In this document: positions 1 to 64,000 of the stretch, piece by piece
Layout: each line of letters starts with the position of its first letter
Numbering within the stretch: the first letter of the stretch is position 1
NCBI GenBank assembly: GCA_032622095.1
Contig: CP136062.1
Span: 197,167,887-197,231,886 of the forward strand
Direction: 5' to 3'
DNA: 64,000 bases
DNA from: Siphonodentalium dalli
Lineage: Eukaryota > Mollusca > Scaphopoda > Gadilida > Siphonodentaliidae
The notes under the pieces: generated by a model
Database searches by the model: none
What the model was told of the DNA's origin: nothing
Seen by the model: only the letters and a program-made list of their open reading frames with translations
Program-made: the position numbers and the translations under genes

Positions 1-88
1 TCCATTTTGGAGACTCGCAAATATAAGAGAATGCATTGGCACAGGGTTTTAGCAACATTTCAAGAATCTCCAGTCATGGAAGGGTTAA
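1..88 (+). mobile_element. TTAA MITE family A, right-end fragment
   Basis: The window opens inside a copy. It shows the second arm of the family palindrome (ATATAAGAGAATGCATTGGC), then CACAGGGTTTT, and ends in CATGGAAGGGTTAA. The terminal AAGGGTTAA mirrors the TTAACCCTT start seen in complete copies elsewhere in the window. A TTAA target with CCC-type ends is typical of piggyBac-like elements; the superfamily assignment is inference because no transposase is present. Confidence 0.75.
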
Positions 89-1886
89 GTTTTTATTAAA
101 CTTTGGCATCTTATTGGACTTATTCAACATTGGATGGTAATGTCACTGTAACAGTGATGTTTATCAGAATTGCTAGCATGCAATGACATTCTTTCATATA
201 AATTAATTAACTCACAGAATATCGAAAGACCAGATGTGAGTATAATATAAATTTATCACCCCATTTTATGCAGGGATACAAAAAATAAAGATAACATATG
301 TTATGCTTTAAAGTCAGCATGGACAATTAAAGGTAAACAATCTGAATTGATGGTCTCCATACCATCAGATTCCAAGAACAACATTTCTTAATCGATTAAA
401 TACCAAAACATAATGCTAACTAAGTACTGTCAACTCTAGTGTAACATTTTCCAAAACATGTTATATATCAACATTTTGTTCATCGCAACTTGGTATCAAG
501 ATTAGGTCAGTCGACTCAGTCGGCTTGTTGAATATTTGCTAGGCCGGGAAATATTCAAGGCGGTGAAAAATAACAGATTTCAAAAATTTATATTTTGTAA
601 CTCAGAACTTTAAAGGGTGTGTTGACTGTGTTCCTCGACTCGAATCAATTATTTTTACCCCCGAAGCCAAAGAAATAGTAATTGAGGAGCGTGAACTCGG
701 ATTATCTATCTTTAAATGTGCATGTATGGTACATGTATAAGCCACTTTAAGCTCCTTGTACAGATTACTTGGTGATACAGCAGGTTGACAAAGATAAAGG
801 AACATTAGAATATTTTGATTCTGTTATGGATTTTAAGGCCTGTATGTGTACATGAATCTGATTATATTGACATACTGCAATAATATGTCACTTAAAAGTT
901 CATATCCTTCAGATAAGCTCAGAAACAAGGCTTGAGACTGTTGTGCTTTGTGTGGAGATTTGAAACTGGTACACCTCCAAATTCTGGTCAATGTAGTATG
1001 AAATATAAAAAAGTTTATGCATACACTGGATGCCATAGTGCACAATTTCTGAGACTCGATGATACAAGTACATGTCTGTTGTAGAATTGAATTCACTAAC
1101 TTCACTTGCCAAGATTTTCATCACATAAGTCTGATAAAATGTAGAGGTCACTGATCGGTCTCCATCAAGGAAGGAATGCATACATATATGTGTCATTTTT
1201 GCCTTTGATGAACACATTGATCGTCATTTGGTTATAAATTAAAGCCTCCCCTTCGCTGCAGTGTGCACTAGTTACCAGGTAAGCATGGTACTGGATTCAG
1301 TGCATACCGTCCGTAGGTATACATATGGTACATGTGTATAGCCAGGAGACCCAGGACTCACTGTCACACAGCAACAACACACATGTCATCACCATTGTCA
1401 TGCATGGACGAATACCGATAACATCTACAGTACATGTATACAGTACATGTATCCAGTACATGTACACCGAATAACATTTGAAATCCTTCCTCATCCAGTC
1501 TTGGACAGAATTAATAATATTGGTATTAAGGGTCACCATGCAGTGTCTGCAAGAAGCACTCTGACAGGAAACATGATTCTATGATTGGTTATCAGATAAT
1601 CATATCAGGCCTTGAATGAAATTTTGATGTCTCAATCCAGTCAAGCAGCTCCTCCTGTCTGAAAAAAAAAGATTTTAATGCTTGTAATGACATCAGAAAA
1701 GAGGAATGACTGATCATATATTATTAAGATACATCATCCAAATTGATCACCCGGGGGCCGAGTTATAACAGTAAATTATATCCATTCAAATGCTGCATGA
1801 TGGTCAGAAACAGCTACAAATACATGTACCGGTATCATATACCGGTGTAACAGATATCTCCCCCTGGATATATCCCCCACTCTGGA
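89..1886. other. No gene seen; AT-rich filler with a TACATGTA cluster
   Basis: I see no coding signal, only short chance ORFs. At about 1429-1462 the unit CAGTACATGTAT is repeated three times in a row. TACATGTA-type palindromes recur through the whole window. A poly-C run begins at about 1889. Confidence 0.6.
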
Positions 1887-2167
1887 TACCCCCCCCCCCC
1901 CATGAATGACTAAAATAAAATTTCACTCATTTGATATATGTTACTTGAACAAACAAAAATAAAAAATAAAAAAACAAACTTAAATCTCATAAAACATTTC
2001 TTTCTGGCCATTTCAGGGTCAAACGATATTAAATGAGTGAATTTTCTTTTAGTCATACATGGGGGAAAATGCCCAGGGTGTGCGAGTGAGATATCTGAGG
2101 ACATTCGCAAATACACTCCCCCATGGAGGAAGATATCCAGACAGGAGGAGGTGACGTGTTACACCGG

Positions 2168-2722
2168 CAGAGGCGGACTGGGCCAAGAAACTGGCCCGGG
2201 AAATTAATATAATACCGGCCCATCTGTTTGGGGGGGGGGGGGGGGGGGGGTCCACAGTCCACACCCCCCCCCCCTTGAATCAAAATCAGACCAAATACAT
2301 GTTTTTGCATTTTGCATAATTCCATTTGCACCTCTGGTCTAATATCATATATATTCATAAACCATGGTTCTATATATTCCCGGTATGAGACCATTCAGAT
2401 ATTTTTACCTGAAAAATTGCATAAAATCTAACGGTCTCCAGACAAGAAGCTCGCAAATCCTAGCATCTCTATATAGACTGGCATCAACTGAAGCGTTCCT
2501 ATTTTGTTGTAAATTTCAATTGGGGGAGGGTCCGGGAGGGGTGTGTGAGATTTTTTTGGGATTTACAGCTGGAATCTCGAGATTAACGGGGTCTTTACGT
2601 GGTGTTATATGATGCTGACAAGTTCATTTAATGACAAACTTACGATTAGCCAATTCGGCTGGTTAAACAACACATGTGGCGGCCCATGTCCGGAGTTTTC
2701 CCGATCGGCCAGTCCGCCTCTG
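2168..2722 (+). mobile_element. hAT-like MITE, copy 1
   Basis: The ends are inverted repeats: CAGAGGCGGACTGG at the left and CCAGTCCGCCTCTG at the right. CAGAGGCGGA-type termini are characteristic of hAT-type elements. The interior carries poly-G and poly-C runs (about 2230-2250 and 2264-2275) and no ORF of note. A closely related copy lies inverted at 4079-4723. I could not find a clean 8-bp target duplication, because the right flank is a poly-C run. Confidence 0.65.
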
Positions 2723-3198
2723 CCCCCCCCCCCCCCCCCCATCGTCACATTATGCTCACATGGGGAACCTGTCAACTTCCCAATTTAGGTAACTTCTGTC
2801 TTTCCTCGCCGGTTTTCCGCTTCTCGGGTGATATATATTTATATATATATATATTGGCAGTACACAATATCCGAAGTAAAACATTTGACCCGGCATACGT
2901 GCCCAGAAATCCCCCCCTGACATGATGGCCAATATTTTTAAAGAAGTCAATCCGCAGTATAAGTGGTATATACTGGTATGTGTGATATTTGACATGCAGA
3001 AGTACTAGTTTGTGCTGCTATCTTCTAGTATACATAATTATGCTTGTATAATATACAGTATAATTTGTTCAATTCCCCAATGATTATGTATAATTGTGTT
3101 TACTAGTATATGCATGGAAATAGAGTATTTGTGAACTCACCTATTCAAGTAAAGATGATAAAATCAAATGTTGTATTGACATTTGGGGTGCCACATTG

Positions 3199-3395
3199 CC
3201 CCCCCCCCCCCCCAGGGGGGGTCGGAAACAAATTTCAGGCATGTATGGCATTTTTTCCCTTTCGAACATTTTTTGTACCCACCCACCCCCACCGCCAAAT
3301 TTGTTTCCGTTTTCGGCAGTTTTTTCCGACCATATTTTTTACACCCACCCCCCTTTTAACACTAAAACAGAGATTTGCGGGGGGAAATTCACTGT
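3199..3395 (+). repeat. C-tract-bounded repeat, copy 1
   Basis: A poly-C run is followed by GGTCGGAAACAAATTTCAGG, ACCCACCCCCACC-type pyrimidine blocks, and ends near AGATTTGCGGGGGG. The same sequence returns in inverted orientation at 4728-4885. Related pieces lie at about 30990-31090 and 33630-33810. I cannot assign it to a known class. Confidence 0.55.
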
Positions 3396-3821
3396 AAACA
3401 GCTGTATATGAATTTCTGTGCATACTATTTATCATGGATGTTAACATGGACATGTAAATAGGAATGAGTCATTTTGAGGTCATTCGGCCAAAAAAACATG
3501 GCTGCCAGTGGCCATCTTGGATTTCAAGATTTGCAACAAAATACAACACGATAACTGCCTGCAGTCAGTTTACCAGTTAGAATTACATTATTTCTCTCAT
3601 TCAAAGTGGTTTTGAAGCCCAACTCATTGCCAAAACACTAAAAAAACAAGCAGGAAATTTTTGTTTTAGTTGCGGAAAAAATTGCTTCTTGGTGGCTTTG
3701 ACCACCCACCCACCCCGGCATACGTGCCGGAAATTTTTGTTCACCCCCCCCCCCAAGCTGTTTAAATTGCCTTAAAACATTTACAAATATATGATATTTA
3801 CAAGACCAATATGATATCATA

Positions 3822-4078
3822 CCTGGCCGATCGGGAGACCGGGAAATTTCCCGATGGGCCGGAGGCCAGAATAATTCTGATTCCACGTGATTTTCTATCA
3901 AGCGAGAATCCGAGGGTTTTTTTACGGTTTGGGGGGGGGGGGGGGGGGGGGTATATGTGGTTGGGCCGCCCAACCACAACTTGGGCCGCAAATGAAACCG
4001 ACGTGGGCCGCCACATGTGTTGTTTAACCAGCCGTGTATCCAATAAGATGGTACTCTTCTCACATAAATTCATGAGGG
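3822..4078 (-). mobile_element. hAT-like MITE, partial copy
   Basis: It begins CTGGCCGATCGGGAGACCGG, as in the start of the neighbouring copy at 4079, and later has GGCCGCCACATGTGTTGTTT AACCAGCC as in both other copies. A poly-G run of more than 20 bases sits at about 3929-3950. The outer CAGAGGCGG end is missing, so this is a fragment abutting the next copy. Confidence 0.5.
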
Positions 4079-4723
4079 CAGAGGCGGACTGCATGGCCGA
4101 TCGGGAGACCGGGAAAATTCCAGACGTGGGCCACCACATGTGTTGTTTAACCAGCCGAATTGGCTAATCGTAATTTTGACATTAAATGAACTTGTCGGCA
4201 TCATATAACACCACGTAAAGACCCCATTAATCTCGAGATTTTAACGGTAACTCCCAGCTGTAAATCCCAAAAAAATTCTTACGCACCCCTCCCCCAATTG
4301 AAATTTACAAGAAAATAGGAACGCTTCAGTTGATGCCAGTCTAGTTTATCGGATTCAAGATTTTCTTGTATAGTTTTCAAAATGTTCTCACCCCGGGCCG
4401 AACAACCATGAACAGCCCGGTGTGTCCTGGTCTCTTGTCCGTAGCCGTGTGCATTTGTCTGGAGTTAGACCGCTAGATGTTAGAATTTATGCAATTTTTC
4501 AGGTAAAAATATCTGAATGGTCTCATATCGGGAATATATAGAACCATGGTTTGTGAATATATAGGATATAATAGGCCAGAGGTGCAAATGGAATTATGCA
4601 AAAACATGTATTTGGTCTGATTCTGATTCAAGTGTGGGGGGGGGGGGGGGGTGCAGTTGGAATTTCCCAAGGTGGACTGTGGACACCCCCCGAACAGATG
4701 GGCCGGTATTATATTAATTTCCC
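4079..4723 (-). mobile_element. hAT-like MITE, copy 2 (inverted)
   Basis: It starts CAGAGGCGGACTG and runs parallel to the reverse complement of 2168-2722, including AACCAGCCGAATTGGCTAAT, the ATCTCGAGATT block and the GATGGGCCGGTATTATATTA block near 4696. The last roughly 25 bases expected at the far end are lost into a poly-C run at about 4730. A segment at about 4340-4460 has no match in copy 1 and is probably an insertion. Confidence 0.6.
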
Positions 4724-4727
4724 ACAC

Positions 4728-4885
4728 AACCCCCCCCCCCCCCCCCGCAAATCTGTTTTATTGTTAAAATGGTGGGGGTGGAAACCGGTGGATGTTTGGA
4801 CGCGGGGGTGGGTGGGTCCCAACAAGGGTCGAACGAAAAAAATCAGCATACATGCCTGAACATATTTTCCGACCCCCTGATCATA
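4728..4885 (-). repeat. C-tract-bounded repeat, copy 2 (inverted)
   Basis: This is a diverged inverted version of 3199-3395: poly-C, GCAAATCTGTTTTATTGTTA, GGGGGTGG and GGGTGGGTGGG blocks, then CATGCCTGAA and TTTTCCGACCCCC. The pair 3199-3395 and 4728-4885 forms an inverted repeat around the hAT-like copy 2. Confidence 0.55.
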
Positions 4886-5354
4886 TGGCCATTTTCGTCT
4901 ATTTTTCCAACTATACTTTCTATAAGCAATGGGAATGCTTGATAGAAAATTTGTAAATAGTATATACAAGTAAGGGGTTAAATGTAGCACACCATGAACT
5001 TTGAAGTTGCCGACATTGTTTCTGGTGTCAATTTTTAAACTCCACCCATCCCCGGTTGTCAGGCCGCATTCATTGGCATTACACAAACAGGCATGGAAAT
5101 ACAAGATAGTGATTCGTCTTATACATGCATATATAAGTTAATTTAACGATATCCGTGTGGTTGTATTAATTTTCAACTTTTGGTGTGATATCTTTTGGTG
5201 TATCAGACATATACTGCCGGTAATACTGCGGTCATTACGTGGTATCACCCCGTTTTTAAGGTCAATTATTTTGAGGATAGCGCAGGGAAGAATCCAGAGA
5301 TTTTTTGGGGACACCTGTTCTGCATTTGAGAATGTTCCTATATAAATTGGGACA
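4886..5354. other. No gene seen
   Basis: AT-rich sequence with only chance ORFs and no repeat shared with the rest of the window that I could spot. Confidence 0.5.
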
Positions 5355-5600
5355 TTAGCCATTTTATGACAAGAGCTGCACTAGTGCGGCATTAAAGATC
5401 CTATGCCATTTCATTCTCTTATATATGCAAGTCTTCCGCATAAGAAAATGCACTGGCTTACAACGTCAAGATAAAAGCCAATGTATTCTCTTATATATGC
5501 GAGGCTCCTTAGATGGAAGACTCGCATATACCGTATAAGAGAATGCATTGGCACAGGATTTTTGCTAAATTTCAAGAAGCCCCAGTCATGAAAGGGTTAA
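5355..5600 (+). mobile_element. TTAA MITE family A, full-length copy (short form)
   Basis: The left end TTAGCCATTTTATGACAAG is a mutated form of the family start TTAACCCTTTCATGACGGG. The right end is GTCATGAAAGGGTTAA. Inside are two imperfect palindromes built from ATTCTCTTATATATGC and its complement, each around a short GGCTCC/CTTCCG centre. Length is about 246 bp with no coding capacity. Confidence 0.75.
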
Positions 5601-6187
5601 AACATTCCTCACTGCACACTTGATTATGGAAATAAAGGCTCTATATCAACTGAATATTGATGATTTGCATTGCATGTTGTTGAATTATAATAGAAGATTT
5701 CCTTCAAAATATAGAAAATTCAGCTTTAATAAAGACTATTCACTTGCAATTTGGGGACATTTAGGCCTCCAGAGTTTGGGCGCCCAAACCTGTAACAGGT
5801 ATCAAAACAGCCCTGGATCCTTCCCTGGGATAGCGGTATATACATGTATTGGTGACAATGTACCAATATTCATCTGCATGGTAGCTATATAGATTATACA
5901 CTCACCACTGGTATTTTGATCAACACACTTCTTCCAGTAATATTTCACCTGTCATTTGTTCATTACCACATGTCTAGTAAGACATGACCGATGCTTAGAC
6001 TAATCATGGGCAAAGTAAATCTTCATCTTCAGATGTTGAAGACGACAGGGCATCCACCATGGCTAATGAATCTGGCATTACTGAAATTGAAGAAAAATAT
6101 GCTGCATATACATGTATGTGATATGGATACATGTATTTTTATAATTTGCAAACATATTTATAAACAAAGTGTAAAGTTCATTCTTCC
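5601..6187. other. No gene seen
   Basis: AT-rich filler. One ORF of about 90 codons (from 5620) has no recognisable motif and I regard it as chance. Confidence 0.5.
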
Positions 6188-6576
6188 AACAATGTGAGCG
6201 TCGTCGGCGATTCAGACGACCATGATTCAATCGTAAGTGGAGGAATCGGGCCTGATAAAATCATGGATAGTTTGTTCACACGATTACGATGTCATCGCAG
6301 AGGAGTATATTATCGGCGGTTAACCACGTGATTAACTACCCTATGATCTTTCCATTTACTTTGTATGATTTTTACGAACACACAAAGTTCTGTGATTCCA
6401 TCACAGGTGGAGGTAACCAAGGATATGCTACAATTTCGCATCTAAAATCAAACATTGCTTGACATTACTTTTTTCACTTGCGATCATGTCGTGAGCATGC
6501 ATGCGCAGTCCAACACACACAATGGAAATCTTTCCACTTACGATTGAATCATGGTCATATGAATGTTCACTTAGTG
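6188..6576 (+). mobile_element. TIR element, tandem copy 1
   Basis: Near the left end, at 6211-6240, stands TTCAGACGACCATGATTCAA followed by TCGTAAGTGGA. Its reverse complement is at 6532-6565. The interior has no ORF. A second copy follows directly, and both share the boundary motif CACTTAGTG at 6568-6576. The superfamily is unknown. Confidence 0.65.
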
Positions 6577-6942
6577 AACGTTCAGATGACACGATACAAT
6601 CGTAAGTGGAGGAATCGGGACCGACGAGATCGTGGATAGTATGTTCACACGATTACGATGTCGTCGTACATGATGAAATCGTAGGTTGTTCGTAAAGCAT
6701 GTTATTGACTACCCTGCGATCTTTCCAGCCACGATTTTTACCTACACACGACTGATTATGTCACAAATGGAGATAACCAAGGATACGCTACGATTTTGCA
6801 TCTAAAATCAAACAGTGCTTGATATTATTTTTTTATCTAATATTTTGACGTGAGCATGCGCAGTCCAACTATCGGTTACTTCCTACGACGGACATATTTC
6901 AACTTACGATTGTATCGTGGTCGCCTGAACAATCACTTAGTG
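6568..6942 (+). mobile_element. TIR element, tandem copy 2
   Basis: It repeats copy 1 with moderate divergence: GTTCAGATGACACGATACAA at the left and TCGTGGTCGCCTGAAC at the right, then CACTTAGTG at 6934-6942. The shared interior includes GATAACCAAGGATACGCTAC and ATCTAAAATCAAACAGTGCT. The two copies are about 366 bp apart, so this is either a tandem duplication or an insertion of one copy at the edge of the other. Confidence 0.65.
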
Positions 6943-7887
6943 TTAAATTGACAATAATGAGATTGTGTTTGTGGGAATTCTATCACTGTATCAGGTTGAC
7001 ATTTGTTAGAATAATGCTATGAAGTATAACTGACAATTGCCTTATAACTTAGTTATATTATAAGCTATATTTTCAATAAATGGGACCTTTTTGTTTTCCA
7101 ACTGACTATTATCATATTAATATGTTAATGTCGACCGATAATACACTGCATTTATGCCATAATTTGATTTTGCAAACTAAAATAGCCATTCCCGGATAGT
7201 ATTACGTTTATATAGCACAGAATTTAGGCCCAATTTATAACTCAATAAAAATCGTTTTTGCAATTTTTTATACAGTTGGGAATATTGTGTAAGTGTACGT
7301 TGGTATATGAATCATAAATGCAGTATAATCATAGGCCATCATATGTTACTATGTTGTCATGACAAATCATCATTATGACTATCCGATCATCGTATTCTAA
7401 TTTTTGTTTACACATTTCACCGACAGTAAAATTCACGATAATTTAATTTGAAGAACGTGAATAATTCACGCAATTTTAATCGTATTTCAATTAAGTATAT
7501 CACTCGTAACATCATCTTCGTAAAGAGAAAACACTTCAACATTTACTAATTAGCTTCACTTACCTGAATAATAGTTTAAATATATCAAGTGTCTGACCGT
7601 AAAAATTGTCAACATGGAGAAACAAAACCTCGTGCATGAGACATGACCTCCAGCTGCCGGCGGTATGTAAAAGACCCGGAACGGTGTTTAACCGTGTTTT
7701 AGCGGAACGAAATTAAATCAAGTACTAAACCGCGAAAATAGTTAATAAGCTCCATGAAACAATAAATTGATTAGACCACCGCCAACAGGGACGTGAAAAC
7801 AGTGCGAATGGGGTGTCTATACCGCCAACTTTGGTCAAAATTTTCAATAGTTGAAAATTTCATGACTGCCACATTATTTGTACATTT
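6943..7887. other. No gene seen
   Basis: AT-rich filler without clear repeats or coding signal. Confidence 0.5.
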
Positions 7888-8850
7888 TACACCATATATG
7901 TATGGGAGTCCCTTTTCACATTTATTATTTATTTGCACTTAAGTGCAAATATGTGTCTATCAATTTATTTGCGCTTAAGCGCAAATACCAAACACTCCCT
8001 TACTTCCCTCTGGTTGGGAATGATGGAGTCCATCTCATAATATATTATTATGAACTTATGGGCCCATAGTAGTAGCCCGGTGAATGATGGAGTCCATCTC
8101 ATAATATATTATTATGGGCCCATAGTAGTAGCCCCATACAGACTCAAAATTTTAAGAAAAAACATATTTCCATATGCATATCAGCATATCTGTCGCTGGT
8201 GTCCCAAGAATTGGTGCCTCACTCCCAGAGCTCTAGTATATTTGATTAAAGGGACATCTCCTGCACAGATATATACCATTTCCATGGCCATAAAAGTGGA
8301 ATTAGGGGTTAATGGAGGCTTGCTTCCTGCATGTGGTTTACTTATTGACTTGAAATAGGGGAAAACAACCCTATTTTCATATTATCAGCATCCCTGTCCC
8401 TAATAATTTGTGTCTCCATCTCAGAGATGTAGTATATTTTATAAAAGAGACATATCCTGCACAGATCTATACCATTTGCATGGTCATAAAAGGTATCTAG
8501 GGATTACTGGGGATTGCTTCCCTCATATGGTGGGCCTATATAGACTTGAGTGATGTGTTTAGGCCTGTGCCATTTAAAATTAATTCAGGGGGGATCAATG
8601 CATATTAATTTTTATTTGCGCTTAAGCGCAAATGATTTGCGCTTAAGCATAAAAGATTTGCGCTTAAGCGTAAATGATTTGTGCTTAACCGCACATGATT
8701 TACGCTTAAGCATAAATATTTGCGCTTAAGCCCAAATGATAGAGGTTATTTGCGCTTAAGCGCAAATATGTGTGTTTAAGCACGAATATTTGCGCTTTAG
8801 CATAAATAAATAATAAATGTGAAAAGGACCTCCCATATATATGACCATAT
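7888..8850. mobile_element. Foldback element with TTTGCGCTTAAGCGCAAA palindromes
   Basis: The outer arms are inverted copies of each other: TATGGGAGTCCCTTTTCACA at about 7899 pairs with TGTGAAAAGGACCTCCCATA at about 8816, followed inward by ATTTATTATTTATTTGC and its complement. Inside the arms are copies of the palindrome TTTGCGCTTAAGCGCAAA: two on the left (7930-7990) and about ten on the right (8614-8805). Between them lie a 60-bp tandem duplication (8022-8134, with ATGGAGTCCATCTCATAATA) and two diverged units of about 220 bp (8135-8550). No ORF looks coding. Confidence 0.7.
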
Positions 8851-8915
8851 ATATAACTTGAATCGCTCACCACGTTGTTGAAAGAAATAGGTTTGTGCAA
8901 CCATTGTTTATTTTT

Positions 8916-9040
8916 TTAACCCTCTCATGGCGGGAGTTTCGCTGGTGCTGCATTAAAGACCATGTGCCAGAGCATTCTCTTATATATGAGAGTCATCCAT
9001 ATGGAGCCTCGCATCATATATAAGAGAATGCACTGGCTTA
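8916..9040 (+). mobile_element. TTAA MITE family A, left half only
   Basis: It starts TTAACCCTCTCATGGCGGGA, includes the first palindrome (CATTCTCTTATATATGAGAG ... ATATATAAGAGAATGC) and continues to CACTGGCTTACAA, exactly where other copies enter their spacer. At 9041 the sequence changes to a 384-bp satellite and no second palindrome follows. Confidence 0.75.
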
Positions 9041-10895
9041 CAAGGACATCTTTGCCAATAAACTAAACATTTCTCAGGTTATTGCATGCACTTTTATTAC
9101 ACAGGGCAAGGTATATTACATTATATTAAGGGTATTTTACTTAAAATATTCTGTGGAAACTACATAAAAGCAATATTGTATGCATCCATGTATAGCCAAA
9201 TGAAATTAAACTATGGATATTTTATTGTTTATTTCACCAGAGACATGTATTCTGTTGAGATATTGCCTTATATATGTTATAAACATGCAAATAGTGGCTT
9301 CATTTGGGCTTGCTTCCATAATTTAGAGAGTCAAACCTGAAGAGATTCCCTTATTTCAAATTTGTAAGATGCCAAGGCAACTGAAATGGTGTATCAAACC
9401 TCAAATGGCAGTATTTCTTATCAGATGGACATGTCTACCAATAAATTAAACATTTCTCATGGTCATTGCATGCATTTTAATATACAGGACAAGGTAGAAA
9501 CATCATTTGATGGAAATATTACTTAAAATAGTCTGTCAAATCTACATAAAAGCCATATTGTATGCATCCCTGTATAGCCAAATGAAATTAAACTATGGAT
9601 ATTTTATTGTTTATTTCATTAGAGACATGCTTTCTGTTGAGATATAGCCTTATATATGTTATAAACATGCAAATAGTGGCTTTATTTGGGCTTGCTTCCA
9701 TAATTTAGAGAGTCAAACCTGAAGAGATTCCCTTATTTCAAATTTACAAGATGCCAAGCCAGCTGAAATGGTGTATCAAACCTCAAATGACAGTATTTCT
9801 TATCAGATGGACATGTCTACCAATAAATTAAACATTTCTCATGGTCACTGCATGCATTATAATATATAGACCAAGGTAGAAAACATCAGTTGATGGATAT
9901 TTTACTTAAAATAGTCTGTGGAAACTACATAAAAGCAATATTGTATGCATCCCTGTACAGCCAAATGAAATTAAACTATGGATATTTTATTGTGTATTTT
10001 ATCAGAGACGTGTATTCTGTTGAGATATAGCCTTATACATGTGATTAACATGCAAATTGTGGCTTCATTTGGGCTTTCTTCCATTATTTAGAGAGTCAAA
10101 TCTGAAGAAATTCCCTTAGTTTTATATTTATGATCCCATAATCCCATGAAATGGTATTTTAAACCTCAAATGTCAGTATTTATTATCAGATGGACATATC
10201 AACTAATGAATTAAACATTTCCCATGGTCATTACATGCATTTTAATATACAAGGCTATGTAGAAAACATCATTTGATGGATATTTTACTTAAAATAGTCT
10301 GTGGAAACTACATAAAAGCAATATTGTATGCATCCCTCTATAGCCAAATGCAATTGAACTATGGATATTTTATTGTACATTTTATCAGAGACATGTATTC
10401 TGTTGAGATATATAGCCTTATACATGTTATTAACATGCACATAGTGGCTTCATTTGGGCTTTCTTCCATAATTTAGAGAGTCAAAGCTGAATAAATTCCC
10501 TTAGGTTTCAAATTTAAAAGATGCCAAGCCAGCTGAAATGGTGTATCAAACCTAAAATGTCAGTATTTCTTATCAGATGGACATCTCTACCAATAAATTA
10601 AGCATTTCTCATGACCATTGCATGTATTTTAATATATAGGACAAGGCAGAATACATCACTTGATGGATATTTTACTTAAAATACTTTGTGGAAACTACAT
10701 AAAAGCCACATTGTATGCTTTCCTATATAGCCAAATGAAATTCAACTATGAATAAATTGGATATTTTATTGTTTGTATCATCAGAGATATTAGCATTCTG
10801 CTATTATATAGTCTTTTGTGTGTTATAAACATACAATAGGTGCATGGCCTCATTGGGCTTGCTTTCATAATACAAGAGAGTCAACTCTGAATAAA
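9041..10895 (+). repeat. 384-bp tandem satellite, about 4.8 units
   Basis: The landmark GCATGCA within CATTGCATGCATTTTAATAT recurs at 9084, 9468, 9850, 10233 and 10620, a spacing of 382-387 bp. Other blocks repeat in the same order, for example ATAAATTAAACATTTCTCAT, GGAAACTACATAAAAGC and ATTTAGAGAGTCAA. Units are diverged but collinear. Short ORFs repeat with the unit and have no recognisable protein motif. Confidence 0.9.
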
Positions 10896-11212
10896 TACCA
10901 TCGGTTTGAAATTGGTAGCATCTTCCATCCTTATATAAGAGGGGTATATACCAGCTTGAAGTACCGGTTTAATTAATAGGTTCAATGCAAGGGGCCACCA
11001 GAGAGGTTTGTCTAGTTCGGGATGGTGTGGCAAACCGCCATTTGGATATTTCAAGGGAGCTCTAGGTCTCCTCAATGGCGACCCACTATATTGTGCAAAC
11101 AAAATTTTATTAAAATTGTATAAAGGTCAGCATGCCCTAAGAGCATTGAGAAATAGATAAAAACACTTACTGACAGATTGCCAATAACAAAATTACATCT
11201 GTTGAAACTATT

Positions 11213-11474
11213 GTTATGTAAACAAAACTGTTACAGTGATTTGTCAACAAATATATAATTCTAGCTGTATTATTAGTTCAAATATTTAACTATGAATAAC
11301 ATTTTCAGAATATTTAATCAACAGGTTGGACCTTTTCCAATGTTATGTAAACAAAATTGTTACAGTGAGTGACTTGTCAACAATTATATAATCCTATAGC
11401 TGTAGTATTACATGTAGTTCAAATATTTAAGTATGAATATGAATTTTCAGAATATTTAATCAACAGGTTGGTCT
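11213..11474 (+). repeat. Tandem duplication of about 128 bp
   Basis: GTTATGTAAACAAAA, TGTCAACAA, TAGTTCAAATATTTAA and CAGAATATTTAATCAACAGG occur in the same order twice, starting near 11213 and 11341. Confidence 0.8.
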
Positions 11475-11569
11475 GGTTGGACCTTTTTCAATGTTTACCA
11501 TAAAATTTTGATCACAATTTTGCTCTCGTTGGACTTTTACAGTTATTCCAATACAGCAGTAATTTCTAC

Positions 11570-11890
11570 ATAACAATTAATTCTTGGTTTAGAAATATTT
11601 TCTTTAAGTATTTCTTAACTTAGAAAAAAAATCTTGAAACAAGAAATATATATTTAATTTTTGAAGCCATTTTCTTAGTAAGGAAATTGTTTCTTGTTTC
11701 AAGACTAAAATCTATCTTATTTGAGAAAACTATCTCTTGTCTGGTGGGAGTTTCTTAAATTTTCTTGATGTAGCAGAATTGGGGGGTATATTTCCCAAAA
11801 TAAGATTTATTTTCCTGTTTCAGGAAATAGTTTTTCTTGTTTCAAGATATTTTATCTTATTAAGAAATTATTTTTGGCAGTGCAAGTGAA
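11570..11890. repeat. TTTCTTGTTTCAAGA-rich dispersed-type repeat
   Basis: The stretch is dominated by alternating TTCTTGTTTCAAGA and its complements with AATAAGATTTATTTTCC, and ends TTTTTGGCAGTGC. Similar CTTGTTTCAAG-rich repeats are common MITE-like elements in animals; I found only this one copy in the window, so the class is uncertain. Confidence 0.4.
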
Positions 11891-12311
11891 GATTTGTGTT
11901 TCTTCACACACACTTTCCAGTAAAATTTTGTTTAGACCGAATTTTCATCCCATGCAGTTTCAACGCAGTTTCAGACATACATTTTAGACCCAATCAGAAA
12001 TAGACGAGATAATATGTCCTCTGTACGACGAACTCGGTTGAGACGAAATCAGAGTTTGCTGTGAAATGTCCACCATACAAAAATCTTTTTTTTCACAACT
12101 TACGCGTGTATTATATAACCGAATTCCACGGAACGACACATATGTAAGACCTATCAGTTCATTCTTTAACAAAAAGAGAAAATCGTCACGCTGGCACCAC
12201 AACTATCATATATGCGATATGATCCGGCGCTTCTTTGAAAAGCAACATAGGTTATCAGTTTGAGTTGCACATGTCTACGAGCAACTTGAGTCCAATTGAG
12301 TGCAGAACAAC
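11891..12311. other. No gene seen
   Basis: Short chance ORFs occur on both strands. No recognised motif. Confidence 0.45.
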
Positions 12312-14173
12312 TGACAGAGATAGTCGTGTCTTGGGTTAAGTACGGAATAGTCGTGTCTTGGTTTAAGTAAGGACAGAGTCTTGTCATGGTTTAAGAAAGG
12401 AAATAGTCGTGTCATGGTTTAAATAAGGACAGAGTCGTGTCATGCATGGTTTAAGTAAGGACATAGTCGTGTCATGGTTTCAGTAAGGACAGTCGTGTCA
12501 TGTTTAAAGTAAGGACAGAGTCGTGTCATGGTTTAAGTAAGGGCAGTCGTGTCATGGTTTAAGTAAGGACAGAGTCGTGTCATGGTTTAAGTAAGGACAG
12601 AGTCGTGTCACCAGAGTCGTGTCATGGTTTAAGTAAGGACAGAGTCGTGTCATGTTTTAAGTAAAGACAGAGTCGTGTCATGGTTTAAGTAAGAACAGCG
12701 TCGTGTCGTGGTTTAAGTAAGGACAGAGTCGTGTCATGGTTTAAGTAAGGACAGAGTCGTGTCATGGTTTAAGTAAGGACAGCGTCGTGTCGTAGTTTAA
12801 GTAAGGACAGAGTCGTGTCATGTTTTAAGTAAGGACAGCGTCGTGTCATAGTTTAAGTAAGGACATAGTCGTGTCATGGTTTAAGTAAGGACAGAGTCGT
12901 GTCATGGTTTAAGTAAGGACAGAGTCGTGTCATGGTTTAAGTAAGGACAGAGTCGTGTCATGGTTAAAGTAAGGACAGAGTCGTGTCATGGTTTAAGTAA
13001 TGACATAGTCGTGTCATGGTTTAAGTAAGGACAGAGTCTCGTGTCATGATTCAAGTAAGGACAGAGTCGTATCATGGTTTAAGAAAGTACAGAGTCGTGT
13101 CATAGTTTAAGTAAGGACATATTCGTGTCATGGTTTAAGTAAGGACATAGTCGTGTCATGTTTTAAGTAATGACATAGTCGTGTCATGAGTTAAGTAGGG
13201 ACAGAGTCGTGTCATGGTTTAATAAAGTACAGAGTCGTGTCATGGTTTAAGTAAGGACAGCGTCGTGTCATGGTTTAAGTAAGGACAGAGTCGTGTCATG
13301 GTTTAAGTAGGGACAGAGTCATGTCGTGGTTTAAGTAAGGACAGAGTCGTGTCACGGTTTAAGTAAACCAGAGTCGTGTCATGGTTTAAGTAAGGACAGA
13401 GTCATGTCATGGCTTAAGTAAGGACAGAGTCGTTTCATGGTTTAAGTAAGGACAGAGTCGTGTCATGGTTTAAGTAAGGACAGAGTCGTGTCATGGTTTA
13501 AGTAAGGACATAGTCGTGTCATGAGTTAAGTAGGGACAGAGTCGTGTCATGGTTTAATAAAGTACAGAGTCGTGTCATGGTTTACGTAAGGACAGCGTCG
13601 TGTCATGGTTTAAGTAAGGACAGAGTCGTGTCATGGTTTAAGTAGGGACAGAGTCATGTCGTGGTTTAAGTAAGGACAGAGTCGTGTCATGATTTAAATA
13701 AGGACAGAGTATTGTCATGGTTTAAGTAAGGACATATTCGTGTCATGGTTTAAGTATGGACATAGTCGTGTCATGGTTTAAGTAAGGACAGAGTCGTGTC
13801 ACGGTTTAAGTAAACCAGGGTCGTGTCATGGTTTAAGTAAGGACAGAGTCGTGTCATGGCTTAAGTAAGGACATAGTCGTTTCATGGTTTAAGTAAGGAC
13901 AGAGTCGTGTCATGGTTTAAGTAAGGACAGAGTCGTGTCACGGTTTAAGTAAACCAGAGTCGTGTCATGGTTTTAGTAAGGACAGAGTCGTGTCATGGCT
14001 TAAGTAAGGACAGAGTCGTTTCGTGGTTTAAGTAAGGACAGAGTCGTGTCATGGTTTAAGTAAGGACAGAGTCGTGTCATGGTTTAAGTAAGGACAGAGT
14101 CGTTTCATGGTATAAGTAAGGACAGAGTCGTGTCATGGTTTAAGTAAGGACAGAGTCGTGTCACGGTTTAAGT
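12312..14173 (+). repeat. 28-bp minisatellite, about 65 copies, with higher-order repeats
   Basis: The unit is AGAGTCGTGTCATGGTTTAA plus GTAAGGAC. Most units differ by one or two bases. Rare variants recur together: ATGAGTTAAGTAGGGACAG followed by TTTAATAAAGTACAG is at 13186 and again at 13521, a spacing of 335 bp or 12 units. The AAGTAAACCAG variant appears near 13360, 13810 and 13950. Twelve units are close to a multiple of neither 3 nor a helical repeat, and no frame stays open, so it is not protein-coding. Confidence 0.93.
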
Positions 14174-15780
14174 AATAATAATATTTCTTTAGCAGAATCA
14201 ATCGAGTCGAAGACGAGATTTATGTTCTTATCGACTTAGAGCACAATTGACCGCACATGATGGGGTTAGCTCCCATTGAGCGTGTGCTGATCACGACACA
14301 CAACCCGTGCGCTGATCGATATTGAACATTGAAGCCCAGGTACGTGACATTCCATTTGCATGCACCCCCACGTATTGGAACTTTCTACCTCAAGAATTTC
14401 AACTGTTAAAATATCCAACCTGCCTCCCCATATATGGTTGTAAATTTTCCTACTGAAGGCCATTTTAAAATGGTCGGCACACATGATTCCTGTTTATATC
14501 CGATCTATAGTAAGTTTCAGTTATACGAATAAGTCAATATGCACCAAGTAGGAGAGACGTGTTCCTCGCTTCGGGTTGTTATCGGATCAGTTGCATCGAT
14601 GTAAATTGATCATTTTTCAAGGTTATGTAAATGTGTATTGGTTTGATGCTGACATGTTTCAATTTCCTCTTGACGGCTGGCAGAACCAGAATTGGTATGG
14701 GGGGGATTTGTAATTTCCTTATTTATAAAATGTCAGCGGTCCCAATCAGAATTCTAACTACATGCTAGCAGTACGCACGAATCAAACCGCGTCTACCTCA
14801 TTCGACCCAATCAATATCAATGAAAAACAGTATCGTTTTGTATTTCAATATTTAACAAGTACACAATGAAGTTGATGGGGTCTTCCTGTTCATTCGACGG
14901 CCATTGTTTCCGATAGAGGTGTGGTAATCCTCAACATCACGGAGATGCCGTCGACAGTTGATTTTCCTAATTGTCAATGGGAATGGAATTTCAACAGCTG
15001 TCAATAAAATAATTATTAGCAGATATTTTCTACCAACCAGCGACAGAGCCGGTCGCTTGCTGCAATGAAAATTCTTTGTTCTCCTTAATTATGATATCCG
15101 CGCACACTTTCAGTGTTAAATTGCTTATAAGTCATGATGTTGGAAACTCATCCATGATTTAACACTGATGTTCATTTTGCGTTACGCTTGTCATAATATT
15201 TTACAAATAAAGGCCAAAATAATGTATGTTTTCCTGTGTATTATAGCATAAGGACAAACGTTATAAACTTATTAAACTATTTCTGCAGACGATTTGTCAC
15301 TAGAAACCGTAAGTTCCCCAAACCAGTATATGGAAAGTTCCAGTGGGTCCTGGTGGCGGATCTGTAACAGATTGGACTATGTTAAAATCCACACAGGGAT
15401 TAATAAGAATCAAAGATTTTATTCAATAACTTATAATTAAATAAAGCACAAACAAATATACAACACAATAAAATTAGTCAGCCTTACATAGTTATAGCAT
15501 TACATGGTACTTTATATCATGGCATGAGTCTATATATAGTCTGGCTACGTCCGTAGAGATCACATTCCATCCGTCCAAAACCTTGGAATATTTTGATGTT
15601 CTGTCCTGTTCTGAATGGGAACGTTATAATATTATAATAACAAACAACGCAGGGAATATATTTCTTTGCCAGGACTAATCTTGTTCCTCAATAATCTAGT
15701 TCACAGTAGGGGGTGGTCCTTGATCGAGATTAATTTGAGAAATTTCATTATTATAAGTAAAATCGGCTCTACAAAGTCAC
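14174..15780. other. No gene seen
   Basis: Mixed-composition filler. I saw no exon-like conserved protein, RNA gene or shared repeat. Confidence 0.5.
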
Positions 15781-15869
15781 TAATAATCATATAATCTCGA
15801 ACTGGGACTTCCACCTACAGTGAAGTACATTATGAAAGAAGGACTGTACACTAAATCCGACCATTTATG

Positions 15870-16050
15870 GGACCATCTCATATTACCATATTGTCTACAT
15901 CGTTCATAGAGCACATGAGTGTATTTTGCAGTCATACATGGCTCAAATTCATTCATTTGTTGCATATATTCTGTTGAGTATAATAGGAAATGGTCCCATA
16001 CATGGCCGGATATAGTGTACAGTGCCTCTATAAGGAGCAGGTATAAACTA
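15870..16050 (+). repeat. Dispersed repeat R1, copy 1
   Basis: GCTCAAATTCATTCATTTGT, TATTCTGTTGAGTATAATAG and ATGGCCGGATATAGTGTA occur in order here and again at 29520-29648 in the same orientation. Class unknown. Confidence 0.7.
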
Positions 16051-16096
16051 AAATATTGATTACCTGCATTGTTTCTCAATGTTATAAACTCCCCTA

Positions 16097-16136
16097 TCAT
16101 AATCATCATCATCATCATCATCATCATCACCACCAC

Positions 16137-16171
<35 letters not shown>

Positions 16172-16910
16172 ACAACATCATCATCATCATCTTCATCATC
16201 GTCATCATTATCATCACCAATAACAACATCATCATCACCATCATCAATAACAACAACAACATCATAATCAGCATCAACAATATCATAAGCATCCTCCTCC
16301 TCATCATCATCATCATCATCAACATCACCCTCATCAACATCATCACCATCAACAACATCATAATCGTCCTCCTCCTCATCCTCATCGTCGTCGTCATCAT
16401 CATCATCATCTTCATCATCATCATCATCACCGTCAACAATAATCATCATCGCCATCGTAATCATCATCATCATCGTAATCATCATCATCGTCAACAACAT
16501 CATGATGATGAAGATGATTATCATCATCATCAACATCATCATCATCATCATTATCATCGTCATCATCATCATCATCATCATCATCATCGTAATCACCGTA
16601 ATCATCGCCGTCGTCATCAACATCATCATAATCATCATCATCAACGTCGTAATCATCGTCGTTGTTGTGATACATCAGCAACATCATCATCAACTATATA
16701 CATCACCACAGTCATCATTTCCATCATCATCACTGTCGCCCATACCATAATTAATTGTAACTATCATCGTCACCATGACCACCAACATCACTATCACCAC
16801 CATCACCCACGTCGGTGCCGTCATGGTCGTAGTCGACACCGCCGTCGTCACCGTCATCGCCAGCCGCACATCGCTAAGATGGTATATACCGTCTTCACAC
16901 CATCTTCAGT
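16097..16910 (+). repeat. CAT/ATC trinucleotide microsatellite with interruptions
   Basis: Long runs of ATC/CAT (GAT/ATG on the other strand) are broken by CAA, CGT and ACC variants, becoming more degenerate after about 16700. Because the period is 3, all six frames yield long low-complexity ORFs (poly-Ile, poly-His, poly-Ser, Met/Asp runs). None looks like a gene; the phase changes between blocks argue against selection on any frame. Confidence 0.95.
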
Positions 16911-17612
16911 GTAGTCGTCACTGTTATCTCCATCAATACAATTACTGCCAATAAGTTTCACATAAACCGTTGTGGGTTGATAACAGCTGCCATGGACATA
17001 CTTGATCCGTCAAATAACAACGAGTGTCCACCTACTATTCATACATATTGTAATATGGTAATAGGCGCTACATACTAGTGAACGATGTGTATATTATATT
17101 ATCAACCAGTTGTTTTTTACTTCGAAATTTGGTCATCAATATAGAACTTGGTGTGAAATGATTGTAAAGCAATATACTATCAGTAGTACCTATACGTGTA
17201 CCTTGTGACATATAAAATTGAATGCAATGAATTTATTGAGGAAACCAAAATATAATAGTAAGCTACACGTCAGTAAAAAACATAATCTAAATGTACTATA
17301 TAACCGCACCAGATTTAATTCAGACCAATTAGTTGTCTGGGTATTTTTCACCGAAGTTGACGTCTAGACGACCACAAGGGAAATCGAGAAGAATACGTAC
17401 CGATCGTCATCTTATTATAAGGCGAGAAACTCAGAATACCAAGTATTCATTTCTCAATTATAAATGAGAAAATTTACCATGGGAAGCATGCAGTTCTCAA
17501 GAACTCAGAATTCCCGACAGTCTATGAATGACACATACCATTTGTATCCATTTGGTTTCGATTTCGTTTCTCACACTAACTATAGTCGCCGCGCCGTACG
17601 CGTATCCATTGG
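16911..17612. other. No gene seen
   Basis: AT-rich filler without shared repeats. Confidence 0.5.
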
Positions 17613-17826
17613 TTAACCCTTTCATGACGACAGAGGCACTGATGCAGCATTAAAGATTCTGTGCCAATGCATTCTCTTATATATGTGAGTCTCCCATATG
17701 AAGCCTAGCATATATAAGAGAATTCACTGGCTTTTTATGTCAAGGTAAATATAGTAATATGCTAATGTATTCTCTTATATATACGAGGCTCCCTATGGGA
17801 GACTATGTATATACTGTGACAGAAAG
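17613..17826 (+). mobile_element. TTAA MITE family A, right-truncated copy
   Basis: It starts TTAACCCTTTCATGACGACA, has both palindrome modules (CTCTTATATATGTGAGTCTC and CTCTTATATATACGAGGCTC), then stops after GACTATGTATATACTGTGAC without the usual AAAGGGTTAA. Confidence 0.75.
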
Positions 17827-18876
17827 CCCAAAAAAGCGATCACGTCAATTTCGACCTTAAACTGGTCCAGTCACGAGGCCATTTTTGTGAACTTTAATGT
17901 ATACCATCTCAATGTTTAAAATAAACTAACCACATGTGGCTCAGTGGTTGCTCTCTTCACTTAAGGTTATAGAGCAACGATACTTGTAGGTTTCGGACAT
18001 AGAGTTGTTGTCTTATAATCGGAGAAATAATATGCTGTGAAGCACAGAGAGAAATTAATGACAATTTTGTTGAAATGTTAACATAAAATGAAAGTAGTTA
18101 TACCCCGCACCAGACTTTGGCGAGACATTTTCATGCGGTTATGTTTAAATTGCAGTCCTAGCAACATAAATGTCGGACATTTATACATCCTCTCTATACA
18201 TGAAACATATATATGTAAACTGGCGTTGGATGTACGTCCTACACCAGCTTATACATTTGTAGCCCAACCGATGTTCCAAGCTGTTTATTTTAACTAACGG
18301 TTGCTTAACAACTAGTTTACGGACGTCGAAATAATTACGACTCAAAGGTTCATCGTCCCTTGTGTCAGCGAGACGCATCTGTCATTCTAGTTATGTTGAC
18401 ATCTGTCTGCCTTCAGATGTACTGTGATATAATCTTAAGCAATTACGCGCCAAGGACAGGTGGTGTGAGTTCAACAAAGGGTTAGGCCTTAGCTGAATGT
18501 TAATCACAGAAACATCGACAATTTGGTGTATATGTTCTATATTTTACGTATCTGTTATGGTCAATTCCCAGACAAACTAGGTTGGCAAATGCTTTATTAC
18601 CGTCAGTGTAGATTCATATTCTTCGGTCAATTCCCCGACAATCACGTTTGAGAAATGACTTTTGTCCGCCTGTGTAGATTCCCAGACGTGTATCTTCGAT
18701 TTCTCCAAACTCTGATTTACGTATATAACATAGCACCAAGATGAACAACCTTTCGCATCGATACATTCTGCTATACCATGACGATGGACGGCTATAACAA
18801 CGACAATGGCCAATGACACGTGCCATTTGCCCCTTTTATAAATATCAAAATCTCATCTGTTATCGACACAATCAAT
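17827..18876. other. No gene seen; short tandem duplication near 18556-18690
   Basis: GGTCAATTCCCAGACAA ... GTGTAGATTC is followed by a diverged second copy GGTCAATTCCCCGACAA ... GTGTAGATTC about 65-70 bp later. The rest shows no coding or repeat signal. Confidence 0.5.
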
Positions 18877-19355
18877 TTAAAGGCCCACTTAATTTTCGAG
18901 TCGCCGATTATTTTTTTATAGTGACTATATGATATACGGTTTTAATAACAAGCTATGCCATAAAATATGATTAAAATACTATATTTCATCACTATTTGTA
19001 AACATCTGTGTCTCAGAAGATGCCCACAGAGAAATAGAAAACTGCTGAAATCATAGAATGACTTCCCCCCTTTGGCTCCCAGAATGCAACATAATTAAAA
19101 CTTTTTCAATGGAAGGGGAAGAACTCTATCTTTAATATATAGAGTTATTCCCCTGCATTGAAAATCATACTGCTTTTTACTGCAATCTAGACAAAACGCG
19201 TTGGCAACTCAACAAAAACAACATGACCACAGTTTATTACACCGGATAAGTTGATAATACAATGTTTTGGAGCTTCCTCTTTCAAATGATATATAATATG
19301 GCATATATTTTATATAATGTAGTTCTGGGGGTTCGAAAATTAAGTGGGCCTTTAA
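18877..19355. mobile_element. TTAA MITE family D
   Basis: It is bounded by TTAAAGGCCCACTTAATTTT (then CGAGTC) at the left and its complement AAAATTAAGTGGGCCTTTAA at the right, giving a terminal inverted repeat of about 23 bp with TTAA at both ends. Inside, GGGGAAGAACTCTAT pairs with ATAGAGTTATTCCCC (about 19115-19155). No transposase ORF. Single copy in the window. Confidence 0.75.
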
Positions 19356-20661
19356 GAATAAAGTTAGTCCACAATAATATTGTCCAAAAATTAAGAGAAA
19401 TCGGAATCCAAAACTCATTTATGACACGTTGATTTTGTCTCGCAGTGGCAAAAACAGATACATGTATATATGACTGTGTTGACAGAAGAAGGCCACCAAG
19501 CGTGAAAATACTGACCACCAGGTCACAAGTTGTCATCTACATCATACTAATTCTAATCATATAGACCATGTAGTGATGTACTATGATGTTACCTGTTCTA
19601 CCTTTTCTAGACATGGTTTATTTCGGTAATAAACCATGCATGCAAATCCTTTGATCATTAAATGTTTAGAATTTACGCGGGTAATCCTCGGATTTTTCAG
19701 GTTATACATGTGAATATCAAGTTTACTGTCAACAAACGCACGTGGAATATGATTCCATATAAGTATATGGTTTCTCTACTGTACATACTATTTGGTTTAA
19801 ACAATATTTATTTCTACCCTCAACTAATTACATGTATACATGAAACAAGACATTGAACATTATGATTTATATGACAGATTAGAACAGAAGAGGGTGAAGA
19901 GGATCTAACAACAAGCGGGTCACCGCTTATTTGAAGTTATCTCCTCGGAAAGAAAAGCATGCATAATAGTATGTAGAAGGAGCGTATGGCAAGATGCCGA
20001 GTTAAAGAGAACATGTTGAGGGAAAATGAAAATAACAAGAAAACAAAACATTAGGAATAGTATAATTAGTATGAATCAGTTGAGGCAGAAGAGATGGGAA
20101 GAGTGGGACAGAGAGTGAGTTACCACTGCTATGTGTTTACAAGCATTCTCGAATATATCTATCTTTATAAATTGGTTTTTCATGATGATTGACATTTAAC
20201 GCAGATATAACGGAAATTCACTGAATCGGTCAACTATGCTACTTGAATAAGTGGACGTATTTGGCCAAAGTTTTATTCATACTATTTGGCCATGGATATA
20301 ATCTCGAGTTCACAATTTAACATTGTGTTCGGCTTCAGTCATGTAACTTGTCACCACATGTATTGTACCGGGGAGATGAGGATATTCTAAGTGACTACCA
20401 CTAATCATCCAATCCTCTTTCTCATAAATACATTTATGAGCAAATAAAATATGTTTAAACCAACATTTGTATATATAGGCAATATGACACCACCGCCGTG
20501 GACACATTCTGGGTGTTGATGACGTCACTAAAATGCATCATACGCTCGTATAAGGACAGTTATTGTGCTAGATGTAACGTTCATGGGGTGGAGGAGAAGA
20601 TCACTCGATCTTTTCGACCATCCCGGGCGCTTCGCGCCCAACTACTCTCCTCAAATGTAAC
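19356..20661. other. No gene seen
   Basis: AT-rich filler. A small hairpin GGGCGCTTCGCGCCC lies at about 20626. Confidence 0.45.
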
Positions 20662-20835
20662 ATGCATGTAGTCTCTTAAAGTACAACGCCGAATGACTTA
20701 TTTTGCACTCATTCAGCTTAATTGATGGGTCTTTATAATGTATTATTGTTGGTCTTGATGCCACAATACGCATCCTATAGGAGTTCACGCCAACCGAAAA
20801 CGATCCATTGGATAGCAACAATGCAGACACCACGA
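20662..20835 (+). repeat. Dispersed repeat R2, first part (split copy)
   Basis: It aligns with 23592-23735: GTACAACG, CTCATTCAGCTTAA, TGATGGGTCTTTATA, AACGATCCATTGGAT and GCAACAATGCAGA occur in the same order. The continuation seen at 23760-23930 is displaced here to 21345-21500. Confidence 0.75.
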
Positions 20836-21344
20836 TGTGCATCAGTTAATCAACAGCTACCCATCGACACAACTCATACATAACATGTTTATATATGTTT
20901 AAGCCAGACACCCCCATGGCGCCTGATGCAGGCATAATAAGGAGTCTCACAACTCTGTCAGTTCCCCCTCTTCTCCCACTCTCTCCTCTTCCTCGCTCTC
21001 TCTCCATCTCTCGACATGAGTATTACCAATATAATATTTCGGCTCTGGTTCATTATTATTTAGCATTATTATATTAACTCAGTTCCTTTCCCAACCCTCT
21101 CTTCTCCCCTACTCATCCTCCGTCTCTCTTGTCACAATACATACATGTATCTCTCTCCGACATAATAATTCCAGTCCTTCCCGTCCTCCACCTAATGCAG
21201 AGGGGGCGCGTAACAAAAGGGGCGCAAACTTAACATAAACCGCTCATTCCGTTTATGCACACGTCCACTATTATATTTACTTTTGTTTGAATTGATATTG
21301 TTTATGTACGTACGTTATAGGGATTGGAAATAAATATGTTTACA

Positions 21345-21500
21345 CCAACACAGCCACGCCGGAAACTCGGGGCGGAAACGAAATCTATGGATTTTTTCCG
21401 CCGGATATCTGATGATGCTGGGATCACCGCCAAAATAAGTAGACTGGTCCGCAAATTATTGACGTAACGGTTTTCAGACATGACAATCCGTAACAGGTTT
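21345..21500 (+). repeat. Dispersed repeat R2, second part (split copy)
   Basis: GGGGCGGAAACGA, TCTATGGATTTTTTCCGCCG, GGATCACCGCCAAAATAAG and GGTCCGCAAATT match 23785-23885. The two parts flank about 510 bp of CT-rich and AT-rich sequence with no inverted ends that I could see. Confidence 0.75.
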
Positions 21501-21545
21501 TGATGAATGGGCGCCAGCATTTCAGACCAAAATATAACATTTCGT

Positions 21546-22019
21546 CTTGTCATCTTATATGATCATGTTCTTGTGAGTCTAATGAGACACTTGCAGAATT
21601 AAAGAAACTCAGATCGACCTATTTGAAAGAATGCCCACATACTCTCAGAACTCATTAAGACAAGAAATAAACAGACACTTATATATATTTATATGTAATA
21701 GGAATCTGTCAACTTTCATAAGGAAAGTCCCGATCCAGGATCGATATTTTCGGCAACTCCACTTAAGGCTAAATCACTGATATCCCATATACCCACCCCT
21801 ATATGTTTAAAATCTCTACATCCCTGGCCATATAAGTCCCGCCACTGTATACCTGAAATCATCACCCGAACGGAAACTTACCAAAATATAATCACTCATG
21901 TATTCCTCATGTAAAAATTATTGTTATATATATGTCATGCATACTTGAATATTTTGATGTCATATATATCTTGTCTGTATTATCTACACATAGATGAACA
22001 GAAATAAATTGAATCGAAT
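21546..22019. other. No gene seen
   Basis: AT-rich filler leading up to the LINE fragment. Confidence 0.45.
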
Positions 22020-22675
22020 TGCAGTCATATCTTCCATTCGGGTTTAGCTTATAATGGGCAAATTCTACAACAGGTCAGCTCAGCCCGACATCTTGGAGTT
22101 GACTTAACTAACAACATGTCCTTCATTGAACACATAAACAGGATAACATCAAATGCCAACCAAACTCTCGGCTTTCTCAAGAGAAAATAAAAACAAAAAA
22201 TGAAATGATCAAGAAAATAGCTTATCAAGCTATGGTGAGACCCAAATTAGAGTATGCGGCTTGTGTCTGGTCACCTTATACAGCCACAAATATTGATGAA
22301 AATGAGAAAGTGCAGAATAGGGCTGTGAGATGGATAAAAAATGAATATTCAAGATATGAAAGTGTTTCGGCCATGACATCAGACCTAAATTTAAAATCAT
22401 TAGCATCTAGAAGGACCATCTCACAACTATATCTCTTTCAAAAAAACATTCATAACCATGTAGCAATGCAAATTCCATCCTATCTTGAGAAGCCGACTAG
22501 AAAAATGCGATATCACCATGAGGGAACATTCCGCCGCATTCACACAGGCCCAAATTATTTCAGATTCTCATTCTTTCCAGCAACTGCAATTCGTTGGAAC
22601 AGTCTAAATCCCGACCTGATCACACTCTCCGATCCTGACACATTCAGGAAGAGTGTGTATCAGCAAATCACATAA
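22020..22675 (+). pseudogene. Reverse transcriptase C-terminal remnant
   Basis: The first stretch (22020-22190) contains RHLGVDLTNNMSF and HINRITSNANQTLGFLKRK, the conserved YLGV-type block of LINE reverse transcriptases, and ends at a TAA. Coding resumes in another frame at 22205 for 156 codons: KIAYQAMVRPKLEYAACVW, QNRAVRWI, then the far C-terminal block FSFFPATAIRWNSL. These blocks are typical of CR1, L2 and Jockey-type elements, where they follow the palm and thumb. A frameshift in an A-rich run near 22190-22205 separates the two parts. The catalytic palm (motifs A to C) is absent because of 5' truncation, so the piece cannot act as a polymerase. The stop codon at 22673 is the natural end. 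Confidence 0.88.
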
Positions 22676-22881
22676 CTGCCTCATATCTGATCATTCTTTT
22701 AACTTGATGTATTAAAACTATTTTAAATTCTCCTCTGTAACATAAATCTAAAGCTTAACTATTCTATCTCTCAATACTCTCCTTTCTTCTTCTCATGCTA
22801 ACCTACTTGCACTGACGCGCACTGGACATAATCTCCGAAAGGAGGTCTCCAGAACCTGCAGATAGATAGATAGATAGATAA
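22020..22881 (+). mobile_element. Non-LTR retrotransposon 3' fragment (CR1/Jockey-like)
   Basis: The fragment holds the C-terminal end of a reverse transcriptase ORF, a short 3' region and a (GATA)n tail at 22860-22881 after CCAGAACCTGCA. Its 5' end is truncated near 22020, the usual product of incomplete target-primed reverse transcription. The window contains no 5' part of this element. Its tail differs from the (TATCT)n tail at 58.6 kb, so the two fragments come from different families. Confidence 0.88.
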
Positions 22882-23044
22882 TCCACGTGGTGTAGTTCGT
22901 AGCGGTTCAGCGCACATAGTGTCTGCGATATTTGCTGGCGTGTACAGTGATCAACGATACCGGTCAATCTTTGCCGTGATTGTATAATCATACGGCGGCT
23001 GTGTCTATCCGGTCGACGACCACAGTCATCCTGGTTATTGATCT

Positions 23045-23277
23045 TTAACCCTTCCATGACTGGAGCTTCCTGAAATTTTTCGAAAACCCTGTACCAATAC
23101 ATTCTCCGATATATGAGAGTCTCACATAGTGAGCCTCGCATATTTAAGAGAATACATTGGACTAACAATATTTACCAGTGCATTCTCATATATATGTGCG
23201 GCTCCCTATGGAAGATAATAAACTGGCACAGGATCTTTAATGCTGCACCAGCGCATTTTCCGTCATGAAAGGGTTAA
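23045..23277 (-). mobile_element. TTAA MITE family A, full-length copy (inverted)
   Basis: It runs from TTAACCCTTCCATGACTGGA to CGTCATGAAAGGGTTAA. The inner order (AGCTTCCTGAAATTTTT at the left and GGATCTTTAATGCTGCACCA at the right) is reversed relative to the 5355 copy, so the orientation is minus. Two diverged palindrome modules are present. Confidence 0.85.
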
Positions 23278-23350
23278 TTATAAACCAACGGGCTTTGCAA
23301 AACATAAATCATGCTGGTAGTTATGACTGTTTCTGTATTAAATTGGTCTC

Positions 23351-23591
23351 TTAACCCTTTCTATATACTAAATGAACTCTCACAATCAGTTATACAAGTA
23401 TACATTGGAACGGTCTATTAATAATTTGAGGGATCTTCAGGAAAAAAATAAGCAGACTGTAGATAATACAAATAGAGGATGTGTCCTATTTATTAGAGAG
23501 ATATGGCAGATAAAAAGTTCAACAAACGACCAATAGTCGGTTTTTGAACTGATAAATATTCGCCAATGAGTATTCAGTATAAAAGGGTTAA
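23351..23591 (+). mobile_element. TTAA MITE family B, copy 1
   Basis: It starts TTAACCCTTTCTATATACTA and ends TTCAGTATAAAAGGGTTAA, with imperfect inverted ends of about 18 bp. It has no coding capacity. A second copy is at 62161-62427, sharing CAGTTATRCAAGTAT, GGTCTATT-type and GTTCAACAAAC blocks. Confidence 0.8.
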
Positions 23592-23935
23592 GGTACAACG
23601 ACCAATGACTTTTTTGCTCTCATTCAGCTTAAATGATGGGTCTTTATATTGTATTGTTGTTCTTGATGTCCCAAGACGCATCTTATATGAGTTCATGCCA
23701 GCCGGAAATGATCCATTGGATTGCAACAATGCAGATATAGTTCACCCCCGATGTCTCCCGCGCGCAATGCGGCTACGCCGGAAGCATGGGGCGGAAACGA
23801 TTTCTATGGATTTTTCCGCCGGATAACTGATAATGCTTGGATCACCGCCAAAATAAGCAGACCGGTCCGCAAATTCACGACGCAATGACATAACCGTTCA
23901 CAGACATAATAATCCACTGTAAAGCCGCTTTCACA
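23592..23935 (+). repeat. Dispersed repeat R2, contiguous copy
   Basis: This copy joins the two blocks found apart at 20662 and 21345. It begins immediately after the TTAA of the MITE at 23351-23591. The ORF it carries (from 23566) crosses into the MITE end and is not conserved in the split copy, so I do not call it a gene. Confidence 0.75.
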
Positions 23936-24023
23936 CTTGTCCGTTTTACGGGTAGGTTTCTAGAAACGGTCCGTTGCATGGTTCATTTCACACATGCTGT
24001 CCGTTTCGTGGTCCGTTTCTGTC

Positions 24024-24365
24024 CAACAACGGACGTGCGTTACCATGCAGTGCGAAAGAGGTGGTGGAGTTCTCTCATTTCAGTAAATTTCAGTGTATTT
24101 GTATGGGTTGGAAGGGTATATTGTTGATTTTCAGGGTGTGCTGACAGTATACAGTGCTATTCACTGATTCATACGAAATGTTAAGGTCATGTCCAACAAC
24201 GGGCGTGCGTTACCGTGCAGTGCGAAAGGGGAGGGGTAATTATAGTTCTCTCAATTCAGTAAATTTCATTATATTTGTATGGGTTGGAAGGGTATATTGT
24301 TGATGTTCAGGGTGTGCTGACAGTACAGTGCTATTCAGTGATCCATAGGAAATGTTCAGATCATT
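24024..24365 (+). repeat. Tandem duplication of about 165 bp
   Basis: GTCCAACAACGG-CGTGCGTTACC, GCAGTGCGAAAG, TGTATGGGTTGGAAGGGTAT and TTCAGGGTGTGCTGACAGTA occur twice in order, at about 24027 and 24192. A GTCCGTTT-rich block precedes it (23958-24030). Confidence 0.85.
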
Positions 24366-24432
24366 TCCGGCCGGCGTGAACTCATATAAGATGCGTGACA
24401 CCAAGAACAACAATACATTATAAAAACCCATG
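24358..24432 (-). repeat. Dispersed repeat R2, inverted fragment
   Basis: GAACTCATATAAGATGCGT and AAGAACAACAATACATTATA are the reverse complement of the R2 block ACGCATCTTATATGAGTTC seen at about 23680. It lies about 600 bp downstream of the contiguous R2 copy. Confidence 0.7.
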
Positions 24433-25018
24433 ATTTACGTTCAACAAACAACCTCGGGTCATTTGTTGAAAATATAATCCGAACATTTCCAAAGGTGATA
24501 ATTTATCAACGCCCATAATTGGTGACTTTGTTACCCAGCTGCAGTATATCCGAGTTGACCATTATAGAGTATACCAATGTCCTTCCTTATACATGTATGG
24601 AAAAGGGTGACTATAGGGTACCCGGGGAGTCTAAATTTAGTCTCGTCTCTTCCGTGCAACACAACGCACATAATCATCAAGTTTCAGAGATCATGGGTAC
24701 CAGATTAATAAAAAAACTTGCGACAATGACAATTTCAGCCGTCATTCAAGTGGTGATCTATGTGTTATTTTTTCAAGTCATTGCAGGAATAATTTAGAAA
24801 TATTCTGAAATGATTGCCAGATTTCCTTGCAAATGTGTATAAACATTAACTTACTACTCGCTATATAACAAAGGTAGTAAAAGCTTCCACGCCTTTTGCC
24901 ATATATAGGATAATTGGGGTTTGTTATCTAACTGCATTCAACTACAAACTACTGCAAGTAAATGTGTGAATATGGCTTGGAATGTTTGTAATTCTTTAGT
25001 GCAATCATTTTGAGCTCA
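24433..25018. other. No gene seen
   Basis: AT-rich filler; a 92-codon ORF from 24519 shows no recognisable motif. Confidence 0.45.
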
Positions 25019-25190
25019 ACTTGACGAAGTCAAGTTTGAGCTATTGCCATGGGTTGCATCCGTCGTTCGTCAACAATTTCCGTTGCACACAATACAGGTC
25101 ACAACTCTCATCCGATCGTGACCAAACTGTATCTGGACATGGCCGCCAGCAGCCATCTTGGATTTTGCTATATATATATATCAATCTCCA
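25019..25190 (+). repeat. Interspersed repeat with TTGACGAAGTCAAG start
   Basis: It opens with the near-palindrome TTGACGAAGTCAAGTTTGAG and includes GGTTGCATCCGTCGTTCGTC and ATGGCCGCCAGCAGCCATCT. The last block resembles ATGGCTGCCAGTGGCCATCT at about 3498. It looks like a dispersed repeat; class unknown. Confidence 0.45.
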
Positions 25191-25329
25191 TGTTGACATC
25201 TATAGTATTACTTAGCCATTTAAACATTCCGCATTCCTAATCGCTCTATTGACTGTAACACATGAAATTACCCCCCAACCAAGTTTAGCTACAATGTCAT
25301 TGATACTTTGATTTTTGGATTTCTGGCTT

Positions 25330-27160
25330 TACAATTACCCGTTGCTCTCTTCGACGAGAACAATATTGTCGGTTCACAAGAACTTAATTGTGAAGGAATC
25401 CGAAAGCGACCCCTCGACGTGGCTTAATTTCAAGAGTATGCTCTCACATCGATGGATTCGATGGTAGAATATAATCAGATGTAGCATGCTAGGCACGTTT
25501 GCCCCAATAGACGTCTCACATCGCGTAATTATTTCGACGTAATTTTAAAGAGGAAACTATTTTCGGAACAAATTGTGAACGCGACCCAAAATGTTTCGGA
25601 CTAAAATATTTTGGCATCAGTAGCCGGCCACACCCGCATTTCGGGTGTGTTAATTGTCACCATTCCCCGATTTCTAGAATGACGAATAAGGCGTAAGTAA
25701 CGGAATTGGCATTGATATAGATTATATAATTGATGATGTATAATTTATAAGTTACCAGAGTGAACTACATTAGGGATAACTCTCATAATTCACAGAAGCC
25801 CACGTTTTGGATATTGTTTATAGTTACCTCTTTGCTTATTGCTTATGCACTTCGTCCAGAGAGAGTTTCCTATTTTCACAATTAATGGTTGTCCCCTTGG
25901 GTGAGACATTCTCAACTCCCCTTCGGTAAGACATCCTCTTTGCTTATTGCTTATGCACTTCGTTCGGAGAGAGTTTCCTATTTTCACATTAACCTATTGT
26001 CCCCTTCGGTGAGACATTCTCAGTTCATCTGAACTCAATTGCAAAGAAATCCCAAAAGCGACACATCGACATGGCGCATTTACAAGTGTGACGGCTCATG
26101 CCCTCACAACAATTCCTTCGACAGTGGAAGCAATCAGATGTAGCATGCTAGGCATGTCTGTGTAATAGCAGTTTCACATCACGTAATTATTCCCATTTAG
26201 ACTCATTTTGCATTTTTAACCCAAATTGTCTTTCACTTTACAAAGGACGTTCCCGGTGTCATTTGCCGTCATTTTTTAAAACTTTGACGACTCGAGGAGA
26301 GCGGCAACTATTTTCGGAACAAATTGTGAAACTCGATCCAAAATGCTTCGGGCTAAACTTTTTTTTGGCAAAAGAAGCCGACCACACCCGAATTTCGGGT
26401 CATTTGTCACCATTTCTAGAATGACGAATAAGTAACGGAATTGACGTTGTTATATATTTTATAATTGACGATGTATAATATATACGTCACCAGTGCGAAT
26501 ATGGATAACTTCTCTTAATTCACAAAACCCCACGGTTATGGAAATAGCTATTTTGTTACCTCTTTGCTTTTGCAATTCGTCCGGGAGAGGGTTTCACATC
26601 TTCACAGTCACCTGCATGTTGCCCTCTTCGGTGAGAGAAAAAAAAAATTTCCCAGTTCATCTACATTTAATTGCAAAGGAATCTCCAAGCGACCCCTCGA
26701 CATGGCTTCTCGATATGGAAGCAATCAGATATAGCATGCTAGGCATGTTTGTCCCAATAGACGTCTCACATCGCGTAATTATTCCCATTTGGACCAATTT
26801 TGCATTTACGACCCCGGTGTCATTTGCCATTATTTTTTAAACTTTGACGAACAAGGCATCAGAAACGGAATTGACGGTCATATAAATTCTATAATTGACG
26901 ATGTAAGACCCATAAGTTACCAGCGTGAATATGGATAACTTTTCTTAATTCACAGAACCCCACGGTGAGAAATAAAACATTCTCAGTTCATCTGTACTTA
27001 ATTGCAAAGGAATCCCCAAGCGACCCCTCGGCATGGCTCATTTGCAAGTGTGACGTCTCACGCTCTCACACCAATGGCTTCGCTAGTAGAAGGCAATCAG
27101 ATATAGCATGCAAGGCATGCTTGTTCTAATAGACGTCTCACATCCCTTAATTATTCCCAT
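25330..27160 (+). repeat. Segmental tandem repeat, four diverged units
   Basis: The landmark TAGCATGC within AATCAGATRTAGCATGCTAGG recurs at about 25482, 26141, 26732 and 27104. Around it are AAAGCGACCCCTCGACATGG, AATAGACGTCTCACATCGCG, TTCTAGAATGACGAATAAG and GTATAATWTATAAGTTACCAG-type blocks. Unit lengths shrink (659, 591, 372 bp), mainly by internal deletions. Within the first unit a 110-bp piece (TTTGCTTATTGCTTATGCAC ...) is duplicated at about 25830-25990. ORFs in it are not conserved between units. Confidence 0.85.
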
Positions 27161-27182
27161 TGCATCAATGGGATTCCGAAGC

Positions 27183-27186
<4 letters not shown>

Positions 27187-27213
<27 letters not shown>

Positions 27214-27246
27214 GGGGAGAGTTGGGAGAGAGAGAGAGAGAGAGAG

Positions 27247-27282
<36 letters not shown>

Positions 27283-27310
27283 TACATATATATATATATA
27301 TATATATACT
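27187..27310 (+). repeat. (GA)n and (TA)n microsatellites
   Basis: GAGAGA runs with GGGG and ACA interruptions at 27187-27280, followed by (TA)n to about 27308. Confidence 0.95.
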
Positions 27311-27339
27311 AGAAGGTGACCCGACTTCGTCCGGGCTTT

Positions 27340-28035
27340 GACCTTGAATTGTCCATTTTAAAGGTCAAGGTCAAATGGGGTCACGATTTGTTCAGTCCAA
27401 AATACTGCACGGACAAAAGTACCCGACAAACGTGCCCGTCGAAATCCATCCGGCTTTACCCGATTTGACCTTGAATTGATCATTTAGAAGGTCAAGGTGA
27501 GGTCGGGGTCACGATTTGACCCGTCCAAAACACTCAGTGGACAAAAGTAACCACATGTATCAAATTTCGTCGAAATCCAATCAAAATTGGCGATTTGACC
27601 TTGAATTGACCCGATTTCAAGGTCACGGTCACGTTGCACGGGCAAATTATGAGCCTATGCCACTCCCCGCCCGAAAATACCCCCACATACCATGTTTCAT
27701 CGAAATCCCGAGATATTCGGGCGCTTGACCTTGAAATGACCCTATTTCAAGGTCAAGGTCACGTCGCACAGGCAAATTAATAGGCTCATGTCACCCCTCG
27801 GCCGAAAATACCCCCACATACCAAGTTTCATCTAAATCCCGAGATATTCGGGCGTTTGACCTTGAAATTACCCGATTTCAAGGCCAAGGTCACGTCGCAC
27901 GGGCAAATTAATAGGCCTATGCCAGTTCCCGGCCGAAAATACCCCCACATACCAAGTTTCATCGAAATCGGTTCGGCCGTTTTCGAGTCCATCGCGAACA
28001 CACAGACAGACACACAGACAGACAGATCTTCCAAA
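27340..28035 (+). mobile_element. 130-bp tandem array with retroposon-like 3' tail
   Basis: GACCTTGAA begins five units at 27340, 27467, 27597, 27727 and 27858 (127-131 bp apart). Each includes TTCAAGGTCAAGGTCACG, CGGCCGAAAATACCCCCACA and AAGTTTCATCGAAATCC-type blocks. The last unit runs into ATCGAAATCGGTTCGGCCGT, TTTTCGAGTCC and a (ACAGACAG)n end. That tail style is shared by RTE-type LINE/SINE 3' ends in many invertebrates (general knowledge, not searched). A similar single piece is at about 54385-54475. Confidence 0.65.
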
Positions 28036-28047
28036 ATATATAATAGA

Positions 28048-28075
28048 TATATATATATATATATGTATATATAGC

Positions 28076-28128
<53 letters not shown>

Positions 28129-28376
28129 CGAGCGACAGAGAGAGAAAGGGAGATAGAGAGGGAGAGAGAGAGAGCGATAGAGAGATGGATAGAAAGGAGA
28201 TAGAGAGATATAGAGATAGAGATAGAGCGATATATAGAGATAGAGAGAGAGAGAGAGAGATAGAGAGAGCGCGATAGAGATAGAGATAGGTAGATAGAGA
28301 GAGAGAGCGCGATAGAGAGATAGGGAGAGAGGGCGAGAGAGATATAGAGAGATAGATAGAGCGAGAGGGAGCGCGA
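28048..28376 (+). repeat. (TA)n and (GA)/(GATA)n microsatellites
   Basis: TATATA from 28048 to 28096, then GAGAGA and ATAGAGAGAT-type purine runs with GCGCG interruptions to about 28375. A long ORF on the minus strand here is only Ser/Leu/Ile repeat. Confidence 0.95.
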
Positions 28377-28644
28377 AATGTGTTTTAAGTCAGTTTCTTC
28401 CACTCCAGCTACAGACATTGGTATGTCTAACACTCGAGTGTGACATTTATCGTACATAATTTGCGGATATATATATAGTTAACGGATTTTAGAGCCACGA
28501 AGCGATATTATTGAAGTGATAACGGCCCGACCGCAAACTTTCATAAGTGTTAGCTGGATAGCAGAAGCCCTATATTGCGAACCTGTCAAATATTGTTCCG
28601 GATACTCCCGATTGGGTCGAATTCTTTAACAAACTACTCAATTG

Positions 28645-29148
28645 TTAAAGACACGGTTGGCCTTGGCGGTGGGTATCCTGTGAAAATATCTCCACCCGTC
28701 AAAAACCGCCACAAACAGAAAGAACATCAAAATGTAGATAGACTTTGTCCGTATACAAATAAGAAATATCGCATAAACAGTATATGTTATTGTCATTTGT
28801 TTGACCATTGTTATGTAAACAAAAGCATAAAAAGTAACTTTTCTGGTGTTTGTTTATATTATGATGGTAAACATAAAGAGCGTTCTTTGTTGGTGAATAC
28901 CTGATATGGAACTAATAAAGAGCGTTTATGCCATTTGTGTGTGATTAGCCAGCAGCATTGTGCTGTCTTCGGTAACACAATCAGGCTCTTACTTAGGTAA
29001 AATATAGTAGGTCTTTATGATAACATGCTGTTTACGCGACGGGCATGGTATATATGAACGGAACTGTATGCGTTTTACTGTTTTTCTGTTTACGGTGTTT
29101 GGAACAAATATGAATATTTTCGACAATTAAGGCCGCACGTGCCTTTAA
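28645..29148 (-). mobile_element. TTAA MITE family C, copy 1
   Basis: It starts TTAAAGACACGGTTGGCCTT and ends GCCGCACGTGCCTTTAA, which are diverged forms of the family ends TTAAAGATACGGGCGGCGTT and AACGCCGCCCGTGCCTTTAA. Shared interior: CCGCCACAAACAGAAAGAA, GTTATGTAAACAAAAGC and GAACAAATATGAATATTT. About 504 bp, non-coding. Confidence 0.8.
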
Positions 29149-29519
29149 AGTAACGGCTAATGCCGCTATACTAACACACACTTGTAGTACCAAGTGCGGA
29201 GGTTAGTATGAAATGCCACACCTCATCAAATGTGTAGCCATACATGTAGGTGACTGCTGTATTAATCAAGTAGAATATAGTTCACCGAATTTCCAACGGA
29301 CGGCAATCGTTCCATTATCTTTAAACAAAATTTAAAATATTCATTTGATATCACTTATAGCACACGACGATACCGTTTTATGAATAGCAGACAATATAAA
29401 AAAAAGGTGCTCAGCATCGTCATACATATTGCTACAACTATACATCGAGGATATAACGATGCAAACAATATGGTAATTATAATGAACATGAGTTTATGAC
29501 TGGAGTCATTAACTCATTT
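29149..29519. other. No gene seen
   Basis: Filler between two repeats. No coding signal. Confidence 0.45.
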
Positions 29520-29648
29520 GCATTATAATTACCCCATTGTTTGCATCGTTCACGAATCCATAGCTCAAATTCATTCATTTGTTGCATATTCTGTTGAGTA
29601 TAATAGGAGATCCCCCCATAAATGGCCGGATGTAGTGTAATGTGCCCC
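29520..29648 (+). repeat. Dispersed repeat R1, copy 2
   Basis: It matches 15880-16050 (GCTCAAATTCATTCATTTGT, TTCTGTTGAGTATAATAGGA, AATGGCCGGATGTAGTGTA) and ends directly at the TTAA of the next MITE. Confidence 0.7.
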
Positions 29649-29649
29649 T

Positions 29650-29985
29650 TTAACCCTTTACCCAACAAACCGGCCAAATAAAGCTGCAACAGCCTAAATT
29701 ATCTTGGGTCTGTCTCAATAAAACCATACAAATATGGATATCATTGGAACCGGCTCATTGACCACATTGTGATTGTTACAGTTATGCCATGTGCCAATGC
29801 ATTCTCTTATATATGCGAGTCGACCATAGGTCGCCTCGCATATATAAGAGAATGCATTAACAATTTTATAATTTTTAATGTGTTAAGCCAATGCATTCTC
29901 TTACATATGCGAGGCGACCTATGGTCGACTCGCATATATAAGAGAATGCATTGGCACAGGGCCCTTCTGTTGGGTAAAGGGTTAA
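29650..29985 (-). mobile_element. TTAA MITE family A, long form, full length (inverted)
   Basis: The ends are TTAACCCTTTACCCAACAAA and CTGTTGGGTAAAGGGTTAA. It carries the long-form extra segment (TACAAATATGGATATCATTG, GACCACATTGTGATTGTTAC), here on the left, then two near-perfect palindromes separated by AACAATTTTATAATTTTTAA. About 336 bp. Confidence 0.88.
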
Positions 29986-30093
29986 TATAAGTGGCGATTC
30001 TCTGCATGGTTGACACAGGCCCCTGGGGAAAATACCAGATATACAATTATATATTATACCAGTGGCATAGTATATATTGGTATATCTGGTATT

Positions 30094-30536
30094 TTAAAGA
30101 TACTGGCGGCGTTGGCGGTGGTATATATGCTGTTAAAATATTCACCTCCGTCAAAAACCGCCATAAACAGAAAGAATAGTAAAATATAGACAGACTTTGT
30201 TCTTTTCCAATCAGAAATATGACATAAACAGTATGTTATTGTCATGTTTCCCTTTGTTATGTAAACAAAAGCAAAAAACGTTTATATAATTTTTGTGTGA
30301 TTAACCAATAGAATTGCGCTGTGTTATGTAACCAGAAGCACAGTCTCTCTAACACGAGCAGGCTCTTGTTTACGTACACCATCGTACGTCTTGATGGCAA
30401 TATACTATTACAATTATGTTTATTATGATTATGTTTGGCATATGAACATAACTATATATATTTTAATATTCCTTCTGTTGAAGGCGATTTGAACAAATAT
30501 GAATATTTCTGCAAAGAACGCCGCCCGTGCCTTTAA
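30094..30536 (-). mobile_element. TTAA MITE family C, copy 2
   Basis: TTAAAGATACTGGCGGCGTT at the left and AACGCCGCCCGTGCCTTTAA at the right form inverted ends of about 20 bp with TTAA on both sides. The interior matches the copies at 39787 and 43648 (AAAACCGCCATAAACAGAAA, GAACAAATATGAATATTTCT). No ORF of significance. Confidence 0.85.
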
Positions 30537-30989
30537 TATCCCAGGGGTCTGTGATGGTTGTTAGATCATCGATCTGCATCCATACCTATCGTAAGATCAC
30601 GATTTCTTCATATATCTATATAGTACTCTGTATAATAATGTGTATTCATGAAAATAGGGTTGAAATAAATATTGTTAAAATCAAATACAGACCAAGTAAT
30701 TGTTGCAGGTCCAGTTGAAGCTCTACTGCTCTTATATTTCTTGCAGCACTGTTTCTGTGATGACTATACACACAGTTCCTTCCTGTCCCCGCCCTCTGTA
30801 CTTTCTACCCAGTCGCGCACGTATTCTCTTAACCAACTCAACTAACACTGTGCGACGAGGCACGCATCCAAATTGAATGTTGTAATAATATTTATTATAC
30901 CGAAGTCCTGTGTAACTGGCGCGATATGTCGACTTTTCTCTAGACAGCCTTATTGCATATAAATGGTATTTTGTATTCCCTCCAAATTT
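30537..30989. other. No gene seen
   Basis: AT-rich filler. Confidence 0.45.
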
Positions 30990-31095
30990 GCGTATGAGTC
31001 AGGGGGGGGGGGGTCGAAAAAAAATTACAGGATACAAGGACCGGGTGGGTGGGTGTCCACGAGCCCGGAATGCAGATTTTTTCTGATGTCATGCA
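30990..31095 (-). repeat. C-tract-bounded repeat, inverted fragment
   Basis: A poly-G run is followed by TCGAAAAAAAATTACAGGAT and GGGTGGGTGGGTG. This is the complement of the arrangement at 33745-33800 and resembles 3199-3395. Confidence 0.5.
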
Positions 31096-32102
31096 ATTTT
31101 TTTCCAAAATCATTTCTAAGACAAATTACAGCTTCAAAATGAATTGAAACAATCAGATTCATATAGTAGTGCATGCTATAGCCTTATACAAGACTTAGTG
31201 AGGGGGGGCTCTATATTGTCCACAAATTCTCCCTTTAACAGTTGAAAACATGGGGTGGGTCCGGTTTTGGTCGAGGAAATAAATTGCAATGAAAAAAAAA
31301 GCCATTCTCATCTTTTCTCATAGTTTATCATGGTTTTTTAACTTATTATACACAGATGATACCTGCGTGTTTTGAGTGAATACCGGAAGTATCTCATGAG
31401 TGGTCACAGTGAGATATAACCTATAATACAGTATACAACTGCATACAACATAAATAATGTAACATCAGTACAACACAATACATAAATAGTAACTAACATA
31501 GAAATTCATATTGCTCAAAAGTACTTGGTTCCCTCATTCCTTGAAATCCCACTGGAAACCCTAGTACTTTTAAATAAATACCGGTAATGTATGACCCATT
31601 AGATTGATTTGCTGTCAAAAAGCCGAAAAACAGTTGGCCTCATTTGTTTATATTAATGATATCAGTCAATATATTGCATACACAATAAATACAGTGACCA
31701 CGTCGTCGAAGTACATGGTCGATGTCGATACATGACTACAGTGACTTAAGTCACATAATAACGTGTTGTTCACTGATTGGAGCATTAAAAGGCTCCAGAT
31801 TCAATCTCAGAGCATCTAATTTAAAAAAAAATCGAGGGGAGGCCCCCTGACCCCTCCCTTCGGCATCTCCTGCTGGGATACTACTCGCCTCCACATTTTG
31901 TAGGAGAGCTACTCGCCACTCGCCTAGAATGATTTTCAGGGGAACTCCTCATTGCTCACCAGTGATTTCACCACATGGAGAGGACTGGGACTGTTTTTTT
32001 TATTTATATAGGAGATATAGCACAGTAGCTGTGTTATATTTATTGCCTCCGAAACATGCCGAGCCGAGCTGGCCCTCAGAACATGCTTGGGACTATACAA
32101 CA
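31096..32102. other. No gene seen
   Basis: Filler with only chance ORFs. Confidence 0.45.
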
Positions 32103-32223
32103 CACCAGGTGCCTATTTTTAGAAGCAAATTTAATTCTTGAGACAGTGCAATTATTTTTAGACTGGGTGGGATTTGAACCCCGGCCCATGACGGCGAGCA
32201 CGCCTTGCGACTCAAAGTCTCCT
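32103..32223 (-). mobile_element. tRNA-derived SINE, 5'-truncated copy
   Basis: On the minus strand it reads GACTTTGAGTCGCAAGGCG, a pol III B box GGTTCAAATCC, then ATTGCACTGTCTCAAGAATT. The same order is in the plus-strand copy at 33197. The part upstream of the anticodon-like loop (including the A box) is replaced by TATATATA-rich sequence, so it cannot be transcribed from its own internal promoter. Confidence 0.75.
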
Positions 32224-33196
32224 ATATATATACTATAGAGACCTTAAAATGTGCATATACGTGTAGTGTCCTAAGTGCGACGTCAGAATACAGCGGCCAT
32301 TTGAGCTTCCTTTGTTGAAGTTGCTTCGGTGGTCGTGTGCAGAGTCAGAAGCCGCCATCGCCATATTGGCCACAAGCCGCCGCCAGCCATATTATCTCCA
32401 ACGCTAGCCACATGAACACATCTCCGCCACCGGAATTGTAAAATGGCTGAGCCATGGCATGGACTTATATTTTAAGGACAACTGTACTGCGAATCACAAA
32501 TAACTAAACCGCATTGCCTAATATTGGCATTCTCGTATGCATGGACACGGCGTGTTTGTTACACTTTCAGAACACCCGGGGCCTCTCATTGTGGAATAGA
32601 CTATTCCAATGCATGCTTCCATATAACAGAGTGGGAGCATCCATTCAGCATTGAAAGGATTTAAAGTTTAAATCGTTTATTTCGACACGACTCAGTCTCG
32701 GACATCGCTGACATTTGTCAATATATGCACATAAACCGTCTACAGAAGAAAATAGAAAATAGTTTGAAATATTATATATCAATACTAATGGATTCAGCAT
32801 CAAATGATAAATACATATATCGCAAGATGCCAGTGATGATATAGCCGTCTGAAGTCGACAGAAGTTCCAATGTAACTTATACCGATTATATAGATGGGAA
32901 ACTACATATAATTATCAATCCCTGCCAGTCCTTTACTGACTCCTTCGTGTATTTCGCCATAATGGAAAAGCCCAACACCAAAAGACTGCTATGGGTTCAC
33001 AACAAACGCCAAAACAAGCGGGTGTCTATAACCGGGGATTAGGACAATTTCTGAAACTAAATACGCTGAATGATAACGTCTCAGACGGCTGAGCCGCCAT
33101 ATTTCGTCAGCCACGAACGTCGCGCCTGAGCCTAGCTAGATAACCAGCCACAAAAATTGGTTGAGCCAGCCGTGAAAACTAGTTGTCGTGGCTTCA
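32224..33196. other. No gene seen between the inverted SINE copies
   Basis: No ORF or RNA gene recognised. The two SINE copies face outward and could fold back around this segment. Confidence 0.45.
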
Positions 33197-33345
33197 GATC
33201 TAGCCGTGTGGTATTGACGTCGGACTTTGAGTCGCAAGGCGCGCTCGCCATCATGGGCCAGGGTTCGATTCCCACACAATCAAGTAGATGTGCAATCCAA
33301 AAAAAAATTGCACTGTCTCAAAAATCAAATTTGTGTTTATTTACT
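33197..33345 (+). mobile_element. tRNA-derived SINE, copy with A and B boxes
   Basis: A box TAGCCGTGTGG (33201-33211) and B box GGTTCGATTCC (33262-33272) are spaced as in a tRNA gene with a long variable arm. Between them is GACTTTGAGTCGCAAGGCG. After the tRNA-like head comes a poly-A stretch and ATTGCACTGTCTCAAAAATC. The anticodon stem pairs poorly, so this is a SINE head and not a functional tRNA gene. Which tRNA it descends from is uncertain. Confidence 0.75.
33201..33272 (+). promoter_or_regulatory. Internal RNA polymerase III promoter of the SINE
   Basis: The A box closely matches TRGYNNANNNG and the B box matches GGTTCGANTCC exactly. Spacing is about 50 bp between the two boxes. Function is inferred from motifs only. 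Confidence 0.65.
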
Positions 33346-33629
33346 CAAATTGATGGTGTTTTTACCTTACACATGCACATATTTTAACCTATTGCTAAAA
33401 TGGGACACAACTATCCTGTTAAAATGGGTATTTTACCTTTATAACCATAAATATTTTGGTTTTAAAGGTTTTGTCACTAGTTTTGTAGGCATATTTTTCA
33501 GACATGTGCTTTGTTCGTTTATTTTTTGTGGGTGTACTTGATCAGCGTTCTCTCAGTTCCGGTGCAGACACAATGAGATACCCTTACCCGGCCAACAACA
33601 CATTATTTAGTAGAATTTACAATATTTTC
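33346..33629. other. No gene seen
   Basis: AT-rich filler after the SINE. Confidence 0.4.
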
Positions 33630-33810
33630 ATCAATTTTGGGGGTGGGTGTCCCAGACCTGGGTGGAAAAAACTTACGCTCCCGGGTGGGTGTCCCAGACC
33701 TGGGTGAAAAAAACTTACGCTCCCGGGGTGGTGGGTCATCAAAACTGAAAAACATAAAATTTCCACCTTGTATCCGTAATTTTTTTCCTGACCCCCCCCC
33801 CCCCTGTATG
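33630..33810 (+). repeat. C-tract-bounded repeat with internal 45-bp duplication
   Basis: GGGTGGGTGTCCCAGACCTG followed by AAAAAACTTACGCTCCCGG occurs twice (about 33640 and 33684). It ends TATCCGTAATTTTTTTCCTG plus a poly-C run, the complement of the block at 30990. Confidence 0.6.
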
Positions 33811-33899
33811 AGTGTTACTAAACTATGTCTACATTATAATGGTTGAAATATATAGGTACCAATATTGTAAATATGGTTGACCAGTGTTTCTTAATGTGA

Positions 33900-34045
33900 A
33901 GCGCTCAGGGTCCCTTCTGTTAAATAAGCACCATTATTAATATTTATTAATTCTTCACAATTTCCTTGCGCTGAGAGTCCTTCCCTTCTGTTAGGGAGAT
34001 AAACGCTAAATAAGCACCATTATTAATATTTATTAATATTTATTC
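33900..34045 (+). repeat. Tandem duplication of about 84 bp
   Basis: TAAATAAGCACCATTATTAA followed by TATTTATTAAT occurs at about 33923 and 34007, each preceded by CCCTTCTGTTA-type sequence. Confidence 0.8.
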
Positions 34046-34416
34046 CTAGTTGGTGCCGGTGCGATTAGTTAGTGGTGCCGCCATTGAACCAGAACATTAC
34101 TTTGACTTTGGTGTAACATATATATATATTTTCTTTAAATCGTGCACAGGAAGAACAAATTGTATAATATAACATAAAATAATATAATTATATTAGATAA
34201 TGGGATTTTGCAGAAAGCATGACGCTTATATCAGCCCCCATGCATCTTTTAGCGAGACAACTTTTTTGAGAGAAAAAATCACGTGACTTCCGGCAGTGCA
34301 TGGTTGCACAAAAGCGTGCAATCAGCGATGAAAAGAATAAAAATGCTACTTCACAATTTCTGATATGAGATGATGAATAATTGAAGTATTTATTTAATCC
34401 AGGTGTCTAAATCGGT

Positions 34417-34733
34417 TTAACCCTTTACCCAACAGAAGAGCCCTGTGCCAATGCATTCTCTTATATATGCGAGTCGACCATAGGTCGCCTCGCATATATA
34501 AGAGAATGCATTGGCTTAACACATTAAAAATTATTAAATTGTTAAAGATTGTAAGAAAAAATGGTAAAAAGTGTTTTTTTAGGCCAATGCATTCTCTTAT
34601 ATATGCGAGGCGACCTATGGTCGACTCGCATATATAAGAGAATGCATTGGCACAGGGCATAACTGTAACTATCACAATGTGGTCAAGGAGCCGGTTCCAA
34701 TGATATCCATATTTGTATGGTTCTATTGAGACA
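34417..34733 (+). mobile_element. TTAA MITE family A, long form, right-truncated
   Basis: It starts TTAACCCTTTACCCAACAGA, contains two near-perfect palindromes and the extra segment (ATAACTGTAACTATCACAAT, TTGTATGGTTCTATTGAGAC), then leaves the family sequence near 34733 before the terminal repeat. Confidence 0.85.
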
Positions 34734-34865
34734 TCGCGGATGATCTCTTTATTGATTCTTCATAATGCTCTTTTTACCAGTTATGTTATGCTTTCCTGTT
34801 CAGTTGTTCAATAGCATTGCCATTGTCAGTCTTCTGGGGCATAGACTATCAAACAGTAACCTATA

Positions 34866-35111
34866 CTAACCATTTCATGACGGGAGCTGCGCTGGTGCAG
34901 CATTACACACCTTGTGCCAGCGCATTCTCTTATATATGCGAGTCTCCCATAGGGAACCTCTCATATATAAGAGAATGCATGGCTCACAAAATGCATATCT
35001 AAGAGAATGCCTTGCTCAAAATATGCATGCTCTTTTATATGTGAGGCGCCCTATTATATGGGCACAGGGTTTTCTCAAAATTTCAGGAAGCTCCAGACAT
35101 TGAATGGCTAA
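34866..35111 (+). mobile_element. TTAA MITE family A, short form, mutated ends
   Basis: CTAACCATTTCATGACGGGA to CCAGACATTGAATGGCTAA. Both TTAA sites have decayed to CTAA. The second palindrome is degraded (CTCTTTTATATGTGAGGCGC). Confidence 0.8.
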
Positions 35112-36292
35112 TGAGTCGCTTTTGGACAGTTTATATATATCTTTATTTCCTCCAATTCAGGAGAGTATAACTGAAGAAAAAAAAAACATACATGGAATAA
35201 GCAATAAATATTTACAGACTAACATGACGTGTAATGAAATGAAGAAAAAAAAAAAAAAGTTTATATTCACGATTCTGCGTTTCTATAAACTGTGAACCTG
35301 GCATGCAAAACCCCCCGGAGACACACCGGAACACTTGATGTATAAGGAGTTGTGCAAGCCGCAGGGATGCATATATGTTTGCCCCCCATTGCGGTCTACA
35401 GCTGCCCCAAATCATTCAGTGTGCCGGTGTACTCGGGCTGGACTAACAAACCAGATTCCACAAAACTGTTGATTTATATATATAGCGGATAGACCTTCAG
35501 TCGTAACAGCGGAGAATGTGGCAAATGTTACCGTGAGACATATAAATCCTGACATACATTATCCGACCATCGACACCACAGTGAGTAAGTAGCGTTAATA
35601 AAAAATTGCACATATTCAAGCTTGTCTTCGACGAATGGTTCTAATGTGAGGGGCATATGACCCAAAAACACATGAATAATTTGCTCCGGGCTCATGTTAT
35701 CTAGTACGTGATAAAATGAAATTCCGAATAAATTGTTACCTGTGTGTGATCTGACCCTCGACCCAGTTTCCAATAATCGAAGTCAAAGTTCGAAATTCGA
35801 AACCAAACGACAAGAGAGCTGTATCCTTATGTACGTATTACGAACAACTCGAGATTTTCAGATTTATTACATGATCCGATCCTTCTTTCGTTGTATAATC
35901 CCATTCTATAATACCGGTAATCAACGACCATTGTATAACAGGAAATAGCGCCAGGTTAACTGAAATGCATTGTTACGAGGAACCGTGACCTCTGACTTCC
36001 GGCTTGTCGTCTGTTTACATTCGTATTCTAAGTACACTGAATCGATGTTTGTGACTATTGTTGATTTAGTTAGAACAATTATTTCATTAAATTTAATTAC
36101 ACCAAAGCGTGTTATTTACCTGGCACCATTTCTTGGCGTGAAGACCGCGGACAAACTTCCGGCTTGACTTCCGGCTTGTGTTATAGAAATCGCTTTTAGT
36201 TTCTCATCCCATTTAAGTACGTTTATATGTTTATATTTTAGTACATATTATGGAGGTTTTGGATCAAGTAATAAATAGAATCTTCAACTCGT
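35112..36292. other. No gene seen
   Basis: A-runs at 35178-35188 and 35243-35260. ORFs here have no recognisable motif. Confidence 0.45.
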
Positions 36293-36299
36293 CCCTATA

Positions 36300-36405
36300 G
36301 TTATAGCGAAATTTACAAAACTCGTCCAGTAAATTAGATCTGGACTTCGCCTGAGGCTTCGTCCATACCTAATTTACTGGCGAGTTTTGTAAATTTCGCT
36401 ATAAA
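36300..36405. repeat. Inverted repeat of about 48-bp arms
   Basis: TATAGCGAAATTTACAAAAC with TCGTCCAGTAAATTAG pairs with CTAATTTACTGGCGAGTTTT plus GTAAATTTCGCTATA. The centre is GGACTTCGCCTGAGGCTTCG with TCC, itself a hairpin. It may be a small foldback element; no target duplication identified. Confidence 0.75.
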
Positions 36406-36560
36406 CTTGGGACAAGTTCCTCTCTATATAATGTATATATATACTGAAATATATGAGCTGTTTTTCTAGATTTCGAGGTATACCGTATATTTGTTCACAT
36501 CGATTTGTGGGTTATTCCACACATTCACATTATTTCCCATAAATAGGCAGGAATATTTAT

Positions 36561-36960
36561 TTAACCCTTTACCCAACAGAAGGGCCCTGTGCCAATGCAT
36601 TCTATTATATATGCGAGTCGACCATAGGTCGCCTCGCATATATAAGAGAATGCATTGGCTTAACATATTAAAAATTATAAAATTGTTAAAGAATGTAAGA
36701 AAAAATGGTAAAAAGTGTTAAAAAAAGATTTTTTTTAGGCCAATGCATTCTCTTATATATGCGAGGCGACCTATGGTCGACTCGCATATATAAGAGAATG
36801 CATTGGCACAGGGCATAACTGTAACCATCACAATGTGGTCAATGAACCGGTTCCAATGATATCCATATTTGTATGGTTTTATTGAGACAGACCCCAAGAT
36901 ATTTTAGGCTGTTGAAGCTTTATTTGGCCGGTTTTGGCGGTTTGTTGGGTAAAGGGTTAA
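36561..36960 (+). mobile_element. TTAA MITE family A, long form, full length
   Basis: This is the best reference copy: TTAACCCTTTACCCAACAGA at the left and TGTTGGGTAAAGGGTTAA at the right. Two palindromes of about 69 bp are inside; the right one spans 36739-36807 from GCCAATGCATTCTC to GAGAATGCATTGGC with centre CGACCTATGGTCG. The spacer between them has AATTGTTAAAGAATGTAAGA. The extra segment (36816-36940) matches the copy at 29650 in reverse. Confidence 0.9.
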
Positions 36961-37845
36961 ACAAAGTTGAGTTACGGGAATAACTTAAATTTTTTTTTTT
37001 TTATAACTTATTAGATAACGCTATTAATTTCGGAACCCTCGAAAAAGTATTTATGTTATCTATGATTTCGCCTCTATTTTGGCTTGTGATAATCATGATA
37101 ATATACACTATAGTAGCATAGTACTGCACTCTTTCTATGTGTTTGATGCATTTTATTCTGCTACCATTCATTTCTCGTCTGCACTTTCTTTCCCTTTATG
37201 TATATATTTCCGACCAAACAGAACCATAAAACATCTGCTTTACCCCACTTGTATCTATCCTAAGATACCTGGAATAACTTTTACTGGGGAAAGAACTGTA
37301 CAAAAGCTCAATCATTGTTTTGAACATTGTATTTATGCTTTCGTTCAAAATAAACTATTGTTTAATCCACATTACTACATATAGGTCCCTATATATGTGG
37401 CAGCCGGCATATCACAAGACAACTGTTTAGATACAAGTTCAAAATATCGATAAACCTGGACTATATTATGACCTTCCCGCGGTGAAGGAATGCGGCCATT
37501 TGTTTCGAACTGCCAGACTCGACTGTTTCTTTGGCGATTTACACAGATCCCCCATCTATCTCAATACCCGAAGGCGAACCGGACTTCTCATCACCCAGAG
37601 CGATGATTGACGAGGTATTTCGACTGGTCGAACCTGGAATTAATAGGAAGCCACATGCAATGCATGCGCCGGTAATGGGCTCATGCAGAGCGGTAATTGG
37701 ATGAGCGTTCTGAACAAAATGAACTCATCAGAGAAACCCAATCACACCACAACATGCATGACCCAAAAATGTAATCGCAAGATTGCTTCTCTCTAGCCAT
37801 GTTGCTCACAACTGGGGTAAAACTTTTCATACATATATATATGAG
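36961..37845. other. No gene seen
   Basis: A 101-codon ORF from 37079 has no recognisable motif and I treat it as chance. Confidence 0.45.
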
Positions 37846-38015
37846 TCGTTATTTCGTTAGAGAATCTGGATTCAGATTACGGATTAGTCCCCGTATGACG
37901 TGGTTCGGTAAACGAACAGACCAGAAACAGTAAACGAACAGACCGTAATCGTAATCAATCGTTATTTCGTCATAATCCGGATTCAGATTCTGATTCCGAT
38001 TACGGACTCAAACTT
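37846..38015 (+). repeat. Short direct repeats
   Basis: TCGTTATTTCGT ... GGATTCAGATT ... GATTACGGA appears at about 37853 and 37960; GTAAACGAACAGACC appears twice between them (about 37908 and 37930). Confidence 0.7.
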
Positions 38016-38569
38016 TCATAATGTAAACAAACCGAGATTTCGCCACCTTGGAGTTTAAAAACACAATAAAACATAAGAATCCGTCCCTTGTGTCCAAATT
38101 ATTGCAGAATATAAACGATCTATATCAAAGAATTTTAAATGCGGAGACAAATTTGTGTTATTTAGTGTAAACGGGGAGAATATTGCCGAAATTAGCCGAA
38201 TAATAATGTTATTGATAGTAACGCTGGGGGAGCAATTCAGTTGATGGCGAAATTGAAGCAAATCATTGTCAATTTCATTGTCACATTCATGTCGCATGTC
38301 GATTTCAAATTCGGCGGATACGTCACCATTGACCGAATTCAAGTGAACCTGCATGGATATGTCTTCTGTTTTGTTCGTTATTATTTGTTCCTTCTTATTC
38401 AAGAAATAGTAGGATTAATATTACCAACTTTTACTGGTTGAAAAATCAAACAATAAGAACATCATTCCAACCTATATATGGTGTCAAATTAATGTCCAAC
38501 TAATGTTGTGTCAGGCATGAGATTTCCAACTGCTGGAAATGCAGGGTAATGGATGTTTTTTATTTTATG
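38016..38569. other. No confident gene; weak coding-like ORF on minus strand
   Basis: The minus strand has 115 open codons (38055-38402) with an acidic stretch (ISMQVHLNSVNGDVSAEFEI). I recognise no family and no splice context, so it stays unassigned. Confidence 0.3.
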
Positions 38570-38697
38570 TCCTAAAAATTGTAAGAAACATTTATTTAAA
38601 AAAAATGATAATTTTTTTTTAGGCCAATGCATTTTCTTATATATGCGAGGCGACCTATGGTCGACTCGCATATATAAGAGAATGCATTGGCACAGGG
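38570..38697 (+). mobile_element. TTAA MITE family A, internal fragment
   Basis: It contains one near-perfect palindrome (about 38622-38690, centre CGACCTATGGTCG) preceded by a T-run and AATTGTAAGAAACATT like the spacer of the long form. Neither terminal repeat is present. Confidence 0.8.
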
Positions 38698-39786
38698 TAA
38701 AAAAAAATCCCGACTTACGACTGGATTTGATATGGCGGGTCACATGTTATGAAAATAAAATATGTTTCAAATCCAGGGATACACGGGTGTTATCCCACCA
38801 GCATCAACATTCACGCACTATATAACCTACACAGGCTCATCTCCTACGTGACAATCTATGGTCTACGTCGAGACTGTATTGACGGGACAGGATGTGTGCG
38901 TGGACAATAGTTTATTTAAATTAAAACTGAGTATCGTTAACATATCTTTGCTTCGATCATATCGATTCAAATTGGATCTAAAACATTGCCTAGAGCTACG
39001 TCTGATCCGAGAACGAGATCTCACCACTATCCTATATATCACAGTTATTCTATGCTACAACGAACGCCGAATATTTGCTGAGATTATGGTCCAGCTCAAT
39101 GTCGCATGAGGATGTTTACTATTCAGGAACAACACGTAGTGGTGACTCTGAGAGCTGAGTGCACTGGGGCACGTTATGGATCATCCTATAGGGAAACCTA
39201 CTGAGTGTTCCGGGATCATGCTGTTCGCTGTAACTTATTAACCGAGATGTTATGAATATACCAGCATGGACGGATACACTGGTTCAGCATGAATTTTCCA
39301 TTGTTCCAAATTCCAAATATCATTTCTTATCGAATTGGCCATATCACGATCGGAGAGGTACATTGAAATGTCCCTCAACTCACATCAAGCTTGAGAAAAT
39401 CGGTCACGATGTTCGCTCATGTCGGGGTTGGAACACGCACCAAACACATCTATTGAGAAAAGTGATGGAAATAGATTGCATTGAAGTGCGAAATCTATGT
39501 CCTCCGCCACATATTTTCTTATCGGGAATTCAGTTGTAATTCCCGTCTATTAACTGGTATTCAGGATTCAGATGGGCGTGATGAAAGGGGGGGGGTGACA
39601 TGTGGAAATGTGTGCCATTTGTTTTCTGAGGATCGGTCTACGCGCAGTGGAGTTGTTTCCGGGTGAAATTAACCACCTGAAGTTTTCCTCAACTCATAAA
39701 ACTGAAAAAGGTCGTGATATGGCATATAGCTCAAATGGACGACGATAAACACCCAACAAGCAAATGCAGAACGTACACATTCATAT
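38698..39786. other. No gene seen
   Basis: ORFs of 83-95 codons occur but show no motif or splice pattern that I recognise. Confidence 0.4.
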
Positions 39787-40391
39787 TTAAAGGCACGGGC
39801 GGTGTTCGTTGCAGAAATATTCATATTTGTTCAAATCGCCATCAACAGAAGGAATATTAAAATATATATAGTTTTGTTCATATGCCAAACATAATCAGCG
39901 CGTAAATATATATAGTATATTGTCGTCAAGACGTACGATGGTGTATGTAAACAAGAGCCTGCTCGTGTTACATAGGTTGTGATTCTGTTTACATAACACA
40001 GCGCAATTCTATTGGTTAATCACACACAAATGATATAAACGCTCTTTATTATTTCCATATCAGGAAAGCAGTAACGACTAACGCTCTTTATGTTTACCAT
40101 ATCCGGATCTAAACAAAAGCCATGTAAGTTGTAACGTATCGTTTTTTGCTTTTGTTTACATAACAAAGGGGGAAAACTTGACAATAAAATACTGTTTATG
40201 CCATATTTCGGATTAGTATAATAACAAAGTCTGTCTATATTTTACAATTCTTTCTGTTTATTGCGTTTTTTGACGGAGGTGATTATTTTAACACCATACC
40301 CACCGCCAACACCTCCCGTATCTTAACATACCCACCGCCAACACCGCCCGTATCTTAACATACCCACCGCCAACACCGCCCGTATCCTTAA
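39787..40391 (+). mobile_element. TTAA MITE family C, copy 3 with triplicated right end
   Basis: It starts TTAAAGGCACGGGCGGTGTT. The right-end module CATACCCACCGCCAACACCG followed by CCCGTATCTTAA is present three times in tandem (about 40296-40391), so the element carries three nested copies of its terminal inverted repeat. The interior matches 43648-44153, including CAAACATAATCAGCGCGTAA and TTGTCGTCAAGACGTACGAT. Confidence 0.88.
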
Positions 40392-40694
40392 AGGTGCAGA
40401 ACCTATTTGACTTTATATTTAGATTCTAGTGTATAAAATAACTTTTTTGAAAACAACAAGTACTGCAAGAAAGACACTATTTTTATCTTCAATGTTCTAT
40501 ACATCTATTTCAAACAGTATTGGTGTTTTAGAGGGACACCAAACATTATTTTGTTATATATAATATATAAATGACATTTTTTGCTATTCATTTTACCTGT
40601 CATATTTTGTGTTCAACAGAGCAATGCAGAATTATATTTTTATGTTGTTGTTGTTGTTGTAAGTGGAGGTTTTGAACCCTGAATGCATCTTTAA
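40388..40694. mobile_element. Possible further TTAA MITE, abutting family C copy 3
   Basis: TTAAAGGTGCAGAACC at the left and TGAATGCATCTTTAA at the right share only about 11 bp of inverted end (TTAAAGRTGCA). It would share its left TTAA with the neighbouring element. The call is weak because the inverted repeat is short and there is one copy. Confidence 0.35.
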
Positions 40695-42814
40695 ATATAT
40701 AATAGGTAAAGTAGTGATGTGAAACCATTCAGAGAAACGACTGTGGCAGCAGCTGGTGGTGCATGGGAGTAAACACATCGAGAATGAAGCCTCATACTTG
40801 AAATAATCCTCAGTCCATGCGCATTCAAAGACGATTACGATAATGGATTCTCGATTTCTGCGCGCTAAGCACTCTACTCATCTTCTCCGATAACTCTAAC
40901 TGAGTATGCGACATCACATGAAACCTACTAACTTTAAAGCCGGCGTTTTCGCATCACCAGAAGAAAGCAACTCGCAACAATATATTTTTTGTCGTTTTAT
41001 GATGAAATTTGCATGTTTAATGGACTGAAATTGTAAGGAATCGAATAATGGTATGACAAACAACAATATCAAAGCTTAGAAGGAAAAAATGAGGAAATGA
41101 AAAGAATGCAGAGATGGAAAAAAATGAAGCACGCGATCGCTGAACTACACCGAACAAATGAAACCTTAGGACAGAGGAATGTGGGCGCATCAATTCTGTG
41201 TGTTATATTGACTACTCGATCACAGGACTGGGGAGTGGGGTTGACCTTTAGTCTTCAAGATTACTGTGGAGCGAACCCCCATGGCGAATTCATCGTATGT
41301 AAAGCTCGCAAAGCCAGGTAGCAAAGTATAGTTGGTGCCAATTAACGTGAGGTTATGAGAATGAAATAAATCAACATGGGCACTCTAATGAAATAAATAT
41401 TTTTGGGAGTGGGCAGGCCATGCATTTAGTTTCGAGTATATATATATGACATCTACGTTATGTCGACTCGATACTGCGGCAAAGCATTAGACTCCTGTCG
41501 AATAATGAACTACTATACTGATAAGAATTACGAATAGGGCACTACGTATTTATACGTCACTAGAATTTGTGTTCTTTCTATCGGTTGTCGTTTTGCCATA
41601 TCCGTAGTTACGATTGTGGTTTCTGGTCATCACAACGTCGGTAAGTTCCTTCATGTTTATGGCTATACCAGTCGAATCCTTAAGGCCAAAAAAAACAAGT
41701 GTTTTGGTTCTCGGGCAATTTTTTTTCTTCAAATCAATGAGGGAGGGAGGGTTTTATTTTTATTTTTTATTTTTTTCTGCGCATAGTAAGCATGGACAAA
41801 GATACCTTCCTCTGTCTAGTAATAACCAGAACAGGTAGAGGGAACTGTTATGCATATAAACTCATTTAGTCTTATATAAAAATGTCATTGTACTACCAGT
41901 GTATGACTGGGATTACCTAACAATATATAATGCCCCTGACATTAACTACTGTTATTGTTGTCTAAAAACTGATACCTCCCCATTCTAATATGTGATCCTG
42001 AATTTAGTCCTGTGCCTTTCAATTGTATAAAGTTACAATTAGTGTAAGTTGTTCACAATGACTAATTGTAAGAAGAGCATGAGGATCAGGCTAATCATTT
42101 TCTTAATTGTAGTCATCTACTTCATGTTGTAAGCCTGCAAGTCACTTTTTAACACATTTCATGTTAGAGCTCAATGCACACTAATATTCAACACATATCT
42201 GCTATGGACATGTTGATAAAAAAAATTTTGTCATAACATCAGGCATTCAATAAAAAGGCCTAATGCGGCCCTTTTTATTCAATGCGGCGGGGCCTGAGAA
42301 CCAAAACTTTTTTTTTGGCCTAAAACATGTCTCATGTCAGGTTTTATACATGTGCCAAGGCATTGCGTGCTTTCGGTGCAACCATCGAGTCTAATGCTGA
42401 CTATGACCTGACAACGGACATACTTAAATGCAAAATAAAATTATGACAAATAGAACAAGTTCACCTTCATTCGAGTGGAAATAAGTTTGAACGGCACGGT
42501 TTTCGCACAATTGTTCGACTCGGAATATTGATAGTTTGCTATGTGATACCGTCCCTCCTATATGTGTACGCTTATATGACGATATCTTGGTTTTGCCAAC
42601 TTCTACTGGCTTTCCACCGGATACACACACGATCTAACATCGAAAGCTACCAATAATCTTGGATCGCTATTAGATAGCGATTGGTATGTAATCGGGAACA
42701 CGTGTCAAGCGATGTTAGGTTTATATTTCAAAATGAATTTCTTGATTTAATCGGAAGGGAGATAACCCAATATAGAACGTACTTTTGACTAAACGGCTAT
42801 TTGTCTGAAACAGT
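40695..42814. other. No gene seen
   Basis: About 2.1 kb of AT-rich filler. ORFs at 41097 and 41614 have low-complexity or unremarkable products. Confidence 0.5.
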
Positions 42815-43447
42815 TTAACCCTTTCTTGACGGGAGCTGCACTGGCCCAACATTAAACATCATGTGCCAATGCTCTTATATATGCGAGTCGATCATAGGTT
42901 TTTCTCGCATATATAAGAAAATGCATTGGCCTAACAATTTTTTATCATTTTTTTTATTATCAATTTTTCTTACATTTTTTAACAATTTTTATAATTTTTG
43001 TTATCATTTTGTTCTTACAATCTTTAACAATTTTGACTATTTTTTTAATCAGTTTTTCTTATATTCTTTAACAATGTTTATTATTTTTTCTTATATTCTT
43101 TAACAATATTATAATTTTTTTTAATTTGTTCTTACATTCTTTAACAATTTTATCATTTTTTATAATTTTTTATTACATTCTTTATCAATTTTTATCCTTT
43201 TTTCTTACTTTCTTTAACAACTTTTATCATTTTTATAATTATTTCTTACATTCTTTAACAATTCTTATCATTTTTAATAATTTTTTCATATTCTTTAACA
43301 ATTATAAAAAAATAACATAAAATTTGTTAGTCCAATGTATTCTCTTATACATGCGAGACGACCTATGGTCGAATCCCATATATAAGAGAATGCATTGGCA
43401 CAGGGTTTTCACAAAAATTCAGGAAGCGCTCCTCGTGAAAGGGTTAA
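42815..43447 (+). mobile_element. TTAA MITE family A with an internal minisatellite
   Basis: It starts TTAACCCTTTCTTGACGGGA and ends CGTGAAAGGGTTAA. The left palindrome (42860-42930) and right palindrome (43330-43395) are normal, but the spacer, about 50 bp in other long copies, is expanded to about 390 bp of TTCTTACATTCTTTAACAAT and TTTTATCATTTTTATAAT units. Confidence 0.9.
42930..43320 (+). repeat. T-rich minisatellite of about 40-45 bp inside the MITE
   Basis: TTCTTACATTCTTTAACAAT or close variants recur about nine times. The same words in reverse complement (ATTGTTAAAGAATGTAAGAA) form the spacer of the copies at 34417 and 36561, so the array is an amplified family spacer. ORFs over it encode Phe/Leu/Ile/Asn repeats only. 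Confidence 0.88.
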
Positions 43448-43490
43448 ACACCACAATTGATCTTTAAAAACACTTACTTTAAAAATAAAA

Positions 43491-43651
43491 ACTCCGGTAC
43501 TTGTATGCGGTGGTGTAATGGATTTAACAAACATGTTTTTAATATTTTTTTAATTTCTAAATATCTCCCTTATTTAATCAGTACCATCATATCAAATAGA
43601 ACTGTATTTAGTAGTGGCTAGATGGCTCTGGTCATCCCCACTTCCGATTAA
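43491..43651 (+). repeat. Direct repeat flanking a MITE, left copy
   Basis: ACTCCGGTACTTGTATGCGG, ATGGATTTAACAAACATGTT, TTTAGTAGTGGCTAGATGGC and CCCCACTTCCGATTAA occur here and again at 44160-44321. The MITE begins at the terminal TTAA. Confidence 0.9.
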
Positions 43652-44153
43652 AGGCACGGGCGGCGTTCGTTGCAGAAATATTCATATTTGTTCAAATCGC
43701 CATCTACCGAAGGAATATTAAAATATATATAGTTTTATTCATATGCCAAACATAATCAGCGCGTAAATAGTATATTGTCGTCAAGAGGTACGATGGTGTA
43801 CGTAAACAAGAGCCTGCTCGTGTTACAGAACTTTTGCTTCTGTTTACATAACACAGCTCAATTCTATTGGTTAATCACACACAAATTATATAAACGCTCT
43901 TTATTATTTCCATACCAGTAAAACGCTAAAAAATAACGCTCTTTATGTTTACCATATCCGGATCTAAACAAAAACCAGGTTCTTTAACGTTTTTGCTTTT
44001 TTTACATAACAAAGGAAAACATTTGACAATAACATACTTTTTATGCCATATTTGGTATGTCTATATTTTACTATTCTGTCTGTTTATGGCGGTTTTTGAC
44101 GGAGGTGAATATTTTAACAGCATACCCACCGCCAACGCCGCCCGTATCTTTAA
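43648..44153 (+). mobile_element. TTAA MITE family C, copy 4
   Basis: TTAAAGGCACGGGCGGCGTT at the left and AACGCCGCCCGTATCTTTAA at the right, with TTAA on both sides. The interior contains GCAGAAATATTCATATTTGT, a TTTACATAACA block and TTTGACGGAGGTGAATATTT. About 506 bp, non-coding. Confidence 0.92.
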
Positions 44154-44159
44154 ATATAA

Positions 44160-44325
44160 ACACTCCGGTAATTGTGCGGTGGTGCGATGGATTTAACAAA
44201 CATGTTTTTATTTTATTTGTTTATTTCTGAATATCTTCCTTATTTAGTCATTACAATCATTCCAAATGGAACTTATTTAGTAGTGGCTAGATGGCTCTGG
44301 TTATCCCCACTTCCGATTAAACCAG
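44160..44325 (+). repeat. Direct repeat flanking a MITE, right copy with empty site
   Basis: It repeats 43491-43651 but continues through CTTCCGATTAAACCAGG without a MITE after the TTAA, so it preserves an unoccupied target site. Confidence 0.85.
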
Positions 44326-44424
44326 GATACCCATTTTGAAATATAATCCTTACATCGATTGCATGATTGAATACCATCTAATCGTATACCACGATTATAT
44401 ATTGTTTTAAATATAATCATTTTG

Positions 44425-44880
44425 CGTATTGCCTGGGCTTTCCGATATCCTGCCATCCTCTGGCGACTAAAAGGTCTGAGACAAAAAATTGAGCACAATA
44501 ATCTCCAACAAACGTATCGGCTTGGAAACGTGGATATTGATTGGGACGCTGTTCTTATTTTGTCTCAGATGCGGCCAATTTACTGGACGTTGTCATTCAT
44601 ATATGCCAATCGTTTGCTGCCTCTAAAACTCATGTTTCTTTGTTATCGTCTACATCCGTTGGTGAATGTCTTACATATATTGATTTTGTAATCTCACCAA
44701 CTGTTCGTTCTCCGAAATTACAATGATGAAAGCGGGATGGCGATTGGTGATATTAAACGTGAATGTGATTTTTTTCCTTTTGTTCGTGAGGATGGTGACC
44801 TCCCGATATGGAGGATGAATGTCCGCAATACTCAGTAGTATAATCGAGGACGTGGTGACAAGGGGTTGGGATATCTCAAA
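44425..44880 (+). pseudogene. Unidentified coding-like stretch, frame-shifted
   Basis: Two plus-strand frames alternate with protein-like composition. One runs about 44422-44691 (for example LQQTYRLGNVDIDWDAVL), another 44541-44726 (for example FVSDAANLLDVVIHICQSFA), and the first frame again from 44692 to about 44835 (RECDFFPFVREDGDLPIWRM) before a TAG. I recognise no family. It could be a decayed gene of an unknown element or host, or a chance run. There is no transposon motif and no clear splice site. Confidence 0.25.
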
Positions 44881-44885
44881 TCTTA

Positions 44886-45120
44886 TGCCCCTGACACACC
44901 ATCAGTTGAAAAAGACAGACACAAAAATACATGTAGGTTTAAATTGTTCTGATACATGTAGTTTGATTTTATACCAGTGTCTATAGGGTGAATTTTGTTA
45001 TTTGTAGACCGAAATTTGAATATTTTCTTACTTTCGGTCAAATATCGGACTGAAATGGCCATCAGTTGGAAAACTATATAGGGGTTGTTAAGTTGAATAT
45101 TTCCAACTGTTGGAAAACTG
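44886..45120. repeat. ATCAGTTGGAAAA repeat, copy 1
   Basis: GTAGACCGAAATTTGAATAT, TCGGTCAAATATCGGACTGA and CATCAGTTGGAAAACTAT recur in diverged form at 51400-51520. A third related piece is at 57110-57280 on the other strand. The edges CCTGACACA and its complement TGTGTCAGGCATGA (38505, 57270) suggest a MITE; class unknown. Confidence 0.5.
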
Positions 45121-45124
45121 AGCG

Positions 45125-45552
45125 ACAATTTCGGAGTAATTAGTAATTAGAACATATTTATTGCGATATCGGCTTAAAAAAGTCACCAAAAGGCAGAATT
45201 GAGGGAGACAATTTTGCGTGCCAGTTGCGACGAATCTGCTCGTGTATTTATTGCGATATCGGCTTAAAAAAGTCACCAAAAGGCAGAATTGAGGGAGACA
45301 ATTTTGCGTGCCAGTTGCGACGAATCTGCTCGTGTCTGTTCTCGACTTGCTTCAGACACAGATTGACACACACGCATTGTTACTATTTCGGAGTAATTAG
45401 TAATTAGAACATATTTATTGCGATATCGGCTTAAAAAAGTCACCAAAAGGCAGAATTGAGGGAGACAATTTTGCGTGCCAGTTGCGACGAATCTGCTCGT
45501 GTCTGTTCTCGACTTGCTTCAGACACAGATTGACACACACACGCATTGTTAC
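45125..45552 (+). repeat. Near-identical tandem duplication, three units
   Basis: ATTTATTGCGATATCGGCTT through CGAATCTGCTCGTG occurs three times (about 45148, 45245 and 45412) with no difference that I can see. The last two units also share TCTGTTCTCGACTTGCTTCA and CGCATTGTTACTAT. The lack of divergence indicates a recent event. Confidence 0.92.
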
Positions 45553-45560
45553 TATACATA

Positions 45561-46187
45561 TGCATTCTTAGAACATGCTCATGCATGACTGTTCGTCTTC
45601 TTTTTGCATGTTGTCCAGACAGATGTGACTATAGTTTCAGAACGATAGAGGGTCTCCGAAAGATTTATTTTGAGGGAAATGACAAAACAGGAAGGACTTT
45701 TATTCCCTTTCTGTTGCTTAATATATATTAACGACCTTTTAGTCTCCTTTAAAAAAAATCACACGTTGTGCTGCAACTTCACAGAAGCCCACATAATACT
45801 CCAACTATAACAGATGAGATCCCACCATTATCCAAATTAAAGCTCGGATTCGACAATGTTTCGCAAAAATGCAAGATATATTACATTAAATGGCGGTTTA
45901 ATTCTTCGCAAGTCAAACTGAAAGTCGCGATAATCATTGAATCCAATAACGCTCAAGTGGATGCAGATAGGATCTGGATACCAGGAAATTAAATGATCCT
46001 TGAGGAATTCAAAATGCATTCATCTAAGAGTGGCGCAGAAAAAGTTGTCAAGCGTGGTGCGTCTGATACATTGAATATATACGTTGTTGGGATCATTACG
46101 CCTATATATAATTCTAAAAGCTATTATAGATGGAATTGGAACTTACCAGTAAAATAATTAAGGGAAGGATTATAATATAAACAGTTT
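45561..46187. other. No gene seen
   Basis: ORFs of about 60-74 codons on both strands, none recognised. Confidence 0.45.
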
Positions 46188-46599
46188 AGGGTACCTCCAT
46201 ACACTGGCAAGTGTGCACGGTACATGGCTTCCAGGCGTCTCGTCGTATAGAAAACCACTTGGTGCTAAAATATGAACGGCAATATGCATATAAATTGCAT
46301 CTGTACCACAGCTTACTACGTGAGAAGTAAAATCTCTGTAGTTCCACATGTGGAGATGCTACCGGAATTTTCCTGTAAATAGCATATAATTCTCTCGCAG
46401 TCATACAGTATTTGAAGGCAAATGCAAGTAGCACCGTTACAAGTGGAACTACATAAATTTTACTTCTAATGACGTTAACTTTGGCAAAGATGCATGTTAT
46501 ATACATGTTTCCGTTCATATATTCTGGCACCATGTGATTTTCTATGACGAAATGCCTGCAAAACATACCGTGCACATTTACAAGCGTATGAACGTACCC
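46188..46599. mobile_element. Long foldback MITE, PIF/Harbinger-like
   Basis: GGGTACCTCCATACACTGGC with AAGTGTGCACGGTA pairs with TACCGTGCACATTTACAAGC and GTATGAACGTACCC. Pairing continues inward (GAGAAGTAAAATCTCTGTAG with complement AATTTTACTTCTAATG), so almost the whole 412 bp is one imperfect hairpin. TTA flanks both ends, the usual target for PIF/Harbinger elements; the class assignment is inference. A one-armed relative is at 51800-52060. Confidence 0.78.
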
Positions 46600-46607
46600 T
46601 TAGAAGG

Positions 46608-46646
46608 GTCATTTTAGAGGGGTCATATTAGAGGGGTCATTTTGCG
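46608..46646 (+). repeat. Short tandem repeat AGAGGGGTCATTTT, three units
   Basis: GAAGGGTCATTTT, AGAGGGGTCATATT and AGAGGGGTCATTTT follow one another between the foldback element and the LINE. Confidence 0.85.
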
Positions 46647-46855
46647 ATGTCGAGTTTGTCTGGGGGCATCACCACTTGTGTTTAGAGCAGAACAATAATT
46701 ACCAGAGAGAGAAATAGTTTTATCCTCCATATCAGAAGATAATATGTTACAATCATACACAATTATATACATTACATGATATCACATTACAAAATATAAA
46801 TAATGGCAATTCGTTGTCGATTATCATAGGAAATTAGTGTATATATATGCGAAAT

Positions 46856-47439
46856 TCATCTACACAACAAGCAAATAAAGCAGACACAATGTCTAAAAAG
46901 TTGTTCCTCGTCACAAATGAGGTATATTTCCGAGCATATACATCCACCGAAACAGTATGCTAGAAACGTTATGTCGGTCATTGAATCTAACATATTGTAA
47001 ACTTCAACGGTATAGTTGTCAATAATAAAATACCAGAAAGAGTTTCGCGTTGTCAGTGCGAACTCGAAAGAACAGTCGGTGTATATATATACGTACATAT
47101 GAAACAACTGGTTGTAAAACGCCCGTTGGCAATGGTGACATAGTGAATCGTTGTCATATGTCGTTCTGTTGAGAATGTTAGCCATCTGAATACTTAAAGC
47201 AGAGAAGGGCTGCTCTTCTCGCCATAAACACCATATTCTCCAAGTGCTAAATGGGTCAGGTTTAACTTGGTAGAAAAAGTGCATATCCGATAAATGTGGA
47301 TTATAATATATCTCACGTGAGTAATGGGCAACAAGTCTTTCTTTAATCAATCGCTTCCACGTTGTTAGAGACGGAAATATGCCTGAGTTAGCAAATGTTA
47401 CGATAATGTCATACAAATCATACGTTTTAAGGATTTTAG
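46856..47439 (-). pseudogene. LINE ORF2 C-terminal zinc-knuckle region
   Basis: The open frame of 186 codons (47416-46856) continues the ORF2 tail after a frameshift near 47430. It has FPSLTTWKRLIKERLVAHY and a Cys-x2-Cys ... His-x4-Cys-like cluster (SLCHHCQRAFYNQLFHMYVY), as at the end of many LINE ORF2 proteins; the last Cys is displaced. The frame is intact to a TGA at 46856. Role in family: nucleic-acid binding during integration. Confidence 0.75.
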
Positions 47440-49196
47440 TTATTTCCTTGAGGAAGCCTTTTTTGTGCGACCATAAATGGGGTTACCGTGGAGATTGAAT
47501 AAAAATATTTCTAGAGCATGCCTGTGATTACTCGGTGAATGTACCAATGTGTCTAGGAACAGTAACTTTCTGCGCTGAATTTCATATTGGATTGGCAGAA
47601 TACCAAGCAGGGAGAGTGAGAGAATCGTGCTGCTTCTCTGAGGAATGTGTTGCATGTTTTTAATACACATGCGATAAGCACTTTCTAGCATTTTCATATT
47701 AGTTTTTGTCAGATCCCACCACATCTCGCAACCGTAAAGTGATTTAGGAGTGATAACGTGAGTGAGAAGTTTTAGGTTGGTCATAGGGCTAAAATCCTTG
47801 GATATTGGAGATCGACAAGCATTTGCGTAGAGTTTGAGAGGCTCGTTCTATGTTGGGTGTGTGTGAGCACACATGATCCTGAATTATGCCGAGGTGAGTC
47901 ACTTGTTTTACTACAGATATAGAACCAGGTCCAAGATAAAATGACTCGTGTGCTGTGGTCCCAACGTTGCGAGCGTTAAAAATAACGACATTGCTTTTTT
48001 CGACTGAAAATTGAAAACGCCATTTAATGCTGTACGCAAAGCATATGTTGATAAGTCTCCTAAGGCCACCTTCAGTCAAAGAAGTGACGGCAATGTCATC
48101 CGCAGTTGTGGGCGACGAGCACGTTAAGGAGCTAATGTGTAGGCCATCTGGATGATCTGCTAGAGAACTTACAATGTCGTCAATAAAAATAAGGTAGAGG
48201 AATTAAGGGGGATAAGACTACTCCTTGCCGCGTGCCTTGTTTAATTTGGAATGGTTGAGTTATAATTCCTTTATGAAGTATGTGACTTTCGACGTCTGTC
48301 TACATATTGTGAAATAGTCTGAGGAAGTCGCCTCTCACTCATTTTTCATACATTTTATAGAGCAACCATTCGTGCCATACGCAATCAAAAGCTTTTCGTG
48401 AATCGAGAAATGCTGTGAAAAGACGCGAGCTATTGGAATTGGCAAAGGCGACACCTTCCTGTAACTCGAATGCAGTCACCGAACAACCAACGCCCTTCTG
48501 GAACCCGTTTTGTAAGGTATTTGGGAAATTATTGAAAGCTTGGGCTTTGCCTAAGCCTTCGGAGAATAATAATCTCAAATAGCTTATAAACAACTGGGAT
48601 TGCTCGGTAGCTGTCTGGATCTTGAATAGGCTTTGGTTCACCTTTGTAGATCGGCACAACAAGCCCCTTCTTCATAAGAGGAGGGATGTGCGTGAACTGG
48701 AACATGGAAGAATATAATAAACATAATAAGTTATGAATGGCGACAGGAGCATGCAAAATGAGTTCATTTGTTAATGTGTCAATACCGCCAGCTTTATTTC
48801 GTTTGAGCCCCTTGAGTGCACTAACGACTTCGGTCAGTGAGACTGCACTTGTTGAGTAATTGTCGCCATGTTTGTCATCACTGCATTTGATGTACATGTA
48901 TTCCTCAAGTTTGGAATGAACAAAAGATTGGAATTCTGAGTCACTGTGTGTAGAAGCTCTATAGAGTTCCTAAAAATAACTTTGCCACCCTCTAGGAATA
49001 TCGAGGGGATCCCGATACATAACACCATTGAAAGCCATTTCGGAACTTTCAGAAACGCTACTAGCTGATTTGGGACGAACAGCTTCCCAGAAGCTCTTGT
49101 GGTTATTAACAGCAAATGTTTCAATGTTATGCACCGCATTCCGCATGTGAGCTTTAACTGCAAGACGGTAAGCTCTACGAAAACGACGTTTGTCAT
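47440..49196 (-). pseudogene. LINE reverse transcriptase domain remnant
   Basis: Conserved blocks in order: VVSALKGLKRNKAGGIDTLT (fingers), VVPIYKGEPKPIQDPDSYRA, then palm motif A FLDSRKAFDCVWH with catalytic Asp at 48402-48404, motif B QGTRQGVVLSP (about 48208-48240), motif C at 48095-48106 reading TADD where Y/FADD is usual, and KWRFQFSVEKSNVVIF. The thumb/C-terminal part has ITPKSLYGCEMWWDL. There are frameshifts near 49200, 48570 and 48230, and a stop at 48339. Both catalytic Asp pairs survive as codons, but the frame does not. Confidence 0.9.
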
Positions 49197-50311
49197 CTAT
49201 ACGCGCGGTACGTTTCATTAATAAACGCAGATGGGCGTCCCGCTATCACCCACCGTTTTCTGCTAGCTAAGATGGCTCTATGCAATCCATGAATGTCACG
49301 GGTCCAGTATGGTTTTGAGTGGTGCTTCGATTTTGGTGCGGGACTAGATTTTTGAGCTGCAGAGAGCAACACACTAACTAAGTCGGAGTAAAATATATCC
49401 AATGTATTTTCATTGGTAATAGTTGTTGGAAGATTCGCCAAATCATTACTCAGAATAAGTTTATATCGTTCAATGTCGATTTTCTTCCAATTTATTGTTT
49501 TCCGACGAGGACTATTAGAGTTATCGGACGTTATACTCGTGATGAGTGCTGTGCAATTCACTGGCCGATGGTTCGAAGTGTTGATGGCGTCATCATCTAA
49601 AATTGAATAATTAGACATGATATCAACTCTACATTCGTGTACCGTGAATAGTGTGATCAATGAGCGAAGACGATGATTCGGGACAATATGGCACAAAGGG
49701 ACACACATGGGCCTTTACAGGACTGTAATGACATCAGCGAAACCATATTGTGCTCGCTTAGAAAAATTTCCATCGCGTCCGATCTGGCACTACGTTTAGG
49801 CCCTATACTTTGGAATACTCTGAGTTTGTTATAGGAAGGTGCCCATTGAAATCTCCCATCAAGATAACTGATCCGTGAGACGAGTAAGTTTCGATCAGTT
49901 CAGAAAGATCGGACAAGCATTTCAAGTATGATTCTTCGGGATGATTTGTGTTCGGAAGATAGACTTGGAATGTGAATAGAAATTGTTCGTATTCAAGTCT
50001 GATACGAATGATAATGATACGCTCATTGTGTACATCGACGGTGGACGCATTGATTGACCGAGATTTCTCAACGAGGAATGCGACACCATCTCGATAATAA
50101 CTACCACCCGTTTTCGTAGTGATAGCTCTACCACATTTGGCGACACTTGTGAGATTCCAACTATGTCATAACTCTGTGTATTTTGATTTAGTAAAGAGGA
50201 CAAGTAAGAGGCGCTGGATTGGATACCAGTGGCGTTCCATGAGATCACATTGACAGGGCTATAATAAACAGGTACATTATTACACGAGAGTGAATTACGT
50301 TGTTCAGCCAT
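49197..50311 (-). pseudogene. LINE endonuclease domain remnant
   Basis: The first Met of ORF2 is probably at 50311 (MAEQRNSL), followed by VNVISWNATGIQ, which carries the catalytic Asn of APE-type endonucleases. After YDIVGIS the frame shifts and about 35 residues, including the expected Glu region, are missing. The GDFN block is at 49845-49856. The terminal Ser-Asp-His motif reads Ser-Asn-His (49568-49576, codon AAC). The domain would nick target DNA in a live element; with these losses it should be inactive. Unusually, ORF1 and ORF2 are in the same open frame across 50312, with no stop between them. Confidence 0.85.
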
Positions 50312-50938
50312 GATATCATTCGTATTGAATGAGTCTTTGGGTCGGTCACAGAATGATCTCCAAGGGCAACTATATACATTTGGTGGCCAGAAATTTACCG
50401 AACAGATGCGCGAACACGCGTCCGCTGGTACTGTGATCCTCGCCGACATGCTATTTCGAACAGTTTTGCAGGACATAACTTTAACGTACGTTGGGGTAAT
50501 TCCGCGATCCTGCAGATAATCACGAATTACCTTCTGATCGTCGTATGGAGAAACGCCTCCTATGTAGAAACTTTTGGTAGTTGGAATCCGATATTCATTT
50601 TGATGTTCATACTGGTTAGAACTAGATAAAACAGGAGAGCCAAGTTCGTAGAATGAGTCGCATCCAAGAGAAACAGGTACGGAATTTAGTGAAACATTCC
50701 ATGAGTGCTCATTTGACTTAGGACTCAGTGCTCATTTGACTTAGTTTCACGGTCAGCATTTTCCCTCTCAACGACATTCTGTTCAAGAGAATGAATGCGC
50801 GATTCATAATTGTCAATGAGAGTTTTTAATAACTGGTCGAAGTAGCTTGCCATTGTATCGAAGTTCGTATTTGTGTTCTCGATAGAACGCTTCATAGATT
50901 GGTTGAGTTGATCGATCCTGGCGTTTGCTCTTTAAAAA
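50312..50938 (-). pseudogene. LINE ORF1 remnant
   Basis: Reading leftward from 50938, a coiled-coil-like stretch (QLNQSMKRSIENTNTNFDTM, later SRIHSLEQNVVERENADRET) ends at a TGA at 50727-50725. In the next frame a second domain (KSFYIGGVSPYDDQKVIRDY) ends in FWPPNVYSCPW, a C-terminal block I associate with mollusc LINE ORF1 proteins. A direct duplication of 23 bp (AGTGCTCATTTGACTTAG at 50704 and 50727) sits at the frame change, and its length accounts for the shift. ORF1 proteins of this type bind element RNA. The start codon is lost or lies in the 35-bp repeats upstream. Confidence 0.8.
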
Positions 50939-50943
50939 CACTT

Positions 50944-51040
50944 CTTCGAATATTTCCGTTATTTCGTCAACAACTCTTCTTCAGATATCTCCGTTATTTC
51001 GTCAAAAACACTTCTTCTCATACAAATCACCGTTATTTAG
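50944..51040 (-). repeat. 35-bp tandem repeat upstream of the LINE ORF1
   Basis: CCGTTATTTCGTCAA recurs at 50956 and 50991, with a diverged third at about 51026. Each is preceded by CTTCTTC. It may be the 5' UTR promoter repeat of the LINE or part of ORF1 (it reads DEITEI on the minus strand); the 35-bp period would break a frame. Confidence 0.65.
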
Positions 51041-51104
51041 CAAATTAATATTATTTATAGAGTTATTGACTTCATATTAAATATGAAGCTAACATGCAGG
51101 ATTA

Positions 51105-51230
51105 GCAAAACATGTCTTCATTTAGTGGACAATCCCAAGCTCGCGTGCCACGCGTGGTTGGATTGTCCATTTATTAATGACCATTTTAGGTACCGATTGT
51201 CCATTTATAAGTGGACAATCCTTGAAGAAT
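51105..51230. repeat. Nested hairpins with TGGACAAT / ATTGTCCA
   Basis: AGTGGACAATCC pairs with GGATTGTCCATT around CGCGTGCCACGCG, and ATTGTCCATTTATAAGTGGACAAT follows. The function is unknown; it may be a decayed TIR element. Confidence 0.55.
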
Positions 51231-51394
51231 TGCCTGGTTTGATGTATATGATAACATGACGTTGTGTGCTGGAAATTTTGATACAATATGAATTAAAATA
51301 CCTGCATTGAGCGAGTTTATTAGCTGTGCGCCCCTATAGAGTGCTTCACATGACTTTAAATTGCGCTGATAGTTTGAATCTTCCAACCACTATT

Positions 51395-51530
51395 TAGCGT
51401 GAAATTTGTTGTTTTTAGATCAAAACCCGAATATTTTACCACTTTTGGTCAAATTGTTGGACCGAGTTGGTATCAGTTGGAAAATATCCAATCTATATTT
51501 CCATCAGTTGGAAAACAAGTGGTATGGAAA
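51395..51530. repeat. ATCAGTTGGAAAA repeat, copy 2
   Basis: TTTTTAGATCAAAACCCGAA, GGTCAAATTGTTGGACCGAG and ATCAGTTGGAAAATAT correspond to 44990-45080. Confidence 0.5.
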
Positions 51531-51799
51531 GGGTAAAAATGGAAATTTCGGTCCTTTTCAATCCAAATGGAAATGCCAAGTTTATCACACCTTCGGAGAC
51601 CCGCTAGGAACGTCTCTGGTGTGGTGTGGTGCATACATGTACATGTATATCAGTTGAGTTGGGTAAAGCACTCACCCCAATTTGGTAGAATTTTACGCAA
51701 AAAAAAAAAAATAAACCGATTCAAATTTTACACTTGATATATTTATCAACGTAATTCGTTCTCGCAAACGCGTCAACAGGTCTGGGGTGACCAATTACA

Positions 51800-52060
51800 T
51801 ATAGTGCACGTTCACACACATGTATCTTTTGCAGGCATTTCGGCGTAGAAAACAATGTGATGCGTGAATATGAACAGAAGCATCGATATAAAATGCATCT
51901 GTACCACAGCTAACTACATGAGAAGTAATATCTCTGTAGTTCCGCCTGTAGTGATGCTACGAAATTTGCCTGTAAATAGCATGCAACTATCTCGCAAGAA
52001 TCAATCATACAGGTATTTGAAGGCAACAGTACTGTCACCAGTTGTACGTGTTTCGAGTAT
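51800..52060 (+). mobile_element. One arm and loop of the PIF-like foldback
   Basis: AAATGCATCTGTACCACAGC, GAGAAGTAATATCTCTGTAG and CCTGTAAATAGCATGCAACT match the left arm and loop at 46285-46420. The second arm is absent; a different MITE begins at 52080. Confidence 0.75.
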
Positions 52061-52079
52061 CTGGGTAAGTTTGTCAGTA

Positions 52080-52574
52080 CAGTACCAGTCAGAAGAAGTG
52101 GTATATTGAGGCGCGCCTTTAGTGCGATATTGAGCTCGCTTAATTTCGAAAAAGGCGCGATTATATAGCGCAATACCAAAAATCTGTCGCGCTTATTATT
52201 GCGATATTGAACGCAAAATATTGCTATACTAAGCGTGCTAAATTTCATACAGACCCGAGAGTGTTATATTTATATTAGATAAATACTGTGCACATAGTGT
52301 ACATATAATAATAGAACTATAATTATATACAAATTTAAAACATTGTTTCTATTTATGCAATAAACAATATAGAACAAGCAATAATTTGATTTAAATTTCA
52401 CAATTTTGAGCGCAAGATGTCGTAATATTAAGCGCAAATTTGCGATATTAAGCGGAAAATATTGCAATAATTTCACAAGCGGCGCGCTTATAAGCGTTTG
52501 CACTTGCAATATTATTGCGATATTGGGCGCGAAAATAGCGCGCGCTTAAATACCACCTCTTTTGACTGGTACTG
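52080..52574. mobile_element. Tc1/mariner-like MITE with TTAAGCGC subterminal repeats
   Basis: CAGTACCAGTCAGAAGAAGT and GGTATATTGAGGCGCGCC at the left pair with GCGCGCTTAAATACCACCTC and TTTTGACTGGTACTG at the right (about 35-bp TIRs). TA flanks both ends (52078-52079, 52575-52576). The subterminal zones are rich in TTGCGATATTRAGCGC and its complement. No transposase ORF. About 495 bp. Confidence 0.82.
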
Positions 52575-52576
52575 TA

Positions 52577-53930
52577 GCTTACTTGGGAACGGTGGTTTCT
52601 ACGCGTGATAGAGTGCTATTTCCGATGATAACGGTTTAATTGGCTCTCCGTTCGACTATTGATTGGATAGGGAATGGTAGTTAAAACAAAGAAAGTTATG
52701 CATACACGTATCTATTGTTTCGTGTATTTTTGGAGCGCCGAAAAAACAATGTGTGCTCCGCCGAAAAAAGTCAGCGTACTGACAGACTTCGATCCAATCA
52801 AATCGCGCTGCTGTCAATACAATTTCCGGACCGAATTTGCAAACAGCGGCTTTGATATTTCATCCCATGTTATTTTATAGCGACCACTGAAATGCCTTTT
52901 CAGACAACCACGTGTTCGTTTGGGCAATGTCCGTACTGCGGAAATTAATTTGTAACGGACGGAAGTTTCAGAGCCGTGACGTCATGATCGTTTGCAAACT
53001 GAACCGTCGAAATGATGGATTCTGACAGAAGCTAGGTTCAGTTACACATATGCGTGACCTGTCGTGCGTGTGTGTGGTGCTATTGCCAACGGAATTTACG
53101 CTATATATTATAATCAGGTTATTTTTGCGACTACACAACCAGTCATTATAGGTTACGAGTTAGTTGTGTCGCGTAATGAAAGGTATACCAACGAAGTACA
53201 ATTCCATCTCTCGCAACCGAAGTGAACTAAATAGACATGCAAATAAATTACGTAATTGGTATGTGCATGTGATGTCCAAAGTGGCTAGTTATACGGTATT
53301 ACTAGTACATTTATCTGATTACCTTAGAATATCTAAATAAATATTTATTGTTTCGGCATATGAAAACGGAATGTGTTTGTTTTTTTTCTGCATGTTTTTC
53401 GAATAGTTTGCGAATGTCGTGCATGTGTTTAGTTCATTTTTCAATATACACGTAGGAGAGCTGGACATGTACGGGCATCTTTATTGTGATTTTTCGATTA
53501 GTAACTTGACCGATGTTCTAACGTTTTGCTACATGACATCACTCTACATGGCTATTGTTACACGATGGTTATACACAATCAGCATGTATGTTTGCCTCAT
53601 AAAACACATGGATGTTCCCACTATAGACACGGTGTATAACTAAAACCTAGCTAACATTAAGGACGATTAGTCGAAGAAGCGAGAACAAAATAAAATGGAA
53701 ATAAGATAATGAACAGGTATAAAAGGATCGAGGGAGACAAAGCCGAACTAGAAGACAAAGGGAGAAAACTATAAATGATGACTGATACACCACGAAGAAG
53801 CAATTGATAATAACCAGGTTCAAATATATGTACGTGTGACTTCTAAAATATGTTCCTATTATCAGTTAGACTCATGATGATCGTTGAGAGATCTGTATCG
53901 TTCATTGCACAGGAAGCACAGGGCAATAAT
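52577..53930. other. No gene seen
   Basis: Chance ORFs of up to 74 codons. No recognised repeat. Confidence 0.45.
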
Positions 53931-53934
53931 TATT

Positions 53935-53990
53935 CGGCCAATGGAGCTTTCCACAGAGGCGACACCCACAGCGGTAGTCCCACCAACTGG
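53935..53990 (+). repeat. Dispersed repeat R3, copy 1
   Basis: CCAATGGAGCTTTCCACAGA with GGCGACACCCACAGCGGTAG is nearly the reverse complement of 55990-56042. Confidence 0.7.
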
Positions 53991-54114
53991 TAAAAATACT
54001 TTATCCACATAAATATTGTCTGTTACCCGAGATCGACTACCGACGTGAACACATCAGCACTTGCCCTTATGTTAACTAGCTGAAACAGAATCATGTGTAT
54101 GATTCGTTCAAATT

Positions 54115-54365
54115 TGATCTTAAAATATTATAATTAATTATTTTTTATTTTCTTTTTAGATTTTTAGATTGAATCTTTAAAATGTGTTTTAATTTTTTAA
54201 TTAATTTTTTTTTTTTACTTAATTAAAAATTTTTTTTAATTAATTTTAAAATTTACTTTTTAGATTTTTAGATTGAAACTTCTTGCTAAAAAATTCTAAA
54301 ATTTGAAAAAAATTAAAACATTTTTTTTATTTGTTTAAAAAAATTAATTTAAAATATAAGTTCAT
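54115..54365. repeat. Very AT-rich low-complexity stretch
   Basis: TTAATT and AAAATTT words dominate; TTTTTAGATTTTTAGATTGA occurs at about 54156 and 54257. Confidence 0.85.
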
Positions 54366-54384
54366 TATAACATCTGCCGTGGTA

Positions 54385-54475
54385 CCCCGAGGCACCACAC
54401 CAAATTTGGTTAAAATCGATCAAGGGCTCTGGAAGAAAAATTGCATACAGACCAGAACAGACAGACAGATCACTG
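54385..54475 (+). mobile_element. Retroposon-type 3' tail fragment
   Basis: ACCAAATTTGGTTAAAATCG, CAAGGGCTCTGG and CAGAACAGACAGACAG resemble the tail at 27950-28030. Only the tail is present. Confidence 0.5.
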
Positions 54476-55685
54476 AACTCTAATATATCTAAACCAGAGA
54501 ACATACATTCGTTTTGCCATTAAATGTGAAAATTATGACAAGTGTCATGCTAAATGAAAAACATTGTTATAATCACGGATAAATTTATAACATCATGCCG
54601 CAAATATAAATATCAGTATATTATGATTTGACAACAAACAAGAAATTATGGCATTGAAATCCATGTAAAAAGGACGACCGTGCAGTCACGACCTGCACTA
54701 CTCAGACTAATAGGTGTTGACTTATATGAACATCAAGATTTAATTAACTATAAATATTTCTTATAACCAATTGGGCCTACGTACCGTACACGAAGTTGGT
54801 TGCTTGTGGTAGGGGGTTGGGTCTGTACCTCACTATGATAATTATCATATTGTACTCAATACATGTATCTTCCAGCCTTTCGATCGTGGCTCGCCGGGGC
54901 CATTTTTTTGACTGGCACATATGCCCATTCTAAATTTGGATGAAATATTAGTTGTACTCGCCTCCACAACCCTTGGCCTTGGTTGGAAATTGGGGTTATT
55001 ATGAGTGAGAACTCGGGTTTACCTCCTCATAATTTGGGTTGTTTGTTTGTTTCAAATCACAACCCAAATCATTAGAATATAAGTAACAGGTTTTATTTGT
55101 AGGCCTACCTGTACAAATTCTATAGTGATTTAATAGGTTGGGATTTGGTCAGTTTGATTACAATTGCATGGAACAACATTTATACCAGTGCGCGGACTCG
55201 GACCCATGCACTATGAAACAACGTCAACCCAACCAAACCTAATGCGAACCATGCCAACATTATGCCTGCTTTGTGTGCTATGTCGCGTCGCTGTCAAAAC
55301 GTCAATAACTTTCGCGGGAAAATGCGCGTGCCAATATGACGTCGCTTTGGATACAACATATGACGTAACCTAACAGTTTACAGAACATGATTCTACTAAT
55401 TTACTAAACTAAAGAAAAGTTTATTTAGTTATATGATAAACATTCAAGATATTTACGATATGAATTATGTTGTTTTCGTAAGGTGGCTAAGGAAAATTTG
55501 CAGTTTTACGTAAATTTCCGACATTTCCCGAATGGCATAGCAACCCGAGTCCGCGGGCGACAATATTTATGATTTAAGTAATGTTTATTGTTCAAAGAAT
55601 AAAGCATGCAATGCCTTAACGCAATGAATACTCTTATGTTGGCTATATGAACAGTTACATTTTGTAGTTTTAATTTAATTGCAAT
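54476..55685. other. No gene seen
   Basis: Filler; the ORF at 55164 has no recognised motif. Confidence 0.45.
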
Positions 55686-55689
55686 GACG

Positions 55690-55760
55690 TTTCAAGATGG
55701 CGGCCCCTCAAATCCAAGATGGCGGCGCCCATAATTCAAGATGGCGGCGCCCATGTTCGA
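55690..55760 (+). repeat. CAAGATGGCGGCGCCCAT tandem repeat, three units
   Basis: CAAGATGGCGGCCCC, CAAGATGGCGGCGCCCATAA and CAAGATGGCGGCGCCCATG follow each other at about 20-bp spacing. Confidence 0.9.
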
Positions 55761-55775
55761 AAGCGAACTTAGTAT

Positions 55776-55844
55776 AAGGACGACCTGCGCATATGTTGCT
55801 GCGCAACATATGCGCGACTGGGCTGCGCCCAGCTGGTCGTCCTT
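55776..55844. repeat. Perfect three-way-junction palindrome
   Basis: An outer stem AAGGACGACC (55776-55785) pairs perfectly with GGTCGTCCTT (55835-55844). Inside are two perfect hairpins: GCGCATATGTTGC / GCAACATATGCGC (55787-55815) and CTGGGC / GCCCAG (55818-55832), both with the loop TGC. Junction bases are T, GA and CT. No protein or known RNA family fits. Confidence 0.85.
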
Positions 55845-55989
55845 AAAAAAGTTGTTTGAAAATAGCCAATTTAACACTGAATGTATGCTTGGATATCAAA
55901 ATTAGGGTGAAGAAAGATGGCGTCGAAAACATCTCCGCAGCCAGCGGCCGGCTCGGCATCTGATTGGTCGAATATATTCTAATAAATTG

Positions 55990-56042
55990 CCATTGGGCGG
56001 GACTACGCTGTGGGCGTGGCCTCTGTGGAAAGCTCCATTGAC
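55990..56042 (-). repeat. Dispersed repeat R3, copy 2 (inverted)
   Basis: CTGTGGGCGTGGCCTCTGTG with GAAAGCTCCATTG is the reverse complement of the block at 53937. Confidence 0.7.
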
Positions 56043-56045
56043 ATA

Positions 56046-57109
56046 ATACAATGTATTTGTGCCTGAGCGACATGATCGATGATAGATTAACAGGTAATCA
56101 TAATTTAACTGTCGGAGTCGCAAATATATGTGATCTATCTACAAGATCGCACCACGTGCGTTGGCTTCTAGTCCTCCATCCACAAATCGCGCGCGAGTAT
56201 CTTCGAGCCACAGCGTCATTAGGCAACATACATCAAGAATATAACAACGCGCGTCAGAGATCACTGACACATGTACCAAAACCTGGTTAATTACGCGCGC
56301 CGCGTGTATACTAATGCCTAAATTCTTGTTTCGCCTGCATGGGCGCTGGAATTTACTCTGGGGTTTTTATTTATAGATATTGGGAATTTTTGGGACGGAT
56401 TTAAAAGTCGAACTGCGCGACCCAGAGGCCGAGTCAGGTAAAAGGTGTAGTTGGGAATTTCAATTTCGTTTATTGTCCTTTACATTATTATGTCAATAAT
56501 GTTGATTTTTTTTTGTGACAAGCTATGTCAATTACAACTAAAAGAAATGAAAAAGATAATTTGCAAGTCTTATATTTCAACTTTTATAGACATCTTTCGT
56601 TCTGCAGCCCACTGAGGGTTGTGGTCGGAGACGGCCGAGTCGGCCACCGGTTCGTTAATTTTACTTCCCATGTCGTTAGCTTTGGTAGATATTAATTTTA
56701 TATGCATTTTGTTGTTATTCATATTCTGGCACAATAGTGCCAGTGTATGACCGTAGACCAACCCTCCACGAATCCACGGTAATTACCTGCAAATTTGCCA
56801 AAATTGCATAGATTGTTTTAAAACAAATCGTAAGATGGCAGCTATTGCACACACTTGAATGAAAAAAAAATATGATTTTCGGATTAAGGACCTTCCATCT
56901 CTATTGTACCACACCTCGAAGCTATGCAATTCTATGAGAGATTGCACGATTGCCAGATATTGGAAGGCTAATTTCGGCCATATGTATGTCATAAAAAACC
57001 CAGGGACGTGGCTATTGGGTTTCCGTTGGGGTGTCCACATTGATATTTTCAGATTAACCTCCTCGCACCTGACTTCCCCCTTCTGTGGGAACGTCCTAAT
57101 TGGTACCTC
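56046..57109. other. No gene seen
   Basis: ORFs of up to 131 codons overlap on both strands at 56783-57197, but neither has a recognisable motif. Confidence 0.45.
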
Positions 57110-57290
57110 AAGGTTTCCAACTATTGAAAATATCCAACTGAGACCCATTTCAGACCCAAATTTGAAAAGTACAAACATTATTCTACAGTTGGCATAAAAG
57201 CAAGAATTTACCCACTAATTACTGGATGTAATATGAACCGATTTGTGGTATAAAATTCCAATTTATATTGTGTCAGGCATGATGGTTGTT
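57110..57290 (-). repeat. ATCAGTTGGAAAA repeat, copy 3
   Basis: TTTCCAACTATTGAAAATAT, CAGACCCAAATTTGAAAAGT and TTGTGTCAGGCATGA are the complement-type blocks of the copies at 44886 and 51395. Confidence 0.45.
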
Positions 57291-57741
57291 ATTGTTATTT
57301 TAACGGAATTCTGAGTTGGTGGTTCGCGAAAACAATATATTTTATATTCTATAATTACAATCATGGGTATATAATATATGATCTTGAGCGCGTTACCATT
57401 TCTGACTATGGTTTTCTTGTATCCCCCTACTGACCCAATGATGATATTTCTACCACGGGTTAAAAACCCCTGGTCAAGTGATCCTTCTAATGTGCTAGTT
57501 ATGATGCTGGTGGGTCTTGGGGAATTGATATGACGTTGGTAGGGAAAACTGATGCTGTTAAGAAAAAGTGCAATTATTTTTTATAAAGTTTTCATTTTCG
57601 CGGTGTTTGGCTAATCCGTGAGATTTGAAAAAGCCAGTGTCTGTATGTCACATTTCAGAACATATATATCTTAGAACAAAAATAATAATGGCTGCGCTGG
57701 TGTTTGTAAAACGACGTGAATAAGTTTAATCACTAACTCGC

Positions 57742-57933
57742 GGCCATATATTGGATCCATCCAGCCCCGCGTCCCGTGGTTTTAGTGATACAGGTCAAAT
57801 TTATTTCTGGAGTAGCATTTCCATATATGGAGCTTTTGAATATTCATTACTTCAATATATGGAAATGCTACTCCAGAACTTTGAGCTGTAGCACTAAAAC
57901 CACGGAACGGGCCTGGATGGATCCAATATGGCC
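57742..57933. repeat. Long inverted repeat, about 85-bp arms
   Basis: GGCCATATATTGGATCCATC pairs with GATGGATCCAATATGGCC; pairing continues through CGTGGTTTTAGTG / CACTAAAACCACG and GGAGTAGCATTTCCATATAT / ATATATGGAAATGCTACTCC. The loop is about 25 bp. It is probably a foldback element. The ORFs across it are mirror images and not genes. Confidence 0.85.
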
Positions 57934-58150
57934 ACGATTCAGTGAGAAGACGTATGGACATCATGATTGTAGTCCATTTGCAATAACTAATACAAACAGC
58001 ATTAAACTATTTCGCAATATATGTTTTTGAATGTTTGATATACGCAATTGCTTTTCCTGGATATATGTTCAGATTATCGGAACACCACGAAAATTACAGC
58101 AATAACGGTACGTTTTCTTAACAGCTTCAGTTTTCCCTAACAGCATCATA
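57934..58150. other. No gene seen
   Basis: AT-rich filler before the LINE 3' end. Confidence 0.4.
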
Positions 58151-58645
58151 TAGCAATTCAGCGGGACCCACCGTATAGAAAAAGGCCGACACACACAACC
58201 AAAGACGTTATTAAAAGACAGAATTTGTCTCATGTGTGATGGGAAAAAGGTTGAAACTGAAAAACATTTCATAATGGAATGCAGTGCGTACACTGACCTC
58301 AGGAAATAATTATTTGATGTTGCTAACACTAATAACATACACTTTACAAACATGAACGATGATGATAAATTCATTTTTATAATGAAAAATGAAGACGAAG
58401 TAATTATGAATTCCGTGTGCAACATTATCCGGTTATTCTTCCAAAGGAGAACAAATATAAATATGGGGAAATGAAAATTATGGGAAATTTATATTTCATT
58501 AAGAATCGTATGTATGATGTAGTTATAGGTTTGTTTACTGTTATATGCACATATATTATGTATTATGTTTAATTTACTTGTACTTTATGTTATTTGCAAC
58601 TGCCTGCACTGGTGTATTGTAATAAACTATCTTATCTTATCTTAT
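58151..58645 (+). mobile_element. Non-LTR retrotransposon 3' end with (TATCT)n tail
   Basis: A 5'-truncated LINE: the last part of ORF2, a short 3' region with AATAAACT, then (CTTAT)n at 58629-58650. The tail differs from the (GATA)n tail of the fragment at 22020. Confidence 0.82.
58154..58480 (+). pseudogene. LINE ORF2 C-terminal zinc knuckle, broken
   Basis: In the frame starting at 58154 the translation has THRIEKGRH, then RICLMCDGKKVETEKHFIME C, a Cys-x2-Cys ... His-x4-Cys knuckle that is the standard end of CR1/L2-type reverse transcriptases, where it follows an IE-x-GR block. A TAA interrupts after YTDLRK at about 58305-58307, and the same frame then stays open through about 50 more codons (to NINMGK) before its natural stop near 58474. 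Nothing of the catalytic domain is present. Confidence 0.82.
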
Positions 58646-58658
58646 CTTATCACATTAG

Positions 58659-59008
58659 CAGGACCACTTAACCAGGGGTGTATTAGCAGTAACAAAACCC
58701 CCGTTGAACGCCCACTGCTCTATAATTGTATTCAATGGGTCCGTCGAACGCATTGTCTAAATAAGCCCAGGGAAACAGTTGAGTCTGACAGATTTGTCCA
58801 GGGTTTTACAAATAAAGGTTACTCGTACTTTGTGTCTTTGGTACCTTTTCCCCCAGCGGTGTCTCGACGCTCCGTTGTCTGTGTGCAAATTCGTCCAGTA
58901 CGTGGTCTCATCAACCTCCACCCTAGAGATATGCGCTATATAAAATTATACAGAATGAATGATGGCGTACTGATAACACAACTCTCAGGGGATTTCCAGG
59001 TGAAATAA
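58659..59008 (+). CDS. Unidentified coding-like ORF, possible terminal exon
   Basis: An open frame runs from the AG at 58657-58658 to TAA at 59006-59008, about 116 codons. Its composition is unlike the AT-rich chance ORFs around it: it is rich in Arg and Val, with blocks such as FVQGFTNKGYSYFVSLVPF, RRSVVCVQIRPVRGLINLHP and LYRMNDGVLITQLSGDFQVK. An AATAAA overlaps the stop codon. A pyrimidine-biased run and AG precede it, so a 3' terminal exon is possible, though that run is the LINE tail. I do not recognise the family and cannot exclude a chance ORF or a piece of a transposon. Confidence 0.3.
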
Positions 59009-60415
59009 AAGTGTGCTGATCATATGACTGAACCATAATCAATATTCAACTTGCTTCGACAGAACACATATTGAGCGGTTACTCCATCATGCATGGCATT
59101 TGCGACAGTACCACTTTAATCATGTTCATACCAATATCGAAATTTGAACATATGAACGCGATTGTATAGGTCAACATTCTGTTGGTAGTACTCTGATCTG
59201 CATGCACCACTGTGCAATGAGACCAAATATTCAACCCTGTGTACATTTTGGGTTATTTCGTGGTCTCTAAATTTTATGAAAACAAAAAACATAAACTGAA
59301 AGGATGCCTTATGTAAACAAAATCATAAAAATCAGTAAAATCATCATTATCAAGAAGAAAGTGGACACATGTACACTTTGTTATTATTTTCTTATCCTTC
59401 TATAGCGAGTTGGCATGCGAGAAACCATTGTTATGTAAACATCATTATGCCTAGAACACTAGTGTTTTCAAATAAGAGGATTGAAGCATGAACATTAGAA
59501 AAGGTCACAGCATTAAAAATATATTCATCAAAACACATATTTTCAACTGATTATTTGGAGCACAATTATCGTTGGCGATGTTTGTTGACAAAAGTGTAAC
59601 AGTTAATGTTTATATAACTATGATTTCAACATGCTAAATCTCATTTTGATTAATTATTAATAATAAATTAAGAACAAGGTATATCTATTTGTTCACGTTC
59701 TTCTTGGAAATGGTGAATTTACAGAGTATTATCATTTTTCACATGAACCCATCGGAGAGACCTTGAGTCTCTTTAGCACTTTAACTTTACGTAAAAACAT
59801 AATTCGAAAATGTTCGTTTTAAAGTTCTATTACTCTGTCATTTAATATAGAGCTGATGATTTAGACCATACATGTCTTACTCCTCAAAGTTAAAACACGT
59901 CAATTCCGATTAATGTTTCGCATCAGTCAATTGTCTTAATCTAAAATCCTTATTTCAGCTATGAAATGTCAAATATTAAATTCTTTATCATCGCTACCGT
60001 CGCCAAAATCCTGCCGATAAACAGTGTTTATTGAGATCGGTCACCCATGGCTACATTTCATTCAACTTTACAGCATTGGAAATGCTTTGTTTCAAAATGA
60101 TATGTTACACCAAATCCTGTTCTGTGGTTGGTAAACTGCCAATTGGGTCACCCGTTTCATTCCCCAATAACACATGCCGTAACACGATCACAACGTCACA
60201 AATTGTTGACCTAATAACTAAAAGCGGTCAGCAGACTAATTGGGCGTGCTTTTAAAAGTTCAGCCGAATTGCATCTGCAGCCAGTTATATATATCGAACG
60301 TTATCGTTGCTAAGTTCTTGGAAATCTTATATTGGCAAATTTTGTGAAAATAAATAAGAATAAATTCAGCTTTTTTATGGGAATAAATAATCAAAATGCT
60401 ATATAAATATAAGAA
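59009..60415. other. No gene seen
   Basis: AT-rich filler without recognised repeats or motifs. Confidence 0.5.
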
Positions 60416-60460
60416 ATGAATGTAGTGTTGTGTTATTGGGGGATACGGCGCTGTGCTCGT
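60416..60460 (-). repeat. Single inverted monomer of the 47-bp minisatellite
   Basis: ATGAATGTAGTGTTGTGTTA with GGGGATACGGCGCTGTGCTCG is the reverse complement of an array monomer with about four differences. Confidence 0.85.
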
Positions 60461-60477
60461 TTTGGGTTCACACAATG

Positions 60478-61745
60478 TGCCCCAACAACCACAGCGCCGT
60501 ATCACCCTATAACATACCCACTACATTCACTAACGACCACAGTGCCGTATCACCCTATAACATACCCACTACATTCACTAACGACCACAGCGCCGTATCA
60601 CTCTATAACACACCCACTACATTCACTAACCGACCACAGCGCCGTATGACCATATAACACACCCCACTACATTCACTAACGACCACAGCGCCGTATCACC
60701 CTATAACACACCACACTATATTCATTAACGATCACAGCGCCGTATCACCCAATAACACACCCACTACATTCATTAACGACCACAGCGCCGCATCATCCTA
60801 TAACACACACCACTACATTCACTAACGACCACAGCGCCGTATCACCCTATAACACACACCACTACATTCACTAACGACCACAGCGCCGTATCACCCTATA
60901 ACATACCCACTACATTCATTAACGACCACAGCGCCGCGTCACCCTATAACACACACCACTACATTCACTAACGACCACAGCGCCGTATCACCCTATAACA
61001 CACCACACTACATTCACTAACGACCACAGCGCCGTATCACCCTATAACATACCCACTACATTCATTAACGACCACAGCGCCGCGTCACCCTATAACACAC
61101 ACCACTACATTCACTAACGACCACAGCGCCGTATCACCCTATAACACACCACACTACATTCATTAACGACCACAGCGCCGTATCACACAATAACACACCC
61201 ACTACATTCATTAACGACCACAGCGCCGCATCATCCTATAACACACACCACTACATTCACTAACGACCACAGCGCCGTATCACCCTATAACACACACCAC
61301 TACATTCACTAACGACCACAGCGCCATATCACCCTATAACACACCCCACTACATTCACTAATGACCACAGCGCCGTATCACCCTATAACACACCTCACTA
61401 CATTCGTTAACGACCACAGCGCCGTATCACCCTATAACACCCCCACTAAATTCACTAACGACCACAGCGCCGTATCACCCTATTACACACCCCACTACAT
61501 TCACTAACGACCACAGCGCCGTATCACCCTATAACACACCCACTACATTCGTTAACGACAACAGCGCCGTATCACCCTATAACACACCCCACTACATTCA
61601 CTAACGATCACAGCGCCGTATCACCCTACAATACACCCACTACATCCATTAACGACCACAGCTCCGTATCACCCAATAACACACCCACTACATTCATTAA
61701 CGACCACAGCGCCGTATCACCCTATAACACACCCACTACATTCAT
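60478..61745 (+). repeat. 47-bp minisatellite, about 27 copies
   Basis: The unit is ACGACCACAGCGCCGTATCA followed by CCCTATAACACACCCACTAC and ATTCACTA, 46-49 bp. Variants recur in groups of three: the GCCGCGTCACC variant is at 60931 and 61077, 146 bp apart, with matching neighbours. Frames open for a few units only, so it is not coding. Confidence 0.93.
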
Positions 61746-62160
61746 TTCTTAAGTGACCCTACATGCATGGACGCCCATGTGGATACAGCCATTTGAGAGA
61801 TAGAGGGATAATACGCAAAGAAGAAAGGAGAAAGACAGAAAGATACAAGAGAGACAGAAAGCTATAGATTGGAGCAGATTTTTTGAGTGCGTGTGTGTGC
61901 ATGGGTGGAGCATGGTTCTCAATAATCGGTTTTTGCGTGCGTGTGTGTGGGTGGGACACGACCACATGTCATTGTTTTTGCGTGTGGGGCACGGCCCCCA
62001 GTCATCGTTCACGGTTTCTTGTGTAATCGTTGTGGGAAGTTCAACTGTAATCACTTTGAAATTACTTCCGATGTCGGTGACACACTTATTAAAGCCCGAT
62101 GGCGTTTAGAAGCCTCTCATTGTTAGTAGTATTGACACATTCGGGTCAGGGTCGCTGGAT
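61746..62160. other. No gene; purine-rich stretch and GTGTGTG-containing diverged repeats
   Basis: GAGAGATAGAGGG/AAGAAAGGAGAAAG runs at 61795-61862. TTTTGCGTGCGTGTGTGTG with GGG-CACG recurs roughly three times at 61880-61995. Confidence 0.5.
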
Positions 62161-62427
62161 TTAACCCTCTATATACTAAATTGATTCTCCCATTCAGTTA
62201 TGCAAGTATTCATTAGAATAGTCTATTGTTCATTTGGAGGGATGTTTAGGTAATAAAAGCAGATGACACAATGATGAAAAGATAATACAAGTGCAGAGGA
62301 TTCATATTCATTTGTGGGAAATGTTCAGATAATAAGTTCAACAACTATGGTCGTTTGTTGAACTTATTATCTGAACATTTCCTAAGGCAACTACTCATCA
62401 ATGGGTATTTAGTATAGCCAGGGTAAA
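62161..62427 (+). mobile_element. TTAA MITE family B, copy 2
   Basis: It starts TTAACCCTCTATATACTAAA and ends TTTAGTATAGCCAGGGTAAA (decayed right TTAA). An internal hairpin AAGTTCAACAA / TTGTTGAACTT is near 62330-62370. It matches 23351-23591. Confidence 0.8.
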
Positions 62428-64000
62428 TATGTATGGTTATGATATCTCAGCAACTCGAACAATCTGAAGTTGAACCCTCAATCAACATAATTATAGCGAA
62501 CACAAACCAAAAAACTGTTCGACCTTTATTGCATACTTGTACTTGGACGCGTACATACATGTATATTGATAATATAAATGCGTTGATGCACATCAAGGAC
62601 CATAAATTATATTAGTAAATATATTATTTGCTTATAATGAGAAAATAGTTACACATAAACTTATAAACGCGATATCGATGTATAATATACAATACCACGT
62701 CATAACTCTGCTTAATGATTTGCTGTGTATGTACACGCACATATATTGACGCTATGTAATTTGTGTCATACATAATATCGCTGCAATGTCTTTTATGATG
62801 ACTAGATTTATTATTAAAATTAATCTGAATTGACTAGTACCTCGTTGCAAGCATCGTATCATTGGGTGGGTAGTACAACAATTACTGGAAGGTGTGCCGT
62901 TTTGTTTTAAATCTGCATTTTCGGGACCCACCACCCCAAACCTGCAAAAGGAAACAAAAATTGGCACCCATCCCATGATCCCACCCCCAAATTTCACGGA
63001 TTGTGGACTTAAACCACAAAAAACATACTGATATCACTCATATGACTGCGAAACCAGTATAACCTGTTTCAGAAGTTGTTTAAATTGAAAACATGGTTAA
63101 TACAGGCAAATATATATGAAGATCTGTTTTCAAATTCTGGCTGATAGGCATTTGTCTACCACATACATGCATTGTAATTTCCAGGTCAGTGTGTAATGTG
63201 AGTATGTTATTGGTCTAACTGGTTGGTCAAATTCCATACTGCTAAATGGAAAATTCTAATGCATCGATGTGGACAGCGGACAGTGGACAGTATAAAAATA
63301 CAGTAACCCATCAGAAGCTGATATGTGCACATAAAATACTAGTACAAGGTATATGCATCAAATTTTACACAAAAAAACAAAACAAAACAAAAACAAAACA
63401 AACAAATAAATTATACATATCCCCTGCATATACAGTGGGTTATCATTTTCCATTCAAGCTATTACATGAACCGAACATGTGTGTTTGCTATTTGGTTGTA
63501 ATACATTTTAAACTAATAATGTCTCAGGACAGTGAACCTAATCATGACTTTCGACTCACCGTTGAGCTTTTGTAGACATATCCATCACATATCAGTTGTT
63601 AATCTCCAATTCAACTAGGAGCTTATTTTGAAAGTAAATACAATCATAGAGAGGAAATTTACCAGGTTGTAATTGGAAATCATATTTTATAAATTGCTGA
63701 TATCTGCAAACCTACGTCATTTTGCATGATACACACAATTCCATAATTTCTAACTATCTCCTGATTAGTCTGTCAACCAACCCAGTATCAAACATATTCC
63801 ATACCACTCTTGTTAGTCTACTGGAGCAACTTATATTATGCTAAACTAGCTGAAACAGGCTCTCTTCGGAAGCCTATATTCAGCGTCGGATGGGCCTGTT
63901 GTCCGCTCCTTTGTACACGACTTCGTGCAAATTTGGATCTTAGACAGAGCCTTTATTCAGCGGCGGCCCCTTGTTGTGCTTCAAGCATATTTTGATCATT
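62428..64000. other. No gene seen; (CAAAA)n run at 63366-63410
   Basis: AT-rich filler. CAAAACAAAACAAAAACAAA is a simple repeat. ORFs up to 109 codons have no recognised motif. Confidence 0.5.

Follow-up and report, generated by a model that had tools for sequence, protein, structure and literature searches.

A branched palindrome in the genome of Siphonodentalium dalli is very probably the 5'-terminal hairpin of a Helitron2/Helentron-group transposon

A perfectly paired palindrome of 69 bases lies at positions 55776-55844 of a 64,000-nucleotide stretch of the genome of the scaphopod Siphonodentalium dalli (the window; part of contig 2 of an assembly of 2.23 Gb in nine contigs). We conclude with high confidence that it is a hairpin forming the 5' terminus of a rolling-circle transposon in the Helitron2/Helentron group, a young, non-autonomous element that is present in many copies and lies here on the minus strand at 54637-55845. 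The perfect pairing at this locus would accordingly be that of a transposon terminus, with no local RNA gene. The rolling-circle reading was reached before the genome data, because of a second copy of AAGGACGACC in the window, a repeat at 15023-15240 and the description of Helitron2 ends in excerpts of PMC3627910. The genome then provided copies, sharp ends, unfilled sites and a gene-bearing relative with the same ends, which bear out the suggestion, made in an earlier sequence-only reading, that the palindrome could be the end of a mobile element.

Fold and surroundings of the palindrome

Folding confirmed what that reading had described, namely a 10-bp outer stem, inner hairpins of 13 and 6 bp, 29 Watson-Crick pairs with no mismatch, and TGC in both loops. 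On the plus strand, AAGGACGACC (55776-55785) pairs with GGTCGTCCTT (55835-55844) to form the 10-bp outer stem, within which a long hairpin (13 bp; 55787-55799, loop TGC, 55803-55815) and a short one (6 bp; 55818-55823, loop TGC, 55827-55832) meet at a three-way junction; T after AAGGACGACC, GA between the inner hairpins and CT before GGTCGTCCTT are unpaired. T55775 and A55845 extend the outer stem, giving 30 pairs in total. Read as parts of the element, with the array beside it, these features are:

55776..55844, minus: three-way-junction hairpin, 5'-terminal (fold and junction scan; its majority form is found 69/69 in the gene-bearing element)
55835..55844, minus: 5' asymmetric terminal inverted repeat (ATIR), AAGGACGACC on this strand, one strand of the outer stem, at the element terminus
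55776..55785, minus: downstream partner of the 5' ATIR, GGTCGTCCTT on this strand, closing the outer stem (fold)
55818..55832, minus: short inner hairpin, 6 bp here and 7 bp in the majority form (fold, 40 loci)
55787..55815, minus: long inner hairpin, 13 bp, 3-nt loop (fold)
55693..55758, plus: three 22-bp units with a YY1-like motif, CAAGATGGCGGC, inside the element and adjoining the hairpin

The perfect three-way junction exceeds chance: a scan of the 64-kb window for such junctions placed the palindrome first with 30 bp, the runner-up having 22 bp, and in 100 Markov-resampled windows they reached at most 21 bp. As RNA, the window palindrome folds with a z-score of -8.8, and none of 200 shuffles was equally stable. 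When plain hairpins were scanned in 80-base steps, which cut the palindrome, 11 places in the window were more stable.

The window copy differs from the form that prevails in the genome. At 34 of the 40 loci that we read, the base corresponding to 55817 is G, and at the other six, the window among them, it is A; because of this base the short inner hairpin has 7 bp in the majority form and 6 bp here, the window copy having one Watson-Crick pair fewer (G-T on the minus strand). On that strand the majority form consists of a 10-bp stem, a 7-bp hairpin and a 13-bp hairpin, with GCA in both loops and three unpaired bases, one at each position between or after the stems, and its predicted DNA fold (run on one locus, L034) has -34 kcal/mol and a z-score of -10.9.

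The earlier reading had also placed three repeats directly before the palindrome. An array with a 22-bp period is indeed present, but only two units carry CAAGATGGCGGCGCCCAT exactly, the remaining one being a variant (CAAGATGGCGGCCCCTCA), and 21 bases separate the last exact CAAGATGGCGGCGCCCAT unit from the palindrome. The motif CAAGATGGCGGC, which we take to be YY1-like, recurs, partly in variant form, at the corresponding places of the gene-bearing element. An open reading frame of 54 amino acids that runs from the ATG of this motif through the palindrome was not accepted as a gene, because 136 frames of the window are at least as long and it has no Pfam match.

Other searches of the window gave no Rfam match at gathering score and no tRNA (ARAGORN, bacterial code); two sub-threshold Rfam matches near the palindrome are weak and were taken as chance. 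Exact searches of viral contigs with two pieces of the palindrome, the tandem YY1-like pattern and a piece of a nearby inverted repeat found nothing, nor did a search of prokaryote genomes with one 21-base piece of the palindrome. We also took as chance an 18-mer of another palindromic family that occurs in six viral contigs (L001-L006) and a 22-base match of 55680-55900 to two records of one phage (E 0.2). The window holds other repeats of its own. A palindromic family beginning GCCAATGCATTCTCTTATATATGCGAG has many copies at 5400-43405, some in facing pairs (for example 34441-34515, 34583-34657, 36585-36659 and 36739-36813). In 13 aligned copies of it (11 distinct), changes on both sides of a pair number 10 cells against 4.6 when shuffled (0/500), mostly in the apical stem; counted by pairs, the signal is weak (4 against 2.7, with 78 of 500 shuffles as high). 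Further long, near-perfect palindromes at 57700-57960 and 62301-62380 apparently belong to different repeat families, and 46186-50731 on the minus strand carries what is left of LINE-like sequence, degraded and matching endonuclease and reverse transcriptase weakly, under the curated cut-offs.

Copies, ends and target sites

The palindrome has many relatives: a genome search with it, a check that the sequence-only reading had proposed and in which a lack of other copies would have spoken against it, returned 395 first-look candidates, the 40 scored ones, window copy included, matching at 99-100%. We read the best 40 of the 395 (L007-L046; the window copy is L010), and a palindrome with at most two differences from the majority form terminates every one of them. 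It is identical to that form at 34 loci, one base off at four and two bases off at two, figures that are biased and useless as a measure of constraint because the copies were picked by palindrome score; a count of paired changes is likewise unsuited to this family, because the chosen copies vary too little. Two extra copies found beside chosen ones are one base off the majority, the second with a 3-base insertion as well.

To the left of the palindrome the loci share a block of about 1.2 kb with AACAAG at its left boundary, and beyond the A-run on the right the sequence varies among loci, except that L009 and L012, and L013 and L023, share a right flank. The 40 may therefore not all be separate insertions, all the more as L036 and L039 sit in copies of one repeat. 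At 32 of the 40 the left end is sharp and within the fetched stretch. Of the eight loci extended to 10 kb, five have it farther off behind inserted DNA, two (L048, L049) have no left end within 10 kb, and the last is the gene-bearing element. Most of the bounded copies (28/32) measure 1150-1260 bp; these 28, the full-length copies, share 96.0-98.9% identity with their own majority sequence, gaps uncounted, and for this reason we regard the family as young, in keeping with the recent origin that perfect pairing had been held to imply. The window copy is 97.6% identical to the same majority sequence, to which it contributes. L014, L032 and L045 each have another copy, whole or partial, nearby in the same orientation. 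The parts of the window copy outside the palindrome, and the two window sites without an insertion, are:

54637..55845, minus: whole non-autonomous element, about 1.2 kb, with its 5' end at about 55845 and its 3' end at 54637 (...CTTGTT on this strand), from the shared block
54670..54679, minus: 3' ATIR, GGTCGTCCTT on this strand, an inverted copy of the 5' ATIR, 33 bp from the 3' end
54637..54669, minus: 3' terminal tail with a weak ATGG...CCAT stem at 54648-54664 seen by eye (alignment to the gene-bearing element)
55845..55850, no strand: A-run (T-run on minus) at the 5' junction (32 copies compared)
36660..36760, plus: unfilled counterpart of the L021 insertion site, an A-run of 7 between GTGTT and GATTTT
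15023..15240, minus: diverged relative of the host repeat, without the element, matching both flanks of the window copy, which are adjacent in it

The window has one further occurrence of the outer arm AAGGACGACC, at 54670; the chance of this 10-mer on either strand in 1173 bp is 0.0013. The two ATIRs agree exactly over 10 bp and are flanked at either end by bases that do not match (T against A at one, A against G at the other). Apart from this repeat, the ends of the element are not inverted copies of each other, with a score of 42 against up to 56 in 200 shuffles (54600-55861). From the 3' ATIR to the 3' end there are 33 bp in the window copy, 34 in the majority sequence and 36 in the gene-bearing element; over this stretch the latter two match at 43 of 44 aligned bases plus a 2-base gap, and over the stretch before the ATIR at 87 of 104 with six gap columns, and this better agreement of the last bases is independent of how the copies were chosen. 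No stable hairpin is predicted between the 3' ATIR and the 3' end, the ATGG/CCAT stem having 4 bp only. A hairpin GTGCAG/CTGCAC beside the 3' ATIR was rejected as a key feature, since it is missing from the gene-bearing element.

Copies lie at or in A/T runs. On the plus strand the A-run after the palindrome is 3 bases long in two copies, 6 in 21, 7 in seven and 9 in two, and no clear base preference outside it was seen among 30 copies. Unfilled counterparts of six of the 32 copies (L009, L021, L028, L036, L039 and L044) were found in other fetched loci. Five of the six have 5-7 consecutive A at the unfilled site, and their filled versions carry one or two more A in total, with no other base duplicated; for the sixth, L044, the unfilled sites differ in sequence. 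The filled L009, L012, L036 and L039 and unfilled stretches of L025 and L028 lie in or beside one other repeat, at varied places and in both orientations. At the window locus itself, 15023-15240 matches 54490-54597 (77%) as well as 55862-55917 and 55937-55977 (78-82%) and lacks the sequence between, 54600-55861. Around the inserted element, 53931-53993 and 55987-56048 form inverted repeats of 84%, which are either the termini of a host repeat of greater age or a pair of inverted copies; 53931-56048 as a single transposon with these ends was rejected, as the copies bound the mobile unit at 54637-55845.

A gene-bearing relative and the mode of movement

One locus among the 40 read (L017, extended as L050; contig 3, C3:265648404-265660128) spans 11,725 bp from the 5' end to a matching 3' end. 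Its 5' hairpin is identical to the majority form at 69 of 69 bases, and its positions 70-556 align to the majority sequence with 464 matches, 21 mismatches and 21 gap columns. It holds an open frame of 1865 amino acids (1837 from the ATG) with Pfam matches to OTU (E 1.1e-6), DUF6570 (8.4e-20), Helitron_like_N (1.8e-26) and the PIF1 helicase (1.2e-24), directed away from the palindrome. The C-terminus of the helicase (Pif1_2B, 1.7e-7) lies in a second frame of 189 amino acids, and this copy for that reason looks interrupted. In the protein, HLH occurs at residues 1038 and 1517 and Y...Y..K at 1174, and we take the first HLH and the Y...Y..K to be the HUH and two-tyrosine Rep motifs; 18 distinct sequences of solved structures match it, in the helicase part. 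The frames scanned, the 189-residue one included, have no Pfam match to an endonuclease domain. Another open reading frame of 480 amino acids (L050:8434-9876) has a TatD DNase domain (2.1e-37), which is either a captured gene or a working part of the element; by eye, its N-terminus looks zinc-finger-like. The genes of a relative of this type probably move the short elements.

How the 5' end is recognised by Helitron2 and Helentron elements is, to our knowledge, not settled. A 69-nt branched end that is identical in the non-autonomous majority form and the gene-bearing element is a defined substrate, which would serve for Rep binding, nicking and the proposed ATIR switch. In our model the 10-bp outer stem would be the 5' ATIR paired with its own copy just downstream, enclosing two more hairpins. 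The HUH-type Rep-helicase of full-length relatives might recognise this branched end as a single strand, nick at the border between the T-run and AAGG, and peel one strand away. Once transfer arrives at the 3' ATIR, this repeat would pair with the 5' ATIR, disrupting the hairpin and ending transfer, as proposed for Helitron2 in excerpts of PMC3627910, and the product would join another T-run without target duplication. Because the 3' stem is weak, we infer that a larger share of the task may fall to the ATIR pair and the branched 5' end (compare the terminator of a bat Helitron, excerpts of PMC4778049). A bolder version, in which Rep recognises the T shape of the end in convergence with the Rep-dependent telomeres of parvoviruses and the TatD DNase is a working part of transposition, is speculative, and we think it rather unlikely to hold as a whole.

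The palindrome might instead be the 3' end, a terminator hairpin, with RepHel encoded in the opposite sense. A bat Helitron has a hairpin near its 3' end that serves as terminator (PMC4778049, excerpts), and some Helitron2 elements carry RepHel reversed (PMC3627910, excerpts). RepHel here runs away from the palindrome, however, as in most elements, and an ATIR that is terminal at the palindrome and subterminal at the opposite end is the asymmetry described for 5' and 3' ends; we therefore regard this orientation as improbable.

A non-autonomous DNA transposon of the MITE or foldback kind, moved by a DDE transposase and having the palindrome as one of its terminal repeats, would sit easily with the other palindromic repeat families of the window, such as the GCCAATGCATTCTC family. 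The flanks of the 32 copies, however, show no target-site duplication (the longest shared match is under 2 bases in 23 copies, 2 in six and 3 in three), nor do the unfilled sites, except possibly for bases of the A-run, and the ends lack inverted similarity beyond the 10-bp repeat. The gene-bearing element has RepHel between the same two ends, which makes a DDE origin less likely still, and we consider it very improbable.

Template switching during replication can create and mend perfect stems (PMC8794818, excerpts), and the YY1-like array beside the palindrome would suit a structure selected in RNA or in a promoter. Perfect pairing made or repaired at this locus, or selected there, is nevertheless scarcely credible, as the same palindrome ends all 40 loci, and neither the RNA structure nor the replication slippage once considered for it is needed to account for this one. 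The window copy, moreover, is one pair below the majority form, so probably its palindrome came with the insertion and pairing was lost, not gained; the change at 55817 may predate the insertion, in a source copy, because six of the 40 loci have the window base. Template switching may still apply to the ancestor of the family and is contradicted as the origin at the window locus.

A SINE-like retroposon in which a short A tail follows a 3' stem-loop, suggested by the A-run of at least 6 that directly follows the palindrome in 30 of 32 copies, can practically be dismissed, given the lack of target duplications, the uniform left ends, an A-run already present in five of six unfilled sites, and a RepHel partner with the same termini.

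Several points were counted against a Helitron2/Helentron assignment: the weak 4-bp 3' stem, the ATIR distance of 33-36 bp, the biased choice of the 40 loci, a single gene-bearing locus with a split helicase frame, the two loci without a left end, and the shared flanks.

Comparison with known systems

In excerpts of PMC3627910, Helitron2 elements have ATIRs of 8-15 bp, the 5' copy 0-2 bp from the 5' end and the 3' copy about 20-30 bp from the 3' end; a 5' hairpin that includes the 5' ATIR and another hairpin between the 3' ATIR and the 3' end; a T-rich target without duplication; and RepHel mostly running away from the 5' end. The family described here has a 10-bp ATIR, AAGGACGACC, next to the T-run and terminal if that run is mostly target, a 5' hairpin whose outer stem is this ATIR, insertion at A-runs, and a gene-bearing partner, at one locus and with its helicase in two frames, with RepHel and the same ends. 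It differs from the Helitron2 of those excerpts in that the 5' hairpin branches into two arms at a three-way junction, the 3' hairpin is weak, the 3' ATIR lies slightly farther from the end, and the one gene-bearing copy has a TatD DNase gene.

A T-rich target, a boundary T-run whose length varies and insertion without duplication are shared with Helentrons and their non-autonomous HINEs, including oyster Cg_HINE, as described in excerpts of PMC4067079 and PMC7492417. There subterminal inverted repeats are 11-15 bp in published families, beside the 10 exact bp found here, the 3' repeat of mite HINEs is 38-60 bp from the end (PMC4067079), farther than here, and an OTU protease is reported, which has its counterpart in the OTU match of the gene-bearing element. 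Against those descriptions, the frames scanned here hold no endonuclease domain, the large branched palindrome is at the 5' end in place of a clear 3' one, and there are three 22-bp units and no satellite-like array. The features thus fit the Helitron2 group (PMC3627910) and largely the Helentrons (PMC4067079, PMC7492417), as far as these excerpts describe them.

The same features are at odds with canonical Helitrons, DDE elements and retroposons. The Helitron1 ends (5'-TC and CTRR-3', inserted between A and T) are replaced by T-run/AAGG and CTTGTT, the target-site duplication of DDE transposons and MITEs is absent from the copies compared, and the retroposon pattern of a duplication with an A tail added at insertion is not seen.

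The inverted terminal repeat of AAV is T-shaped, a stem with two short arms that have 3-nt loops, and is a substrate of an HUH Rep. The likeness to it is one of fold shape only, with no sequence relation implied, and the structure described here is a transposon end of about 70 nt and no virus telomere. Open-access papers searched for 'Helitron' together with 'three-way junction', or with 'TatD', in these wordings and in text as distinct from figures (such as 5C of PMC3627910), yielded none. What is new here is an unusual, branched 5' hairpin in an otherwise known kind of element.
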